A stretch of DNA of 64,000 nucleotides from an uncultured Alphaproteobacteria bacterium (GTDB taxonomy: Bacteria > Pseudomonadota > Alphaproteobacteria > RS24), in the NCBI GenBank assembly GCA_938091085.1, contig CALKOC010000030.1, positions 1-64,000 on the forward strand, given 5' to 3'. Shown here piece after piece: positions 1-64,000 of this stretch. The notes below the pieces were generated by a model, which saw only the letters and a list, made by a program, of their open reading frames with translations, was not told the DNA's origin and did no database searches. A program made the position numbers and the translations under genes. Every line of letters starts with the position of its first letter. Position 1 is the stretch's first letter.

Positions 1-118
1 GGTTTTGTGGATTACCCAAGGCATCAAGCAACCGCCACATGCGATCTAAAGACAAATCTATATATTTCGGGTGGAGCGCCAGTAAATTTGCTAGCTTCGT
101 ATCACTCTGACGCGACAG
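1..118 (-). CDS. folC: Folylpolyglutamate/dihydrofolate synthase, N-terminal fragment
   Basis: This is the 5' end of folC, cut by the window edge. FolC adds glutamate to dihydropteroate and folates in the cytoplasm. The visible residues contain the family's early LLALHPKYIDLSLDR and RLLDALGNPQ motifs. It lies directly downstream of accD, the usual accD-folC pair. The open frame begins after an in-frame TGA inside accD and holds no ATG, GTG or TTG before the conserved block. The best start is CTG at 118-116, seven bases after a GGAG that overlaps the accD stop; ATT just before it is the alternative. The family call is confident, the start codon is inferred. Confidence 0.8.
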   Translation of the reverse strand, partial: MSRQSDTKLANLLALHPKYIDLSLDRMWRLLDALGNPQN

Positions 119-120
119 AA

Positions 121-1008
121 TTATTCTCCGGCAGGAATAGCTTGTTTCTCCTGACCGCTTTGTGGGTCAATCAGAAGTTTCAGCAATTTGCCAAGTGTTT
201 CAGCAAGCCTGTGACGGTGCACAACCATATCAACCATGCCATGTTCGAGCAGGTATTCAGCGCGCTGGAAACCTTCAGGGAGTTTTTCGTTAATTGTGTC
301 TTGAATAACGCGTGGACCGGCAAAACCAATAAGCGCTCCCGGTTCAGCAATATGAACATCACCCAACATGCCGTAAGAAGCTGTCACGCCGCCTGTGGTC
401 GGATCAGTCAAAATAACGATATAAGGCAAGCCTCTATCGCGTAATTCCTGAATAATTACTGTTGTACGCGGCATTTGCATCAAGGACATAATGCCTTCTT
501 GCATACGTGCGCCACCGGCCGCTGCAACTACAATAAACGGACAATTTTTCTCAAGTGCCGTTTCTCCACCACGGATAACAGCTTCACCGGCTGCCATGCC
601 CAGCGATCCGCCCATAAAGGCAAAATCTTGAACAACGACGACCGTTTCAACGCCGCTAATATCACCGACCCCAATAGAAACGGCATCTCGCATGCCAGTT
701 TTATTGCGGGCTTCTTTCAAGCGATCAATATAACGTTTTTGATCTTTAAATTTTAGAGGGTCTACGGGGACTTCAGGTGAGTCCACCATTTCGTAGCTGG
801 CATCAAAAAGAAGCTCGAAACGTTCTTTCGTAGAAAGTCGCATATGATGGTCGCATCCCGGGCATACCTTCCCGAGATCATCCATATCACGATGAAAGAT
901 CATCTCACCGCATTCGGTGCAATTAACCCACAAATTCTCTTCGGTGTCATCCTTACCGCGGAAAACACTTTCGAATTTCGGTCTTACGAAATTTTTAATC
1001 CAGTTCAT
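121..1008 (-). CDS. accD: Acetyl-CoA carboxylase carboxyltransferase subunit beta
   Basis: AccD is the beta half of the carboxyltransferase that moves the carboxyl group from biotin to acetyl-CoA, giving malonyl-CoA for fatty acid synthesis. At 295 residues it has the usual length. A zinc ribbon is visible with cysteine pairs at residues 30/33 and 49/52, followed by the crotonase-type carboxyltransferase core with glycine-rich stretches such as [11 protein letters not shown] and [12 protein letters not shown]. It sits between trpA and folC in the run that also carries trpFBA. The ATG has a GGATAG-like ribosome site just upstream. Confidence 0.97.
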
Positions 1009-1065
1009 TTTCTATCCCATGTAATCTGCATGGATTTATTCGATATTCTGAATATAAACTTTCTT

Positions 1066-1890
1066 TTACGCCCGTTTTACGCCATCTGCAAGCTCTTGTG
1101 CCTTTTTTAGCGTTTCTGTCACTGTTTCTGGGCTTGAGCGCCCATGTGAATCTAGCGATTCAGCAATGACATCGACCAAAGCCGAGCCGACGACAGCACC
1201 GTCAGCAACTGAGGCAATAGCCCCTGCCTGTTCGGCTGTTCTAATACCAAAACCAACTGCAACAGGTAAATCGGTGTGTCTTTTTACGCGCGCGACAGCC
1301 TCTTCAACGACGTTACGTTCGGGGCTGGCCGAACCTGTAATGCCTGTAATGGAGACGTAATAAACAAAGCCAGAGGTGTTGGCGAGTACCTCGGGTAGGC
1401 GCGCATCATCGGTTGTCGGCGTGGCAAGGCGAATAAAGTTAAGCCCGGCATTCAAAGCAGGAATACAAAGCTCCTCATCCTCTTCAGGCGGCAAATCGAC
1501 AATAATTAGGCCGTCGACACCTGCCTGCTTGGCATCATGAATAAAGGCGTCCACACCGTAAATATAGACCGGATTATAGTAGCCCATCAGTACGATTGGG
1601 GTCTCGTCATTATCGGTTCGAAATTGGCGAACCATGTCGAGCGTGCCTTTTAAGGTCATACCAGCCTTTAAAGCTCTTTGCGATGAGGCTTGAATAGAAG
1701 GCCCGTCTGCCATTGGGTCAGTGAAAGGCATCCCAAGTTCAATAATATCTGCACCCGCGGCAGGCAGTCCTTGCATAATTTTTAGTGATGTTACCGGATC
1801 AGGATCTCCTGCGGAAATAAATGCCACAAAAGCTTTTGAATTACGTTTGCCGAGCTGTTTGAAAGTGTTATCAAGTCGTGTCTGCTGCAT
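1066..1890 (-). CDS. trpA: Tryptophan synthase alpha subunit
   Basis: TrpA cleaves indole-3-glycerol phosphate to indole and glyceraldehyde 3-phosphate and passes indole through a tunnel to TrpB. The protein is a 274-residue TIM barrel. The catalytic glutamate lies in IIELGMPF (about residue 51) and the catalytic aspartate in DPMADGP (about residue 62). The phosphate-binding end is visible as [10 protein letters not shown] and VVGSALV. It begins 12 bases after the trpB stop, so the two subunits are probably co-translated from one message with trpF. Confidence 0.98.
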
Positions 1891-1902
1891 AAGTGTCGTC
1901 CG

Positions 1903-3117
1903 TCAGCCAATATCCACATTAAGATGCTCCGCCACGGAAAACACATCTTTGTCGCCACGACCGCACATATTCATCACGAGAAGGTGATCGCTTGGAAGAT
2001 CTGGGGCAATTTTTCCCACATGAGATAATGCATGGCTCGGTTCTAGAGCTGGGATAATACCTTCGAGCTTGGTGCATAGCTGAAAAGCGTCAAGCGCTTC
2101 TTGATCAGTGGCGGAAACATAGGTAACTCGACCAGTATCTTTGAGATAGGCATGCTCCGGCCCAATGCCGGGATAATCTAGCCCTGCCGAAATGGAATGC
2201 CCTTCGGTAATTTGCCCATCATCATCCTGAAGGAGATAGGTTCTATTACCATGCAATACTCCTGGCTTGCCCCCTGCCAGTGAAGCGGCGTGTTCGGGTG
2301 TATCGATACCATGCCCCCCCGCTTCAACACCTATTATGTCAACGGACTCATCATCTAAGAAAGGGTAAAATAATCCCATAGCATTCGATCCGCCGCCGAT
2401 ACAGGCACATAATGTGTCCGGTAATCTGCCTTCGCGCTCGCGCATTTGTTGTTTGGTTTCCTGTCCGATAATAGACTGAAAATCCCTGACCATTGCTGGA
2501 TAGGGATGTGGCCCGGCAACTGTGCCGATAATATAGAATGTCGAGTCGACATTGGTGACCCAGTCACGTAGGGCTTCATTCATTGCGTCTTTCAACGTGC
2601 CTGCACCGGATGTGACCGGCATGATTTCCGCGCCAAGTAATTTCATCCGAAATACATTGGGCTTTTGGCGTTCAATATCTGTCGCGCCCATAAAGACGGT
2701 GCAAGGCAGGCCAAACCGCGCCGCTACAGTTGCTACTGCTACGCCGTGCTGACCGGCGCCGGTTTCAGCGATGATACGGCGTTTGCCCATGCGTTTTGCC
2801 AGCAGTATCTGCCCAAGACAGTTATTGATTTTATGGGACCCGGTATGGTTCAACTCATCCCGCTTGAGATAGATTTTTGCGCCGCCATAATGTTCTGTAA
2901 GGCGCTCTGCAAAATATAAGGGGCTGGGACGTCCAACATAATGAGTTTGTAAGTCCTGTAACTGGTCGAGAAATGCCGGATCTTGACGTGCCGCGCCGTA
3001 TGCTTTTTCTAAATCAAGTATAAGCGGCATAAGCGTTTCGGCAACGAAGCGGCCACCAAAAATGCCAAAACGGCCATTTTCGTCAGGTCCGGTTGTATAG
3101 GAATTTGCTTTCGACAT
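1903..3117 (-). CDS. trpB: Tryptophan synthase beta subunit
   Basis: TrpB is the pyridoxal-phosphate enzyme that condenses indole with serine to make tryptophan. The PLP lysine is in HTGSHKINN (about residue 96), and the phosphate loop GGGSNAMG is present. I chose the ATG at 3117, giving 404 residues that start [18 protein letters not shown]; this matches the normal N-terminus. The frame is open to 3165, but that extra 16 residues would read through an imperfect 22-bp tandem repeat and is unlikely to be translated. It lies between trpF and trpA. Confidence 0.97.
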
Positions 3118-3120
3118 AGC

Positions 3121-3164
3121 CAGTTCCGTTTCTGAAATCACCCAGTTCCATTTCTGGAAACACA
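3121..3164. repeat. Two tandem 22-bp units between trpF and trpB
   Basis: Units at 3121-3142 and 3143-3164 differ at only a few positions and share the core CAGTTCC-TTTCTG-AA. The second unit holds a short palindrome, TTCCA-TTTC-TGGAA. It lies just upstream of the trpB ribosome-binding region. It could be a simple duplication or a small regulatory site; the sequence alone does not say which. Confidence 0.6.
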
Positions 3165-3178
3165 AGGTGGGTTATATA

Positions 3179-3820
3179 TCATTTTTCCAAGCGGGCTGCT
3201 TGAATAAATCGTGAAATTTTATTCCGGTCTTTTTCTCCTGCTTGGCGTTCTACACCGGAAGATACATCTACATAGGTCGCACCCGTCGCCTGCACAGCCT
3301 CTTGGATATTATCCGGGGTCAGCCCACCTGCGAGAAACCATGGTAGACTGGCGTCATAATCAGTCAATAATGACCAGTCAAACCTGTGTCCGGTGCCGCC
3401 CTGAGGTCCGTCAGGACGCGGCAAGGCATCCAAAAGAATGAAATCTGCACAACTATCAAAGGTTTTTGCAGCTTCCAGATGTGCCGCAGTGCCAATGCCC
3501 AAGGCTTTGATAATTCCGCAGTTAAATCTCTGCTTTAACATTGAGCATCTTTCAGAGCTTTCTGCACCATGAAGTTGAATATAATCCGGTGCAATGGCCG
3601 CAATCATATTTTCTACAAGATGATCATCTGGGTCGACAGCCAGAGCCACTTTCTTGATGGAAGGGTGCAGTTCTTTTTCAATCAAACCGGCCTGTTCATA
3701 TGATAAATGGCGTGACGAACTGGGGTGAAAAACAAAGCCCGCAAAATCGGCTTCGGCTTCTTCCAGAAAATGTGCATCTTCAATTTTAGTAATGCCACAT
3801 ATTTTAACCTTAACGCTCAT
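3179..3820 (-). CDS. trpF: Phosphoribosylanthranilate isomerase
   Basis: TrpF isomerises N-(5-phosphoribosyl)anthranilate to the ribulose form, the third step of the tryptophan branch. The 213-residue protein starts with VKICGITK, whose cysteine (about residue 8) is the family's general base. It carries the barrel strands FAGFVFHPSSSRH, FLAGGLTPDNI and the phosphate-binding YVDVSSGVE near the end. It is the first trp gene of the local trpF-trpB-trpA series and starts two bases after the pyrF stop, which suggests coupling of pyrimidine and tryptophan genes in one transcript. Confidence 0.97.
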   Translation of the reverse strand: MSVKVKICGITKIEDAHFLEEAEADFAGFVFHPSSSRHLSYEQAGLIEKELHPSIKKVALAVDPDDHLVENMIAAIAPDYIQLHGAESSERCSMLKQRFNCGIIKALGIGTAAHLEAAKTFDSCADFILLDALPRPDGPQGGTGHRFDWSLLTDYDASLPWFLAGGLTPDNIQEAVQATGATYVDVSSGVERQAGEKDRNKISRFIQAARLEK

Positions 3821-3822
3821 CT

Positions 3823-4542
3823 CTAACCCTTAGAACTCTGTAAAGAGGCAGAAATATCAACTGCTGCCTGAACAGGGTCAGCGGCTTGAGTGATAGCACG
3901 CCCAATCACAAGAATATCTGCCCCTGCTTCCAAAGCTGCTTCTGGCGTCATAATGCGTTTCTGGTCATTAGTTGCGTGTCCGGCAGGTCTTATACCAGGA
4001 ACAATGAGTTTAAAGTCTGGCCCACAGCGGTTCCTGAGAGCCTCAACTTCATGTGCTGAACAAACAACCCCACCCATATCCGCTTGCTGTGCGAGGTCTG
4101 CAAGCCTTAACACTTGGTCGCGTGGTGTGGCGCTGACACCAATCTGATTGAGGTCGTCATCTTCAAGGCTGGTGAGGACTGTGACGGCAATCATCAAAGG
4201 TGCTGTGAGGCCATTATCCTCTGCGGTATCTTTTGCAGCCTTACTGGCGGCGCGCATCATGTCGAGACCGCCCCCTGCATGTACATTTAAAATGGCTGGC
4301 TGAAGCGGGCAGAGTGCTGTCACCGCCGCGGCTACAGTATTAGGAATATCGTGAATCTTTAAATCCAAAAAAATTGGCAGTCCGGTCGCGGCGAGGCTCT
4401 GGTAGCCTGCCAAGCCAGCCGCATAGAAAAATTCCATACCAATTTTTATGCCACCTATATGGGGTGATAAGTTCTCACAGAGTAGTGATGCTCTTGCGGG
4501 GTCTTGTGTATCGAGGGCGCAAAAAACCGGATTATCAGTCAT
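3823..4542 (-). CDS. pyrF: Orotidine 5'-phosphate decarboxylase
   Basis: PyrF decarboxylates OMP to UMP, the last step of de novo pyrimidine synthesis. The 239-residue protein shows the catalytic tetrad motif DLKIHDIPNTV (aspartate 60, lysine 62, aspartate 65). It also has the phosphate-binding LIVPGIRPAG and the C-terminal GADILVIGRAIT. It overlaps the end of the upstream LapA-domain gene by 8 bases and is followed after two bases by trpF. Confidence 0.97.
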   Translation of the reverse strand: MTDNPVFCALDTQDPARASLLCENLSPHIGGIKIGMEFFYAAGLAGYQSLAATGLPIFLDLKIHDIPNTVAAAVTALCPLQPAILNVHAGGGLDMMRAASKAAKDTAEDNGLTAPLMIAVTVLTSLEDDDLNQIGVSATPRDQVLRLADLAQQADMGGVVCSAHEVEALRNRCGPDFKLIVPGIRPAGHATNDQKRIMTPEAALEAGADILVIGRAITQAADPVQAAVDISASLQSSKG

Positions 4543-4816
4543 CGTTTTCTCTCCCTTTATCCCTCAAAAAAATACGATTCATATTTTTAGTAAGACCATT
4601 CATGATAGTGGTCACGACACTGCGTATATAGCCGAGTAAAATACCAAAGCCAATGGCGCCCATTATAAGAACAAAAAGTGGCGCTTGGAATCCAAATGAA
4701 AGGTCTTCTGGGGAGAATGGGTTTAGGCTAAAGGAAACAATCTGTCTGTTCGCAAGGGCAAGAAAAATAACACCCAGAGCAATCAGAAGAAATATCAGCC
4801 TGTTAAGAAGTTTCAA
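4535..4816 (-). CDS. LapA-domain small inner-membrane protein
   Basis: This 93-residue protein has two predicted membrane helices, about residues 6-25 and 45-66. Between them is the short loop IVSFSLNPF typical of the lipopolysaccharide assembly protein A (DUF1049) family. The tail after the second helix is basic and cytoplasmic-looking. Genes of this family commonly follow ihfB in alphaproteobacteria, as here. In gammaproteobacteria the relatives (LapA) help control LPS synthesis through LapB and FtsH; no lapB is present here, so that role is not proven. The end overlaps pyrF by 8 bases. Confidence 0.8.
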   Translation of the reverse strand: MKLLNRLIFLLIALGVIFLALANRQIVSFSLNPFSPEDLSFGFQAPLFVLIMGAIGFGILLGYIRSVVTTIMNGLTKNMNRIFLRDKGRENDD

Positions 4817-4825
4817 TAGAGGCCC

Positions 4826-5110
4826 TCACGAGCCTTCGTTCAGGCGATCCCGCAAATCCTTACCGGCCTTGAAGAAAGGCACACATTTTTCAGCAACGGC
4901 AACCGCTTCGCCGGTTCTTGGATTACGCCCTATTCTTGGCGGACGAATTTTTGCAGAGAATGCACCAAACCCTCGTAACTCAACACGGTCACCACGACCA
5001 AGAGCTTCAGTGATTTCGTCAAGTATTGTGTTCACCACTCTCTCTACATCTCTTTGATAAAGATGAGGGTATTGGTCGGCAAGACGATTAACGAGTTCAG
5101 ATTTAATCAT
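4826..5110 (-). CDS. ihfB: Integration host factor subunit beta
   Basis: IhfB pairs with IhfA to bind and sharply bend DNA in the nucleoid. The 94-residue protein has the complete HU/IHF fold. It starts [11 protein letters not shown], has the arm motif with GFGAF followed by [12 protein letters not shown], and contains the proline at the tip of the intercalating beta arm. It lies after rpsA, the classical rpsA-ihfB arrangement, but a strong hairpin separates the two genes, so part of its expression may be independent. Confidence 0.95.
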
Positions 5111-5173
5111 GTGTTTTCATTCCTTGATGTAAGAAAAGTTATCCTTACAACGGCACATCAGTCAAGACGCTAG

Positions 5174-5204
5174 AGGGGCAATATTCTTAAAAAATATCGC
5201 CCCT
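5174..5204 (-). terminator. Strong hairpin between rpsA and ihfB
   Basis: A 12-bp arm at 5174-5185 pairs with 5193-5204, with one G-U pair and a 7-base loop. It follows the rpsA stop on the minus strand. There is no clear U-run on that side, so it may be a partial terminator or an mRNA-stabilising 3' structure that lowers ihfB read-through. Confidence 0.65.
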
Positions 5205-5216
5205 TAATCTTTTCAA

Positions 5217-7091
5217 TTACGCGGAATCGTCACCTGACTCATCAGAAGTTTCATCGGTTGCGTCTTCAGCAGCCTCTGTTTCAGCCTCTGTTTCAGCCTC
5301 TGTTTCAGGTGCTGCTTCTTCAACAACTTCCTCAGCTGGTGCTTCTTCAACAACTTCCTCAGCTTCCGGTTTGGCTTCTGGTTCAGCATCCGTATTTTTG
5401 TTTAATGCCTCACCAAGAATGTCCCCCAGTGACGCGCCGGAACTGACTGAACCATATTGAGCAACGGCTTCTTTCTCTTCAGCGATTTCAAGCGCCTTGA
5501 TTGAAAGACCAATACGACGTGACTTGGAGTCAAAATTGGTAATCATCGCATCAAGCTTATCGCCAACGGCGAAACGCTCTGGTCTCTGGTCCTCTCTGTC
5601 ACGAGAAAGATCTGAACGTCTGATAAAGGCGCTAAATTCGCTATCCCCAACAGATACTTCCAAACCGCCATCATTAACGGCAGTCACCGTACAGGTGGCT
5701 GTATCGCCGCGCTTGAGTTTACTGATACCTTCCATCGGGTCACTCTCAAGCTGTTTAATGCCGAGACTGATGCGTTCTTTTTCTACATCAATATCTAGCA
5801 CAACGGCTTCGACATCCTGATTTTTTGCAAAACCTGCGAGTGCTTCTTCACCGGAAAGATTCCAGTCAAGGTCGGACATATGCACCATGCCGTCGACATC
5901 ATTTTCAAGCCCGATAAACAGACCGAATTCGGTGATGTTTTTAACAGCCCCAGTGACTTTCGTGCCAACTGGATAGGTTGCAGCAAAGCTGTCCCATGGA
6001 TTGTCCATGCATTGTTTCAAGCCGAGAGAAATACGGCGCTTGGAACTGTCTACCTCAAGAATCATGACTTCAACTTCTTGCGAGGTTGAGACGATTTTAC
6101 CCGGATGAACATTCTTCTTCACCCATGACATTTCAGACACGTGGACAAGACCTTCAACACCATCTTCAAGTTCAACAAACGCACCGTAATCAGTGATATT
6201 CGTTACTTGACCTGTGAACCTGCCATCAAGTGGGAATTTTGCTTCTGCAGAGTCCCATGGATCATTATGGAGCTGTTTCATACCAAGGCTAACGCGCATG
6301 GTTTCGGCATTAATCTTAACGACTTGAACCTGAACGCTCTGACCAATAGACAGCACTTCTGATGGATGATTAATCCGGCGCCATGCAATGTCTGTAACGT
6401 GCAGCAGGCCATCAACACCGCCAAGGTCAACAAATGCACCATAATCAGTGATGTTTTTAACCACGCCTTCAGTGACTTGGCCTTCAGCAAGATTTTGAAC
6501 AATCTCACTGCGGGCTTCCGCGCGTGTCTCTTCCATGATTGCCCGACGGGACACAACGATGTTCCCACGACGGCGATCCATTTTTAGAATTTGGAAAGGT
6601 TGTGGTGTGTTCATCAACGGGGTGATGTCGCGCACCGGACGAATATCGACTTGGCTACCCGGTAAGAAAGCGGTTGCGCCATTCAGATCGACAGTGAAGC
6701 CACCTTTCACGCGCCCGAAAATTACACCGGTTACACGTTCATTGGCTTCAAATGATTTTTCAAGAACTGTCCAGCTCTCTTCGCGCCTAGCTTTGTCGCG
6801 CGAGAGCATGGCTTCGCCCATAGCATTCTCAATACGTTCCAAATAGACCTCGACATCGTCGCCAATACTCAGATCGGCAGGCTGTCCGGCCATTGCGAAT
6901 TCTCTTAGAGGAACACGGCCCTCTGTTTTGAGACCTACATCAATAATGGCGAGATCATTTTCAATAGCAGTTACGCGCCCTTTAACGACAGTTCCTTCAA
7001 GAACGGATTGACCGGAAAAGCTTTCTTCCAGCAGGGCAGCAAAATCTTCAGTTGTCGGATTCAGTTCCGACGGGTTAGAGGTTTGAGACAA
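5217..7091 (-). CDS. rpsA: 30S ribosomal protein S1
   Basis: S1 binds mRNA on the small subunit and helps start translation of structured or weak ribosome sites. The 624-residue protein contains six S1 (OB-fold) repeats. The central ones are nearly canonical, as in the VKNITDYGAFVDL and VTNITDYGAFVEL strands. A long acidic C-terminal tail rich in Glu and Ala is encoded by 12-bp and 27-bp tandem duplications. Length is longer than the 557 residues of E. coli S1, mostly from this tail. It is preceded by cmk, the standard cmk-rpsA pair, with a terminator-like leader between them. Confidence 0.98.
   Translation of the reverse strand: MSQTSNPSELNPTTEDFAALLEESFSGQSVLEGTVVKGRVTAIENDLAIIDVGLKTEGRVPLREFAMAGQPADLSIGDDVEVYLERIENAMGEAMLSRDKARREESWTVLEKSFEANERVTGVIFGRVKGGFTVDLNGATAFLPGSQVDIRPVRDITPLMNTPQPFQILKMDRRRGNIVVSRRAIMEETRAEARSEIVQNLAEGQVTEGVVKNITDYGAFVDLGGVDGLLHVTDIAWRRINHPSEVLSIGQSVQVQVVKINAETMRVSLGMKQLHNDPWDSAEAKFPLDGRFTGQVTNITDYGAFVELEDGVEGLVHVSEMSWVKKNVHPGKIVSTSQEVEVMILEVDSSKRRISLGLKQCMDNPWDSFAATYPVGTKVTGAVKNITEFGLFIGLENDVDGMVHMSDLDWNLSGEEALAGFAKNQDVEAVVLDIDVEKERISLGIKQLESDPMEGISKLKRGDTATCTVTAVNDGGLEVSVGDSEFSAFIRRSDLSRDREDQRPERFAVGDKLDAMITNFDSKSRRIGLSIKALEIAEEKEAVAQYGSVSSGASLGDILGEALNKNTDAEPEAKPEAEEVVEEAPAEEVVEEAAPETEAETEAETEAAEDATDETSDESGDDSA
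5272..5364. repeat. Tandem 12-bp and 27-bp repeats coding the S1 acidic tail
   Basis: Three 12-bp copies of GCCTCTGTTTCA run from 5272 to 5307. A 24-base segment starting at 5314 recurs exactly at 5341, giving a 27-bp period. Both periods are multiples of three, so they lengthen the Glu/Ala tail of RpsA without breaking the frame. Confidence 0.9.
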
Positions 7092-7113
7092 GTGTCATCT
7101 CCTGTTAATAATC

Positions 7114-7162
7114 AAAAAAATAAGTGCCGGCCGGTTGTGTCCGGCGGTCTTCCCTAACCGCC
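7114..7162 (-). terminator. Two competing hairpins and a U-run in the cmk-rpsA spacer
   Basis: Read on the minus strand, a first hairpin pairs 7157-7162 with 7143-7148 (GGCGGT with ACCGCC). A second pairs 7141-7147 with 7127-7134 (CCG-CCGG with CCGG-C-CGG) and is followed by seven U residues (7120-7114). The two share bases, so they exclude each other. The second looks like an intrinsic terminator placed before rpsA, with the first as a possible anti-terminator. Confidence 0.6.
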
Positions 7163-7226
7163 ACACCATGCGACGGCAAAGAGCTATTATGAAATTACTC
7201 AGGCGGTTTGGATTTCAGCTACCGAT

Positions 7227-7862
7227 TTACTTAATCAGCTTCAGAGCCGCCTCGAATGCGCTTTCTATACCTAAATCTGACGTATCAAGCAAGTGCGCAT
7301 CTTCAGCCGGGCGCAGGGGGGCGATTGCGCGCTCCATATCTTTTTTATCGCGGGCAATCACAGCCGCCAATATGTCAGCTTCTTTAAGCGCAGGGTCGGT
7401 GACAGATAGTTCAAGCCAGCGACGATGCGCGCGGATTTCTGGGCTTGCAGTTACAAAAAGTTTGATCGGGGCGTCCGGGCATACAAATGTTCCAATATCC
7501 CGTCCGTCTAGGATTGCGCCATCTTTTCCGGCAGGAGGTGAAGCAGCAAAATTACGCTGTAGTTCAAGAATACAAGTTCGGACATCCTGATGAATGGCGA
7601 CATCAGCAGCAGCCTGCCCAACCTCTGCACTTCGGATGGCGGTATGGTCAATAGCATCAATATTAAGTTTCTGTGCCGCTTCGAGTGATTTTTGCGGGTC
7701 GGTCGGATCATTCTCAGCTTGCAAAACAAGCAGAGCAACCCCGCGATATAGAGCGCCAGTATCCAGACAAGCGAAATTAAGATGTTTCCCTAGTTTCTTG
7801 GCAAGCGTGCCTTTACCGGCTGCTGCAGGGCCGTCTATTGCAATGGGAGAGGGGTAAGACAT
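7227..7862 (-). CDS. cmk: Cytidylate kinase
   Basis: Cmk phosphorylates CMP and dCMP to the diphosphates. From the ATG at 7862 the protein is 211 residues and starts MSYPSPIAIDGPAAAGKG, placing the P-loop at its normal N-terminal position. An upstream extension of the frame (to 7943) lies inside aroA and lacks conserved sequence. The LDGRDIGTFVCPDA motif and the late IARDKKDMERAIAPLRPAEDA segment are typical. It starts 13 bases after the aroA stop and is followed by rpsA. Confidence 0.96.
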   Translation of the reverse strand: MSYPSPIAIDGPAAAGKGTLAKKLGKHLNFACLDTGALYRGVALLVLQAENDPTDPQKSLEAAQKLNIDAIDHTAIRSAEVGQAAADVAIHQDVRTCILELQRNFAASPPAGKDGAILDGRDIGTFVCPDAPIKLFVTASPEIRAHRRWLELSVTDPALKEADILAAVIARDKKDMERAIAPLRPAEDAHLLDTSDLGIESAFEAALKLIK

Positions 7863-7875
7863 GATTTCTTTCCAA

Positions 7876-9258
7876 CTATTTAGAGATAAAGTCTGCGCCC
7901 AGCGTTGCCATAAGTTCAAAGAAATTTGGGAAACTGGTGGCAATCATGCGCGAGTCATCAATGGTTATCGGGTTTTTTGCGTTCAGACCTAAAATCAAAA
8001 AGCTCATGGCGATGCGGTGATCAAGATGGGTTGTGATTTGAACATTATCTTTTAAGCCCGGCACGGGGCCACCACATCCTTCAATCACCAGATCATCTTC
8101 GCCCTCAATGACTGTCACGCCACAAAGTTTTAGCCCCTCGGCTATAGCGGCGAGGCGGTCGCTCTCCTTGACCCTCAACTCAGCCAACCCATGAAGATGT
8201 GTTGTACCCCTCGCGCAGGCAGCCGCCATTGCAAGAATGGGGAATTCATCAATCATATCCGGCGCTCTTTCCGGCGGTACGTCAATGCCGACCAAATCCG
8301 AACCTTTTACTATATAATCGACGACCTTCTCTCCGGCGGCATCGCGCATATTTATTTCTTCTATAATGCCGCCCATTTCTCTTAGACAATCCCACAAGCC
8401 ACTTCGATACGGATTGACCATAACATTGTTTAGACGAATTTCTGCGCCATCAGAGAGCAGCCCAGCAACCAAAGGAAACGCTGCAGAGGAAGGGTCGCCC
8501 GGTATATGAATGGTTGTGGCTGATAATTCTGTCTCGCCCGTCAGTTCAATTCGCTGGCCTTTGAAGAGGCCCTTAACGGAATCTTTTCCATCCGGGGTGG
8601 AGGAAATTTTTGCACCAAACAGAGTGAGCATTCTTTCTGTGTGGTCGCGCGTTGATTTTTTTTCCGTCACCGCCGTTACACCCGGGGCCCCCAAACCAGC
8701 CAGCAAAATGCAGGACTTCACCTGCGCAGAGGCGACAGGCAAAACATAATCAATTGGTAAGGCTCTTTGCGGGCTGGTCAGCGTGAGCGGTAACTGCCCG
8801 CGCGCCGCACCGTGAAATTCAAAAGTGGCACCCATTTGCTCCAGTGGCTCAGTTACTCTCCCCATCGGGCGACGAGAGAGAGACTCGTCGCCAACACATC
8901 TGGCCGTGATCGGGCAGCCCGTCATGGCGCCAAGTGTCAGGCGAATCCCTGTCCCAGAATTTCCGAAATCAAGTGCGTCCTCAGGGCTGGTCAGCCCAGA
9001 AACACCTCGGCCTGTGACTTCCCATGTGCCATCCGGCAGGCGGATGGTTTGCGCGCCCATAGCTTGCATGGCCTTGCCTGTGGCCAGTACATCGTCGCCT
9101 TCGAGCAGGCCGTGGATCTTGGAAGTGCCTATTGCGAGCGCGGATAAGATAAAGCTCCGATGGGAGATTGATTTATCTCCGGGCAGCTGAATTTCTCCCT
9201 TAAAGGATGCCGTTGCACGTTCTGCGGTGACTGGCTGAGGCGTTTCTTTGTTTTTCAT
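7876..9258 (-). CDS. aroA: 3-phosphoshikimate 1-carboxyvinyltransferase (EPSP synthase)
   Basis: AroA joins phosphoenolpyruvate to shikimate 3-phosphate in the shikimate pathway that feeds the trp genes downstream and pheA elsewhere in the window. The 460-residue protein has the N-terminal LPGDKSISHRS motif, the GNSGTGIRL loop, the catalytic DEFP (IDEFPILA) region and the RVKESDRL motif. It is the first gene of the minus-strand run aroA-cmk-rpsA and faces a divergent gene across a 118-base gap to that gene's preferred start. Confidence 0.97.
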   Translation of the reverse strand: MKNKETPQPVTAERATASFKGEIQLPGDKSISHRSFILSALAIGTSKIHGLLEGDDVLATGKAMQAMGAQTIRLPDGTWEVTGRGVSGLTSPEDALDFGNSGTGIRLTLGAMTGCPITARCVGDESLSRRPMGRVTEPLEQMGATFEFHGAARGQLPLTLTSPQRALPIDYVLPVASAQVKSCILLAGLGAPGVTAVTEKKSTRDHTERMLTLFGAKISSTPDGKDSVKGLFKGQRIELTGETELSATTIHIPGDPSSAAFPLVAGLLSDGAEIRLNNVMVNPYRSGLWDCLREMGGIIEEINMRDAAGEKVVDYIVKGSDLVGIDVPPERAPDMIDEFPILAMAAACARGTTHLHGLAELRVKESDRLAAIAEGLKLCGVTVIEGEDDLVIEGCGGPVPGLKDNVQITTHLDHRIAMSFLILGLNAKNPITIDDSRMIATSFPNFFELMATLGADFISK

Positions 9259-9315
9259 GACGGTAGTTTAATAATTAATGATGTTAAGAAAAATTAAAAT
9301 TCAATATATTAGCTT

Positions 9316-9344
9316 TTGACAGGGGCTTTTCCTTGTGGCAATGG
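9316..9344 (+). promoter_or_regulatory. Candidate promoter for the acidic zinc-ribbon gene
   Basis: TTGACA at 9316-9321 is a perfect -35 hexamer. The -10 expected 17 bases later (9339-9344) is weak. The predicted transcript would begin around 9350, downstream of the first ATG in the frame (9335), which supports the later GTG start at 9377. Confidence 0.45.
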
Positions 9345-9376
9345 AAAAAAGTGGAATTCTTGCTGGAGTAATAAAA

Positions 9377-9796
9377 GTGTCCAAAGAAGTTTCAAAACAA
9401 AAGCTTGGTGAAAAGCGTGTTTGCGGTTCTTGCGGTGCAAAATTTTATGATTTGGGTAAAACCCCAATCATTTGTCCTAAATGCGGAACCCCTTATGAAG
9501 AAGCAGTTAGGCCTGCTAAAGCGTCAGCACCTGTTGCCCCGGTTGAAGAAAAGCCGGTGGTTGAAGAGGATGCGTTGGGATCAGATGATGCGGCAGACTC
9601 TGATGATGTCGAAGTCGTTGCGGATGATGACACAACTGTATCGTTGGAAGATACAATTGAAGATGATCTCAGTGATGACGATGAGGATGAACTTGACGAA
9701 CTGAAAGAGTTTGATGAGTTTGAAGAAGATTTCGAGGAAGATGATATTGATGAGGACGACAGCGATATCGCGCTTATTGATGATAATGAAGAATAA
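9377..9796 (+). CDS. TIGR02300-type acidic zinc-ribbon protein, function unknown
   Basis: The protein has a short N-terminal zinc ribbon with VCGSCGAKFYDLGKTP followed by ICPKCG, two CxxC pairs that probably hold one zinc. A long, almost purely acidic tail of Asp and Glu follows to the end. The FYDL signature is that of a conserved alphaproteobacterial family (TIGR02300) without a known role. I prefer the GTG at 9377 (139 residues, start MSKEVSKQKLGEKRVC) because GGAG lies 8 bases upstream. The ATG at 9335 adds 14 residues, has no ribosome site and would precede the predicted transcript start. It is single and divergent from aroA. Confidence 0.8.
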   Translation: MSKEVSKQKLGEKRVCGSCGAKFYDLGKTPIICPKCGTPYEEAVRPAKASAPVAPVEEKPVVEEDALGSDDAADSDDVEVVADDDTTVSLEDTIEDDLSDDDEDELDELKEFDEFEEDFEEDDIDEDDSDIALIDDNEE

Positions 9797-9939
9797 GCTT
9801 TTTGTTATCTAAAAACCTTCATAAAATCTTCTTGATTGAGATTGCTAAATTACCTAAGTTCCGCTCAATCTTAGGCAGTTAAAACTTTCATGCTGTCTTG
9901 ATATGTCTGCTTGATTAATCAGCTTGATATATCACTTTG

Positions 9940-10015
<76 letters not shown>

Positions 10016-10032
10016 TTTTTCTTTTACAGTCT

Positions 10033-10070
10033 GGGTTTACTGAGTGGACACTCAGGATAGATCTAAACCC
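10033..10070. terminator. Two-tier hairpin downstream of tRNA-Ala
   Basis: GGGTTTA at 10033-10039 pairs with TAAACCC at 10064-10070. Inside, CTGAGT pairs with ACTCAG around a GGAC loop. It lies between tRNA-Ala and the convergent ptsN and may end transcription from either side. Confidence 0.5.
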
Positions 10071-10148
10071 TTGTTATAAGGCTTAGTTAATCTAACCTAA
10101 CGATTAACCGGCATGATTAAACCTGTATGTGTTAACTTTTTTTAATAC

Positions 10149-10607
10149 CTAACTGGTGATATCCGGGTCGGTCAGCAGGGCATAAATGGCATCTGCGTGA
10201 GTAGCATTTCTAATTTTTTCGACAACATTATCATCCCGCATAAGGCGAGAAATCGTTGCCAATGCCTTGAGATGCTGTGCCCCCGCCGTCGTTGGCGCGA
10301 GTAGTAAAAACACGAGATCTACTGGTTCTTGGTCAATCGCATCAAAAGGTACTGGCCGCTCCAACAGCACAAAAAAGCCAATTAGCTCTTCTAGGGCTTC
10401 ATTTTTACCATGTGGGATAGCCACTCCATGACCGACACCAGTCGAACCGAGTTTTTCTCGCGCCAAAAGTGTGTCCATAAGGTCATGGGCATCAAGCTGA
10501 GTATGTTCAGCAGCAAGTTCCGTGAGAAACTGCAATATCTGTTTTTTTCCAGATGCCTTAACGCCCGCTAAAACGCGGTCGGGGCTTAAAAATTCCGACA
10601 ATTGCAT
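10149..10607 (-). CDS. ptsN: PTS IIA-like nitrogen regulatory protein
   Basis: PtsN (EIIA-Ntr) takes phosphate from NPr and acts as a regulator, for example of potassium transport and stress responses. The 152-residue protein carries the phosphorylated histidine in GVAIPHGK (residue 66). It also has the family N-terminus LSEFLSPDRVLAGVKASGK. It closes the lptC-lptA-lptB-hpf-ptsN series. The sigma-54 gene rpoN that usually accompanies hpf and ptsN is not here. Confidence 0.95.
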   Translation of the reverse strand: MQLSEFLSPDRVLAGVKASGKKQILQFLTELAAEHTQLDAHDLMDTLLAREKLGSTGVGHGVAIPHGKNEALEELIGFFVLLERPVPFDAIDQEPVDLVFLLLAPTTAGAQHLKALATISRLMRDDNVVEKIRNATHADAIYALLTDPDITS

Positions 10608-10666
10608 TGTTTAGATAGACCCGAGTCTTCCCATATACTGGCTATTTAATGACTTTTAGCCCGCAA

Positions 10667-11242
10667 CTAATTGGCATTTTCCTCAAGGTCAATCCAGCCG
10701 ATATTCCCGTCAGGACGACGGTGGACGATGTTCAGCCTACCGTGACTGCCATTTCTGAAAATCAGAAAATCCTCATGCGATATTTCCATTTGCATGACGG
10801 CTTCACTCACGGAGAGTTCTGGCACAGAAATACTGTTCTCCGCAATAGTAATTGGTGACCATTCTTCTGGTAATTCTTCATTTTCCGGCTCCGGGGCGAT
10901 AATCCGAGAGGTTGCATTAAGCTGGTCTACGCGCTTACCGCCTTGAATATGATGGTTTTTCAAGCGTCTTTTATAACGACGTAATTGTTTTTCGGCCTTT
11001 TGAAGGGCGGTATCAAAACAGGCGTAAATATCATCATTATCAGCGCTGGATTTAATCATCAGGCCAGAATCAAGATGAATGGTGCAATCGGCACGAAAAA
11101 AATGTCCTTGTTTTGAAAATATAATATTCGTCTCTGCGCCGCGCTCAAAATATTTGCTGATGGATGCCTCGATATTATTTTCAACATGCTCCCTTAGGGC
11201 TTCGCCAGTATCAATATGCTTGCCAGTGATTTTTATTTGCAT
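10667..11242 (-). CDS. hpf: Ribosome hibernation promoting factor, long form
   Basis: Long HPF dimerises 70S ribosomes into inactive 100S particles when growth stops. The 191-residue protein has the S30AE domain (about residues 1-105, with the SKYFERGAET and KAEKQLRRYKRRLK segments). A linker and the short C-terminal dimerisation domain follow (about 133-188, with EDFLIFRN and GNIGWIDLEE). The two-domain length separates it from the short gammaproteobacterial HPF. It lies between lptB and ptsN. Confidence 0.93.
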   Translation of the reverse strand: MQIKITGKHIDTGEALREHVENNIEASISKYFERGAETNIIFSKQGHFFRADCTIHLDSGLMIKSSADNDDIYACFDTALQKAEKQLRRYKRRLKNHHIQGGKRVDQLNATSRIIAPEPENEELPEEWSPITIAENSISVPELSVSEAVMQMEISHEDFLIFRNGSHGRLNIVHRRPDGNIGWIDLEENAN

Positions 11243-11295
11243 TTTTCTCTCCTTTACGCCTGTCGTTTAAATCTGATTATTTAAATCCGTGAATT

Positions 11296-12078
11296 CTATA
11301 GCTCAAACCCTTCCCCGAGATAAAGCCTACGAACATCATCATTCCGAATTATTTCCTCTGGCTTGCCATCGGTCAGCACATGGCCATCATGCACGATAAT
11401 TGCCCTGTCAATAATGCCCAATGTTTCACGAACATTATGATCAGTAATCAAAACGCCAACACCGCGATTTTTCAACATTGAGACGAGTTCGCGAATATCA
11501 TTCACTGCGATTGGGTCAATGCCCGCAAAAGGTTCATCAAGTAATAAATAAGATGGGTCTGTGGCCAGCGCACGAGCAATTTCTACCCGCCTTCTTTCGC
11601 CGCCTGATAAAGACACGCCTTTATGGTGGCGCAAATGCTCAATTGAAAATTCAGCAAGCAAGTTTTCGAGTTTCTTGTGACGCAACTCAATATCCGGCTC
11701 AATAACTTCTAATATCGCCAGAATATTATCCTCAACTGACAAACCACGGAAAATTGAAGCTTCTTGAGGTAAATAGCCAATACCGAGTCTGGCGCGGCGA
11801 TACATTGGTAGTTCAGTAACATCTTCACCATCCAGCAAAATGCTCCCGTTGTCGACGGGGATTTGTCCTGTAATCATATAAAAGCAGGTGGTTTTGCCAG
11901 CGCCATTAGGCCCAAGTATGCCTACTGACTCGCCGCGAGAAACCTTTAGTGAAATGTCGCGAACTACCGGTCTTTTATCGAAAGACTTACCGATACCCCT
12001 TACATCCAACCCGGACGGGCCCTCGGAGAAATTCGTCGTCGATTTTATATCGTTCGTTTTGTTTTGTGAATCCAACAA
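11296..12078 (-). CDS. lptB: LPS export ABC transporter ATP-binding protein
   Basis: LptB is the ATPase of the LptB2FGC complex that pulls lipopolysaccharide out of the inner membrane. The 260-residue protein has Walker A (GPNGAGKTT), the Q-loop, the signature LSGGERRR, Walker B (LLLDEPFAGID) and a switch histidine in ITDHNVRE. It follows lptC and lptA in the same direction. The permeases LptF and LptG are not in this window. Confidence 0.96.
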   Translation of the reverse strand: MLDSQNKTNDIKSTTNFSEGPSGLDVRGIGKSFDKRPVVRDISLKVSRGESVGILGPNGAGKTTCFYMITGQIPVDNGSILLDGEDVTELPMYRRARLGIGYLPQEASIFRGLSVEDNILAILEVIEPDIELRHKKLENLLAEFSIEHLRHHKGVSLSGGERRRVEIARALATDPSYLLLDEPFAGIDPIAVNDIRELVSMLKNRGVGVLITDHNVRETLGIIDRAIIVHDGHVLTDGKPEEIIRNDDVRRLYLGEGFEL

Positions 12079-12157
12079 GATATACCTCGATTAAAGTCTA
12101 GCCAATCTCGGCAAATGTACAAGCCTCTCCCGGCTGATAAATTTGCGCCTGATATTA

Positions 12158-12691
12158 TTATTTTTGTCCCGGTGTAAAGACTCCGCGCACCCGGCTACCA
12201 GCTTGTTGAGGGTTTGCGGTCAATGTGCCGATACCTGTTAATGTGTCGATAATCAGCTTCCGTCCTTCAAGTCTGTTACCGTTTTGTATCAAGGTCACAT
12301 TATCGCCCATGGTGATAATTTTTTTGTCAATTTCATAAGCCGCCCAGTTGCCGTTAGCACGCTGACCGTTTTCCGAAACAATCACAACATTCCCACTGAC
12401 ATTGATATTGCCGACTTGTCCGTTGTGGTTTTTTATGACTGCCTTGTCACTCTGTATTGAAAGCGGGCCCTGCGATGCCCGCACATTTCCATTCAAAATG
12501 GCCTGACGACTGCCGGTTTCTTTATCCAATTCAATATCCAACTTGTCGGTTTTGAGAGAAATTTCGGCCTTAGAGTTTGTTTTGAACAAGTGACTTGAAC
12601 TTGTCTGTGCATTTACTTTGATGCTGGATAAGCCAACAAAAACTGCGCCGCATATGACAGGAGTAATCCATGTGCTTATTATTTTATTCAT
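12158..12691 (-). CDS. lptA: LPS transport periplasmic protein LptA
   Basis: LptA forms the periplasmic bridge that carries LPS from LptC to LptD. The 177-residue protein has an N-terminal signal sequence (about residues 1-28, ending near VNAQ). One OstA-like beta-jellyroll follows, with repeated strand patterns such as GNVRASQGPLSIQSDKAVI and GNVVIVSENGQRANGNWA. Its ATG overlaps the lptC stop by 4 bases, so translation is coupled. Confidence 0.92.
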   Translation of the reverse strand: MNKIISTWITPVICGAVFVGLSSIKVNAQTSSSHLFKTNSKAEISLKTDKLDIELDKETGSRQAILNGNVRASQGPLSIQSDKAVIKNHNGQVGNINVSGNVVIVSENGQRANGNWAAYEIDKKIITMGDNVTLIQNGNRLEGRKLIIDTLTGIGTLTANPQQAGSRVRGVFTPGQK

Positions 12692-13347
12692 TGCGCGCCT
12701 GCTTTATTTTGCTGGGTAATGCGAATAGTCACATCGCCGATAAAAGAGAGGCGGTTAGCATCTGGTTGTAAAACCATTTTGTTAGCGCGGAAACGACCGA
12801 TAGGGCCATCACCAGCGACTTCTTTGTTGGTAATGGCGGATCTTCTTGCAAAATCTATATTCAAATCTTGCATATCCATGCGGTATCCATTTGACGTAAT
12901 CAGAGAAACAGGGCGTGTGTCACCATTGAGTAAGGCTTCTGAAAGAGTGAGCGTTTTTTGCTTTCGCATCATCTCGCCTTTAGGGGCAAGAAGTTCGATT
13001 AAAATATTATTCCGGCTTGTCATTGAGGCGCGGATGTTGTCGAGGTAAACCAGCCCCGGATTTGCTAAATCTTCTCTGGCGGATGCCGCAGATAGGTCAA
13101 ATGGTTCACCATTTTCACTGGAGTCGGAAAAGACAGGATTTTGAATGACCATTCCTTCATTTGTGAGACCGACACTTTCAAATTTTATTGGCGTATTTGC
13201 GGTATTGGGTCGAATGAGGAAAAAGATAACAACCAGCAAAAGACCTGCGGTTACTGGTAGGGCAATTCGTAATTGTCTAACTCTTTTTGAATATCGCTGA
13301 GTGCGGGACTCTTTGTCTTTTGGTTGGGGCGGGGTTATATCCGTCAT
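12688..13347 (-). CDS. lptC: LPS export system protein LptC
   Basis: LptC is the membrane-anchored partner that accepts LPS from LptB2FG and hands it to LptA. The 219-residue protein has a basic N-terminus, one transmembrane helix (about residues 29-47) and a periplasmic OstA-like domain. That domain has the GDGPIGRFRANKM strand and the final VTIRI. Position directly before lptA and after rnd fits the alphaproteobacterial order rnd-lptC-lptA-lptB. Confidence 0.9.
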   Translation of the reverse strand: MTDITPPQPKDKESRTQRYSKRVRQLRIALPVTAGLLLVVIFFLIRPNTANTPIKFESVGLTNEGMVIQNPVFSDSSENGEPFDLSAASAREDLANPGLVYLDNIRASMTSRNNILIELLAPKGEMMRKQKTLTLSEALLNGDTRPVSLITSNGYRMDMQDLNIDFARRSAITNKEVAGDGPIGRFRANKMVLQPDANRLSFIGDVTIRITQQNKAGAQ

Positions 13348-13371
13348 GCTCGATTATTTTGCTTCCACACA

Positions 13372-13986
13372 TTAATGGTGTGAGAAAATATCCATATCTT
13401 CCCAACCAGCAATATCCATAGCCGCACGGACCAGAACAAAATCGAAGCATGCCATCGCCATGTCCAGCCGCCCTTCACGTTCCAAAATTTTTGTCAGTTC
13501 AAGTTGAAGCTGATGAAGGTAAAGTACGTCAGACGCCGCATATTGAAGTTGAGCGTCGCTTAATTCATCTGCACCCCAATCGGAACTTTGTTGTTGTTTG
13601 GATAAATCGACACTGAGCAGTTCGCGGCACAAATCTTTTAAGCCGTGGCGGTCGGTATAAGTGCGTGCCAATTTGGAACCGATTTTTGTACACCATAATG
13701 GCGCGCAATGTACTCTGAGATAATGCGCGATTACGGCGACATCAAAACGGGCATAATGGAAAATCTTGACCACATTGCGATTGCCGAGCAATTTTTTCAG
13801 ATTTGGCGCTTCGTAGGTTTCTCTGTCCAGTTGCACAATATGCGCCGTGCCGTCACCTGCCGAGAGTTGCACCAGACACAGCTTGTCGCGCAATGTTTTC
13901 AGGCCAAGGGTTTCGGTGTCCACAGCGACGCTACCCGAAAAGGTAACATCGTCCGGCAAATCACCTTTATGAAAAATAATACTCAT
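13372..13986 (-). CDS. rnd: Ribonuclease D, short form
   Basis: This is a 3'-5' exoribonuclease of the DEDDy class, acting on tRNA and other small RNA ends. At 204 residues it keeps only the exonuclease domain and lacks the HRDC domains of E. coli RNase D; the short form is common in alphaproteobacteria. The acidic residues sit in VDTETLGL (residues 23 and 25), HYARFDVAV and AASDVLYLHQL. It lies just upstream of lptC. Confidence 0.92.
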   Translation of the reverse strand: MSIIFHKGDLPDDVTFSGSVAVDTETLGLKTLRDKLCLVQLSAGDGTAHIVQLDRETYEAPNLKKLLGNRNVVKIFHYARFDVAVIAHYLRVHCAPLWCTKIGSKLARTYTDRHGLKDLCRELLSVDLSKQQQSSDWGADELSDAQLQYAASDVLYLHQLQLELTKILEREGRLDMAMACFDFVLVRAAMDIAGWEDMDIFSHH

Positions 13987-14091
13987 GGTTAAAGTCTTCC
14001 TGACATCAGCTGGTAAACCAAATTGTTGTTAGGCCACCATTATAACAGTGTTTTGCCGTCAGGTCATCTTACAGGTGACGCGTAGTTAAAA

Positions 14092-15567
14092 CTATTCAGC
14101 TAGAGAAGCAAATGCCCTGTTATTTGCCATCATAGCCAGCTTAAGTTCCTCAAGTTGCGTCTCAAGTTTTGCGAGTCTCTTTTCATATTCAGCAATCTTG
14201 GTATCTTTATAATTATCTTTCTCGGCTATAGCTCTCAAACTAGCTTGCTGTTTATAAAGCTCTGTTTCCAGTGCGGCTGTATTAGATTTACTGCTCTTGG
14301 AAGGTTTGTAGCCTATTTTGTAAATGAAGCCTGCCTTTAAGGAATAATCATCAAATTCACGATTACCAATACTTGCACCACTGCTTGAAAGTTTTGAGGC
14401 ACCAAAGTTTACCGCAAAGTTATCGTTAATATTGGAAGCACAACCTAGAGAGAAAGCTTGTGCGTCTCCGTAAGAGCCAAGACCACCCCCACAATAAGCC
14501 TCTGCATCTGGAGCTGTGTTAGGCAGCGCTGCAAGGGCTGCACTCATAGCATTACTATCTTCAATACCATCAGCAAGATTATTGGAAACAGTATCCAGAT
14601 AGCCTTTACTTATTGCATCAGTCTGACCTTGAGGTGCGCCAAGACCTGTAATTCGATTACCCTGCATATCCACCGAACCTTCAAAAGAGCTGTTGCCCGT
14701 TACCCGAAGCGACCCTCTTACGATTGTTTGATGATTGTCATTGTTACCAATTTGTAAGGTCGACCCGTCAGCTGCTGAGGAATAAATCATATCATTGCCA
14801 GAAGTGCTGTTCGGTGCATCTGCAATAACAACAGAATTCTCACCAATGTGAATTGTTCCATCTGCCTCAAGTCTGAAAAGAGAATTACCCTCGGTGTCTG
14901 TAATTTTAGATGTTGAAAAACTGCCCTGAGTTTCAATTGCATCACCACTAAGAGAGCCTGAATTTGTAGAGTTTTGTGAATATGTGGTCATTTTGAAAAG
15001 TTCCATGGTCGCCAGCTGGTCAGCCGTTGCGTCTTTGGCTTCCAATACCACCTCATAACCATTGTCATCGGCGTGATCATAATCGGCAATATTTGACGCA
15101 ACCAGAACTTCTGACGTAATGGACCCATCAACTGTGTTGAGAGTTAGCAACCTGTCATAAAATCTATTGTCGCCATCATCTAGAGTATCTCCGGGGTCAC
15201 CAGCTTTGATGCCATCAGGTCCTTTATCTCGAACGCTGATTAAGCCATTTTCACGAATTGTAAGACTACCGCCTTTAAAATCCTGAAAAATCCGAGGCTT
15301 TCCTCCACCAGAATTATTTGCTGTTCCATCTACTTGTACAAAATCATTTGACCCAAATGACCAATTAGAAATGTCGTAGCTTGAAATATAAGAGCTGGTG
15401 TCTACGGCTACGGTAGATCGCGAGTCAGTATTTACAATATACAAATTTGCTGGCGCCGTGCTTAGGCTACCTGGCATCGTGCTTGGCATATAAATTTGAT
15501 AGGTATCGGCAAAGGCATTGCCGGCAGAAAAAACAAAAAATACGCTAATAATGAACTTTTTAAACAT
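14092..15567 (-). CDS. YadA-like surface protein with C-terminal coiled coil
   Basis: The 491-residue protein starts at ATG 15567 with GGAGAG upstream and has a signal peptide ending near NAFA (residue 20). Residues 21-335 are Ser/Thr/Asn/Gly-rich with repeated beta-strand patterns, and a neck-like NRITGLGAPQGQTDAISKGYL resembles trimeric autotransporter stalks. Residues about 338-420 resemble a YadA anchor (GLGSYGDAQAFSLG, then alternating strands) and hold two cysteines. Unlike normal autotransporters the chain does not stop there. It continues through a Ser/Lys linker into a heptad-rich coiled coil (about 429-491). An alternative is a marine exported protein with tail-fibre-like repeats. 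It stands alone, with no partner genes. Confidence 0.6.
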   Translation of the reverse strand: MFKKFIISVFFVFSAGNAFADTYQIYMPSTMPGSLSTAPANLYIVNTDSRSTVAVDTSSYISSYDISNWSFGSNDFVQVDGTANNSGGGKPRIFQDFKGGSLTIRENGLISVRDKGPDGIKAGDPGDTLDDGDNRFYDRLLTLNTVDGSITSEVLVASNIADYDHADDNGYEVVLEAKDATADQLATMELFKMTTYSQNSTNSGSLSGDAIETQGSFSTSKITDTEGNSLFRLEADGTIHIGENSVVIADAPNSTSGNDMIYSSAADGSTLQIGNNDNHQTIVRGSLRVTGNSSFEGSVDMQGNRITGLGAPQGQTDAISKGYLDTVSNNLADGIEDSNAMSAALAALPNTAPDAEAYCGGGLGSYGDAQAFSLGCASNINDNFAVNFGASKLSSSGASIGNREFDDYSLKAGFIYKIGYKPSKSSKSNTAALETELYKQQASLRAIAEKDNYKDTKIAEYEKRLAKLETQLEELKLAMMANNRAFASLAE

Positions 15568-15832
15568 AACGCTCTCCAAAAACAAAAACGCAACTGACAA
15601 AATTATTAACCAATATCGGATAGAAATTAAATAAATCAGCTAGCTAGAATTTCAATTATCTCAATAGCAATTACGGATTCGTTAAATCTATAAGTGTGTT
15701 TACATTGGAAAAGGTCGAACTATCAGCCTGTCCGCTAAAGGTGGAGCGGGTTTTAGCAAGCCTATAATAAGGTCATAACTTAGAAAATACTGAAGTTATG
15801 GTGTCTTTTAATCAAGTTTGGTGAACAAAGTT

Positions 15833-15919
15833 TGGTGCCCAGGAGAAGACTCGAACTTCCACGCCCATAAGGGCACTAGCACCTGAAGCTAGCGCGTCTA
15901 CCAATTCCGCCACCTGGGC
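15833..15919 (-). tRNA. tRNA-Leu (anticodon CAG)
   Basis: The reverse strand folds as a class II tRNA. Acceptor GCCCAGG pairs with CCTGGGC, the anticodon stem CTAGC/GCTAG encloses TTCAGGT (anticodon CAG), and there is a long variable arm. The T loop is TTCGAGT. CCA is encoded at 15835-15833. Confidence 0.97.
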
Positions 15920-16084
15920 AATAACAGGGGCAAATCCAGAAATGTTGATTAAGCCGCAGGATAGGCGTTGTCAATTGGTTTTCCCTTTGGTTTGCAACAA
16001 CTGCCTTCAACAACTCTTTTCTCGACCTTACCCCTCAATTCAGATAATAAAGTCTTGCTAGGTTTCGTATCAAACGAGGTTTTT

Positions 16085-17026
16085 ATGTCCCGGACAGTCA
16101 GTTCCGCTTCACAGGTTGTTACCGTCTTTGGTGGCTCAGGCTTTTTAGGTCGCCACATCGTCCGCGCGCTCGTTAAACGCGGCTGGCGCGTTCGTGTTGC
16201 TGTCCGCCGTCCCAATGAGGCCTTGTTCCTCAAAACCGCTGGTGCTGTAGGCCAGGTGGCAATTATGCAGGCGAATATTCGCGATGAGGCCAGTGTACGT
16301 AAAGCCGTGAAAGGCGTTGATGCCGTCGTCAATCTGGTTGGCATACTTTATGAAAGCGGTAAGCAAAAATTTTCTGCCGTTCAAGCTGAAGGCGCGCGCA
16401 CAGTTGCACAAGCCGCTGCCGCCGAAGGCGTACAAAAATTTGTTCAGCTTTCTGCCATTGGCGCGTCCTCTGAAAGCGAAGCGGCCTATGCCCAAAGCAA
16501 AGCCGCAGGCGAAGCAGCTGTTCTTGAAGCCATTCCGCAAGCTGTAATTTTACGTCCGTCTATTGTTATCGGTCCTGAAGATGATTTCTTTAATAGATTT
16601 GCCAAAATGGCGACTTTATCTCCAGCCCTCCCTTTGGTAGGCGGTGGGGAAACGCTTTACCAACCTGTTGCCGTTCAGGATGTCGCTCAAGCTACTTGTG
16701 AGGCGTTAGAAGACCCAGTTTGTGGCGGTAATATATATGAACTGGGTGGCCCTGATATTTTCAGCTTCAAAACTCTGATGGAAATCATGTTGCGTCATAC
16801 AGGGCAGAAAAGAATTTTGGCGCCGCTACCGTTTTTCGCGGCACAGCTTATTAGCCGTTTTACGCAATTTCTTCCGAACCCACCCTTAACACCCGATCAG
16901 GTAATTATGCTTCGCTCTGATAATATCGCGGATGATAACTTCCCCGGTCTTGGTGATTTGGGCATTGCGCCAACCCCTATTGTGTCGGTTTTGCCGCATT
17001 ACCTCTCCCGATTTAAAAGCCGCTAA
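16085..17026 (+). CDS. NDUFA9-like NAD(P)-binding protein (Complex I-associated SDR)
   Basis: This is a 313-residue atypical short-chain dehydrogenase of the Complex I NDUFA9 subunit family. In mitochondria the homologue is an accessory NADH:quinone oxidoreductase subunit that binds NADPH; in alphaproteobacteria the role is inferred. The Rossmann glycine motif GGSGFLG lies at residues 16-22. Further family marks are VDAVVNLVGILYE, RPSIVIGPEDDFFNRF and the C-terminal PLTPDQVIML. I chose ATG 16085, preceded by ACGAGG; the open frame to 15968 has no conserved sequence. It converges on uppP with one base between the stops. Confidence 0.85.
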   Translation: MSRTVSSASQVVTVFGGSGFLGRHIVRALVKRGWRVRVAVRRPNEALFLKTAGAVGQVAIMQANIRDEASVRKAVKGVDAVVNLVGILYESGKQKFSAVQAEGARTVAQAAAAEGVQKFVQLSAIGASSESEAAYAQSKAAGEAAVLEAIPQAVILRPSIVIGPEDDFFNRFAKMATLSPALPLVGGGETLYQPVAVQDVAQATCEALEDPVCGGNIYELGGPDIFSFKTLMEIMLRHTGQKRILAPLPFFAAQLISRFTQFLPNPPLTPDQVIMLRSDNIADDNFPGLGDLGIAPTPIVSVLPHYLSRFKSR

Positions 17027-17027
17027 T

Positions 17028-17849
17028 TTACAATACGTAAAGCAATGATACGCCGAGAACGAGGCGATACAGCACAAAAGGCAAAAGCGAGAGCTTTGCT
17101 GTCATTTTCATAAATAGATGAATGCTTGCTAAGGCTGTGATAGCAGCAAGAGCAGCAGCAAGAGCCGCATTCCCAAGCAAAATCATATCACCTGCCGCCA
17201 GTAAATCCATAAGGCCCAGACTCGCAAATATGATTATGACGGGTATAGACAGCAACATTGAAAATCTCGCCGCATCCTGTCGGTTGCATCCCAATGCCCG
17301 CGCTGCTGTTATGGTTACACCGGCGCGACTGGCACCCGGGATAAGAGCAAATATCTGAAGACATCCAATGATTGCAGCTCCCCGCCATCCTGTTGCCTGA
17401 ACAGTGGTATTGGAGGGTCGGAAATGATCTGCGAAGAATAGCGGAATCGCAAAAATAATCGTCGCCCATGCAACAACTTTTGGGTCTCTTAGAATATCTA
17501 TCCAGCCGGTTAGGACCAAGAGCGCCCCGAAAGGAAGTATCGGAAGTGTCGCGATGATTATTTGAAGGGCTGCAGATTTATGTTCAGAGGTATCACTGAA
17601 ATTGCGAGACGCCTCAATTCTCAACCCTAGAATTTCAAGCCCGCCACGTATCAAACCCATAACATCATGTCGGAAATAGATTATGACTGCCAGCAATGTC
17701 CCCCCATGAACGGCGACATCGATGATAATACCTTGATCAGGGAAATCAGTCAGGCCATGTAAAAGGTTCAAATGACCTGAAGAACTCACAGGTAAAAACT
17801 CAGTAATGCCCTGGATAATGGCGAGCAAGAAAATTTGGGTGATTGACAT
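17028..17849 (-). CDS. uppP: Undecaprenyl-diphosphatase
   Basis: UppP (BacA) dephosphorylates undecaprenyl pyrophosphate, recycling the lipid carrier for peptidoglycan and LPS; overexpression gives bacitracin resistance in other species. The 273-residue protein is a multi-helix membrane protein with the first active motif QGITEFLPVSSSGHL near the N-terminus. The second motif reads PGASRAGVT; the usual PGxSRSxxT has Ser where this has Ala. The rest of the fold is intact. Confidence 0.94.
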   Translation of the reverse strand: MSITQIFLLAIIQGITEFLPVSSSGHLNLLHGLTDFPDQGIIIDVAVHGGTLLAVIIYFRHDVMGLIRGGLEILGLRIEASRNFSDTSEHKSAALQIIIATLPILPFGALLVLTGWIDILRDPKVVAWATIIFAIPLFFADHFRPSNTTVQATGWRGAAIIGCLQIFALIPGASRAGVTITAARALGCNRQDAARFSMLLSIPVIIIFASLGLMDLLAAGDMILLGNAALAAALAAITALASIHLFMKMTAKLSLLPFVLYRLVLGVSLLYVL

Positions 17850-17910
17850 CTGGCTAATTTCACCGCCTTATTGTGTCTCTTGAAAGTGCGGGACGGGTTG
17901 TCCCCCTAAA

Positions 17911-17955
17911 CCTGACATATTGAAACCTGACATATTGAAACCTAATATATTGAAA
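17911..17955. repeat. Three tandem 15-bp units upstream of fzlA and uppP
   Basis: Units at 17911-17925, 17926-17940 and 17941-17955 follow CCTGACATATTGAAA; the first two are identical and the third differs at two positions (CCTAATATATTGAAA). They sit in the divergent spacer between uppP and the FzlA-type gene. Confidence 0.9.
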
Positions 17956-18005
17956 TTCATATTTTAATACATACAATAGTTTAACTTGTTTGGCTGGTGA
18001 AGTTT

Positions 18006-18683
18006 ATGGCGACCCTTTTTCACAATCCGCTTTGTCCTTTTTCTCGGAAAATCCGTTTAATCATGGGTGAGAAGAAATTTGCTGCCGATATGGTTGAAGA
18101 GAGACCATGGGAACGGCGGCTAGACTTCTTGATGCTTAATCCTTCCGGCGAAGTGCCTGTGCTCGAAGGCGAGGTTGGAACGATTGCCGGTCATTATGCG
18201 ATTTCAGAATGGCTCGAGGAAAAAGGCGGTGCAACCAGTCTTTTCCCCGAAAGTGGTTTGGGGCGGGCGGAAGTCCGTCGTTTAATTTCGTGGTTTGACG
18301 ATAAGTTTCATAAAGAAGTGGGTAGCTTAATTATTCATGAAAAAATTGACCGCCGCTTTATGAATCACGAACAGGGTGGCGGGACACCTGATATGGAGAA
18401 TGTGAGAATCGGTCTTCATAATCTTAAAATTCACCTCGAATATATTTGTTATCTTCTATCTCAACGTGACTGGCTCGCCGGGCAGGAGCTAAGTCTTGCT
18501 GATATTACGGCGGCAGCACATTTATCCTGTCTTGATTATACGGGCGATGTTGTATGGCGTGATTGGCCTGATGCACGAGAGTGGTATGCCAAGTTGAAAT
18601 CGCGCCCAAGCTTCCGCAGCCTGTTATCCGATCACCTTCCCGGCCTTCGCCCTGCAAGTCATTATACTGATCTTGACTTCTAA
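18006..18683 (+). CDS. fzlA: Glutathione S-transferase-like protein, FzlA type
   Basis: The 225-residue protein has a thioredoxin-like N-terminal GST domain (LFHNPLCPFSRKIRLIMGEK, then GEVPVL) and a helical C-terminal domain. The VEERPWERR segment after the first helix is characteristic of FzlA, the FtsZ-binding GST homologue that controls FtsZ filament curvature and constriction in Caulobacter. Activity as a transferase is doubtful in that subgroup. I start at ATG 18006 rather than the GTG at 17997. Its 3' end overlaps queG by 11 bases. Confidence 0.8.
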   Translation: MATLFHNPLCPFSRKIRLIMGEKKFAADMVEERPWERRLDFLMLNPSGEVPVLEGEVGTIAGHYAISEWLEEKGGATSLFPESGLGRAEVRRLISWFDDKFHKEVGSLIIHEKIDRRFMNHEQGGGTPDMENVRIGLHNLKIHLEYICYLLSQRDWLAGQELSLADITAAAHLSCLDYTGDVVWRDWPDAREWYAKLKSRPSFRSLLSDHLPGLRPASHYTDLDF

Positions 18684-19875
18684 TCTTGGAAACCACGAGC
18701 ATGTTGACGTTCCTGAAAAGCTGACAAGTCTTTTCAGAGATATTGCACATGCTGAAGGCTTTGACGCCGTTGGCTTTGTTAGCCCTGATGCCATTCCTGA
18801 GGCCGCCTCACGTTTAAATGAATTTATCAGTGCAGGACGGCATGGTGATATGGACTGGATGGAGACACATCAAACGCGGCGGGAAGCGCCGCTAAATCTT
18901 TGGTCGGAGGTCAAAACAGTCATCATGCTTGGTATGAATTATGGTCCTGACACTAATCCTCTGGATGCGTTGGAGGTCAAAGATAAGGGTGTAATTTCCG
19001 TCTATGCGCGGGGGCATGATTATCATGATATTATTAAGAAGAAATTGAAAAAGCTGGCGCGGCGTCTCGTTGAGGAAACTGGCGGCGCCGTAAAAGTATT
19101 TGTTGATACCGCGCCAATTATGGAAAAGCCGCTTGCCGAAGCTGCGGGTTTGGGTTGGCAGGGTAAGCATACAAATCTTGTCTCTCGCTCTTACGGGTCT
19201 TGGCTTTTTCTTGGAAGTATTTTTACCACCTCAGATTTGCCTAAAGATGCGCCTGAGATTGATCATTGCGGCAGCTGTTCGTCATGTCTCGACATTTGCC
19301 CTACTGAGGCGTTTCCCGCACCCTATAAGCTTGATGCGCGGCGGTGTATTTCATATCTGACAATCGAAGCGAAGTCTCAAGTCCCACGCGAGTTTCGTTC
19401 TAAAATGGGCAACCATATTTATGGGTGTGATGATTGTCTGGCTGTTTGCCCTTGGAATAAATATGCTGCCATCAGCCGCGAAGCTAAATTGCAAGCGCGG
19501 GCAGAACTCACTGCGCCGGATCTTCTGGAACTTGTCGATCTGGATGACACTGGTTTTCGAGCTTTGTTTCGCGCCTCACCCGTCAAACGAACTGGACGGG
19601 ACAGGTTTGTTCGTAATGTTCTGATTGCTATTGGTAATGCGGCGGAGTCGGCTAACAAATCCCAGAGACTAAAATTTCTCAAGGCGATTGAAAACCGTTT
19701 GGTGGATACAGCACCGCTCGTGCGCGGTATGGCGGTATGGGCTCTTGGTCAATACCTCTCTGTCGAAGAAATGAAATCCCGTGCTACAGAAAAATTATCT
19801 GAGGCGTTGTCTGAATCCCTTTCTAGTCGGGAAATGGATGAAACGGTAAGAGCTGAATGGGAGGTCTGGCTGTGA
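18673..19875 (+). CDS. queG: Epoxyqueuosine reductase
   Basis: QueG reduces epoxyqueuosine to queuosine in the wobble position of tRNAs, using cobalamin and two 4Fe-4S clusters. The 400-residue protein has the cluster motifs HCGSCSSCLDICPTEAF and YGCDDCLAVCPWNKYA. A HEAT-like helical tail follows (GMAVWALGQYLS). The start is TTG at 18673; no ATG or GTG is available before the conserved region, and the overlap with fzlA suggests coupling. Confidence 0.94.
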   Translation: MTSNLGNHEHVDVPEKLTSLFRDIAHAEGFDAVGFVSPDAIPEAASRLNEFISAGRHGDMDWMETHQTRREAPLNLWSEVKTVIMLGMNYGPDTNPLDALEVKDKGVISVYARGHDYHDIIKKKLKKLARRLVEETGGAVKVFVDTAPIMEKPLAEAAGLGWQGKHTNLVSRSYGSWLFLGSIFTTSDLPKDAPEIDHCGSCSSCLDICPTEAFPAPYKLDARRCISYLTIEAKSQVPREFRSKMGNHIYGCDDCLAVCPWNKYAAISREAKLQARAELTAPDLLELVDLDDTGFRALFRASPVKRTGRDRFVRNVLIAIGNAAESANKSQRLKFLKAIENRLVDTAPLVRGMAVWALGQYLSVEEMKSRATEKLSEALSESLSSREMDETVRAEWEVWL

Positions 19876-20726
19876 ATCTTTTTTGTTTCGGCTTGGGCTA
19901 TTGTGCAGATTATCTATCTGCCAAATTGATTAAGCAGGGCTGGCAGGTTTCCGCAACCTGCCGGACACCCGAAAAGGCGGCTATCATGCAAGCATCGGGT
20001 ATTCGTCCTGTCTTATTATCTGGCAAAGAATTGATTTCTACTGAATTAGGTAATGCCGATCATGTCTTGCTTTCAGCGCCACCTGAACAAGATGGTAGCG
20101 ACCCGGTTTTAAATTTAGCGGGAAAGGCATTGGTGGCTCTTAAAGACCAGCTAAAATGGGTGGGCTATCTTTCTACAACGGGTGTTTATGGTGATCATCA
20201 AGGGGCATGGATTGATGAAGAGACACCTGCAGGTCCGTTAAGTGATCGGGGGAATAGGCGTGTCTTGGCAGAGGCCCAATGGGCATCGACCGGCCTGCCT
20301 ATGCATTATTTTAGATTAGCGGGGATTTATGGCCCCGGGCGAAACAGCCTGCGGGCTTTGCAAAGCGGAACTGCACGCCGCATTGTGAAAGAGGGGCAGG
20401 TATTTTCAAGAATTCATCTAGCGGATATTGCCGCTATCCTCGAAGCCTCAATAGCCAAGCCTAATGCGGGCCGTGCTTATAGTGTCTGTGATGATGCACC
20501 TGCGCCGCCGCAGGATGTTGTTTCATTTGCCGCTGATCTTATGGGGGTTTCGCCCCCCGCGTTACAAGATTTTGCGACGGCAGAGTTGAGTCCAATGGCA
20601 CGGAGTTTCTATGGGGAAAACAAGCGTATCCGTAACAACAGAATTAAGGAAGAACTCGGCGTAACTTTGCTCTATCCCGATTACCGAGCTGGTCTGTCAG
20701 CTCTCTGGGAAAGTGAGACATATTAA
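19872..20726 (+). CDS. NAD-dependent epimerase/reductase-like SDR (YeeZ type)
   Basis: This 284-residue extended SDR has a shortened nucleotide-binding motif, FGLGYCADYL, in place of GxxGxxG. It also shows YLSTTGVYGDHQGAWIDEETP and the FRLAGIYGPGRNSL motif of YeeZ-like proteins. The substrate is unknown. I favour GTG at 19872, overlapping the queG stop by 4 bases (GTGA), with GGGAGG seven bases upstream; an ATG at 19857 would put that ribosome site inside the gene. It ends the fzlA-queG-SDR set. Confidence 0.8.
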   Translation: MNLFCFGLGYCADYLSAKLIKQGWQVSATCRTPEKAAIMQASGIRPVLLSGKELISTELGNADHVLLSAPPEQDGSDPVLNLAGKALVALKDQLKWVGYLSTTGVYGDHQGAWIDEETPAGPLSDRGNRRVLAEAQWASTGLPMHYFRLAGIYGPGRNSLRALQSGTARRIVKEGQVFSRIHLADIAAILEASIAKPNAGRAYSVCDDAPAPPQDVVSFAADLMGVSPPALQDFATAELSPMARSFYGENKRIRNNRIKEELGVTLLYPDYRAGLSALWESETY

Positions 20727-20736
20727 GTCTATAGGG

Positions 20737-21552
20737 TTATATCTGTTCGTATAAGCGCGCCAAAGTTGTGGTCAGTAAGTCAATATTTTCAGGTTCAGAA
20801 AGACTGTGGTCACCATGTTCAACAAAGCTTGTCACAACATCCTTACTCGTTAATGCACCGGCAAGTTCGAGAGAGAGCGACCAAGGCACTGAGGTGTCCA
20901 AGCGTCCGTGTAATATTCTCACAGGGCCTTTAAATTCGATACCCTTTTCAAGCATCAGATACTTCCTACCATCCTCAATCAGCTCCTTTGTGATGGGATA
21001 GCCTTCATCATCATAATCCGAAGGGAGGTACACGACTCCATTATTGTGAAGCTCTTTCAGCATGGCCTCATTAAAAAAAGATTCCATTACTCTATCTGTC
21101 ATATCTACAGCCGGGGCGACAAGAACAAGCGCGGCAATATCGAGGGGCTTGTGGGATGCTGCCATAAGGGATAGCCAGCCACCAAAGCTGGAGCCAACAA
21201 TAATTTGCGGTCCGGTTGTAAGTTCAGAAATGATTTTGAACACATCCTCACGCCAAAGCGAGATAGTTCCTTCTATAAAATCACCTTCTGACTGACCATG
21301 ACCAAAATAATCAAACCTTAAAAAATCAAGGTCTTTAGATGCACACCAAGCCGCAAGCGCTTCAGCTTTAGAGCCATCCATATCAGCTTTAAAGCCGGAC
21401 AAAAAAATTAAGCCCGGCCCAGGGTTGTCTCCCTTTTGTTGTCTGTAAGCTGTTTTGAATTTTTTAATTTCCCCCTGATGGTCTGTAATTGCTCGCTCGA
21501 GGAATTTAATGTCTGTATTTTCTGCGGGATTACTACTTTTTTTATTTTGCAT
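20737..21552 (-). CDS. Alpha/beta hydrolase
   Basis: The 271-residue protein has a full alpha/beta hydrolase core. There is an oxyanion region LIFLSGFKADMDGSKA, the FDYFGHGQSEG strand, the nucleophile elbow GSSFGGW (serine), the aspartate in HGRLDTSVPW and the histidine in EHGDHSLS. It resembles ABHD10-type and other small ester or thioester hydrolases; the natural substrate cannot be read from sequence. It is divergent from the glycosyltransferase gene and convergent with the SDR gene. Confidence 0.85.
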   Translation of the reverse strand: MQNKKSSNPAENTDIKFLERAITDHQGEIKKFKTAYRQQKGDNPGPGLIFLSGFKADMDGSKAEALAAWCASKDLDFLRFDYFGHGQSEGDFIEGTISLWREDVFKIISELTTGPQIIVGSSFGGWLSLMAASHKPLDIAALVLVAPAVDMTDRVMESFFNEAMLKELHNNGVVYLPSDYDDEGYPITKELIEDGRKYLMLEKGIEFKGPVRILHGRLDTSVPWSLSLELAGALTSKDVVTSFVEHGDHSLSEPENIDLLTTTLARLYEQI

Positions 21553-21607
21553 ATCTTCTGTCTTTTAAAGCATGTCCAATGTTCGACTATACATGATATA
21601 AAAATAT

Positions 21608-22804
21608 ATGACTTATACTTCTGGCACAGCTCCAAATATCCTGCAAATTATTCCACGCCTTGATGGTGGCGGGGCTGAAGCAACAACGCTGGAAATGACC
21701 AAAGCTCTCACGGCGGCGGGGGGCAGATCTGTTGTGGTGAGTGAGGGTGGAAAGTTATCTGAAGCTATCATTGCGGCGGGTGGGGAGATAATCAACGCTC
21801 CTGTTGCATCTAAAAACCCCTATATAATTTACAAAAATATCAATCGATTGGCCCGAATTGCTGAAGAACAAAATATTGATATTCTTCATGCGCGTTCACG
21901 CGCTCCGGCTTGGTCTAGCCTCTGGGCAGCACAAAAAATCGGCAAGCCTTATCTGGCGACTTACCACAGCAAAGTGCATTACAGCCCGAAGCTAAAGATT
22001 CTTTATAATTCCGTGATGACTAGAGGTGTGCGGGTAATCGCTAATTCTGAATTTACCGCCGCACGCATTAGAACAGTTCATAAGATTGCCTCTGAAAAAA
22101 TTGATATTGTTCCACGCGGGTGCGACCCGGAACGATTTGACCCTGCGAATCTGTCGAATGCGGCCATCAAGCAGCTACGTGATGCATGGCGTGTGCAGGA
22201 GGGAGAATTCGTCATTCTTTGCCCTGCACGGTTAACGCGCTGGAAAGGTCAGATGGTTTTATTGGAAGCGGTGGCGCGTCTGAAGGGCAATTTTCGTTTG
22301 GTACTAACAGGAGATACATTAGATAAAACCGGAGCAGAAAGCCGCTTTACGCAAGAGTTAAAAGCGCGCGCTAAGGAGACCGGCATCAGCGATAAGCTGA
22401 TTTTTGCCGGGCATGTTGCAAATATGCCACTGGCTTATGCTGTTGCGGATTTGGCTGTTCTCCCTTCTCTTGATCCTGAACCTTTTGGACGAACGGCGGT
22501 AGAGGCACAGGCGGCAACCTTGCCGGTGATTGTGTCGGATGCAGGTGGGTTTCGTGAAACTGTGAGGGAGACGGATGCGCTATCTGATAGCAGTACCAAC
22601 CGTACCGGCTGGCGTGTGCCACCAGGGAATGTGGATGCCCTGACGGATACATTACAAATCGTCACAAATTTAAGTCGGGATGAGCTATCAACTATTGGTC
22701 ATATGGCACGACAATGGGTCGTGGAAAATTTCACGACTGAGAAAATGTGTACGCAAACTTTGCAAATATATCAGACAGTTATTCGCGATTATCATGGTAC
22801 ATAA
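21608..22804 (+). CDS. Glycosyltransferase family 4
   Basis: This is a 398-residue GT-B enzyme. The N-terminal half has PRLDGGGAEATTLEM and the acceptor-site region ILHARSRAPAWSS. The C-terminal half has the donor site PARLTRWKGQMVLLEA and the E-x7-E type motif EPFGRTAVEAQA. Such enzymes build LPS core or other surface glycans; donor and acceptor are not predictable here. It overlaps a small downstream gene by 11 bases. Confidence 0.88.
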   Translation: MTYTSGTAPNILQIIPRLDGGGAEATTLEMTKALTAAGGRSVVVSEGGKLSEAIIAAGGEIINAPVASKNPYIIYKNINRLARIAEEQNIDILHARSRAPAWSSLWAAQKIGKPYLATYHSKVHYSPKLKILYNSVMTRGVRVIANSEFTAARIRTVHKIASEKIDIVPRGCDPERFDPANLSNAAIKQLRDAWRVQEGEFVILCPARLTRWKGQMVLLEAVARLKGNFRLVLTGDTLDKTGAESRFTQELKARAKETGISDKLIFAGHVANMPLAYAVADLAVLPSLDPEPFGRTAVEAQAATLPVIVSDAGGFRETVRETDALSDSSTNRTGWRVPPGNVDALTDTLQIVTNLSRDELSTIGHMARQWVVENFTTEKMCTQTLQIYQTVIRDYHGT

Positions 22805-23162
22805 TCAATCGGCAGGGCGTCGGATACCGCAAGAGCCGGGCGGCGTATTAGTGATACTCCTTGATCTTCCAGACACAGAGATAGATGCAACGCTTGGTCG
22901 CTTTTTGGATAATGCGGACATAAATTCTGTAACTGTATTGGCCTTACCGCGGCAGAAAAATCATCTGGATCTGGCCGATGAGGTCTGGTGGCTGGAGCGG
23001 CTCGGCCCGTTGGGCTTAATTGCATTGTTACGTCGGATTTCTTGGCGGCGGTTTGATGCTGTGTACCAACCCTTTGAAACAGCTAGCCGAAACGGGTATT
23101 CATGGTTGAGGTTATTTGTTCTGCCCAGACCTAAATGGCACTATACATCTTATCCTGCTTGA
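22794..23162 (+). CDS. Small conserved-looking protein, possible glycosyltransferase fragment
   Basis: The ATG at 22794 overlaps the end of the GT4 gene, giving 122 residues. The N-terminal part LVILLDLPDTEID could be the first strand of a Rossmann-like fold. The middle has EVWWLERLGPLGLIALLRR and RRFDAVYQPFET, faintly like the N-terminal domain of family 9 (heptosyltransferase) enzymes but far too short for one. I do not recognise it with confidence. The overlap suggests it is translated with the glycosyltransferase and may help it. Confidence 0.55.
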   Translation: MVHNQSAGRRIPQEPGGVLVILLDLPDTEIDATLGRFLDNADINSVTVLALPRQKNHLDLADEVWWLERLGPLGLIALLRRISWRRFDAVYQPFETASRNGYSWLRLFVLPRPKWHYTSYPA

Positions 23163-23212
23163 CTTCCCTGTCAGGTCGCATAAACATTCATTCATATTTG
23201 CTGAAATATCAG

Positions 23213-23228
23213 AGGAGATTGAGAGATA
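23213..23228 (+). promoter_or_regulatory. Ribosome site that fixes the infC AUA start
   Basis: AGGAG at 23213-23217 lies 8 bases before ATA at 23226-23228. An in-frame TGA at 23220-23222 blocks any start further upstream. The first ATG in the frame is 19 codons later, inside the conserved N-terminal region. Confidence 0.8.
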
Positions 23229-23762
23229 GTTCGCAGACCTTTACAGGCACAACCTTCCCGAGAGGGACCTCGTGTCAACAATATGATCCCCCACCCCGAA
23301 GTTATGGTGATTGATGCTGCTGGTGAAAAAAGAGGTGTTCTTTCCTTGGAAGAGGCGCTTTCGGTAGCAGAAGAGTCTGGACTTGATCTTGTGGAAGTTT
23401 CCCCGAATACATCCCCTCCCGTATGTAAAATCATTGACTATGGTAAGCTGAAATATCAGAACCAGAAAAAAGCCAGTGAAGCTAGAAAAAAGCAGAAGAC
23501 GGTTGATATCAAAGAAATTAAAATGCGTCCGAATATCGATACGCATGACTATGATGTCAAAATGAGAAGCGTGAACAAATTTCTGGATGCTGGTGATAAG
23601 GTTAAAGTCACAATGCGCTTTCGCGGGCGTGAAATGATGCACCATGAACTTGGTATGGAAGTCCTTAATCGCGTGCGTGACCAACTTGAGGAGGTGGCTA
23701 AAGTTGAAGCCGCACCCAAAATGGAAGGCCGTCAAATGATTATGGTTCTCGCACCGCGCTAA
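23226..23762 (+). CDS. infC: Translation initiation factor IF-3
   Basis: IF-3 keeps the 30S subunit free and checks start codons and the initiator tRNA. From ATA 23226 the protein has 178 residues (E. coli 180). It includes the expected basic N-terminus [17 protein letters not shown], the N-domain ([18 protein letters not shown]), the lysine-rich linker ([11 protein letters not shown]) and the C-domain ([25 protein letters not shown]). The ATG at 23283 would remove the first 19 residues and leaves no ribosome site. Rare start codons at infC are a known autoregulation device (AUU in E. coli). The usual rpmI-rplT partners lie further on, beyond ugpQ. Confidence 0.95.
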
Positions 23763-23772
23763 TTTGCGTTTT

Positions 23773-24645
23773 TCACTTAACGTCTTGTTTTAATGCAATA
23801 TCTGGTCGGTCAGTCATCAGACTATGAATGCCGAGATCGAATAGCCGTTGCATGTCATCAGCGAAGTTCACCGTCCAAGCATATATTGCCAGACCTTGAT
23901 CATGAGCGAAAGCCGCGGTTTCGGCGTTAATATCACCATGCCATGCATTCCATGCGTTAAGGGGCGATTTAGACCCTGAATTAGCTGCCAGCTCACTCAT
24001 TTGTTCAATTTGATGCTTAATTAAAGAGTTGGCTTTTCCGGAACTCTCTTCGTGTGAAACGGGCTGTGTGGTGAAACCGAGCGGTGTATCGGGCAATAAA
24101 CTTGCCAGATGAGATAAACAACGCCAGTCAAAACACAATGTAACAATATTTTCCGGTTCTATGTCAGCAATCTGTCGGGCATATATGCTGCTAAGGTGCT
24201 GACAGGACGATTTGGAAGTAGACGCCCCATTTGTTTTGATTTCGGCCATTAAGAAGGGCGTTTTCTCATAAGTGGCATTCATTTCCAGTACTTCGGAGAA
24301 TTTAGGGATGCCAAGGCCTTGAAAATTGGCGCGATGAGGATGTTTTTGATGGATGTCGGAGTTCTCACGGCAAATACCTACTTCATAATCGGTCAATTCC
24401 CGATATGTCATGTCTTCAAGTCGTAATGGGGGGGAGGCTTCGTGTATCCATTCACCGTTTCGACATGTCGAGTCGGAACGCAAATCGGCATCATGATGAA
24501 CAACCAATTCATTATCCTTAGTGCGTTGCAAATCCAGCTCAACGCCGTCGCACCCAAGCCTTAACGCCTGGTCAAATGCCATAAGCGTGTTTTCGGGCCA
24601 CATGCTTGCCCCGCCACGATGAGCAATAATGCGTGTTTTCATCAA
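23773..24645 (-). CDS. ugpQ: Glycerophosphodiester phosphodiesterase
   Basis: The enzyme hydrolyses deacylated phospholipids to glycerol 3-phosphate and an alcohol. The 290-residue TIM barrel has the catalytic HRGGASMWPENTLMAF and the metal-binding GVELDLQRTKDNELVVHHDADL. The late YAWTVN strand and LMTDRPDIAL close the barrel. No signal peptide is seen, so a cytoplasmic location is likely. It lies antisense between infC and rpmI, breaking the normally contiguous infC-rpmI-rplT operon. Confidence 0.9.
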   Translation of the reverse strand: MMKTRIIAHRGGASMWPENTLMAFDQALRLGCDGVELDLQRTKDNELVVHHDADLRSDSTCRNGEWIHEASPPLRLEDMTYRELTDYEVGICRENSDIHQKHPHRANFQGLGIPKFSEVLEMNATYEKTPFLMAEIKTNGASTSKSSCQHLSSIYARQIADIEPENIVTLCFDWRCLSHLASLLPDTPLGFTTQPVSHEESSGKANSLIKHQIEQMSELAANSGSKSPLNAWNAWHGDINAETAAFAHDQGLAIYAWTVNFADDMQRLFDLGIHSLMTDRPDIALKQDVK

Positions 24646-24853
24646 TTACCTTCCTTTTGCTGAAACCCGACGGTCTTTTGCTTTAGCCAGACGGGGCATC
24701 AGGGGCTTGCAATCTCTTGCCAGACGGGTATAAAGCGTCATTCAGGATGGTCCGGCTGAAGGGCTGCCGTGTCTGTCCGAAATGCAAACCCGGTGAGATT
24801 ATATATTTATAACTTTGTTATATCATGTGGTCACCGAATATTAGGAGAGCAAA

Positions 24854-25051
24854 ATGCCCAAAATGAAAACCAAGAGTGGTGCCAAAAAGCGTTTTAAGCT
24901 GACCGCCTCCGGTAAAGTTAAAGCCGGTCAGGCTGGTAAGCGCCATGGCATGATTAAACGTTCCAATAAGCAAATCCGTAATTTGCGCGGCACGGACACA
25001 TTGTCCTCACCGGACGCCCGTACCGTTAAAAAATATATGCCATATGGCTGA
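24854..25051 (+). CDS. rpmI: 50S ribosomal protein L35
   Basis: L35 is a small basic protein of the large ribosomal subunit. The 65-residue product has the standard start [15 protein letters not shown] and the [18 protein letters not shown] core. AGGAG lies upstream of the ATG. The 208-base spacer before it contains the promoter region shared with the divergent ugpQ; I could not establish an L20-type leader fold there. Confidence 0.97.
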
Positions 25052-25065
25052 TAGGAGAGTTTGAT

Positions 25066-25422
25066 ATGTCACGAGTAAAACGCGGAGTTACCTCCCACGC
25101 ACGTCATAAAAAAATCCTCGATAAAGCCAAGGGTTATTATGGTCGTCGTAAAAATACCATTAAAGTTGCAAAGCAGGCTGTCACAAAAGCAGGGCAATAT
25201 GCCTATCGCGATAGACGTGTCCGCAAGCGCAATTTTCGTAGCCTCTGGATTCAGCGGATTAATGCCGCTGCGCGTCAACACGGCCTGACTTATGGGCGCA
25301 TGATTGACGGTCTGACCAAATCTGGCATTGAAATCGATCGTAAAGTTCTCGCTGATCTGGCGGTTCATGAGCCGGTCGCTTTTGAAGCCTTGGTCGAGAA
25401 AGCCCGTGGAGCGTTGCAATAA
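25066..25422 (+). CDS. rplT: 50S ribosomal protein L20
   Basis: L20 binds 23S rRNA early in assembly and in many bacteria represses its own operon. The 118-residue protein begins [16 protein letters not shown]. It contains the [17 protein letters not shown] and [19 protein letters not shown] helices expected for the family. It starts 14 bases after rpmI and is followed by pheS, the common rpmI-rplT-pheST arrangement. Confidence 0.98.
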
Positions 25423-25439
25423 GCAACGACAAAGAAGCT

Positions 25440-26546
25440 ATGGCTGATCCAGCAACAGATCCGGCCAGCCTCGAAAAAGAGTTTTTGGCTGCTATTGAAA
25501 ACGCTTCAACGCTCGCGGAGCTTGAGGAAGTGCGTCTTGCTGCGCTCGGTAAGAAAGGTCGGGTATCCGAACTTTTGAAAAGCCTAGGTGGCATGACGGC
25601 TGAAGAACGCCAAGTGCAAGGGCCGCTTATTAATGGCTTGAAGCTATCACTGTCGCAAGCTTTGGATAATCGAAAATCCTCATTGGAAACAGAAGCGTTA
25701 AATGCGCGACTGGCGGGGGAGACCGAAGACGTCACGCTTCCTGTCCAGCCGACCGGCTTGTCAGAAGGCCGCCTTCATCCTATCAGCCAAGTCACGGAAG
25801 AAATTGTTACGATTTTTGCTGATATGGGATTCTCGGTTGCCGAGGGACCCGATATTGAAACGGATTTCCATAATTTCACAGCGCTTAATATCCCCGAGTC
25901 GCACCCTGCACGTCAGATGCATGATACATTTTATTTTGAAGAAAATGAAGATGGCGAAAGGCTGCTCCTCCGGACGCATACATCGCCTGTTCAAATTAGG
26001 ACGATGGAAGCTGGTGATCCGCCATTCAGATTTATCGCACCTGGACGAACCTATCGCTGTGACAGTGATCAAACGCATACGCCAATGTTTCATCAGGTCG
26101 AGGGGTTGGTTATTGACAAGGATACCCATCTGGGACACCTGAAGTGGGTTTTAGAAACTTTCTTGTCTACCTTCTTTGAAGTTGATGGCGTTGTGTTGCG
26201 TCTGCGCCCGAGTTATTTCCCTTTCACAGAACCCAGCATGGAAGTTGATGTTCAATGCGCCCGCGCAGGGAATGAAATTCGCATTGGCGAAGGTTCAGAC
26301 TGGATGGAAATTCTTGGATGCGGCATGGTGCATCCGAATGTCCTAACGAATGTTGGCATTGACCCTGAAGTTTATCAAGGTTTTGCTTTTGGTATGGGTA
26401 TTGACCGCCTTGCCATGCTGAAATACGGCATGCCAGACCTGAGAGCATTTTTTGATGCTGATCTAAGATGGCTTCGTCATTATGGCTTTTCCGCTTTGAA
26501 TGTGCCGGCATTACAACGTGGCCTCTCTGTGGATGAGGGGGTCTAG
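25440..26546 (+). CDS. pheS: Phenylalanyl-tRNA synthetase alpha subunit
   Basis: PheS holds the catalytic core of the alpha2-beta2 enzyme that charges tRNA-Phe. The 368-residue protein has the N-terminal coiled coil that binds tRNA. Class II motifs follow: [19 protein letters not shown], the [12 protein letters not shown] loop, [17 protein letters not shown] (motif 2) and [16 protein letters not shown] (motif 3). Its stop is immediately followed by the pheT ATG. Confidence 0.98.
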
Positions 26547-28961
26547 ATGAAGTTCACGCTCGACTGGCTACATGATCATCTTGAAACTGATGCCACTCTC
26601 GACATTATTTGCGATACGCTGAATCGTATCGGTCTTGAGGTTGAGGACGTTATAGACCCGGCTTCAAAACTTGCAGGTTTTGAGGTGGCTGAAATTGTCT
26701 CTACAGAACAACACCCGGATGCTGATCGATTAAAAATTTGCACCGTTAAAAGTGGGCAAGGTGAACAAAAACTTGTCTGCGGTGCGCCTAATGCTCGCGC
26801 TGGCCTTAAAGGTATTCTGGCTAATGAAGGCGCAGTGATTCCTGCCAATGGCATGGTTTTGGGTAAGGCTAAAATCCGTGGAGTGGAAAGTCGCGGTATG
26901 ATGTGTTCGCTCGCCGAACTAGAACTTTCTGAAGATCACGACGGCATTATTGAATTGCCTGAAAATGCTGTCATCGGTACACCGGCGGCTGAAGCCTTGG
27001 CAAATAACGGTTTTGCGATTGATCCGGTGATAGAAATCGCTATTACACCTAATCGTCCTGACTGTCTCGGTGTGCGCGGCATTGCTCGTGACCTCGCGGC
27101 AGCAGGTCTTGGAACGCTTAAACCTGATACAGTTCAGGCCGCATCCTCGGATTTTGAAAGTGATATTAAGATTAATGTTACGACTCCGGATTGTCCTGTC
27201 TTTGCCGGGCGCGTTATACGCGGTTTGAAAAATGGAGCATCACCTGATTGGTTGTCTGCTCGATTGCAGGCGATTGGGCAACGTCGGATTAATACGCTTG
27301 TAGATATTACCAATTACATATCTTTTGACCGCGGACGGCCATTGCATGTTTACGATGTGAGTCGTTTGTCAGGTGCAGTAACGGCTCGTGCGGGTCAGGC
27401 TGGTGAAAAATTCACGGCGCTTGATGAAGAAAGCTATGAAATTGACGAGAATGATTGCGTTATTGCAGACGATAAATCTGTTTTGGGTTTTGGCGGCGTT
27501 AAGGGTGGTTTAGAGTCCGGCGCAAACGAAGCGACGACGGAAGTGCTTGTTGAGAGTGCCTGGTTTGAACCAGTCGCCATTGCTAATACAGGTCGCCGCC
27601 ACGGTATAGATAGCGATGCACGATATCGATTTGAGCGTGGGGTGGATCCGCAATCAGTGTTACCCGGTCTGGATCAAGCGGTTCAAATGATCACGCAACT
27701 TTGTGGTGGTGAGGTGTCATCTTTGATACAGGCCGGTGATGTACCTGACAATCAACAAGAAATTGCCTTTGACCCGCAGCGTGTGAAATCACTAACCGGA
27801 ATTGATCTTACTGAAGACAATATCGAGGATATTCTTGTGCGACTTGGTTTTGAGGTAACGCGCCAAAAAGAAAAGTGGCAAGTTAAAGCACCGACTTGGC
27901 GCCCAGATGTTCACGGTTCCGCCGACCTTGTTGAGGAAGTGACCCGCATTTATGGTCTTGATAATGTGCCGAGTGTACCCCTGCCAAGTGATGCCGACAT
28001 TACTCAGGCCATTCAGACCCCGGAACAAACCCGGACTGCGCTGGCGCGCCGGATTATGGCAGGCTCCGGTCTAACGGAAGCTGTTACTTGGTCATTCATT
28101 GCTGAGGCTGTTGCTTTAAAATTCGGTGGACATCCGGCTTTAAAACTCGCCAACCCGATTTCATCTGAATTATCCAATATGCGCCCATCGCTTTTGCCGG
28201 GCCTGTTGCAGGCTGCCGGACGCAATGTAGCGCGTGGGCTGTCTGATTTTGGTCTGTTTGAAGTCGGGCAGGTTTTCACGGATGCTATGCCGGGCGGACA
28301 GGAAACGGTTGTTGCAGCTCTTAGATATGGTCATGTGAAACCGCGTGACTGGTCGGGTCCGGCTGAGCCTCTCAATCTTTTCAAAATTAAGGCCGATGCC
28401 CTCACTTTGCTCACGGCTTATGGTGTTCAAGCAGAGTCTCTTCAGGTATTGCGCGATACACCCGATTGGTATCATCCGGGTCAATCAGGTGTTATTTGCC
28501 GTGACCCACGAACACCATTAGCCCGTTTCGGGGCTTTGCATCCAGCTTTATTGAAAGACTTTGATCTTGATGGGCCGGTTATGGTTTGTGAGATTTTCCC
28601 TATGGCAATTCCGTTGCCCAAGAAAAAACCCTCGCGAAGCAAGCCCGTTTTGTCTTTATCTCCCTATCAAGCTGTGCGCCGTGATTTCGCATTTGAAGTG
28701 GCTGCTGATTTGCCCGCCGATAAGCTTATGAAAGCAGCGCGGGGTGCAGATAAAAAATTGATTTCAAATGTCGCTCTTTTTGATGCTTTTACCGGATCCG
28801 CTGAGGGGGCAGGCGCATTAGGCGAAGGTATGAAATCACTTGCGATTGAGGTTACACTCAGTCCGATGGAAGCGACTTTGACAGATGCCGAAATCGAGGC
28901 AGCTGCCGACAAGATTATTCAAGCAGTTGAAAAGGCAACAGGCGGCAAACTCCGCCGATAA
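26547..28961 (+). CDS. pheT: Phenylalanyl-tRNA synthetase beta subunit
   Basis: PheT gives structure, tRNA binding and editing of mischarged tyrosine. The 804-residue protein has an EMAP-type tRNA-binding domain near the start ([21 protein letters not shown]), then the B3/B4 editing domain. The B5 domain and a catalytic-like fold with [19 protein letters not shown] follow. The C-terminal ferredoxin-fold anticodon-binding domain contains [10 protein letters not shown]. It is directly fused in reading order to pheS, so both subunits come from one message. Confidence 0.98.
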
Positions 28962-29036
28962 GCCCAAAAACTGCATCCCTCAAATTTGATGATTTGACGC
29001 ATTGGCTGTATTCCGACGCAGTGCTATATCACTGCA

Positions 29037-29063
29037 ATGACACAGAGTGTGACCCGAAAATGA
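29037..29063 (+). CDS. Eight-codon leader ORF overlapping the lepA start
   Basis: ATG at 29037 opens an eight-codon frame reading MTQSVTRK. Its TGA (29061-29063) overlaps the lepA ATG (29060-29062) as ATGA. I see no convincing ribosome site in front of it. It could couple translation to lepA or be chance. Confidence 0.25.
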
Positions 29064-30859
29064 CCAAACAAGAAAATATCCGTAACTTTTCCATTATTGC
29101 CCATATTGACCATGGAAAGTCCACGCTTGCTGACCGTCTTATCCAAGTGACGGGGGGTCTGTCTGATCGTGAGATGCAGGAGCAGGTGTTGGACAATATG
29201 GAATTGGAACGTGAACGCGGGATTACTATTAAGGCGCAGACCGTCAGGCTTGATTATACTGCCGCTGATGGCGAGTTATACCATCTCAATCTGATTGATA
29301 CCCCCGGCCATGTCGATTTTGCATATGAAGTAAACCGGTCTTTGGCGGCTTGTGAAGGTTCTTTGTTGGTTGTGGATGCCAGTCAGGGTGTCGAAGCGCA
29401 GACACTGGCAAATGTCTATCAGGCCATTGAGGTTGACCATGAAATTTTGCCGGTGCTCAATAAAATTGACCTCCCAGCCGCCGAGCCGGAGCGCGTGAAG
29501 CAGCAGGTTGAGGATGTTATCGGGCTCGATACTGAAAACGCCTTAGAAATTTCTGCCAAGACAGGTATTGGTATTGATACTGTGCTTGAAGCAATTGTCA
29601 CACAATTACCGCCGCCTCTGGGTGCGCCGGATGCACCGCTCAAAGCCATGCTGGTGGATAGCTGGTATGACCCCTATCTAGGGGTTGTGGTGCTGGTGCG
29701 GGTTATTGATGGTGTGATGAAAAAAGGCCAGAAAGTCCGCATGATGTCAAATGGTGCGTCTTATTTGCTGGACCGTGTCGGGGTGTTTCGTCCTAAGCAA
29801 GAAAGTGTTGCTCAACTTGGCCCGGGTGAAATCGGGTTTTTCACCGCCGCCATAAAAGAAGTTGCAGATACACGCGTCGGGGACACGGTCACCGATGACC
29901 GCCAGCCATGCGAAGTGCCTCTGGCAGGCTTTAAACCATCTCAGCCAGTGGTGTTTTGTGGTTTGTTTCCTGTCGATAGCAGTGAGTTTGAGGATTTGCG
30001 CGACGCGATGGGTAAGCTACGCCTCAATGATGCGAGTTTCGAATTTGAAATGGAGACCAGTGCCGCTTTAGGGTTTGGGTTCCGTTGCGGGTTCCTCGGC
30101 CTGCTGCATCTTGAGATTATCCGCGAGCGCATTGAGCGCGAATTTGGTATTGATCTTATTACAACCGCACCATCCGTGGTTTATCACTTACACATGAACG
30201 ATGGCGAGATGATTGAGATGCATAATCCTGCTGATATGCCGGATGTTGTGAAAATCGAACATATTGAAGAGCCTTGGATTAAGGCGTCCATTCTGGTGCC
30301 TGATGAATATATGGGCGCGGTACTGAAGTTGTGTGAGGATCGTCGCGGGCGGCAATTAAATATGAGCTACGCTGGCAGCCGCGCCATGCTGGAATATGCC
30401 CTGCCGCTGAACGAGGTCGTGTTTGATTTTTACGACCGGCTTAAATCTGCCACCAAAGGCTATGCCAGTTTTGATTATAGTGTGACAGGTTATGAGCAAG
30501 GCGATTTGGTGAAGATGTCCATTCTCGTTAATGCTGAGCCTGTTGATGCGCTGTCAACGATTGTGCACCGCGAGCGGGCTGAAAACCGTGGGCGTGCCAT
30601 GTGTGAACGCCTGAAAGACCTTATCCCCCGACATTTATTTAAAATCCCTGTTCAAGCAGCGATTGGTGGCAAGATTATCGCGCGTGAAACCATTGCGGCT
30701 TTGCGTAAAGATGTGACGGCTAAATGTTATGGTGGGGACGCGACGCGGAAACGCAAGCTGCTGGATAAGCAGAAAGAGGGTAAAAAGAAAATGCGCCAAT
30801 TCGGTAAGGTTGACATCCCTCAGGACGCGTTTATCTCGGCATTAAAAATGGATGATTAG
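29060..30859 (+). CDS. lepA: Elongation factor 4 (LepA)
   Basis: LepA is a ribosome-binding GTPase linked to back-translocation and 30S biogenesis. From ATG 29060 the protein has 599 residues, the same length as E. coli LepA. The GTPase motifs are [13 protein letters not shown], the DTPGHVDF switch and [11 protein letters not shown]. The EF-G-like domains III and V and the LepA-specific C-terminal domain ([21 protein letters not shown] is part of it) follow. An in-frame extension to 28994 lacks conserved residues. Confidence 0.97.
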
Positions 30860-30900
30860 GCTTATTTTTCGGCAAGTACTAGCTATATAATGCATCTTCC

Positions 30901-31035
30901 GGCGACAGGTGGCTGCTGAGTGACTGAGTGAGTGACTGAGTGAGTGACTGAGTGGCTCAGTGACTGAAGGCGCTCGCCTAGAAAGCGTGTAGGCGTTAAT
31001 GCGTCTCAAGGGTTCGAACCTCTCTTTGTCCGGCA
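30901..31035 (+). pseudogene. Decayed tRNA-Ser copy with an expanded D arm
   Basis: The 3' part (about 30964-31035) matches the intact tRNA-Ser(GGA) at 32822-32911 with about 9 differences over 71 positions, including the whole variable arm and T loop. The anticodon triplet has become AGA, the anticodon stem and T stem carry mismatches, and the CCA end reads GCA. At the 5' side GGCGACAGGTGGC recalls the normal GGACAGGTGGC. The D-arm sequence GAGTGGCT has grown into about 48 bases of GAGT/GACT repeats. It cannot fold as a normal tRNA. Confidence 0.88.
30918..30965. repeat. Tandem GAGT/GACT repeat inside the tRNA-Ser pseudogene
   Basis: The clearest unit is the 12-mer GAGTGAGTGACT, at 30926-30937 and 30938-30949. 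It is flanked by GAGTGACT (30918-30925), GAGTGGCT (30950-30957) and CAGTGACT (30958-30965). The seed is the tRNA D-arm sequence GAGTGGCTGAAGG. Confidence 0.92.
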
Positions 31036-31178
31036 ATTAACTGAAAAATTTCCTCTGCCAACCGCCCTTCGCGAAACGGCATTGACAATTTTATCTGTTC
31101 GGCCAAAATGTTTTGGAAGTCTCTTTTTTGAGCCGGCGTAATATTTGAGTCAGTGCAATATTTGGGAAAGAGGTTTCA

Positions 31179-32612
31179 ATGTCATTGCTAATTGATATTT
31201 TATTCTTTATGGCGGCGTTGTTCATCACTGTCATTGGCATGGTGGTGCTGTTTTTGTTTTTTGTCTATCTGCACGATCGCCTTCAAACGCGTAATGCCAT
31301 TTATCGCAATTATCCCGTGCTTGGCCATATGCGCTATATATTAAAAGAATTAGGCGTGTTTTTCCGCAGCTATTTTTTTGCAGCTGATCGCGAAGAACTG
31401 CCGTTTAATCGTTTTCAGCGCGAATTTGTCAATAATATGGCTGATAATAAAGGCGGGGTGATTGCTTTTGGTTCCGGTTATAATTTGCATGATGACAGTT
31501 CTATATCTTTTGCCAATAGTTTTTATCCAACCTTAACCGAAGACGTGATGCATGTGCGGGCTGTTACTTTCGGATCAGATACGCCCAACCCCTATACAAC
31601 GGAAAGCTATTTTAATATTTCCGGTACCTCATATGGCTCCATGTCATCCAATGCCATTTTCGCCCTCTCGCGCGGTGCTAAACTTGCCGGCGCCTGGCAT
31701 AATACCGGCGAAGGTGGTTTCAGCCATTATCACGAAAAGGGCGGCGCCGATACGGTGTTTCAAATCGGTACAGCCAATTATGGTGTGCGTGGCGAAAACG
31801 GTGCGCTCGATTATGACAAGCTGACACAGCTGGCCAGCAAGGAACAAATCGTCATGTTCGAGATTAAACTGTCACAGGGCGCAAAGCCCGGCAAAGGTGG
31901 CATTCTGCCAGGTAATAAAGTGACCAGTGAAATCGCTAAAACACGTGGCATTCCCGAAGGACAAGACAGCATATCGCCCAATCGGCGTGAAGATGTGGGC
32001 AATGGCGATGAATTGGCGGAATTAATTGCACGTGTCAAACAGGCCACCGGCAAGCCTGTCGGCATCAAATTTGTTCTGGGGCGACCGCAAGACCTTGATG
32101 AGATTTTCAAGAGCTTCAAAAAACATAATGTCTATCCGAGTTTTATCACGCTGGACGGCGCCGATGGCGGCACGGGTGCGGCTCCTGCGGCGTTAATGGA
32201 CCATGTCGGCATGTTGCTTGATCGTTCCTTGCCGGCGCTCATGCATGCGCTTGAGGCCCATGGTCTGCGCGAGCAAATTCCGGTTTGTGCTTCCGGTAAG
32301 CTAATTACTCCGGCCGATATTGCCTGGGCTTTGGCCGAAGGTGCTGTGGCGGTCAATTCAGCACGCGGACCAATGTTTGCGCTGGGCTGCATTCAGGCGT
32401 TGCAATGCGATAAAAACACCTGCCCGACTGGCATTACCACTCATAATAAGCGCTTAATGCGCGGGCTGAACCCAAAGGTGAAATCGCAGCGTGTTGCCAA
32501 TTATATTACCAATACAAAAAAACAAGTGGGCTATATTGCCCATGCCACCGGCGCCGCTTGTGCGCGTTCCATTGCCAAAGACCGGGTTATACGTAAAAGC
32601 CATACTTCGTAG
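31179..32612 (+). CDS. Membrane-anchored FMN-binding glutamate synthase-like protein
   Basis: The 477-residue protein starts with a transmembrane helix (about residues 4-31). The FMN-binding TIM-barrel domain of glutamate synthases follows (GSMSSNAIFALSRGA, HNTGEGGFSHYH, then KLSQGAKPGKGGILP, DGADGGTGAAP). Near the end CIQALQCDKNTCPTGI carries three cysteines placed for an iron-sulfur cluster. There is no glutaminase domain, so this is not a complete GltB. Similar stand-alone proteins are widespread and their reaction is not settled. It is flanked by the tRNA-Ser pseudogene and the intact tRNA-Ser. Confidence 0.85.
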   Translation: MSLLIDILFFMAALFITVIGMVVLFLFFVYLHDRLQTRNAIYRNYPVLGHMRYILKELGVFFRSYFFAADREELPFNRFQREFVNNMADNKGGVIAFGSGYNLHDDSSISFANSFYPTLTEDVMHVRAVTFGSDTPNPYTTESYFNISGTSYGSMSSNAIFALSRGAKLAGAWHNTGEGGFSHYHEKGGADTVFQIGTANYGVRGENGALDYDKLTQLASKEQIVMFEIKLSQGAKPGKGGILPGNKVTSEIAKTRGIPEGQDSISPNRREDVGNGDELAELIARVKQATGKPVGIKFVLGRPQDLDEIFKSFKKHNVYPSFITLDGADGGTGAAPAALMDHVGMLLDRSLPALMHALEAHGLREQIPVCASGKLITPADIAWALAEGAVAVNSARGPMFALGCIQALQCDKNTCPTGITTHNKRLMRGLNPKVKSQRVANYITNTKKQVGYIAHATGAACARSIAKDRVIRKSHTS

Positions 32613-32821
32613 GGTCGCCAGGGCCAGCTAATTTATGCTTGATGGCAAATCTACCGGCTTGACGCCGAATATGCTGAAAAATTGGCTGCTCTGGGAGACG
32701 ATTCTTGAATTTGTTTTTTATTCGGGGTAAGTCATTTAAATGAATCTGATGGCATATGAAGTTGGAAGGGGAAGGCCGCATTGTTTCTACCTTCCGGCAG
32801 GCGTTTGGTGTTGGGGACAAA
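32613..32821. other. Spacer between the FMN protein and tRNA-Ser; no gene recognised
   Basis: This stretch of 209 bases holds only short open frames on both strands without a recognisable family or ribosome site. It presumably contains the tRNA-Ser promoter, which I could not place with confidence. Confidence 0.5.
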
Positions 32822-32911
32822 GGACAGGTGGCCGAGTGGCTGAAGGCGCACGCTTGGAAAGCGTGTAGGCGTTAACGCGTCTCGAGGGTTCGAATCCCTC
32901 TCTGTCCGCCA
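32822..32911 (+). tRNA. tRNA-Ser (anticodon GGA)
   Basis: A 90-base class II tRNA. Acceptor GGACAGG pairs with TCTGTCC with a final G-U. The anticodon stem CACGC/GCGTG encloses TTGGAAA (anticodon GGA). A long variable arm and the T loop TTCGAAT follow, and CCA is encoded at 32909-32911. Confidence 0.97.
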
Positions 32912-32954
32912 TTACTTTTTCCAAGAAGACGATAGCATTAAATTTCTCGAAAAA

Positions 32955-33037
32955 ATCTCATGCCTTTTATGTCGGGGGCTGAACAGGCTTGATTAGTGCC
33001 TGCCCAGTTCCCTGACATAAGCAGGTTGATATGAGAT
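32955..33037. terminator. Long nested inverted repeat between tRNA-Ser and the barrel gene
   Basis: Outer arms ATCTCAT (32955-32961) and ATGAGAT (33031-33037) match perfectly. Inside them TATGTC (32968-32973) pairs with GACATA (33014-33019). An inner imperfect stem then runs to a loop near 32990-32998. It separates two convergent units and may end both; the length and layering are more than a simple terminator needs. Confidence 0.6.
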
Positions 33038-33038
33038 G

Positions 33039-34394
33039 CTAGAGCATGAACTCCTTTGTGAAGGACAGTTTCCACAAATTCGTATCAATCTCATAAATGG
33101 ATAAATTCGACTTGTTTTGATTGATGGTGTAGCTGGCGTTTATTTTCCAGCCTTCGAGTTTCGGAGACAGGGTCTCAGCATTAAGCCTGTAGTTCACACC
33201 ATAAATTGTGCGTTCGTCCTCTCGAATGCGTGGTGCTGAAGTGAGGCGTTTGGCATATGCCGACTCCGCATATTCATAGAAAAAATTCACCTGATGATTG
33301 GCATTGGGCAACCAGAAAATACCTAAGCCATAGCTGTCTTGTTCTCTTTCGGTCTTAGCCACGGCATTGGTTGTGGCTTCAGTAGCCTCGCGATCTGAGT
33401 AGGTTAAATGCATACGGGCATATACGGATGCGGATAATTTAGCGAGCATGCCAGCAGAATGACTTAGCTCCTCCGAGTCCGAGTCATTTGCAGTGGGTGT
33501 GTTACTGTGATCCTGTTCCATATATTTGAAATTGTAAAACAGTCTCCAACCATTCTGGAGTTTATAGCTATATCCAAAACGCGCTTGTTTGACGTCAATA
33601 TCATTATTGAGCTGCACTTGCCCATTGCGCGATGCACTGAATACCGTATTTGTGCGGTCAATCGTTGTGTAGCCGAGTCCAAAATTCAGATTGTTAGCAC
33701 CTCTGACTATTTTATAGCTCAGCGCACCGGCCGTTGTGTTGGACGTCGTGTTTTCAGCTTTATCGCCATCAGTTTCTTGAGCGGAAATAGAGAAGTTTAG
33801 CGAGTCCTGGCCGAATTGATATTTGCCCTCAAAGTCTGCCATTAACCCGAAACTTGTGTCGTCAATCTTGGCGACGGCATCATCATTCACATTATCAACT
33901 CTATTAATAAGTGTGGTAGTGGTGCCGTCAAAATATTCAAAGATACCACTTTCAGGAAAGCTGTTAGCATTGTCATTGCCGGTAACAGAAAGGCCAATAC
34001 GCGCTTTAAATTGCCAGCCATCTGCGCCTTCAATATTCTGTGCCAGTTTTCTGGCACGGAGTTTCTTATCAGCCGGTAAGGGGAGTGTTGAGAGAAGTTT
34101 AATTTCTTCAAGTACTTCATCGCCCCTGCCAAGAAGATAGAGAATCTGCCCGCGAATATAGCGAGCATCAAGGTTTTGTGGATTGGCAATCAAGACTTTT
34201 TCGATATTCATTAAGGCTTCATCGAGTTTGCCTTGTTGAAGGTTGACGAGGGCAAGATTGAGCGCAACTGTCTCACCGATATTTGCGGGGGTGTCTTGAT
34301 TTGCGGCAGCGGCCTCGCGTGGGTGAACCCATAATGTGAAGATGAGGTTAAGCAACAAGAAAGCCGCGCCATAGCGGCGGAACAAAATAAGCAT
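33039..34394 (-). CDS. Exported TPR plus beta-barrel protein, Slam-like architecture
   Basis: The 451-residue protein has a signal peptide (about 1-33, ending near AAAA). Two or so tetratricopeptide-like helix pairs follow at about 45-125 (ALVNLQQGKLDEALMNIEKV, DARYIRGQILYLLGRG). From about 130 to the end it shows alternating amphipathic strands typical of an outer-membrane barrel (FKARIGLSVTGNDNANSF, NLNFGLGYTTIDRT, WRLFYNFKYMEQD), ending LSFTKEFML. TPR followed by a barrel is the plan of surface lipoprotein assembly modulators (Slam, DUF560) and related alphaproteobacterial porin-like proteins. Its stop is next to a big inverted repeat; a small secreted protein is encoded just upstream and a lipoprotein is divergent. 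Confidence 0.7.
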   Translation of the reverse strand: MLILFRRYGAAFLLLNLIFTLWVHPREAAAANQDTPANIGETVALNLALVNLQQGKLDEALMNIEKVLIANPQNLDARYIRGQILYLLGRGDEVLEEIKLLSTLPLPADKKLRARKLAQNIEGADGWQFKARIGLSVTGNDNANSFPESGIFEYFDGTTTTLINRVDNVNDDAVAKIDDTSFGLMADFEGKYQFGQDSLNFSISAQETDGDKAENTTSNTTAGALSYKIVRGANNLNFGLGYTTIDRTNTVFSASRNGQVQLNNDIDVKQARFGYSYKLQNGWRLFYNFKYMEQDHSNTPTANDSDSEELSHSAGMLAKLSASVYARMHLTYSDREATEATTNAVAKTEREQDSYGLGIFWLPNANHQVNFFYEYAESAYAKRLTSAPRIREDERTIYGVNYRLNAETLSPKLEGWKINASYTINQNKSNLSIYEIDTNLWKLSFTKEFML

Positions 34395-34428
34395 AATTTA
34401 ACCTTTATTTTTACGATACAGAGGATGA

Positions 34429-34959
34429 TTACTGTGCTGTTGGATCAGCTGAGCCAAAATTGTTGGACACGGATTGGACAATTGCCCAGTCAGCATCAGA
34501 CAAGTTGCCTTGACCATTAAGGGGGTTGAACGTTTCCTGTCCTACAATCTCTTTGCCTGCATCTGAAAGCTGATCAAAGGCGTTTAAAGTTTCTGTAACC
34601 TGCTGGAGGTTTACGTCGCCATTTTCTAATGCTTCAGCAATCATTGCCTGAATATCAAAATCAAAATTATCAATATTAGCTTCAATGATTTCTAGTGCTT
34701 GGTTGAGGGTGCCGGCTTCTTCTTGTGTGATAAGCCCTTGTTCAAGTGCATCGGCTACCATTGCGCTGTCGAGTGCAGCATCAATTTGTACGGATATATC
34801 CCCGGCTCCTGCGCCATTGGCAAAATCTTGTTCTGTTAGGCCTGAAATGGCGTCACCTAGTGGGACAATTTCAGTTTCTTGCGCCTTAACAAAAGATGCT
34901 GAGAGCGAAATTGTGAAGATTAAAAAAGAAAAAAGAGAGAAATAACGCATTTTTACCAT
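34429..34959 (-). CDS. Secreted acidic protein of unknown function
   Basis: The 176-residue product has a clear signal peptide (about residues 1-26, ending VKAQ). An acidic, helix-rich mature part follows, full of Asp, Glu, Ala and Gln (EQGLITQEEAGTLNQALEII, MIAEALENGDVNLQQV). No cysteine is present and no family is recognised. It is transcribed just before the TPR-barrel gene, 34 bases apart, so the two are probably co-expressed. It could be a cargo or a periplasmic helper. The start may be the first ATG (34959) or the one three codons later. Confidence 0.7.
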   Translation of the reverse strand: MVKMRYFSLFSFLIFTISLSASFVKAQETEIVPLGDAISGLTEQDFANGAGAGDISVQIDAALDSAMVADALEQGLITQEEAGTLNQALEIIEANIDNFDFDIQAMIAEALENGDVNLQQVTETLNAFDQLSDAGKEIVGQETFNPLNGQGNLSDADWAIVQSVSNNFGSADPTAQ

Positions 34960-35109
34960 TACCTTATTTGAATGTTGTGAATAAGTTAGCTCTATGGCTT
35001 CTATGACTATATCTGTGCAGTTTTAGGAATAATAATTGCTAGTAAAAAAGTAAGTGAATTTACATTTTTGTTTTATTTGTTGTTTTTTGACCATATTTTG
35101 AGGTGTTGC

Positions 35110-35469
35110 ATGTTAAATTTTAAAGGTTTTTCCTTTTCACTTATCCTAATGACAGGCTTTCTGGCTGGCTGTGCGTCAGGCGGGTCATCACCTTCATCGA
35201 ATGCTGATATGCTTGGGAAAAATGATATGGCCAAAAACTTCGAAGCCGGGTTTGTTGAGGGTCTGGAAGGGACAATTATTCAACGTCGTCTGGATGCGTT
35301 GGAAAAAATGGCTCAGCTTTGTGGGCGTAACAATTATAGAATTACCAATATGGATGAAACCAATGAGGGTAATATGAATGTCGGAGGACCCGAGCCTGTT
35401 GGGGATGGCATGGTTCTCATCAGTGAGAGTGTGATTAAATTTCGTTGGGAATTTGTCTGCAACAATTAG
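35110..35469 (+). CDS. Small lipoprotein of unknown function
   Basis: ATG 35110, preceded by AGGTG, gives 119 residues. The signal peptide ends in the lipobox LAGC (cysteine about residue 21), followed by ASGGSSPSSN, so the mature protein should be lipid-anchored. The rest has IIQRRLDALEKMAQLCGRNNY and a beta-rich C-terminus with a second pair of cysteines. It is divergent from the secreted protein and TPR-barrel pair across about 150 AT-rich bases. The frame is open to 35068 but that extension would bury the signal peptide. Confidence 0.75.
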   Translation: MLNFKGFSFSLILMTGFLAGCASGGSSPSSNADMLGKNDMAKNFEAGFVEGLEGTIIQRRLDALEKMAQLCGRNNYRITNMDETNEGNMNVGGPEPVGDGMVLISESVIKFRWEFVCNN

Positions 35470-35563
35470 AACGACATCTAGAGTAATAGCTAGAAACGGC
35501 AGGCGGGATGCACTAAGTTTTTATGAAACATGAAAACCACCTTAACCTGAGCCGTTAGATAAA

Positions 35564-36364
35564 ATGTTTGAAACCTTTCTTCAGCTTGAACCTGAATTGC
35601 GCCTTGCTGCATTTGGCGGGACAATTGGCATGATTTTGTTATGGGAATTTCTGGCGACTAAAAGATCTTCAGAGTTAACCTTCAAGAGAACTCTGACACA
35701 TTTTCTTTTGATGATTGTTAATTCATTTGCCCTTCGCTTTGTGATGCCTATTCTTGCCTTTGAGTTGGCGCTCCATGTTGAGGCACGCGAGATGGGACTT
35801 CTGCCGCTAATTCCTGCTCCTGAGTTTGTTATATTTTTTATCAGCTTGGTTGTTCTGGATTTAGCGATTTATACCCAGCATGTAATGTTTCATAAAATAC
35901 CTTTCTTCTGGCGGTTTCACCGTGTGCATCATGCTGATACCGGCTTTGATGTCACAACGGGCTTTAGGTTTCATCCAGGGGAGATTGTTTTTTCCATGAT
36001 TTATAAGGTCGCACTGGTACTGCTATTAGGCCCGTCTGCTGCAGCAGTTCTTGTATTTGAGATTTTACTCAGTTCCGCGTCGCTATTCACCCATGCCAAT
36101 GCTGATATGCCGCGCCGTTTGGATAGTCTCTTGCGCTTGGTTATTGTGACGCCGGATATGCATCGTATTCATCATTCCCGTCAAGGCGATGAGGCGCTTA
36201 CAAATTTTGGGTTTAATCTGAGCCTTTGGGATCGTATTTTTGGCACTTACCATCGTGATCCCTCTCTACCACATGCTGATATGTTAATCGGGACTGAAAA
36301 CATATCAGCACAACAAGCGGCTTCATTTGGCACTATGCTGATATTGCCAATTCACAAGGATTAA
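35564..36364 (+). CDS. Sterol desaturase/fatty acid hydroxylase family protein
   Basis: This is a 266-residue membrane di-iron enzyme of the fatty acid hydroxylase superfamily. Several hydrophobic helices surround three histidine clusters: HVMFH, FHRVHHADTGFD and HRIHHSR. The class oxidises lipids (sterols, carotenoids, ether lipids, fatty acids); the substrate cannot be told here. It is followed by a membrane methyltransferase-like gene, which hints at lipid modification. Confidence 0.87.
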   Translation: MFETFLQLEPELRLAAFGGTIGMILLWEFLATKRSSELTFKRTLTHFLLMIVNSFALRFVMPILAFELALHVEAREMGLLPLIPAPEFVIFFISLVVLDLAIYTQHVMFHKIPFFWRFHRVHHADTGFDVTTGFRFHPGEIVFSMIYKVALVLLLGPSAAAVLVFEILLSSASLFTHANADMPRRLDSLLRLVIVTPDMHRIHHSRQGDEALTNFGFNLSLWDRIFGTYHRDPSLPHADMLIGTENISAQQAASFGTMLILPIHKD

Positions 36365-36457
36365 GTCGCACGATTTATGATTTATCACCTCACAATATGA
36401 GTTCGAAGCTTCCTTAAAATGATGTTAGGCTAATTAAAATTTATATAAGAGGTCGCC

Positions 36458-36910
36458 ATGTTTCTGGATCACAAAATTCCACCACCGATAGTAACGCTTA
36501 TCTTTGTCGGGCTGATATATGGTTCTACAAATTATGTCGCTGCAGATATTTTTCCTTATCAGGATTTAATTGCGCTTGGTATTTTGCTGATCGGGTTGGG
36601 GTTTATGTTTGCAGGGGTTAGGGAGTTTAAAAAACTTCAGACAACGGTTAACCCACTTGACCCGGCGGCGGCAACGACACTAGCCACATCAGGCGTATTT
36701 TCTATTACACGTAATCCGATGTATCTGGGGATGAGCTTTATTTTGTTGGCGACAAGCATTTATCATGGTGCTTGGTTGGGTCTACCACTCATCATTTTGT
36801 TCATGACGTATATTACTGTGTTTCAGATCCGGCCTGAAGAAAAAGCTATGCAGGAATTATTTGGTGCCGCGTTTGAAGACTATAAGGGTAAAGTTCGCAA
36901 ATGGATTTGA
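36458..36910 (+). CDS. Isoprenylcysteine/phospholipid methyltransferase-family membrane protein
   Basis: The 150-residue protein has four hydrophobic segments and the ICMT/PEMT-type motif GVFSITRNPMYLGM. The late glutamates RPEEKAMQELFG and the tail FEDYKGKVRKWI also fit. Relatives methylate small lipids or isoprenoid thiols with S-adenosylmethionine, but most bacterial members are uncharacterised. AGAGG lies upstream of the ATG. It is probably in one unit with the preceding hydroxylase-like gene, 93 bases away. Confidence 0.82.
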   Translation: MFLDHKIPPPIVTLIFVGLIYGSTNYVAADIFPYQDLIALGILLIGLGFMFAGVREFKKLQTTVNPLDPAAATTLATSGVFSITRNPMYLGMSFILLATSIYHGAWLGLPLIILFMTYITVFQIRPEEKAMQELFGAAFEDYKGKVRKWI

Positions 36911-36945
36911 TGCACATAAGGCAAAGCTGCGCCAATGGATATGAC

Positions 36946-37002
36946 GCTAACTTTATCTGGTGCGCATATTTAAAGGCTTTGACCACGCCAGATATAGTTA
37001 GC
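36946..37002. terminator. Bidirectional terminator hairpin between the methyltransferase gene and thiC
   Basis: A 15-bp arm at 36946-36960 (GCTAACTTTATCTGG) pairs with 36988-37002 with a single mismatch and a 27-base loop. The two flanking genes converge on it. Confidence 0.75.
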
Positions 37003-37012
37003 GGCTGATTTA

Positions 37013-39083
<2,071 letters not shown>

Positions 39084-39087
39084 ACAT

Positions 39088-39116
39088 ATGTTAGATTAAT
39101 ATGTCGCTATGGACAA
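39088..39116 (-). promoter_or_regulatory. Candidate thiC promoter
   Basis: On the minus strand TTGTCC (39116-39111) and TAACAT (39093-39088) are separated by 17 bases. The predicted start lies at about 39080, right at the 5' edge of the TPP aptamer. Confidence 0.55.
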
Positions 39117-39186
39117 GCAAACTGTCTATTGACGTAGCCTGTTATTGTCGGTCAATCTTGCAACACTAAATAAAGGCGGATTTGAT

Positions 39187-40572
39187 TTGGAAAATCTTTT
39201 TGTAGTTGATAAAGGCCGACCAGCGTGCCCCATATATCTCTTAACCAAGCAGGGTCTTAAGGATTGGTGTGAGGAACATGCGGGTAAACAAGCGGCATGG
39301 GTCGAAACCAATCATTTTAAAGCCGGTCACGGGGAAATACTGCTTTTGCCGGATAAATCAGGTGGTATTGAGGCGGTTTTGCTGGGGCAGGGCGCACAAA
39401 TGGATATCTTTACCCTCGGCGCCCTATCAAAAGCATTGCCATCAGGTGTTTACAGGCTAGCCCACGAACTTGACTCCGAGGATATGGAACTTGCAGCCCA
39501 TGCTTGGATGATTGGCACCTATCATTTTGATACTTATCTTCCCCAGCGGCCTGATTTCGAGACGCCACAACTTGTTCTACCTAAAGAAAGCCGATTGGAT
39601 AGAATACAAGCTTTAGGAGAGGCGGTATTTCTGGTTCGTGATCTTATCAATACGCCGGCGGCGGATATGGGGCCGGTTGAACTTGAATTAGCCGCCCGCA
39701 ATTTGGCCGAAAAATTCAATGCCGAGATTAATGTCATTGCAGGTGATGCACTTGTCGAGGCAAATTATCCGCTGATCCATGCGGTAGGCCGCGCGGCCTA
39801 CGATGCGCCAAGGCTTATTGATATTCGCTGGGGTAATCCTGAAGGTAAAAAACTTGTACTTGTTGGCAAAGGGGTCTGTTTTGACAGCGGTGGGCTAAAC
39901 CTCAAGCCCGGTTCATATATGGATCTCATGAAAAAAGATATGGGTGGCGCCGCAAATATTCTCGGTCTAGCAGGGGCTGTGATGAAATGTGGTCTCGATG
40001 TTGATTTACGTGTCTTGATTGGGGCAGTTGAAAATGCCATTGGTCCTGAAGCTTTTCGCCCAGGAGATATTTTGCCCAGTCGGCAGGGCATGACGGTTGA
40101 AATTGGCAATACGGATGCGGAAGGGCGACTTGTTTTGGCGGATATGCTGACTGAAGCTGAAACTGAACAACCTGATTTAATTATCGACATGGCAACATTG
40201 ACCGGCGCAGCGCGAACCGCATTGGGTCCTGAAGTTGCCCCGTTTTTTGTGCGTCAGGATGAACTTGCAAAAGATTTAGAAGCGGCGGTACAAGCCGAAA
40301 GTGATCCGATGTGGCGTCTCCCGCTTTGGGCTGGATATGATGATTGGCTATCTAGTCGCGTTGCGGATGTTAGAAATATAAGCAATGGACCACATGCAGG
40401 GGCTATAACGGCAGCGCTTTTCCTGTCCAGATTTGTCGATGCAAAGACCGATTGGATTCATTGCGATATATATGCATGGAATCCTAAATCAAGCCCGGGG
40501 CGGCCTGTTGGCGGAGAGGCTCAGGGGATGCGCGCGCTTTTCCGAATGTTGGAGCAAAGGTATGGGTGCTGA
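39187..40572 (+). CDS. M17-family leucyl aminopeptidase
   Basis: This is a cytosolic metallo-aminopeptidase of the PepA/PepB family that removes N-terminal residues from peptides. Two-metal ligands and the active-site lysine are in GKGVCFDSGGLNLKPG, KKDMGGAANI and NTDAEGRLVLADML. The C-terminal domain is intact (WIHCDIYAWNP). There is no ATG before the conserved region. I prefer TTG 39187 (461 residues, GGCGGA six bases upstream) over TTG 39145 (475 residues, no ribosome site). The 3' end overlaps the NlpC/P60 gene by 11 bases, suggesting joint peptide turnover. Confidence 0.85.
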   Translation: MENLFVVDKGRPACPIYLLTKQGLKDWCEEHAGKQAAWVETNHFKAGHGEILLLPDKSGGIEAVLLGQGAQMDIFTLGALSKALPSGVYRLAHELDSEDMELAAHAWMIGTYHFDTYLPQRPDFETPQLVLPKESRLDRIQALGEAVFLVRDLINTPAADMGPVELELAARNLAEKFNAEINVIAGDALVEANYPLIHAVGRAAYDAPRLIDIRWGNPEGKKLVLVGKGVCFDSGGLNLKPGSYMDLMKKDMGGAANILGLAGAVMKCGLDVDLRVLIGAVENAIGPEAFRPGDILPSRQGMTVEIGNTDAEGRLVLADMLTEAETEQPDLIIDMATLTGAARTALGPEVAPFFVRQDELAKDLEAAVQAESDPMWRLPLWAGYDDWLSSRVADVRNISNGPHAGAITAALFLSRFVDAKTDWIHCDIYAWNPKSSPGRPVGGEAQGMRALFRMLEQRYGC

Positions 40573-41440
40573 CAGCAAACCTGATCCACGCTTGAGCCCA
40601 TGGCGAGATGATCTCGCCGCTTCGCATTTGCGGGGCGAAGTCAAAGCTTCAAAATATGTTGATGGCGAGCCTTATTGTGTCTCTGCACCAGTAACGGCTT
40701 TGCGTCGTAGTCCGGCAGATGCTGCTATGATGGATACTCAACTCCTTTTTGGAGAAGGTTTTCGTGTCTATGAAAAACGCGGTAATTGGGCTTGGGGGCA
40801 GTCGCTGACAGATGATTATGTCGGATATGTTCTCTCAGGTGACCTCCAGCCCTACTACGAGACCGACCATATTGTGCGCGTGCCGCGGAGTTTTGTGTAT
40901 CGAGAGCCGGATATTAAATCTCGCCCCATAATGGCTATTTCAATGGGCGCGCGCCTGCATGTCACCAAACAGGAGGGGCGGTTTTCTTATATCGAAGATG
41001 GCGGGCAGGATGAAGCAACCGGTTGGATTATTAGTACGCATATTTCCTCTGAGGGGGATTATGCGGAGGATTATGTTGCAATTGCCGAGATGTTTCTGCA
41101 CACACCTTACTTATGGGGCGGTCGCGAAAGCTTGGGGTTAGATTGCTCGGCGCTGGTGCAGCTCTCCTTGATGCAAGCGGGATATGCCTGCCAGAGAGAT
41201 ACCTACATGCAAGAGGCCACACTTGGTCAAGAAATTAAAGAAGGTTTTGAACGCGGCGATTTGGTTTTTTGGAAAGGCCATGTTGGGATATTGCAAAGCT
41301 CGCATCAACTTCTTCATGCCAATGCAAGTTTTATGCAGACAGTATCTGAAGATTTTAACAATGCCTGTCAGCGTATTGAAAAAACTGACGGGCCAATCAC
41401 CTCTGTTCGTCGTCTTTCTCATTCTGCTATTGGTGTTTAG
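40562..41440 (+). CDS. NlpC/P60 family cell-wall peptidase with SH3 domains
   Basis: The 292-residue protein has two SH3-like domains (about residues 40-160). A C-terminal NlpC/P60 domain has the cysteine in GLDCSALVQ, the histidine in KGHVGIL and the third residue in LLHANASF. Family members cut gamma-D-glutamyl-diaminopimelate bonds in peptidoglycan fragments. No signal peptide is visible, so a cytoplasmic role on recycled muropeptides is likely, fitting its overlap with an aminopeptidase gene. I chose ATG 40562 with GGAG seven bases upstream. Its stop overlaps the convergent yejF stop. Confidence 0.87.
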   Translation: MGADSKPDPRLSPWRDDLAASHLRGEVKASKYVDGEPYCVSAPVTALRRSPADAAMMDTQLLFGEGFRVYEKRGNWAWGQSLTDDYVGYVLSGDLQPYYETDHIVRVPRSFVYREPDIKSRPIMAISMGARLHVTKQEGRFSYIEDGGQDEATGWIISTHISSEGDYAEDYVAIAEMFLHTPYLWGGRESLGLDCSALVQLSLMQAGYACQRDTYMQEATLGQEIKEGFERGDLVFWKGHVGILQSSHQLLHANASFMQTVSEDFNNACQRIEKTDGPITSVRRLSHSAIGV

Positions 41441-43059
41441 AGGTCAAATGCTGCGCTGATGAGTTCGCGAGTATAGGCTTCCTTGGCATTTTCAAAAATA
41501 TCATATGTGGTTCCGGTTTCAACAACCTTGCCATCTTTCATCACCATGACGCGATGAGCCAGTGCGCGCACAACTTTCAAATCATGGCTAATGAAAATAT
41601 AAGAAAGCCCTCTTTGCTGTTGGAGGTCTTGCAATAAAGTCACAATCTGAGCTTGAACAGATCGATCAAGAGCGCTGGTTGGCTCATCCAGCACCACTAG
41701 GCGCGGATTAAGAATAATAGCACGGGCAATAGCAATGCGTTGGCGTTGACCACCGGAAAATTCGTGCGGGTAACGATTTGCGCTGTCGGGTTCTAAGCCG
41801 ACATCTTCTAGCGTTCTGCGAACTTTGAAGATTTTTTGATACGTGTTGAGTTCAGGCTCATGCAAGTTAAGGCCTTCAGTGATAATGTCACTCACGGACA
41901 TACGAGGTGACAGCGCACCAAATGGGTCTTGAAATACAATTTGCATATGTTTGCGGAGGTTTCTCAAAGGTGTGCCTGTGAGGGCATCAATGTTTTGTCC
42001 TCTAAAATTAATCTTGCCGTCACATCCTGTTAATCGAACAAGGGCGCGCCCCAATGTGGTTTTGCCTGATCCGCTTTCGCCGACAATGCCCAAGGTTTCG
42101 CCCGATGTGAGCGAGAGGTCAATTCCGTCTACAGCTTTGACATAATCCAGAGGCTTGCCATACCAGTTTTTGGCGCGGGGAAACCAGACTTTAACATCCT
42201 GCGCCTCCAAAATTGGCTCAGCTGTCTCTTCGTCAATCAAACCCGGATGGCCGCTTGGTTCGGCCTCAACCAGCATTTTTGTATAGGGGTGCTTAGGTTT
42301 CACGAAAATATGCTCAGGCTGGCCTATTTCAACAATTTCACCATCCTTCATGACACAGACCTTGTCTGCTACTTGTTTGACGACACCGAGGTCATGGGAA
42401 ATCAACAACATAGCCATGCCAGTTTCTTGCTGGAGTTTTTTCAGCAAAGCGAGAATTTGTTTTTGCACGGTTACGTCAAGCGCTGTGGTAGGTTCATCGG
42501 CAATCAGTAATTTTGGATTATTAGCCAGTGCCATAGCAATCATAACGCGTTGGCGTTGCCCACCTGACAATTCATGGGGGAGTGCTGAAAGCCGCTTTTC
42601 GGCATTGGGAATGCCCACCTTATGCAATAAATCCAGCACGCGGGTGCGTATATGGGTGCGGCCTTTTTTCGGGTCTAAATCATCGCTATGAATTTCTTGA
42701 TGAATCTCCAGGCATTCAGAAATTTGTTTTTCAATACTATGCAACGGGTTCAGTGACGTCATTGGTTCTTGAAAAATCATCGCGATATCATTACCGCGTA
42801 AATTTTGTAAGGCGGCTGTATCAAGATCTGAAATATCTCTACCCTCAAAACTGATTGAGCCTTGGCTGATGCGCGCAGATGGCGGCAGAAGTTTTAAAAT
42901 CGATAGCGCTGAAACAGATTTGCCAGAGCCGCTTTCGCCAACCAACCCGACGGTTTCGCCCGGTGCTATGGCGTAAGACACATTGGAGACGGCGCGGGTT
43001 TCCTGCCCCTGATTATGGAAGCCGATGGTCAGATTTTCAATTTTGAGTAAATCTGTCAT
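41437..43059 (-). CDS. yejF: Peptide ABC transporter, double ATP-binding protein
   Basis: The 540-residue protein carries two complete ABC ATPase domains. Each has Walker A (GESGSGKS and GESGSGKT), a signature (LSGGQRQR and FSGGQRQR) and Walker B (LLIADEPTTALD and LVVLDEPTSALD). The fused form matches YejF of the yejABEF importer for oligopeptides and microcin C-type peptides. The start overlaps the yejE stop by 4 bases. Confidence 0.93.
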   Translation of the reverse strand: MTDLLKIENLTIGFHNQGQETRAVSNVSYAIAPGETVGLVGESGSGKSVSALSILKLLPPSARISQGSISFEGRDISDLDTAALQNLRGNDIAMIFQEPMTSLNPLHSIEKQISECLEIHQEIHSDDLDPKKGRTHIRTRVLDLLHKVGIPNAEKRLSALPHELSGGQRQRVMIAMALANNPKLLIADEPTTALDVTVQKQILALLKKLQQETGMAMLLISHDLGVVKQVADKVCVMKDGEIVEIGQPEHIFVKPKHPYTKMLVEAEPSGHPGLIDEETAEPILEAQDVKVWFPRAKNWYGKPLDYVKAVDGIDLSLTSGETLGIVGESGSGKTTLGRALVRLTGCDGKINFRGQNIDALTGTPLRNLRKHMQIVFQDPFGALSPRMSVSDIITEGLNLHEPELNTYQKIFKVRRTLEDVGLEPDSANRYPHEFSGGQRQRIAIARAIILNPRLVVLDEPTSALDRSVQAQIVTLLQDLQQQRGLSYIFISHDLKVVRALAHRVMVMKDGKVVETGTTYDIFENAKEAYTRELISAAFDL

Positions 43060-44096
43060 GAGATTGTGTTTCTCGGATCAAAGGCATCACGAACGGCTTC
43101 CCCAATAAATATCAATAGAGACAGCATAAAGGCGATGGTGAAAAACCCGGTTAATCCAAGCCATGGTGCCTGCAGATTGGCTTTCCCCTGCGCCAGCAAT
43201 TCCCCTAAAGACGCAGACCCGGGCGGCAAGCCAAAACCCAGAAAATCTAGAGATGTTAAAGTCGTAATTGAGGCATTTAGCAAGAAGGGCAGAAAAGTCA
43301 GTGTTGCCACCATGGCATTTGGCAGAAGATGGCGATGCATGAGTGTGAAGGTGCCGACACCCAGCGCACGGGCAGCGAGCACATATTCAAAATTACGGGC
43401 ACGCAGAAATTCAGCCCGGACCACACCAACCAGTGATACCCATGAAAACAGCAGTAATATGCCGAGAAGTATCCAGAAGCCGGGCTCAATCACAGAGGCA
43501 ATGATAATCAGTAAATAGAGAGAAGGGACGCTGGTCCATATTTCGATAAATCGCTGGAACAGCAAATCTGTCCACCCCCCGAAATAACCTTGAACAGCAC
43601 CTGCTGCAATACCGATAAGCGATGAAAATATCGTGAGTGATAAGCCGAATAAGACAGAAATTCTGAAACCGTAAATTAGGCGCGCCAGAACATCTCGCCC
43701 TTGATCGTCAGTACCCAGCCAGTTTTCACCACTTGGCGGGGCAGGGGCGGAAACTGTGAGGTCCAGATTGATGGTGTTGTAGGAATATCTAATTGGTGGC
43801 CAGAGTATCCAGCCTTTATCTTCAATCAGTTTTTTAACATAAGGATCTCTGTAATCAGCCTCGGTTTCAAAATCTCCGCCAAAAGCGGTCTCGGGATAGC
43901 TGAAGAAAACCGGCGCATAGAGCGAGCCGTCATAACTCAACATAAGAGGCTTATCATTGGCAATAAATTCGGCGCATAGGGTCACCAGAAACATGACCAG
44001 AAATATCCGGAGTGACCACAGGCCACGGCGGTTGGCTTTAAAACTTTCCCATCGCCGTTGATTGATTGGAGACATATTAAGTTTAAGCGGTCTCAT
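43056..44096 (-). CDS. yejE: Peptide ABC transporter permease
   Basis: This is a 346-residue inner-membrane permease of the DppC type. The N-terminal part has one helix and a large periplasmic region ([32 protein letters not shown]). Five helices follow with the EAA-type loop [20 protein letters not shown]. The long insertion before the core is typical of YejE compared with DppC. It overlaps yejB and yejF by 4 bases each. Confidence 0.93.
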
Positions 44097-45190
44097 GTTT
44101 CACGGCTTTCAAAATCAATGCGTGGGTCCATTAAGACATAGGTCAGGTCAGATAGTAGGGTGATAATCAGACCCACAAGGCCGAAGATATATAAATTGGC
44201 GAATACGACAGGATAGTCTCGATTAATTATGGACTCGTAAGAGAGGAGCCCCAATCCGTCGAGTGAGAAAATAGTCTCAATAAGCAGTGAACCGGTAAAG
44301 AAAGCGCCGACAAAAGCCCCAGGAAATCCTGCGACAACAATAAGCATGGCATTGCGAAAAACGTGGCGATAAAGCACCTTGCCCTCACTCAGACCTTTGG
44401 CGCGGGCGGTGGTGACATACTGTTTGGAAATTTCGTCCAGAAAAGAGTTTTTGGTCAGCAAGGTTGTGGTTGCGAAGGCACCGATTGTCATGGCGAGTAC
44501 AGGGAGAGAAATATGCCAGAGATAGTCGATAATCTTACCGCCGGTCGAAAGACTGTCGAAATTATCAGACGTCAGACCCCGTAAGGGGAATAAGTCAAAA
44601 TAACTCCCGCCGGCAAAAACGATTATAAGCAAAACGGCAAATAGAAATCCTGGAATGGCATAGCCAACAATAATCACACCGGATGTCCAAATATCAAAAC
44701 TGCTACCGCTGCGCCGCGCTTTAGCGATGCCGAGCGGGATAGATATGAGATAAGTGATAAGTGTGGTCCATAAACCCAATGAGATGGAGACAGGGAGTTT
44801 TTCGGCGATCAGTTGGGACACCGGCACATCTCTGTAGAAGCTGTTACCAAAATCAAACTGTGCGTAATCACCAATCATAATCAGGAAACGCTCATGTGCT
44901 GGTTTGTCAAAACCGAATTGTTTTTCCAGTTCCTCAATAAAAGCCGGGTCCAAACCTTGAGCACCACGATATTTGCTTCCCCCGTCAAAATTACCGCCGG
45001 AGAGATTATTCATTTCAGATTGTCCGCCTGCAAACCTTGCTGTGGCGCTGACATCATGACCCTGTAGCTGGGCGATAATGCGTTCCACCGGTCCGCCAGG
45101 AGCAAATTGGATAATTGTGAAGCTGATGAGCATAATCCCCAGAATGGTGGGAATCATCAGGGCAAGGCGACGCAAAATATAGGCAGCCAT
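44093..45190 (-). CDS. yejB: Peptide ABC transporter permease
   Basis: This is a 365-residue DppB-type permease. It starts with [19 protein letters not shown], the usual helix, then a periplasmic insertion ([16 protein letters not shown]). Transmembrane helices follow with the EAA-like loop [21 protein letters not shown]. It lies between yejA and yejE; a 115-base spacer before it separates it from the binding-protein gene. Confidence 0.93.
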
Positions 45191-45305
45191 TATCCTTTAT
45201 CCTCCAAGCAGTGAATTCTATGAAAGAACAGTTTCATCACAGCGCATTATGCCATGAAATCAAAATTTATCATCCCAATATAAGATGCTTTCGACGACTT
45301 AAAAC

Positions 45306-47126
45306 TTATTTTGGTTTATTTTCATTTGCCCACCAAATATTTGGGAAGCCATGACTATAAAGCGGTAAGTTATCGGGTCTGCTGATATTATGCCAATAAG
45401 CCAGTCGGTGGGTTGGGATATGCCAATGCGGCACGACAAAATAATGTGCCAGAAGCACGCGGTCTAATGCTCGGGTTGCCGTTATTTGTGCCTCCCGATT
45501 CGGGGCAAAAATAATATGCTCGACAAGCTTGTCGATGGCAGGGTTTTTAATACCTATCAAATTCCGCCCGCCCGGACGATCAGCATTTTCCGCGCTCCAG
45601 TAATTTCGCTGTTCGTTGCCGGGCGACAAGGACTGACCGAAACTATGCACAATAATATCAAAATCATAATCCATCACCCGGTTTTGATACTGGGTCGGAT
45701 CTATGGTGCGAATATTTGCCGTGATTCCCAGTTTTTCAAGATTTCTAATGAAGGGAGCAACTATGCGTTCAAAGGCTGGTTGTACCAGCAGAAACTCAAC
45801 CTCAAGAACTTCTCCGTTCTTTTGGAGCTTTCCATTGGTGACATTCCAACCGGCCTCCTCAAGCAATTTTTTGGCTTTTCTCAAATTCTGCCGTAAGGCA
45901 TTAGGGTCAGGATTTTGAGGATTCCGGTAAGCTTGCGTAAACACCGAAGCCGGCAGCTGATCTTGTAAAGGCGTCAGTAATTGCAACTCTGCTGGTGACG
46001 GTAAACCAGTTGCCGCGAGTTCGGAATTATCAAAATAACTTCCGGTACGAACATATTGTCCGTAAAAGAGTGTTTTGTTCGCCCACTCAAAATCATAGGC
46101 ATGGTTAAATGCCTGTCGTAGTTTGAGGTCTTTAAATTTATTTTTACGGGTGTTGAAAATAAAACCCTGCATGCCCTGAACCGAGCCATTGGCGGGCATT
46201 TCGAGAATCATTCTCCCGTCCTTCGCGGCGGGGACATCATATCCCGTTGCCCAGTTTTTGGAGTTATTCTCGTCCCTAAATTGGAGATTACCTGCTTTGA
46301 AAGCTTCAAAGGCAACGGTGAAATCTCCGAAATAATCATAACGCACACGGGCAAAATTATACTTACCAACAGAAACATTTAAATCTTTAGCCCAGTAATC
46401 GGGGTTACGGCGATAGGTGACGTAACGGCCTGTTTCGAATGTGTCGATGATATAGGGTCCACTGCCAACAGGCGGTTCCAGAGTTGTTTTTTGAATATCT
46501 TTACCTTCACCGCCCCAGTAATGCTTGGGCAAGACAACGAGTTGCCCGACAATTTGAGGTAATTCCCGATTACCCGATTTTCGGAATGTAAATTTAACGA
46601 CGCGCTCGGAGATGGCCTCAACGCTATCAACATCGGCATAATAGGCGCGGTAGAATGGGTGATTGGCAGTCAGTGTGTTGAAACTCCAAACCACATCAGC
46701 GGCTTTAACGCTGACACCGTCATGAAAACGCGCACGCTCATCAAGGGTGAATGTTACGGACGCGAAATCATCGGGATGCGCCATTGATTTTGCCAGCAAG
46801 GCATATTGTGTGCCGGGTTCATCAAGGCTTGATGTTGTCAATGTGTCATAAATCAGGCCAAGCCCCTGAGCGGGAGTGCCTTTTAGAATATAAGGGTTGA
46901 AGCTGTCAAAGCTGCCATAGGCCGCTTCGCGAACTTCGCCCCCCTTGTGCGCATTTGGATTAACATAATCAAAATGCGCAAAGCCTGGTTCATATTTCGG
47001 TTCACCAAACAAGGACAGTGCATGACGAGGCGCATCTGCATAAGTGGGTGATATGACAGCTTGAAGGGTTAGGATAAGAAAACTGAATGCGGCCAGAAGC
47101 TTTTTTGAGGAACTAAACATTTGCAT
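45306..47126 (-). CDS. yejA: Periplasmic peptide-binding protein of the Yej importer
   Basis: This is a 606-residue solute-binding protein of family 5. It has a signal peptide (about 1-30, ending TYADA), then HALSLFGEPKYEPGFAHFDYVNPNAHKGG, a signature of the YejA subgroup. Later parts show TFTLDERARFHDG, GSGPYIIDTFETGRYVTYRRNPDYW and the C-terminal FVVPHWHIPTHRLAYW. It is encoded first in the yejA-yejB-yejE-yejF unit and delivers peptides to the permease. A second possible start is ATG two codons later. Confidence 0.93.
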   Translation of the reverse strand: MQMFSSSKKLLAAFSFLILTLQAVISPTYADAPRHALSLFGEPKYEPGFAHFDYVNPNAHKGGEVREAAYGSFDSFNPYILKGTPAQGLGLIYDTLTTSSLDEPGTQYALLAKSMAHPDDFASVTFTLDERARFHDGVSVKAADVVWSFNTLTANHPFYRAYYADVDSVEAISERVVKFTFRKSGNRELPQIVGQLVVLPKHYWGGEGKDIQKTTLEPPVGSGPYIIDTFETGRYVTYRRNPDYWAKDLNVSVGKYNFARVRYDYFGDFTVAFEAFKAGNLQFRDENNSKNWATGYDVPAAKDGRMILEMPANGSVQGMQGFIFNTRKNKFKDLKLRQAFNHAYDFEWANKTLFYGQYVRTGSYFDNSELAATGLPSPAELQLLTPLQDQLPASVFTQAYRNPQNPDPNALRQNLRKAKKLLEEAGWNVTNGKLQKNGEVLEVEFLLVQPAFERIVAPFIRNLEKLGITANIRTIDPTQYQNRVMDYDFDIIVHSFGQSLSPGNEQRNYWSAENADRPGGRNLIGIKNPAIDKLVEHIIFAPNREAQITATRALDRVLLAHYFVVPHWHIPTHRLAYWHNISRPDNLPLYSHGFPNIWWANENKPK

Positions 47127-47190
47127 AAGCTAAGGCCAAAAAGAACCATCAGCAAGTGGGGAAAGAGTCACCAGCAAAAGAGATGACGAA

Positions 47191-47898
47191 TTATTCTGTT
47201 GGCGTATCCGTTACCAAATCTGAAAACATGTCTTCAGTTGTCTCAACAACAGGCTCATCTTGAGCTTCATCTTGTGACGCAGGAGTTTCTTCAATCTGGG
47301 TTTCCGCCGCAGGTTCTTCGGTAGGCACACTTTCTGGTTCAGCAGCTGGCGGTGTGTATCCGGCTGTAAAATCTGTTGGTGTGTCGCCCTGTGCGTTCAG
47401 ATAGGCAATGATTGCTGCGCGATCTTGTGGTTTTCTTAGTCCGGCAAAGGCCATTTTAGTCCCAGCAGCATATTTTTTGGGATTTTCGAGGAAACCGTTC
47501 AGGGCATCATAATCCCAGTCTCCAGCCATCTCATTGAGTGCACCAGAATAAGTAAAGCCATCAACGCTGGCAACATCACGATTTACAATACCCCAAAGTG
47601 CGGGGCCAATTTTGTTTGCTCCGCCTTTTTCAAAGGCATGGCAGGAAACACATTTTTTAGCGACGTTAGCGCCTTTATCGACTGAGGCAGTTTGCAGCAA
47701 CGCCAAAATGTCCACTTCGGGTTCAGCAGATGCTTTTGATGCCGAAACAGCATCAACTTCCAAGCCTTCAACAATGTAGGCATTGGCATCAGCAGACTCG
47801 ATATGAAATAGGATGTCGCCCAAATTCTGCACACCAAGATAAACTAGAAGTGTGAAGAAAACGGCGCCGGCAATTTTATTGAGTTCAAAGCTATCCAT
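47191..47898 (-). CDS. Membrane-anchored class I cytochrome c
   Basis: The 235-residue protein has an uncleaved-looking N-terminal hydrophobic helix (about 11-31) and a linker. A cytochrome c domain follows with heme motif CVSCH, the GPALWGIVNRDVAS region and the axial methionine in GTKMAFAGL. A Pro/Glu/Ala-rich acidic tail of about 65 residues ends the protein. The layout matches CycM/cytochrome cy, which carries electrons between the bc1 complex and terminal oxidases in alphaproteobacteria. The acidic tail is unusual in length. Confidence 0.9.
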   Translation of the reverse strand: MDSFELNKIAGAVFFTLLVYLGVQNLGDILFHIESADANAYIVEGLEVDAVSASKASAEPEVDILALLQTASVDKGANVAKKCVSCHAFEKGGANKIGPALWGIVNRDVASVDGFTYSGALNEMAGDWDYDALNGFLENPKKYAAGTKMAFAGLRKPQDRAAIIAYLNAQGDTPTDFTAGYTPPAAEPESVPTEEPAAETQIEETPASQDEAQDEPVVETTEDMFSDLVTDTPTE

Positions 47899-48040
47899 GA
47901 CGATCTAAATGTCCTTTAATTCCCGACCAGAGCATGTAAATTTAATACCTCTTTAGAGCGCTAAAAACTTGCGGCGAAGCGTCGCACAATGTAGTTCAAT
48001 GCTGAGTTCAGAAGTCCGAGATTAAAACGAAGATTATCAA

Positions 48041-48808
48041 ATGTCCGAAATAAGTAAGAAACTAATAGTTACAATACCTGCAAGACTTGCGGCGACACGA
48101 TTACCGAATAAGCCACTGGCGGATATTCATGGTCGTCCAATGATTGTGCATGTTTGGGAACGTGTCGTGGCGGCTGTCGGGTCTGCAAATCAAGTTATTG
48201 TTGCAGCAGGGGATGCTGAAATTGTTGATGTGATGCAGTCAGTTGGTGGCCGTGTTGTATTAACTGACCCTGATTTACCTTCAGGTTCTGATCGGGTTTT
48301 CAGTGCTTTACTGGAAATTGAAAAACAGGATGGCGTTTCACCAGAGCACGTTATTAATGTGCAGGGTGATTTACCGACATTGGCACCCGAACTTATAGAA
48401 AAAACGGCTGCCTTGTTGCAGGACGGTTCAGACATGTCGAGTCTTGTAGCTGAAATTAAAGATTCCAGCGAAATTGGTAATCCGAATGTTGTTAAGGCTA
48501 TTATTAGTTGGGACGAAGCGGTTTCTGGTAGTTCTAAAGTGGGGCGGGGGTTGTATTTTACCCGTGCTCCGGCTCCCTCCGGTGATGGGCCGTATTATCA
48601 TCATATCGGGATTTACGGTTATCAACGTGCCGCGCTCGAGAGATTTGTAACTTTGCCGCCATCTCCTTTGGAAAAAAGAGAAAAACTTGAGCAATTACGC
48701 GCACTGGAAGCGGGTATGACAATCCGTCTGGCTTGCGTTGACACTGTTCCTCTGGGTGTTGATACTCAAGAGGATTTGGACAAAGCCCGTAAAATTTTGC
48801 GGGTATGA
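48041..48808 (+). CDS. kdsB: 3-deoxy-manno-octulosonate cytidylyltransferase
   Basis: KdsB activates Kdo to CMP-Kdo for the LPS inner core. The 255-residue protein starts with VTIPARLAATRLPNKPLADI, the nucleotide-binding loop. It also has HVINVQGDLP, the KVGRGLYFTRAPAPS region and EKREKLEQLRALEAG, all family marks. It is the only Kdo-pathway gene in the window; the lpt genes elsewhere show that LPS is made. Confidence 0.96.
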   Translation: MSEISKKLIVTIPARLAATRLPNKPLADIHGRPMIVHVWERVVAAVGSANQVIVAAGDAEIVDVMQSVGGRVVLTDPDLPSGSDRVFSALLEIEKQDGVSPEHVINVQGDLPTLAPELIEKTAALLQDGSDMSSLVAEIKDSSEIGNPNVVKAIISWDEAVSGSSKVGRGLYFTRAPAPSGDGPYYHHIGIYGYQRAALERFVTLPPSPLEKREKLEQLRALEAGMTIRLACVDTVPLGVDTQEDLDKARKILRV

Positions 48809-48837
48809 TTTAGGCACGAATATAAGCCCATAAAGAA

Positions 48838-48853
48838 GTACATATATATGTAC
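48838..48853. promoter_or_regulatory. 16-bp perfect palindrome upstream of pheA
   Basis: GTACATATATATGTAC reads the same on both strands and sits 37 bases before the pheA start. It could be an operator for a dimeric regulator or a small cruciform. Confidence 0.4.
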
Positions 48854-48889
48854 AGATTAATGAGCTGAGATATGTATTCCTTAAGGTGA

Positions 48890-49741
48890 ATGATGACGCA
48901 AAAAGATAAACCAATCGCTTTTCAAGGTGAAATGGGTGCAAATTCCCATATTGCCTGTAACGATATTTTCCCGGACAGGGAGGTTTTACCATGCACGACT
49001 TTTGAGGGTGCGTTTAAGGCTCTTGAAAACGGGTCTGCCGCGCTGGCTGTCTTGCCTGTCGAGAATACTGTTGCCGGACGTGTTGCGGATATTCACCGAC
49101 TTTTGCCGGGTTATAATCTCTATATTATCGGTGAATATTTCATGCGAATTCGACATTGCCTTTTGGGGCTTAAAGGTGCGTCGGTTGACGGGCTGACGCA
49201 TGTGCATAGCCATGAAATGGCTCTGGGACAATGCAGGAATATTATCAATGAACTTAACCTTGAGCCTGTAGTTGCTGCGGATACCGCCGGATCGGCGCGT
49301 GAAATAGCTGAGTTGAATAACCCCGCACTGGCGGCAATAGCCAGCCCACTTGCTGCCGAAATTAATGGGCTTCAAATTTTCAAAGAAAACATTGAAGATG
49401 CAAAACATAACACCACACGGTTTCTTGTTATGGCACCTGAGCCTGATGATGCCGAACCCAATTCCGGTGATGTCATTACAAGTTTCATCTTTCGGTGCCG
49501 CAATGTCCCTGCCGCGCTTTATAAAGCGTTGGGGGGGTTTGCGACCAATGGGGTGAATATGACTAAGTTGGAAAGTTATCAGGTTGAAGGCAGTTTCATG
49601 GCGACACAATTCTATGCGGACATTGAAGGCCATCCCGACGATGAGGCTGTAAGATTGGCTTTGGACGAGCTAAATTATTTCTGCTCGGAGCTTAATATAC
49701 TGGGTGTCTATCCGGCGGCTGAATTTCGCAAAACAATGTGA
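48890..49741 (+). CDS. pheA: Prephenate dehydratase
   Basis: PheA decarboxylates and dehydrates prephenate to phenylpyruvate for phenylalanine. This 283-residue form is monofunctional, without the chorismate mutase domain of E. coli PheA. It has the PDT domain (IAFQGEMGANSHIA, LPVENTVAGRV, HNTTRFLVMAPEP) and a C-terminal ACT domain with GVNMTKLESYQVEGSFMATQFYAD, the phenylalanine-binding site for feedback control. Two ATG codons are adjacent (48890 and 48893). The second has the better spacing from AAGG. Confidence 0.96.
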   Translation: MMTQKDKPIAFQGEMGANSHIACNDIFPDREVLPCTTFEGAFKALENGSAALAVLPVENTVAGRVADIHRLLPGYNLYIIGEYFMRIRHCLLGLKGASVDGLTHVHSHEMALGQCRNIINELNLEPVVAADTAGSAREIAELNNPALAAIASPLAAEINGLQIFKENIEDAKHNTTRFLVMAPEPDDAEPNSGDVITSFIFRCRNVPAALYKALGGFATNGVNMTKLESYQVEGSFMATQFYADIEGHPDDEAVRLALDELNYFCSELNILGVYPAAEFRKTM

Positions 49742-49749
49742 TGACGGTA

Positions 49750-50700
49750 TTAGCCCTTCATCTCAACAAATGCCTTGATGAGATGATGCGCGATTGCCAA
49801 TGAAGGTGGAATATCAAATTCTGCCGTGCCGTTAAAAGCGTCTTTAATTTCAGCTACGCTGAACCAGCGCGCTTCTGCGAGTTCTTTTTCATCCACTGTA
49901 ATTTTGTTATTCTCGGCTTCTGCGAGACAACCAATCATCAGTGAGCTTGGAAACGGCCAGGGTTGTGTTGAATGATATTGCACTGAGTTAATTGCGACGC
50001 CAGCTTCTTCCATGGTCTCGCGGGCAACCGCTTCCTCAATGGTTTCGCCTGGCTCCATAAAGCCTGCAAGGGCAGAAAACAGATTTTCCGGCCATCCGGC
50101 CTGTCTCCCGAGCAAACACTTATCACCAAGATAGGGCAACATGATAACAACAGGATCCGTTCTGGGGAAATGGTCTGCTCCGCAGGCAGGGCAACTCCTT
50201 TTATACCCGCCTTCTGCAATGACGCTTTTAGCGCCGCATTTTGAACAAAAGCCATGAGAGAAGTGCCATTCAACCAGTCCTTTGGCTTGCGCCAGTATTG
50301 CCAGTTCGGTAGGCGGCATATCACCAACCATGGCAAGGGTGCGTAAATTTTCAAAAACGCCACCAGCCCGACATAGGGCGTCAAACGGGGGAGTTTGCTC
50401 AGGGGTTTCCAATAGGCTGATATCCACTGCAAAACGAGGGGCGTTGTTTCTGTTCAGGCCCAGAAAAATAATATCATTATCGAGATAGGCTGAAATAGCG
50501 GCTTTGGGTAGCCATGCCACATCGCGACCTTGTTCGGCAGCAGCTTCGGGCAATACCAAAGCATCTCCGCGCCAAAGTGGAACAAACAGGGCATCAGGAG
50601 CAGCGATTTGGGAGGCCAGCCATTCGTCATCGGTTCTTAAGTGTCCCGCACGATCAAGCGGATTGTTGGCAAACATATTTAATCTGTGCGTGAGAGGCAT
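49750..50700 (-). CDS. nudC: NAD(+)/NADH diphosphatase (NudC family)
   Basis: NudC cleaves NADH and related caps to NMNH and AMP and can remove NAD caps from RNA. The 316-residue protein has an N-terminal domain, a zinc ribbon (CSKCGAKS and CPACG), the Nudix box GFMEPGETIEEAVARETMEEAG and the NudC signature TQPWPFPSSLM. It starts at ATG 50700 with GGAG six bases upstream. The TTG upstream (50712) is rejected. It converges on pheA. Confidence 0.93.
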   Translation of the reverse strand: MPLTHRLNMFANNPLDRAGHLRTDDEWLASQIAAPDALFVPLWRGDALVLPEAAAEQGRDVAWLPKAAISAYLDNDIIFLGLNRNNAPRFAVDISLLETPEQTPPFDALCRAGGVFENLRTLAMVGDMPPTELAILAQAKGLVEWHFSHGFCSKCGAKSVIAEGGYKRSCPACGADHFPRTDPVVIMLPYLGDKCLLGRQAGWPENLFSALAGFMEPGETIEEAVARETMEEAGVAINSVQYHSTQPWPFPSSLMIGCLAEAENNKITVDEKELAEARWFSVAEIKDAFNGTAEFDIPPSLAIAHHLIKAFVEMKG

Positions 50701-50837
50701 TGAGAACTCCAAAAAGCCTAAGTGATAAGGCCTGAACTAATGATTATTCGCGGGCGCGGATAAATATTCACTTAAACCACTTTATCCACAATGACCATGT
50801 TTAGACAGGTTAAAAACACTCTAATCTCGTGGCAAGC

Positions 50838-50868
50838 CTTGTCCTCTGTTTTGAAAAAATGATATGTT
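50838..50868 (+). promoter_or_regulatory. Candidate promoter of the 4.5S RNA gene
   Basis: CTTGTC at 50838-50843 resembles the -35 seen before thiC. TATGTT at 50863-50868 lies 19 bases after it and about six bases before the predicted RNA start. Confidence 0.4.
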
Positions 50869-50873
50869 AACCC

Positions 50874-50971
50874 TGAGAGGTTGGCGGCAGACGCATCCCT
50901 CGCCAACCGGGTCAGATCCGGAAGGAAGCAGCCCTAACGAGCCCGGTGCGGGTTGCCTGTCCAGCCTCTCA
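50874..50971 (+). ncRNA. ffs: Signal recognition particle RNA (4.5S type)
   Basis: The about 98-base RNA folds into one long hairpin. Outer arms TGAGAGG and CCTCTCA match, and the apical part contains GGTCAGATCCGGAAGGAAGCAGCCC with the GGAA tetraloop and the A-bulges that bind Ffh. It lies before dnaX, a common bacterial position. Confidence 0.96.
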
Positions 50972-51019
50972 CTTAAATTTCTGGCAAATCTGGAAATTAT
51001 CCAGATGAAAAATTTAAGT
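50971..51019. terminator. Inverted repeat after the 4.5S RNA
   Basis: ACTTAAATTT (50971-50980) matches AAATTTAAGT (51010-51019), enclosing a small TCTGG/CCAGA hairpin. It may end the ffs transcript, but it lacks a U-run and begins right at the end of the mature RNA. Confidence 0.5.
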
Positions 51020-51122
51020 AACTTCAAAAAGTAACTCTAAAATAGAATACTAATAAGTTCAGATTTTCTAATTAGTTTTCATTACAGCCATCATAAATGC
51101 CACCACGGAAAAGCTATCGGAT

Positions 51123-53093
51123 ATGAGCGACCAAGACCAAGAAGAAGACATCACACCGATGGCACCCGACCCGGATACGGAGCCGGGGTTTGGTTTGATT
51201 GCTGAAGCTGATGAAGAAAATAATGTATCGCTAAAATCAGAAGCCTATGAGGTTTTAGCACGTAAATATCGGCCACGCATATTTGACGATATGATCGGTC
51301 AGGAAGCGATGGTGCAAACCCTCCGCAATGCTTTTGAAACGGGTCGCATTGCTCACGCCTTTATGTTGACAGGTGTCCGCGGGGTGGGGAAGACAACCAC
51401 CGCGCGTATTTTGGCGCGGGCGCTGAATTATCAAACCGCAGAAGCGGATGCACCTAATGTTGATATGCCAGAGCCGGGGTTTCATTGCTTGGATATTATG
51501 GCTGGCAGTCATGTCGATGTGATTGAGATGGATGCAGCTTCAGCAACCGGCATTGATGATATTCGTGAAATTATTGAGAACGTCCGATATCGCCCGAGCG
51601 CGGCGCGATATAAGGTTTTTATCATTGATGAGGTGCATATGCTGTCAACCCAGGCTTTCAATGGCTTGTTAAAGACGCTTGAAGAGCCACCCGCTCATGT
51701 GAAATTTGTTTTTGCGACTACTGAAATCCGAAAAGTACCGGTTACTGTTCTTTCGCGCTGTCAGCGGTTCGATTTACGACGATTAACGATTGAGGAAACC
51801 CTTCAACTCCTAAATAAGGTCTGTGCCGCAGAAGGATCGGCATTTCAAGAGGAAAGTCTTGCCTTGATAGCGCGTGCCGCAGAAGGGTCAGCGCGAGATG
51901 CGTTATCTCTGCTGGACCGGGCGCTTGCTCACGGCTCAGAAGGCAAGACTGAAAGCGGCCCGGATGCTGATGCGATGCGGCAAATGCTTGGACTAGCTGA
52001 TCGCGGCAGAATTTTTGATTTGTTTGATTTGGTTATGCAGGGCAAATTGCCTGAAGCGCTCGATGAGTTCGAAATGCAGTATAATATGGGGGCAGACCCG
52101 ATTGTTATTCTCGCGGATTTGGCAGAACTTACCTATCGGTTGACACGCATGAAGTTTGTCCCTTCTGCGATGGATGATATTACCATGCCAGAGGCATTGA
52201 GGCACCGGAGTAAGGAAACGGCTGACGCGCTTTCCACTCAGGTCTTGTCGCGTTGCTGGCAAGTGCTGTTGAAGGGGCATAAGGAAGCTATGACCGCGCC
52301 AGATCCGATGGCGGCGGCTGAAATGGTTTTAATCCGTCTTGCACATATGTCAGATTTACCAGCGCCGGAGGAACTTTTAAGGCAGATACAAAAATCAACG
52401 CCTTCTAAAAGCGAGGCCCCGTCTCCAACTTTAGCATCCCCAACTAATCCGCCGACTACTGAGTCCGCCGGGGTACCCCAAAATTATGGTGAGACGACTG
52501 GCATGTCAGGTGTTCAAGCTTCTTCTCAGGCATCCACTGGCCCAGTGACGGAGCGCCTCGTGCAAACTGAACCGCAAGCAGAAACACAAATTAATCCTGC
52601 ACAATCACCTCATGCCCATGAGGCCCCTCATGTAATGCCTCGCCCGGATACGTTTAAAAAACTTGTCGCGCTGGTCGGACAAATGCGGGAAATAAAACTT
52701 AAAACAGTTTTAGAAACCAGCGTTCATCTTGTCCGCTTTGAGCCAGCCTCGGAGCTAAAAGCCGGGGTGATTGAATATCGTCTGGCAGAGGGCTCAGAAG
52801 ATATCTCCCGTCCCTTGTCGCGCTTACTGAAAGAGTGGACTGGCCTACAATGGGTCGTTAGCCTCTCGCAGGATGCGGGCGCGGAAACCCTCTATAAGGA
52901 AGCACATGATGATGCTTCGCGACGCAAAGACAATGCCGCTGATGACCCGCTGGTTAAAGCCGCACTTGAGGCATTTCCTGGTGCAGAGATTGTCAGTGTG
53001 ACCAATATGGATGAGCTTTCCGGATCTCTTTCAGCAAATCTTGAAGGCGAGCAGGATGGTCAAGAGCTCCCTAATGATGAGGATGAGACTTAA
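51123..53093 (+). CDS. dnaX: DNA polymerase III subunits gamma and tau
   Basis: DnaX is the ATPase of the clamp loader and bridges polymerase to helicase as tau. The 656-residue protein has a 30-residue acidic N-terminal extension. The AAA+ core follows with VLARKYRPRIFDDMIGQ, Walker A GVRGVGKTT, Walker B VFIIDEVHML, the sensor FVFATTE and LSRCQRFDLRR. A Pro/Ser/Thr-rich linker leads to the tau C-terminal domain. The zinc module between strands normally has four cysteines; here the region reads EPGFHCLDIMAGSHVDV with one cysteine, so zinc is probably not bound. RecR follows after 20 bases. Confidence 0.96.
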   Translation: MSDQDQEEDITPMAPDPDTEPGFGLIAEADEENNVSLKSEAYEVLARKYRPRIFDDMIGQEAMVQTLRNAFETGRIAHAFMLTGVRGVGKTTTARILARALNYQTAEADAPNVDMPEPGFHCLDIMAGSHVDVIEMDAASATGIDDIREIIENVRYRPSAARYKVFIIDEVHMLSTQAFNGLLKTLEEPPAHVKFVFATTEIRKVPVTVLSRCQRFDLRRLTIEETLQLLNKVCAAEGSAFQEESLALIARAAEGSARDALSLLDRALAHGSEGKTESGPDADAMRQMLGLADRGRIFDLFDLVMQGKLPEALDEFEMQYNMGADPIVILADLAELTYRLTRMKFVPSAMDDITMPEALRHRSKETADALSTQVLSRCWQVLLKGHKEAMTAPDPMAAAEMVLIRLAHMSDLPAPEELLRQIQKSTPSKSEAPSPTLASPTNPPTTESAGVPQNYGETTGMSGVQASSQASTGPVTERLVQTEPQAETQINPAQSPHAHEAPHVMPRPDTFKKLVALVGQMREIKLKTVLETSVHLVRFEPASELKAGVIEYRLAEGSEDISRPLSRLLKEWTGLQWVVSLSQDAGAETLYKEAHDDASRRKDNAADDPLVKAALEAFPGAEIVSVTNMDELSGSLSANLEGEQDGQELPNDEDET

Positions 53094-53113
53094 GCGTTTG
53101 GTCTTGATTGGTA

Positions 53114-53707
53114 ATGATTGGTCCTGAAATTGAAACCCTGATAAATTTGCTCTCGCGCATGCCCGGGCTTGGCCCGAGGTCGGCCCGTAGGGCGGTTTTG
53201 CATCTTGTGCGGAAGCGCGAAAGTCTTCTTTTGCCTTTAGCGGACGCGCTTCAGACTGCCCGGGACAGTATCGTTACATGCAGCACATGCGGTGCGATAG
53301 ACACAACTGACCCTTGCACTATATGTGCTGACCCGCGCAGGGATGACAGCGTTATTTGTGTTGTCGAGGATGTTGGTGACCTTTGGGCGCTGGAACGCGC
53401 TAAAGCCACCAAGGGAAGATATCATGTACTCGGTGGCGTTTTGTCTGCTTTAGATGGAGTAGGACCTGAAGATTTGAGCCTTGCCGGTCTTAAAACACGT
53501 TGTGTTACGGGCTTGGTCAAAGAAGTTATTCTTGCAACCAATGCTACAGTTGAGGGGCAATCTACAGCGCATTACATTATGGATATGCTCAAAGGCTGTG
53601 ACGTTACGGTTTCCCGACTTGCTCATGGCGTGCCGGTCGGTGGGGAGTTGGATTATTTGGATGATGGCACACTTGCTGAAGCTATGAAGTCGAGAACTGA
53701 ATTTTAA
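53114..53707 (+). CDS. recR: Recombination mediator protein RecR
   Basis: RecR, with RecO and RecF, loads RecA on gapped DNA. The 197-residue protein has the N-terminal helix-hairpin-helix ([19 protein letters not shown]) and a zinc finger ([16 protein letters not shown]). The Toprim domain has [14 protein letters not shown]-like strands and YHVLGG. It follows dnaX without the small nucleoid gene ybaB that normally lies between them. The ATG at 53114 is used; TTG at 53108 is a weaker alternative. Confidence 0.96.
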
Positions 53708-53717
53708 GGCAAGTCCG

Positions 53718-54854
53718 TTACGACGACAGCAAATCGTTTTCTGGGTCGCTTATTTTATCGCCTGTATTATTGCTGATTTTTTCTTTATCTGTTTTTGGCT
53801 CTTCAACTTCCAGCGCGGTTATTTTTTCGCCGCGTCGTGAGATTTTGGTGCTAGAAGTCTCGATCATTTCTATGTCCTTATTGGCTTGATCAAAATGACT
53901 CCGCAATTTGGTGATACGGTCATTCAAGCGCCCCACATCCTCAATCATGACATGCACTTCTTTTTGAATAATGCTGGCCTGTTCACGCATTTTTACGTCC
54001 CGCATAATTGCGCGAACCGTATTCAATGTGAGTGACATAGTATTGGGGGAGACCGGGTAGACTCGCATGGATCTGCACTTATCGACGATATCGGCACGGC
54101 GCAAATGTAATTCAGAAAAAATACTTTCCGAGGGTAAAAACATCAGGGCGGCATCAGCTGTTTCGCCAGTAATGATATATTTATCGTGGATGGCCTGTGC
54201 ATGTTTTAATGTGTCTTGTCCGAATTGTTGCAAGGCGGCTTTTTGTTCAATCTCATCGGCGGCTTGCTTGAACTTTTGATAGGCCTCAAGCGGAAATTTA
54301 CTATCCACCACAACAGGCCCGGGCGGGTTAGGAAGGTTAATAAGACAATCAGCCCGCTTGCCGTTGGAAAGTGTGTGCTGGAAAAGATAAGCGCTTTCGG
54401 GAAGGCCATCTATGACAATGTCGGCCAATTGTGCTTCTCCGAATGCCCCACGTGCCTGTTTGTTATCTAGAATATGCTGAAGCTCGACGACTTGCCCTGA
54501 AAGAGCCGTTATCTGCTGCTGTGCTTGATCTATAAGAGAGAGTCTTTCGCCAAGTTCACCGAGTGTCTTAGTGGTTTTTTCACGGCTTTCCTGCAATGTA
54601 TGAGTGACATTTTTGGAAACACTTTCAAGCCGCTCTGACAATGTACGGTTAATTTCGCCCTTGGCGGCCTCTTGCATTTCGGCAAAACTGTTGAGCCGTC
54701 CGGTCATTTCGGATTGCTGACGATTAATATCGGCAAGCATTGCGTCAAGGTGGTTAGGTGTATTGTCTTTGCGTCTTATCAATAGGACAATAATCACCCC
54801 CAAAAAGGTGGTGAGAACCAAAAGGCCGGAAATTATGACAGTTATCATACTCAT
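53718..54854 (-). CDS. rmuC: DNA recombination protein RmuC homologue
   Basis: RmuC-family proteins limit rearrangements at repeats; their nuclease-like fold is predicted. The 378-residue protein has an N-terminal membrane helix (about 4-26). A long coiled coil follows (about 35-130), then the core with GAFGEAQLADIVIDGLPE, ADCLINLPNPPGPVVVDSKFPLE and MFLPSESIF. The C-terminus is charged. It converges on recR and is divergent from def. Confidence 0.9.
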   Translation of the reverse strand: MSMITVIISGLLVLTTFLGVIIVLLIRRKDNTPNHLDAMLADINRQQSEMTGRLNSFAEMQEAAKGEINRTLSERLESVSKNVTHTLQESREKTTKTLGELGERLSLIDQAQQQITALSGQVVELQHILDNKQARGAFGEAQLADIVIDGLPESAYLFQHTLSNGKRADCLINLPNPPGPVVVDSKFPLEAYQKFKQAADEIEQKAALQQFGQDTLKHAQAIHDKYIITGETADAALMFLPSESIFSELHLRRADIVDKCRSMRVYPVSPNTMSLTLNTVRAIMRDVKMREQASIIQKEVHVMIEDVGRLNDRITKLRSHFDQANKDIEMIETSSTKISRRGEKITALEVEEPKTDKEKISNNTGDKISDPENDLLSS

Positions 54855-54891
54855 AAAAACTTCTTATCAGATTCGCTTGCATTCAGTCTGA

Positions 54892-54936
54892 CTTCACGCG
54901 GCCTAACTTTATGCGGCCTGACTTTATGCAGCATGA
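54892..54936. repeat. Three tandem 15-bp units between rmuC and def
   Basis: Units at 54892-54906, 54907-54921 and 54922-54936 follow CTTTATGCGGCCTGA with two to three changes each. The array lies in the divergent promoter spacer. Confidence 0.85.
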
Positions 54937-54972
54937 CTTGACGAAGGTGGAAGCACATCGTATCTCAGATAC

Positions 54973-55548
54973 ATGACAATAAGACCTATAATAGCTGTGC
55001 CAGACCCCAGACTGAAGCAGGTATCCGAGCCTGTTGAGGCAGTGACTGATGATTTACGATTGCTCATGGATGATATGGTGGAAACCATGCATGATGCGAA
55101 AGGCATTGGATTAGCTGCCATTCAGGTGGGGGTCAGTAAGCGTGTTATTGTTATGGATTTATCGCCCAGTAATTCAGCCGAAGACGGCGAAAGCGAGGAC
55201 AGATACGACCTCTCCGAACTTAAAGATGAACCTATTAGATATTTTGTGAATCCCGAGATTGTCTGGACATCTGAGGAGATGAATAATTATCAGGAAGGGT
55301 GTCTGTCCGTTCCAGGTTTTTATGACGATGTTGAACGTCCCCAAGCCTGCAAAGTTACTTATCTCGACTATCAGGGCCAACCTCAGGAACTAAATTGCGA
55401 CGGATTACTGGCAACTTGTATCCAGCATGAAATGGATCATCTTAACGGTGTTGTTTTTCTGGATCACTTATCACGTTTAAAACGCGACATGATTGTCAAA
55501 AAACTCCGTAAGCTAGCCAAAGAAGCTAATGTTGTTGAGTCCCGATAA
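54973..55548 (+). CDS. def: Peptide deformylase
   Basis: Def removes the formyl group from new proteins. The 191-residue protein has the three family motifs [19 protein letters not shown] and [12 protein letters not shown], giving the cysteine and two histidines that bind the metal. An insertion rich in acidic residues ([16 protein letters not shown]) sits between motifs one and two. It heads def-fmt-truA, the usual formyl-methionine set. Confidence 0.97.
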
Positions 55549-55581
55549 AAGCGGGTGTCATCGACTTGCGAAGGTTCTTTC

Positions 55582-56511
55582 ATGCGTCTAATTTTCATGG
55601 GAACACCAGACTTTTCAGTGCCGGCACTAAATGCCTTGCATGATGCCGGGCATGATATTTGTGCTGTCTATACGCGCCCGCCCGCCAAAAAAGGGCGCGG
55701 GATGAACGAGAAATTATCCCCAGTTCATGAATGTGCGGACGGTTTAGGTTTGGATGTGTTTACGCCTAAAAATTTTAAGTCATCTGAAACAGTGGCAACA
55801 TTTGCATCTCATCAAGCAGATTTGGCGGTGGTCGTGGCGTATGGTCTGATTTTACCAGAAAGTGTTCTCTCTGCTCCTGAAAAAGGCTGTTGGAATATCC
55901 ATGCATCCTTACTGCCAAGATGGCGCGGGGCTGCGCCAATTCAAAGAGCGATCATGTCCGGTGATAAGCAAACGGGTATTTGCATTATGCAAATGGAAGC
56001 GGGTCTGGATACAGGTCCGGTTTTGTTGCGGCGGGAGATTGATATTGACCACGCAGACACGGCCTCGAATTTGCACGACCGGCTCATGGAGTTGGGGGGC
56101 GATACCATTGTTGAAGCAATAAATGAATATGAAAACCTACAGCCCATTCAACAAAGCGAAGAAGGTGTGACCTATGCCCAGAAAATCGACAAACAGGAAA
56201 GTAGGATAAATTGGTTAGAGAATGCCAATCAACTTGATTGCTTTATTCGCGGCCTGTCCCCTTTCCCCGGAGCTTGGTTTGATGCTGAAGGTGACCGTAT
56301 CAAAGTGCTTGCGGCCCGCCCGGTAGAGACCTTACCAGATGTAAAACACAAAGCCGGGGAGGTTTTGGATGCTGGTAATGGAATGCCAGTTATTGCTTGC
56401 GGTATCGGTGCACTGGAATTGGTGCGCCTTCAACGCGCGGGGAAATCGGCTATGACAGGTGAAGAATTTCAACGTGGCAAAGGTCTAAAGCCAGGAATGC
56501 TTCTGTCATGA
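55582..56511 (+). CDS. fmt: Methionyl-tRNA formyltransferase
   Basis: Fmt puts the formyl group on initiator Met-tRNA. From ATG 55582 (AAGG upstream) the protein has 309 residues. The Rossmann-like domain has RLIFMGTPDFSVPAL, the folate motif HASLLPRWRGAAPIQRAI and MEAGLDTGPVLL. A C-terminal OB-fold for tRNA follows. The frame upstream to 55555 is not conserved. It overlaps truA by 4 bases. Confidence 0.97.
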   Translation: MRLIFMGTPDFSVPALNALHDAGHDICAVYTRPPAKKGRGMNEKLSPVHECADGLGLDVFTPKNFKSSETVATFASHQADLAVVVAYGLILPESVLSAPEKGCWNIHASLLPRWRGAAPIQRAIMSGDKQTGICIMQMEAGLDTGPVLLRREIDIDHADTASNLHDRLMELGGDTIVEAINEYENLQPIQQSEEGVTYAQKIDKQESRINWLENANQLDCFIRGLSPFPGAWFDAEGDRIKVLAARPVETLPDVKHKAGEVLDAGNGMPVIACGIGALELVRLQRAGKSAMTGEEFQRGKGLKPGMLLS

Positions 56512-57254
56512 CGCAAAGATTCAAACTTATTATTGAATATGAAGGTACACAGTTTTGCGGTTGGCAAACCCAACGCGGGGGCGGTGCAGTTCAGGATGCT
56601 TTATCGGAAGCCGTTTTTAAATTTTGTGGCGAAGAAGTAAATGTCAATGGAGCGGGGCGCACAGATACTGGTGTTCATGCCCGTGGGCAGGTTGCACATC
56701 TGGATATTGAGAAATCTACCGATGCATCAACTCTCCTTAAGGCATTAAATTTTCATCTAAAGCCTCATCCTGTGGCAGTGCTTTCTGCCCAGTTGGTTGA
56801 TAATGAATTTGATGCCCGTTTTTCAGCACTTCGCCGCCATTATGAATATCGTATTCTGTCGCGACGCGTGCGTCCGACACTTATGGTCGAGAGGGTGTGG
56901 TGGGTGCCTGTTGAATTGGACGTTGCGGCTATGCAGGAGGCATCGGGGCGTTTAACGGGGCGCCATGATTTCACAACTTTCCGCTCGGCTCATTGTCAGG
57001 CGGCATCGCCTGAACGTTCGCTTGATCGGCTTGATGTGGTCGTTGAGGATGGTGAGATCCGAGTTCGGGCAGCAGCGCGAAGTTTTCTCCACCATCAGGT
57101 GCGCTCCATGGTCGGTTCCTTGAAACTTGTTGGGGAAGGTAAGTGGTCAGCGGATAATCTATCGGCTGCACTTGAGGCCAGAGATCGTGCAGCCTGTGCG
57201 CCTGTTGCACCTGCACATGGTTTGTATTTTATGTCCGTGGATTATGAAAAATAG
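56508..57254 (+). CDS. truA: tRNA pseudouridine synthase A
   Basis: TruA makes pseudouridine at tRNA positions 38-40 in the anticodon arm. The 248-residue protein begins with FKLIIEYEGTQFCGWQ and has the catalytic aspartate in AGRTDTGVHARGQ. Later marks are HYEYRI, FTTFRSAHC and FLHHQVRSMVG. It is coupled to fmt by a 4-base overlap and its 3' end overlaps the convergent dapE by 13 bases. Confidence 0.96.
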   Translation: MTQRFKLIIEYEGTQFCGWQTQRGGGAVQDALSEAVFKFCGEEVNVNGAGRTDTGVHARGQVAHLDIEKSTDASTLLKALNFHLKPHPVAVLSAQLVDNEFDARFSALRRHYEYRILSRRVRPTLMVERVWWVPVELDVAAMQEASGRLTGRHDFTTFRSAHCQAASPERSLDRLDVVVEDGEIRVRAAARSFLHHQVRSMVGSLKLVGEGKWSADNLSAALEARDRAACAPVAPAHGLYFMSVDYEK

Positions 57255-58420
57255 CCGGACAGAATTTCTTGATAGATGTTTGTTAGAGAGCGAATGTCAT
57301 CAATTCTGACATGCTCATCCACCTTATGCATGGTCTTGCCGACAAGACCAAATTCAATGACACGACTATGATCTTTGATGAACCGCGCATCAGATGTGCC
57401 GCCACTTGTCGATAATTCAGGTGTCATACCCAGTGTTTTTTCCACTGCACTGACAACCAACTCACTCAAAGCGCCTGTCGGTGTCAAAAAAGCCTCGCCG
57501 GAATGATTGATATCCACACTGAGCGAAAATTTATTTTCACCTTTAATGGCTTCATTCAAAGCATCATGAGCCGTGTTGAGGTTTTCATTAATCCAGTCGG
57601 TGATGCTGTCGCGATTCCATATATCATTATAACGGATGTTAAAACGTGCTTGCGCCAGTGCAGGAATAACATTGGTTGCCGCATTGCCTACATCAAAGCC
57701 CGTCAGTTCTAGATTACTTGGCTGAAAATGAGGGGTGCCGTCGTCAAGTTTTGCAGTGATTAATCGCTCTAATAATTGGACAAGATGTGGAACCGGGTTC
57801 GCCGCGCGATGTGGATAGGCGACATGACCCTGAATACCTTCAACGGTAACTGTTGTGTTCACACTGCCGCGACGCCCGATTTTTATCATTTCGCCTAATG
57901 TTTCGGGGTTGGTCGGCTCTCCGACAATGCAATCATCTATAACTTCTTGCTGGGTGCTTAACCAATCTAGCATTTTAATCGTGCCGTTGACTGAAGGGCC
58001 TTCTTCATCGCCGGTAATCAAGAGACTGATTGACCCTTTGGGTTTGCCTTCTTGTGCGAGATAATCTGCTGTGGCGGCAACAAAAGCTGCAATCGCCCCT
58101 TTCATATCAGCCGCCCCGCGCCCCCATAATTTGTCATCGGAAATCTCGCCGGAAAATGGGTCTTTCTGCCAACTATCAGTTGCACCAACAGGGACAACAT
58201 CTGTATGCCCAGCGAAGCAAATATGCGGCGCCGTGTCACCAATACGTGCATAGAGATTATCTACACGGGCCGTGTCCGGTTCTTGGAACGGAAGGCGCGT
58301 ACATGTAAAGCCAATATCCGTCAGCACTTTTTCGAGTAAATCTAAAGCGCCGGCATCTGCAGGCGTCACGGAAGGGCAGCGTATTAGTTCGGCAGCAAAA
58401 TTTACCGGATCAATTTGCAT
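57242..58420 (-). CDS. dapE: Succinyl-diaminopimelate desuccinylase
   Basis: DapE hydrolyses N-succinyl-LL-diaminopimelate, giving LL-DAP for lysine and peptidoglycan. The 392-residue M20 peptidase has the metal-binding histidine in CFAGHTDVVPVG, the aspartate in LWGRGAADMKGA and the glutamates in TGDEEGPSVNG. The dimerisation domain and the C-terminal GLVGKTMHKVDEHV are present. Its start overlaps the dapD stop by one base (TAATG). Confidence 0.97.
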   Translation of the reverse strand: MQIDPVNFAAELIRCPSVTPADAGALDLLEKVLTDIGFTCTRLPFQEPDTARVDNLYARIGDTAPHICFAGHTDVVPVGATDSWQKDPFSGEISDDKLWGRGAADMKGAIAAFVAATADYLAQEGKPKGSISLLITGDEEGPSVNGTIKMLDWLSTQQEVIDDCIVGEPTNPETLGEMIKIGRRGSVNTTVTVEGIQGHVAYPHRAANPVPHLVQLLERLITAKLDDGTPHFQPSNLELTGFDVGNAATNVIPALAQARFNIRYNDIWNRDSITDWINENLNTAHDALNEAIKGENKFSLSVDINHSGEAFLTPTGALSELVVSAVEKTLGMTPELSTSGGTSDARFIKDHSRVIEFGLVGKTMHKVDEHVRIDDIRSLTNIYQEILSGYFS

Positions 58421-59262
58421 TAGTCCCTCAGCAATTCATTTATAGATGTTTTGGCGCGTGTTCCCGCATCAACAGTTTTTACAATCACTGCACAAGCAAG
58501 GCCAGGTTTACCAGCTGTGCCGGAAGCGTCAGGCAACATGCCAGGCACAACAACAGAGAAAGGAGGAACTTCACCATAAGAAATATCACCACTTGCTCGG
58601 TCGACGATTTTGGTCGATGCCGACAGAAACACACCCATAGACAGAACCGCGCCCTCACGGACAATGACTCCCTCCGCGACTTCGGAGCGCGCACCGATGA
58701 AGCAATTATCTTCAATAATTGTCGGGTTGGCTTGTAGAGGTTCCAACACACCGCCTATGCCTGCGCCGCCGGAAATATGGACATTCTTACCTATTTGGGC
58801 GCAAGAACCGACTGTCGCCCAGGTATCCACCATAGTGCCTTCATCAACATAAGCGCCAAGATTTACAAAACTGGGCATCAGGACAACATTTGGGGCGATG
58901 TAAGCGCCGCGTCTAACCACACAATTTGGTACGGCTCGGAAGCCTGCAGATGAAAAATCGTCTGCGCCCCAGCCATCAAATTTCGATGGCACTTTATCCC
59001 ACCAGCTTGCCGAGCCAGGACCATGGGCGATGGTCGTCATATTATTTAGACGGAATGATAAGAGGACAGCTTTTTTTAACCACTGGTTAACATGCCAGCC
59101 GGTGTCATTTTTTTCCGCAACGCGCAAGGTGCCATTATCTAAAAAAGACATAGCCGCTTCAATTGCGTCTCTCTTCTCGCCGGTCATGTCAGGCGAGATA
59201 TCATCAGGGTTCTCAAAAGCTGAATTGATAATTTTTTCGATTTCTTCGTAAGCTTCAGCCAT
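58420..59262 (-). CDS. dapD: Tetrahydrodipicolinate N-succinyltransferase
   Basis: DapD uses succinyl-CoA to succinylate tetrahydrodipicolinate in the DAP pathway. The 280-residue protein ends in a left-handed beta helix of hexapeptide repeats ([19 protein letters not shown] and [16 protein letters not shown] are parts), with an N-terminal helical domain. I start at ATG 59262 with GGAG six bases upstream, rather than the ATG four codons earlier. It is coupled to dapE. Confidence 0.97.
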
Positions 59263-59359
59263 AGCCGTCTCCATTCACAATCTCATATTGAAAATCTTGA
59301 AATGAACCTAATTATCCTCGCGGTTCAGTCAAGCATTCTGCCATTCATGTGACGTTTTA

Positions 59360-60067
59360 TCACTTTCCGTTCATGAGGGACAGAAAATCCACCAGATTAT
59401 CTATTTCATAATGAATATGCCCGCCGTCTGCGCCTTCATGCCCGATTTTGGCATGTTGCGGTGCGTCATCGGATAATTTGGGTTTCAGCCAAACAGTCGT
59501 CATACCCAACTCATGTGCAGGTAATAAATTACGCGCCATATCCTCGAAAAAAATAGTTTCATCGGGGTTGATGTCATAATTAGCAATTAACTTGTGATAA
59601 ACATTCTTGTCGGGTTTTGGAACATAGTCCGCCGCGCGGATATCGAAAATGTCATCAAAATGATGTAAGACGCCGAGACGGTCACTTACTCTTTCAGCAT
59701 GTTTTTGTGTGCCATTGGTAAAAATATATTTTTTGCCGGGGAGATTTTCGAGCGCAGAAGAAAGTTCAGGGTCGGGCGAAAGCGGTGAGACATCAATGTC
59801 ATGCACAAAATCGAGAAACTCGTCCGGTTCCAGTCCGTGGAATTGCATCAGGCCTGACAGTGTTGTGCCATATTCCTTCCAATATTTCTTTTGTATAAAA
59901 AACGCCTCATCATGTGTCAGCCCGAGTTTTTCTTCGATAAATGCAGTCATTCGTACATCCACATGAGCGAATAAATTCTTTTCAGGCGGGTAAAGCGTGT
60001 TATCGAGGTCAAACAGATAGATTGTCTGTGATCCTGTAATTGGCGCAGGGGAGGGTTTTTTACTCAA
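59360..60067 (-). CDS. HAD-family pyrimidine 5'-nucleotidase
   Basis: The protein is a HAD phosphatase of the SDT1/pyrimidine 5'-nucleotidase group. Its motif I is YLFDLDNTLYPP, motif II IFTNGTQKHAERV, then VPKPDKNVYHKL and the acidic motif FFEDMARNLLPAHELGM. Members hydrolyse UMP, CMP or other small phosphates. No ATG is available; I take TTG 60067, giving 235 residues, which overlaps the upstream gene's stop by 8 bases. TTG 60103 is the longer alternative. It lies between argB and dapD, where alphaproteobacteria often carry this gene. Confidence 0.85.
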   Translation of the reverse strand: MSKKPSPAPITGSQTIYLFDLDNTLYPPEKNLFAHVDVRMTAFIEEKLGLTHDEAFFIQKKYWKEYGTTLSGLMQFHGLEPDEFLDFVHDIDVSPLSPDPELSSALENLPGKKYIFTNGTQKHAERVSDRLGVLHHFDDIFDIRAADYVPKPDKNVYHKLIANYDINPDETIFFEDMARNLLPAHELGMTTVWLKPKLSDDAPQHAKIGHEGADGGHIHYEIDNLVDFLSLMNGK

Positions 60068-61103
60068 AACGCATAATCCATTTCTGTTCTTTACCGGTGT
60101 CAATTTTCATAAAGCCGGTCTTATCAAAACCTTTTTCGCCGCATTCATTCCGCCCTTCAATTGTGAAGCGTGTCGGCTTGGTACATAAATTAAACGTTCC
60201 GCCCCATATAAGTGGCTTTCCACCTTGTAAGAGGGGCTTTCCTTGTTTATCGACAGCTTCCGCATACACAAAATAATATCTGTCCAGTAGTGATTTATTG
60301 ATGGCTCTAATACACTCATCTGAAGGAATTTTAAGCCAGCCCTGTGTGGTGAAATTATCTTTACTGACAAATCCAATCGCCGACCAGACAAGATGAGGCG
60401 TGTCGTTGCAAAGCTGGAGACCCCGCGTTTTGCTCGTTTCTTCTGCCTTTTCAAATAGTTCGGCAAGAATGTTTTGAGTGATTGTTTGGCTCTGTTTCAG
60501 GTCATTTTTATTTTGAAAATCTTTAAGTGAGTCTCTTGTGCGTCGTCCTGCAAAACCATCAATAACACCAATTTCATAACCGATATCGGATAGTAATCTT
60601 TGCGCCCCAGCGACTTGTGCCTGTTTCCTATTAAAATTATAGGACTCTGAAAAGAAAATCTGGTTCTTCTTGCTTGAATATTCCGCCGGAGAGAAATCTG
60701 CAGCCACATAGCCACGCATTCTGCATTCGCGGCGGCCATTTATTTCAAAATTTGTGTCATTGCGAATACAAAAACGTTCAGCCCCCGTGAAGTTTTGAAC
60801 ATCCCCCGCATGCACTTTTAAAGATCTTGCGTAGACAAATAATTCAGCGCCGCTTGAGGGTGCTTGCGGTGTCTCTTCACATTTACCGGGGAACATTCTG
60901 ACCCAGCCTTTGCTCTGGCTCGCATTGCCATCTTGTACTGCGGTAGCTGCTTCAAGCACATAGCTCGTGTAGTTGCATAATTTTACGGTTTCTGCAGCAG
61001 CCGAATTTAAGCTAAGGATATTTGACAGCAAACAACCAAATAAAACCGAGACGCGCACAATAGAGCTACGCCACATGCTAGGATTTTTTACACGTAAAAC
61101 CAT
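60060..61103 (-). CDS. Secreted protein with two DUF1036 domains and a peptidoglycan-binding-like module
   Basis: From ATG 61103 the product has 347 residues and a signal peptide (about 1-37, ending NSAAAET). Two DUF1036 copies flank a middle module. The first starts KLCNYTSYVLEAA, the second LQLCNDTPHLVWSA, and each ends near a conserved Cys pair and Gly-rich strand. The middle part, AQRLLSDIGYEIGVIDGFAG followed by RTRDSLKDFQNKND, is a peptidoglycan-binding type 1 fold. The role is unknown; the layout suggests a periplasmic cell-wall-associated protein. The frame is open to 61190, but that part overlaps argB. Confidence 0.75.
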   Translation of the reverse strand: MVLRVKNPSMWRSSIVRVSVLFGCLLSNILSLNSAAAETVKLCNYTSYVLEAATAVQDGNASQSKGWVRMFPGKCEETPQAPSSGAELFVYARSLKVHAGDVQNFTGAERFCIRNDTNFEINGRRECRMRGYVAADFSPAEYSSKKNQIFFSESYNFNRKQAQVAGAQRLLSDIGYEIGVIDGFAGRRTRDSLKDFQNKNDLKQSQTITQNILAELFEKAEETSKTRGLQLCNDTPHLVWSAIGFVSKDNFTTQGWLKIPSDECIRAINKSLLDRYYFVYAEAVDKQGKPLLQGGKPLIWGGTFNLCTKPTRFTIEGRNECGEKGFDKTGFMKIDTGKEQKWIMRFE

Positions 61104-61116
61104 CTCAGCTGTGCCT

Positions 61117-62091
61117 TCAAGAAACGAGTGTGCCAGCCCCAAGGGCGGTGAATAGCTCCAAAAGAATAGCATGCGGTATACGCCCATCAAGAATTGCCAC
61201 AGCTTCTACGCCGTTTTTCCGAGCTGAAATCGCCGTGCCTAGCTTAGGTATCATGCCGCCAATGGCTGTGCCGTTTTTGATAAGTGCATTTGCTTGGCGT
61301 AAAGTTAGGTGTTCAATCAACGCCCCTTTTTTATCCAGCACACCGGCCACATCGGTTAACATCAGCAATCTTTCTGCTTCAATAGCGGCTGCGATAGCCC
61401 CGGCGGCTGTATCGGCATTAACGTTGAAGGTCTGACCGTTCCGGGATGTTGCAACAGGTGCAATTACCGGAATCGCATCAGATCTGGCGAGGTCATACAG
61501 CACTTCAGGGTTTACCTTCTCAGGCACTCCGGCAAAGCCGATATCAATAACCTTTTCAATATTACTGTCAGGGTCACGGGTTTTGGCTTTTGTTTTTTTG
61601 GCAACCAACAAATTACCATCTTTACCGGATAGGCCGATGGCTCTCCCGCCAGCCTGATTGAGCGCCGTAACAATCTGTTTATTAATAGAACCGGCGAGAA
61701 CCATCTCGACAACTTCCATAGTTTTCCCGTCTGTTACCCTCAAGCCGCCGGCAAATTTACTCTTCATGCCAAGCCTTTGGAGCATTTCAGCGATTTGGGG
61801 ACCTCCACCATGCACCACAACCGGATTTATGCCGGCCTGCTTAAGTAGAACGACATCGCGTGCAAAAGCTGCTGAAAGTTCAGGGTCACCCATGGCATGT
61901 CCGCCATATTTAATAACGACGGTTTTTTTATCATAGCGCTGCATAAAGGGCAGGGCTTCTGTCAGCACATGTGCCTTCTCCAACCAATCGGCATGCTTCC
62001 CCGACTTTGGGGTTGAGGCGTTAAGCGCTGTTTTGCCTTGTCTTGTTTTGCCCTGTCTTGTTTTACTCTGTGTGGACTTTCTAGGTGCCAT
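61117..62091 (-). CDS. argB: Acetylglutamate kinase
   Basis: ArgB phosphorylates N-acetylglutamate in arginine synthesis. The 324-residue protein has a core with [30 protein letters not shown], and [20 protein letters not shown] basic N-terminal extension of about 30 residues ([11 protein letters not shown]) comes from a 15-bp tandem repeat and is not part of the normal fold. The start is supported by AGGA nine bases upstream. It lies between engB and the DUF1036 gene. Confidence 0.96.
62031..62075. repeat. Three tandem 15-bp units in the argB N-terminus
   Basis: Units at 62031-62045 and 62046-62060 differ by one base (TTTTGCCTTGTCTTG on the plus strand); the third, 62061-62075, is more diverged. 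They encode the basic repeat KTRQG of the N-terminal extension. Confidence 0.88.
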
Positions 62092-62110
62092 ATCGTCGTT
62101 TCCTGATTGA

Positions 62111-62815
62111 TTAGGCTTTATAACCTATTGCGGGCAAATCAACCAGCCCAGCAATCTCAGCTTGCAGCAAATTTATGCCATGGCCTTTGACTGCCGAGGT
62201 GGCAATCATAACCGGATGTGCGGCCGGCCTTTTCGCCAGCGCGGTTTGCATCGTTTCAAGGGTTGCTGCCAACGCATCTTGTTTGGGTTTATCTGCTTTG
62301 GTTAACACAATCTGATAAGACACTGCCGCTTCGTCGAGTAAATTCAGAATATCAATATCATTCGATTTTAGGCCGTGTCTCGCGTCTATCAAAACAAATA
62401 CGCGCCGTAAATTCATCCGCCCGCGAAGATAACTTCTTAGAAGTTTATTCCAAGCTGAGATTTTTGATTTTGACTCTTTGGCATAACCATAGCCCGGCAT
62501 ATCCACCATCCATAGCGCATGGCCAGCTTCGTTGTTAATTTCCTCACGTTCGGCGAGCGCAAAAAAATTTAATTCTTGGGTGCGTCCTGGTGTAGAGGAG
62601 GTGCGCGCTAAAGCCTTGTGTCCAGTTAATGCATTAATCAGGCTGGATTTGCCAACATTTGAGCGTCCGGCAAAGGCTATTTCAGTCAGGTCGGCATTCG
62701 GCAGACCGCTGACATCGACAACGCCAAATTTGAAGTTACAGGGTTGGGCAAATAGCCACCGACCTGCAGACAGTCTTTCGGCTTCAGCTGGATTGATTTC
62801 CTGATCCGGCATCAT
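62111..62815 (-). CDS. engB: Ribosome biogenesis GTP-binding protein
   Basis: EngB (YihA/YsxC) is an essential GTPase for large-subunit assembly. The protein has the G1 motif [17 protein letters not shown] and the switch region [15 protein letters not shown]3 is [12 protein letters not shown], and the specificity motif is LTKADKP. I prefer ATG 62815 (235 residues), which keeps the start near a G-rich stretch and overlaps yidC by 32 bases. TTG 62842 is the longer option. Confidence 0.94.
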
Positions 62816-64000
62816 CGCCCCCGCTTTTTTTGTTCTTGCCAAAACCTAAATTGGGCAACAACTCTATGCTAGCGCCGTGCCGGCTCATTATCACACCCTG
62901 TTGTAGGAGTGACAGGAAGTTGTTCCATGCCCAGTAAATAACCAGACCTGCAGGAAAACTTGCGAGCAGGAAGGTAAACATAATCGGCATGAGTTGGAAC
63001 ACGCGTCGTTGGACGGGGTCGGGTGCAGGCGGGTTCATTTGCATCTGAACGAACATGGTCAGACCCATAATAATTGGCCAGATGCCAATCATCAGGAATT
63101 GGGGGGGATCCCACGGTATTACCCCGAAAAGATTAAATATAGAAGTTGGATCCGGTGCAGAAAGGTCTTTGATCCAGCCAAAGAAGGGCTGGTGCCGCAT
63201 ATCAATGGTGACAAACAAGACCTTGTAAATCGAGAAAAAGACCGGAATTTGTATCAAAATCGGTAAACACCCAGCAAGCGGGTTTAATTGTTCTTCCCGA
63301 TAAAGTTTCATCATTTCCTGTTGTTGCTGCATTTTATCATCCGCATAAACTTCACGGATACGCATCATTTCAGGTTGAAGCTTTTTCATTTTTGCCATTG
63401 TGACATAGGATTTATTTGCCAGTGGGAAGAACACAAGCTTAATCAGAACTGTCACGATTAAAATGGATAAGCCGTAATTACCAAAAATATCATAGAATAA
63501 GGCAAGTAGCTTAAACATCGGTTTGGTCAGGAAGTAAAACCAGCCCCAATCAATCATCAGGTCAAATTTCATAATGCCCTGATTATTGTAATTGTCGATT
63601 AGCTTAACCTGTTTTGCACCTGCAAAGAGGCGACCTGTTGTTTCAATTTGCCCGCCCGGTAGAAGCTGTTTGGGGGCAAGGGAATACAGCGCTTTATAGG
63701 CATCACCCTTTGCGTTTTGGCTGCCTGTCAGGCGCCCTCTGAAAACTTCAGACTGTGGCGGGATAAGAGCTGTTGCCCAGTATTTGTCTGTTAAGCCGAG
63801 CCAGCCGCCTGTCGTCGTCATGTCAAAGGCGGGGTCTTCTCTCAGATCGCCATAGCTAATCTCTTCCGACCCGTGTTCTGCTCCAAAGACACCAATACCG
63901 CCCTCATGCAGGACAAAGATTGGAGCATCCGGCACAGCACCTAGGCGCGTAATTCTTCCGTAAGGAAAAAGATTGAAAGCTGCCTCGCCGGTATTTTCAA
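62784..64000 (-). CDS. yidC: Membrane protein insertase YidC, C-terminal part
   Basis: YidC inserts proteins into the inner membrane. The frame runs beyond the window, so only about 405 residues of an expected 550-600 are present. Visible are the end of the periplasmic beta-sandwich (FNLFPYGRITRLG, ILHEGG-like VLHEGGIGV). The conserved five-helix core follows with YGLSILIVTVLIKLVFFPLANKSY and KMKKLQPEMMRIREVY. QQQEMMKLYREEQLNPLAGCLPI, the C-terminal helices and a short basic tail complete it. It overlaps engB and is the usual first gene of yidC-engB-argB. Confidence 0.96.
   Translation of the reverse strand, partial: ENTGEAAFNLFPYGRITRLGAVPDAPIFVLHEGGIGVFGAEHGSEEISYGDLREDPAFDMTTTGGWLGLTDKYWATALIPPQSEVFRGRLTGSQNAKGDAYKALYSLAPKQLLPGGQIETTGRLFAGAKQVKLIDNYNNQGIMKFDLMIDWGWFYFLTKPMFKLLALFYDIFGNYGLSILIVTVLIKLVFFPLANKSYVTMAKMKKLQPEMMRIREVYADDKMQQQQEMMKLYREEQLNPLAGCLPILIQIPVFFSIYKVLFVTIDMRHQPFFGWIKDLSAPDPTSIFNLFGVIPWDPPQFLMIGIWPIIMGLTMFVQMQMNPPAPDPVQRRVFQLMPIMFTFLLASFPAGLVIYWAWNNFLSLLQQGVIMSRHGASIELLPNLGFGKNKKSGGDDAGSGNQSS

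Follow-up and report, generated by a model that had tools for sequence, protein, structure and literature searches.

A predicted TPR-barrel protein remotely related to Slam and the small acidic protein encoded beside it in Alphaproteobacteria

The closest described counterparts of the locus analyzed here are the Slam translocators of the type 11 secretion system (T11SS; DUF560, Pfam family PF04575, SlipAM). Slam1 consists of a TPR part followed by 14 strands, the layout also predicted for the barrel protein of this work, and slam genes are frequently found next to genes for lipoproteins (PMC5449769). The T11SS that have been verified experimentally move proteins with an 8-stranded β-barrel domain, and it is by this domain that predicted cargo has been recognised; a marine group of T11SS, cluster 3, has DUF1194 proteins as partners (PMC12282271).

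In this work we have analyzed a TPR-barrel locus in a stretch of 64,000 nucleotides (the window) from the genome of an uncultured alphaproteobacterium, which comprises 1.70 Mb in 64 contigs. Among named relatives, the nearest that we found was IMCC14465, a marine isolate of the PS1 clade. The best reading of the data is that the acidic, predicted helical protein encoded beside the barrel is a new kind of partner for a Slam-like translocator, and probably its cargo.

Organization and conservation of the gene pair

The TPR-barrel gene (33039..34394, minus strand) encodes 451 amino acids. The gene for the acidic protein (34429..34959, 176 amino acids) is located 34 bases upstream on the same strand and is separated by an AT-rich divergent spacer (34960..35109, approximately 150 bases, approximately 26% GC) from a lipoprotein gene on the plus strand (35110..35469), which starts with ATG and encodes 119 amino acids with a lipobox, GFLAGC, recognised by eye. 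The spacer is presumed to be the promoter region of the pair; a promoter scan gave no more matches in it than in shuffled sequence. The opposite flank of the pair carries tRNA-Ser (GGA) (32822..32911, plus strand). Taken together, the flanks consist of a glutamate-synthase-like gene, the tRNA, the lipoprotein gene and a gene for a fatty-acid hydroxylase, with no polysaccharide synthase genes among them. A preliminary description of this DNA, made from its letters and open reading frames, gave the same three genes, spacer and co-directional arrangement, and all three reading frames are real at these coordinates; its count of three small proteins has to be lowered to two.

The acidic protein carries a Sec-type signal and no lipobox (both judged by eye), and its mature part contains 28 D/E residues and a single K/R, giving a pI of 4.05, in agreement with the earlier view of a secreted acidic product. 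Direct searches of Pfam, NCBIfam, PHROGs and PDB sequences returned nothing sound for it, and its structure model is helical at a pLDDT of 37, a confidence too low to be usable. In comparison with IMCC14465 both genes are under purifying selection (dN/dS of about 0.08 for the barrel and of about 0.03 for the acidic gene, the latter with saturated dS).

Homologs of the acidic protein have been found in six genomes: that of the window, IMCC14465 (G002, locus L011), a member of another genus of the window's family (G007) and three members of another order (G327, G830 and G888). In all six the acidic gene lies directly upstream of, and is co-directional with, a gene for a barrel of the window barrel's family; no FecR-domain gene, the usual neighbor of related barrels (see below), adjoins the barrel, and the slot is held by the acidic gene. 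The six aligned proteins have a pI near 4 and a common C-terminal motif around FDQLSDAGK...LSDADKAI. G830 has two tandem acidic genes in front of a single barrel gene. The G327 pair is decayed, with an in-frame stop and a frameshift in the acidic gene and a stop near the start of the barrel gene; about 320 bases from it (L091 6782-6848) there is an apparent tRNA-Met, cut by the contig end and not called by ARAGORN. The neighborhood of the pair revealed no third conserved gene. In a sample that covers a subset of each taxon and includes some incomplete genomes, the barrel and acidic genes thus form a conserved two-gene unit recurring in distantly related bacteria, in six genomes of two orders.

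The lipoprotein gene has a different distribution. It is present in five of the six genomes of the genus, among them three without barrel and acidic genes (G001, G003 and G005), and was found in none of the other 35 of the 41 genomes searched, all outside the genus and including the pair-bearing G007. The three genomes without the pair are 99%, 90% and 77% complete, respectively, which makes the absence weaker for G003 and G005. In all three the lipoprotein gene lies directly behind tRNA-Ser (GGA), with lepA before the tRNA (the G003 contig starts at the end of lepA) and the same fatty-acid hydroxylase gene downstream. The window has the barrel-acidic pair between these two elements, which mark the site of its presence or absence, and the divergent layout exists because the pair was gained or lost at this place. 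The lipoprotein therefore belongs to the flank and not to the set. Of the small genes proposed to be conserved beside the barrel, the acidic one holds its place and the lipoprotein does not; no profile matched the latter. Its C-terminal part (35230-35466) is nearly identical across the genus, and an N-terminal stretch varies.

The region around tRNA-Ser (GGA) resembles an insertion site at a tRNA. Right behind lepA there is another copy of this tRNA (30903-31035), which is decayed and whose 5′ half contains an expanded repeat of the GAGTGACT type, and the decayed and intact copies bracket the glutamate-synthase-like gene (31179-32612), which is unmatched at the same place in four relatives. 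IMCC14465 (positions 7900-12125 of its locus) has other genes between tRNA-Ser and the barrel gene, one for a 599-amino-acid membrane protein and several small ones, as at a variable site.

Relation of the barrel to Slam and to a FecR-linked family

Direct searches of Pfam, NCBIfam, PHROGs and PDB sequences with the barrel protein gave TPR matches only, the TPR being located at residues 45-93 (PF13432 TPR_16, E 5.5e-6, below the curated cut-off of that model). An AlphaFold2 model built on eight sequences consists of five periplasmic helices followed by 14 strands (mean pLDDT 75, pTM 0.63), so that the TPR and outer-membrane barrel architecture suggested at the outset is borne out as a prediction. 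The fold search with this model found generic barrels, the 14-stranded channels CymA and OmpG being among the best solved folds and BcsC a weaker match. The Slam profile matched only TPR proteins in the same PDB copy, and hence no solved Slam barrel could compete in this search.

The preliminary description had compared the barrel to the Slam type. Neither PF04575 (at E≤1) nor the TPR_Slam model PF24575 matches the window barrel, and PF04575 was found nowhere in the window genome; within the barrel's family, 12 of 40 members match PF04575 (E≤0.01) and 11 of 40 match PF24575. Profile-profile comparison by hhalign of the window barrel and its near relatives with 14 true Slams gave a probability of 99.0% (E 4.8e-18) over 377 columns, from the TPR through the C-terminus. 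The barrel part alone scored 97.9%, the single window sequence 96.8% and a profile restricted to acidic-linked barrels 98.2%. All controls remained between 0 and 19%: column-shuffled or reversed alignments reached 0-1.6% and two unrelated outer-membrane barrels 18.8%. A rotated-alignment control was dropped since rotation keeps true local matches. When the window barrel is aligned jointly with five Slams, its residues N142, D393 and S429-N430 do not vary. In the tree the window barrel falls outside the Slam clade, in a separate clade with a 100/100 split. Remote homology to Slam over both the TPR and barrel domains is therefore well supported at the level of sequence profiles, and membership of DUF560 as the Pfam model defines that family is not supported; the Slam comparison stands in the first sense only.

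Searched with an alignment of the barrels, 385 alphaproteobacterial genomes yielded matches (E≤1e-6) in 57. A FecR-domain gene immediately adjoins the barrel gene in 16 of the 31 class-wide loci from which a barrel reading frame was recovered, a share that is not unbiased because the query alignment held FecR-linked members. Among 55 neighboring proteins scanned, FecR was found in 16, CHASE2 in 11 and a guanylate/adenylate cyclase domain in 10. The tree places the barrel in a separate, widespread alphaproteobacterial sister family of Slam, the usual partner of which is a predicted secreted FecR-domain protein, often encoded beside a CHASE2 cyclase. FecR is mentioned in neither of the two main T11SS papers (PMC12282271, PMC8406197), and our literature search found no paper that links it with the full Slam name.

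In several families of Alphaproteobacteria (L093, L095, L099, L101, L106, L115 and other loci) the TPR-barrel gene is grouped with genes for a FecR protein and a CHASE2 cyclase. One locus (L024 2-7574, G027) has two divergent FecR and TPR-barrel pairs back to back, with differing orders of the two genes. The window genome itself encodes a second TPR-barrel (L090 2-2386). The gene in front of it is truncated at the end of the contig and retains the C-terminal part of a large secreted protein, which comparison with G001 and G002 of the same genus identifies as the FecR partner. A true Slam (PF04575, E 2.4e-29) is encoded in G013, a member of the window's family (L050 4901-7088), together with a lipoprotein ending in GTFVGAKQ, and ExbB/TonB-like genes lie nearby.

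In the final tree, from which the barrels of L126, L053, L113 and L050 were left out as long branches of the first tree or as doubtful, the acidic-linked barrels form one clade (support 100/99). Its sister group is made up of FecR-linked barrels (100/97), and the clade is embedded among barrels of that kind. The tree is midpoint-rooted and the direction of partner change is taken from the nesting; the simplest history would then be a single replacement of the FecR partner by the acidic protein. By profile comparison the acidic protein resembled neither the FecR partners nor a Slam cargo. The C-termini of the FecR partners, whose endings had raised the suspicion of such a relation, did not resemble a Slam cargo either.

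Export and competing explanations

We hold with moderate confidence that the barrel is an outer-membrane translocator of a Slam (type 11 secretion) sister family, with the acidic protein as its dedicated partner and most probably its cargo. The Slam homology, predicted fold, gene pairing and nesting of the acidic clade have been computed; from them we infer that the barrel would move a protein, in which direction, and that the acidic protein would be the one moved. By analogy with Slam, the acidic protein would cross the inner membrane via Sec and be captured in the periplasm by the TPR domain of the translocator; its way to the cell surface or the medium would then lead through the 14-stranded barrel or alongside it. 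The two tandem acidic genes for one barrel in G830 are as expected of cargo, and the joint decay of both genes in G327 has also been counted for export. Against it stand the missing PF04575 and TPR_Slam matches of the window barrel, the lack in the acidic protein of the 8-stranded barrel common to the C-termini of known Slam cargo, and the CHASE2 cyclases of the FecR-linked relatives, which could point to signalling. More tentatively, the window's clade of Slam-related and normally FecR-paired exporters may have replaced the FecR partner and switched to small, extremely acidic helical substrates free of an 8-stranded barrel.

FecR is a known signalling domain, and the FecR and CHASE2 proteins of the relatives make signalling the main alternative to export. 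The barrel could be an outer-membrane receptor or sensor whose periplasmic partner, FecR in most relatives and the acidic protein here, relays the status of the surface to the inside, where a CHASE2 adenylate cyclase would be the recipient in the relatives. The domain counts of the neighbor scan speak for such a role, as does a published CHASE2-FecR pairing in a Burkholderia biofilm operon, which also includes a histidine kinase (PMC5192318). The FecR partners, however, look like secreted proteins of 400-1000 amino acids and not like membrane-spanning anti-sigma factors, no cyclase or FecR gene adjoins the window pair, and profile comparison shows no relation between the acidic protein and FecR; we regard the sensor role as unlikely, if worth serious attention.

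It is improbable that the acidic protein merely assists the barrel in the periplasm, as a chaperone or plug, with the real cargo encoded elsewhere. Its small size, predicted helical nature and lack of a cargo-type barrel would fit, and the constant acidity of all six sequences could suit a chaperone-like surface, yet it fills the slot of the FecR partner, it is duplicated in tandem for one barrel, and the pair has no third conserved neighbor. Slightly less probable still is that a plain porin or channel for small solutes carries a TPR appendage and that its pairing with the acidic gene has no function. The preliminary description had named an ordinary porin as the finding that would count against it, a finding that the analysis did not yield. 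CymA and OmpG among the best folds, together with the missed PF04575, do point that way; that fold ranking was obtained with no solved Slam barrel able to compete, the sequence profiles are closer to Slam than to other barrels, and the acidic gene adjoins the barrel gene in all six genomes, which represent two orders. Transport of the divergent lipoprotein to the surface, as originally proposed, recalls the frequent position of Slams beside lipoprotein genes (PMC5449769) and fits the adjacent, divergent genes of the window and IMCC14465, but it is largely refuted and most improbable, since the lipoprotein is kept in three genus members without the barrel, was found in none of the 35 genomes searched outside the genus, the pair-bearing G007 included, and, at 119 amino acids and with no profile matches, gives no indication of the 8-stranded barrel found in known Slam cargo. 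What survives of the proposed surface export set is a Slam-related barrel with a conserved acidic partner.

Comparison with known systems

If export is correct, the sister family with helical partners and the larger one with FecR partners would widen the range of T11SS cargo, and the former would provide a simple two-gene pair for asking what a TPR-barrel machine recognises. The Slam-like sister family also suggests export partners for many unexplained alphaproteobacterial FecR-domain proteins.

The polysaccharide exporters BcsC and PgaA resemble the window protein in the fusion of a TPR domain to an outer-membrane barrel. In these exporters, however, the TPR arrays are longer, the barrels have 16 strands and polysaccharide synthase genes are located nearby, features that the window locus does not share. 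The marine cluster 3 T11SS are likewise from marine Alphaproteobacteria and combine a Slam-like barrel with a partner other than classical cargo (PMC12282271); that partner is a von Willebrand-like α/β protein, whereas the window partner is acidic and predicted to be helical, and none of the window proteins scanned matched DUF1194. Slam itself has in common with the window barrel the N-terminal TPR and 14-stranded barrel, profile-profile homology in both domains, the residues N142, D393 and S429-N430 and a secreted gene partner. It differs in its PF04575 match and its separate clade (100/100), and in a partner with a C-terminal 8-stranded barrel in place of a small, acidic, predicted helical protein. 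The closest relatives of the window barrel are the FecR-linked TPR-barrels, from which the window locus departs in having no CHASE2 cyclase nearby and an acidic protein instead of FecR, and with which it shares a partner gene directly adjoining the barrel, as in 16 of the 31 loci.
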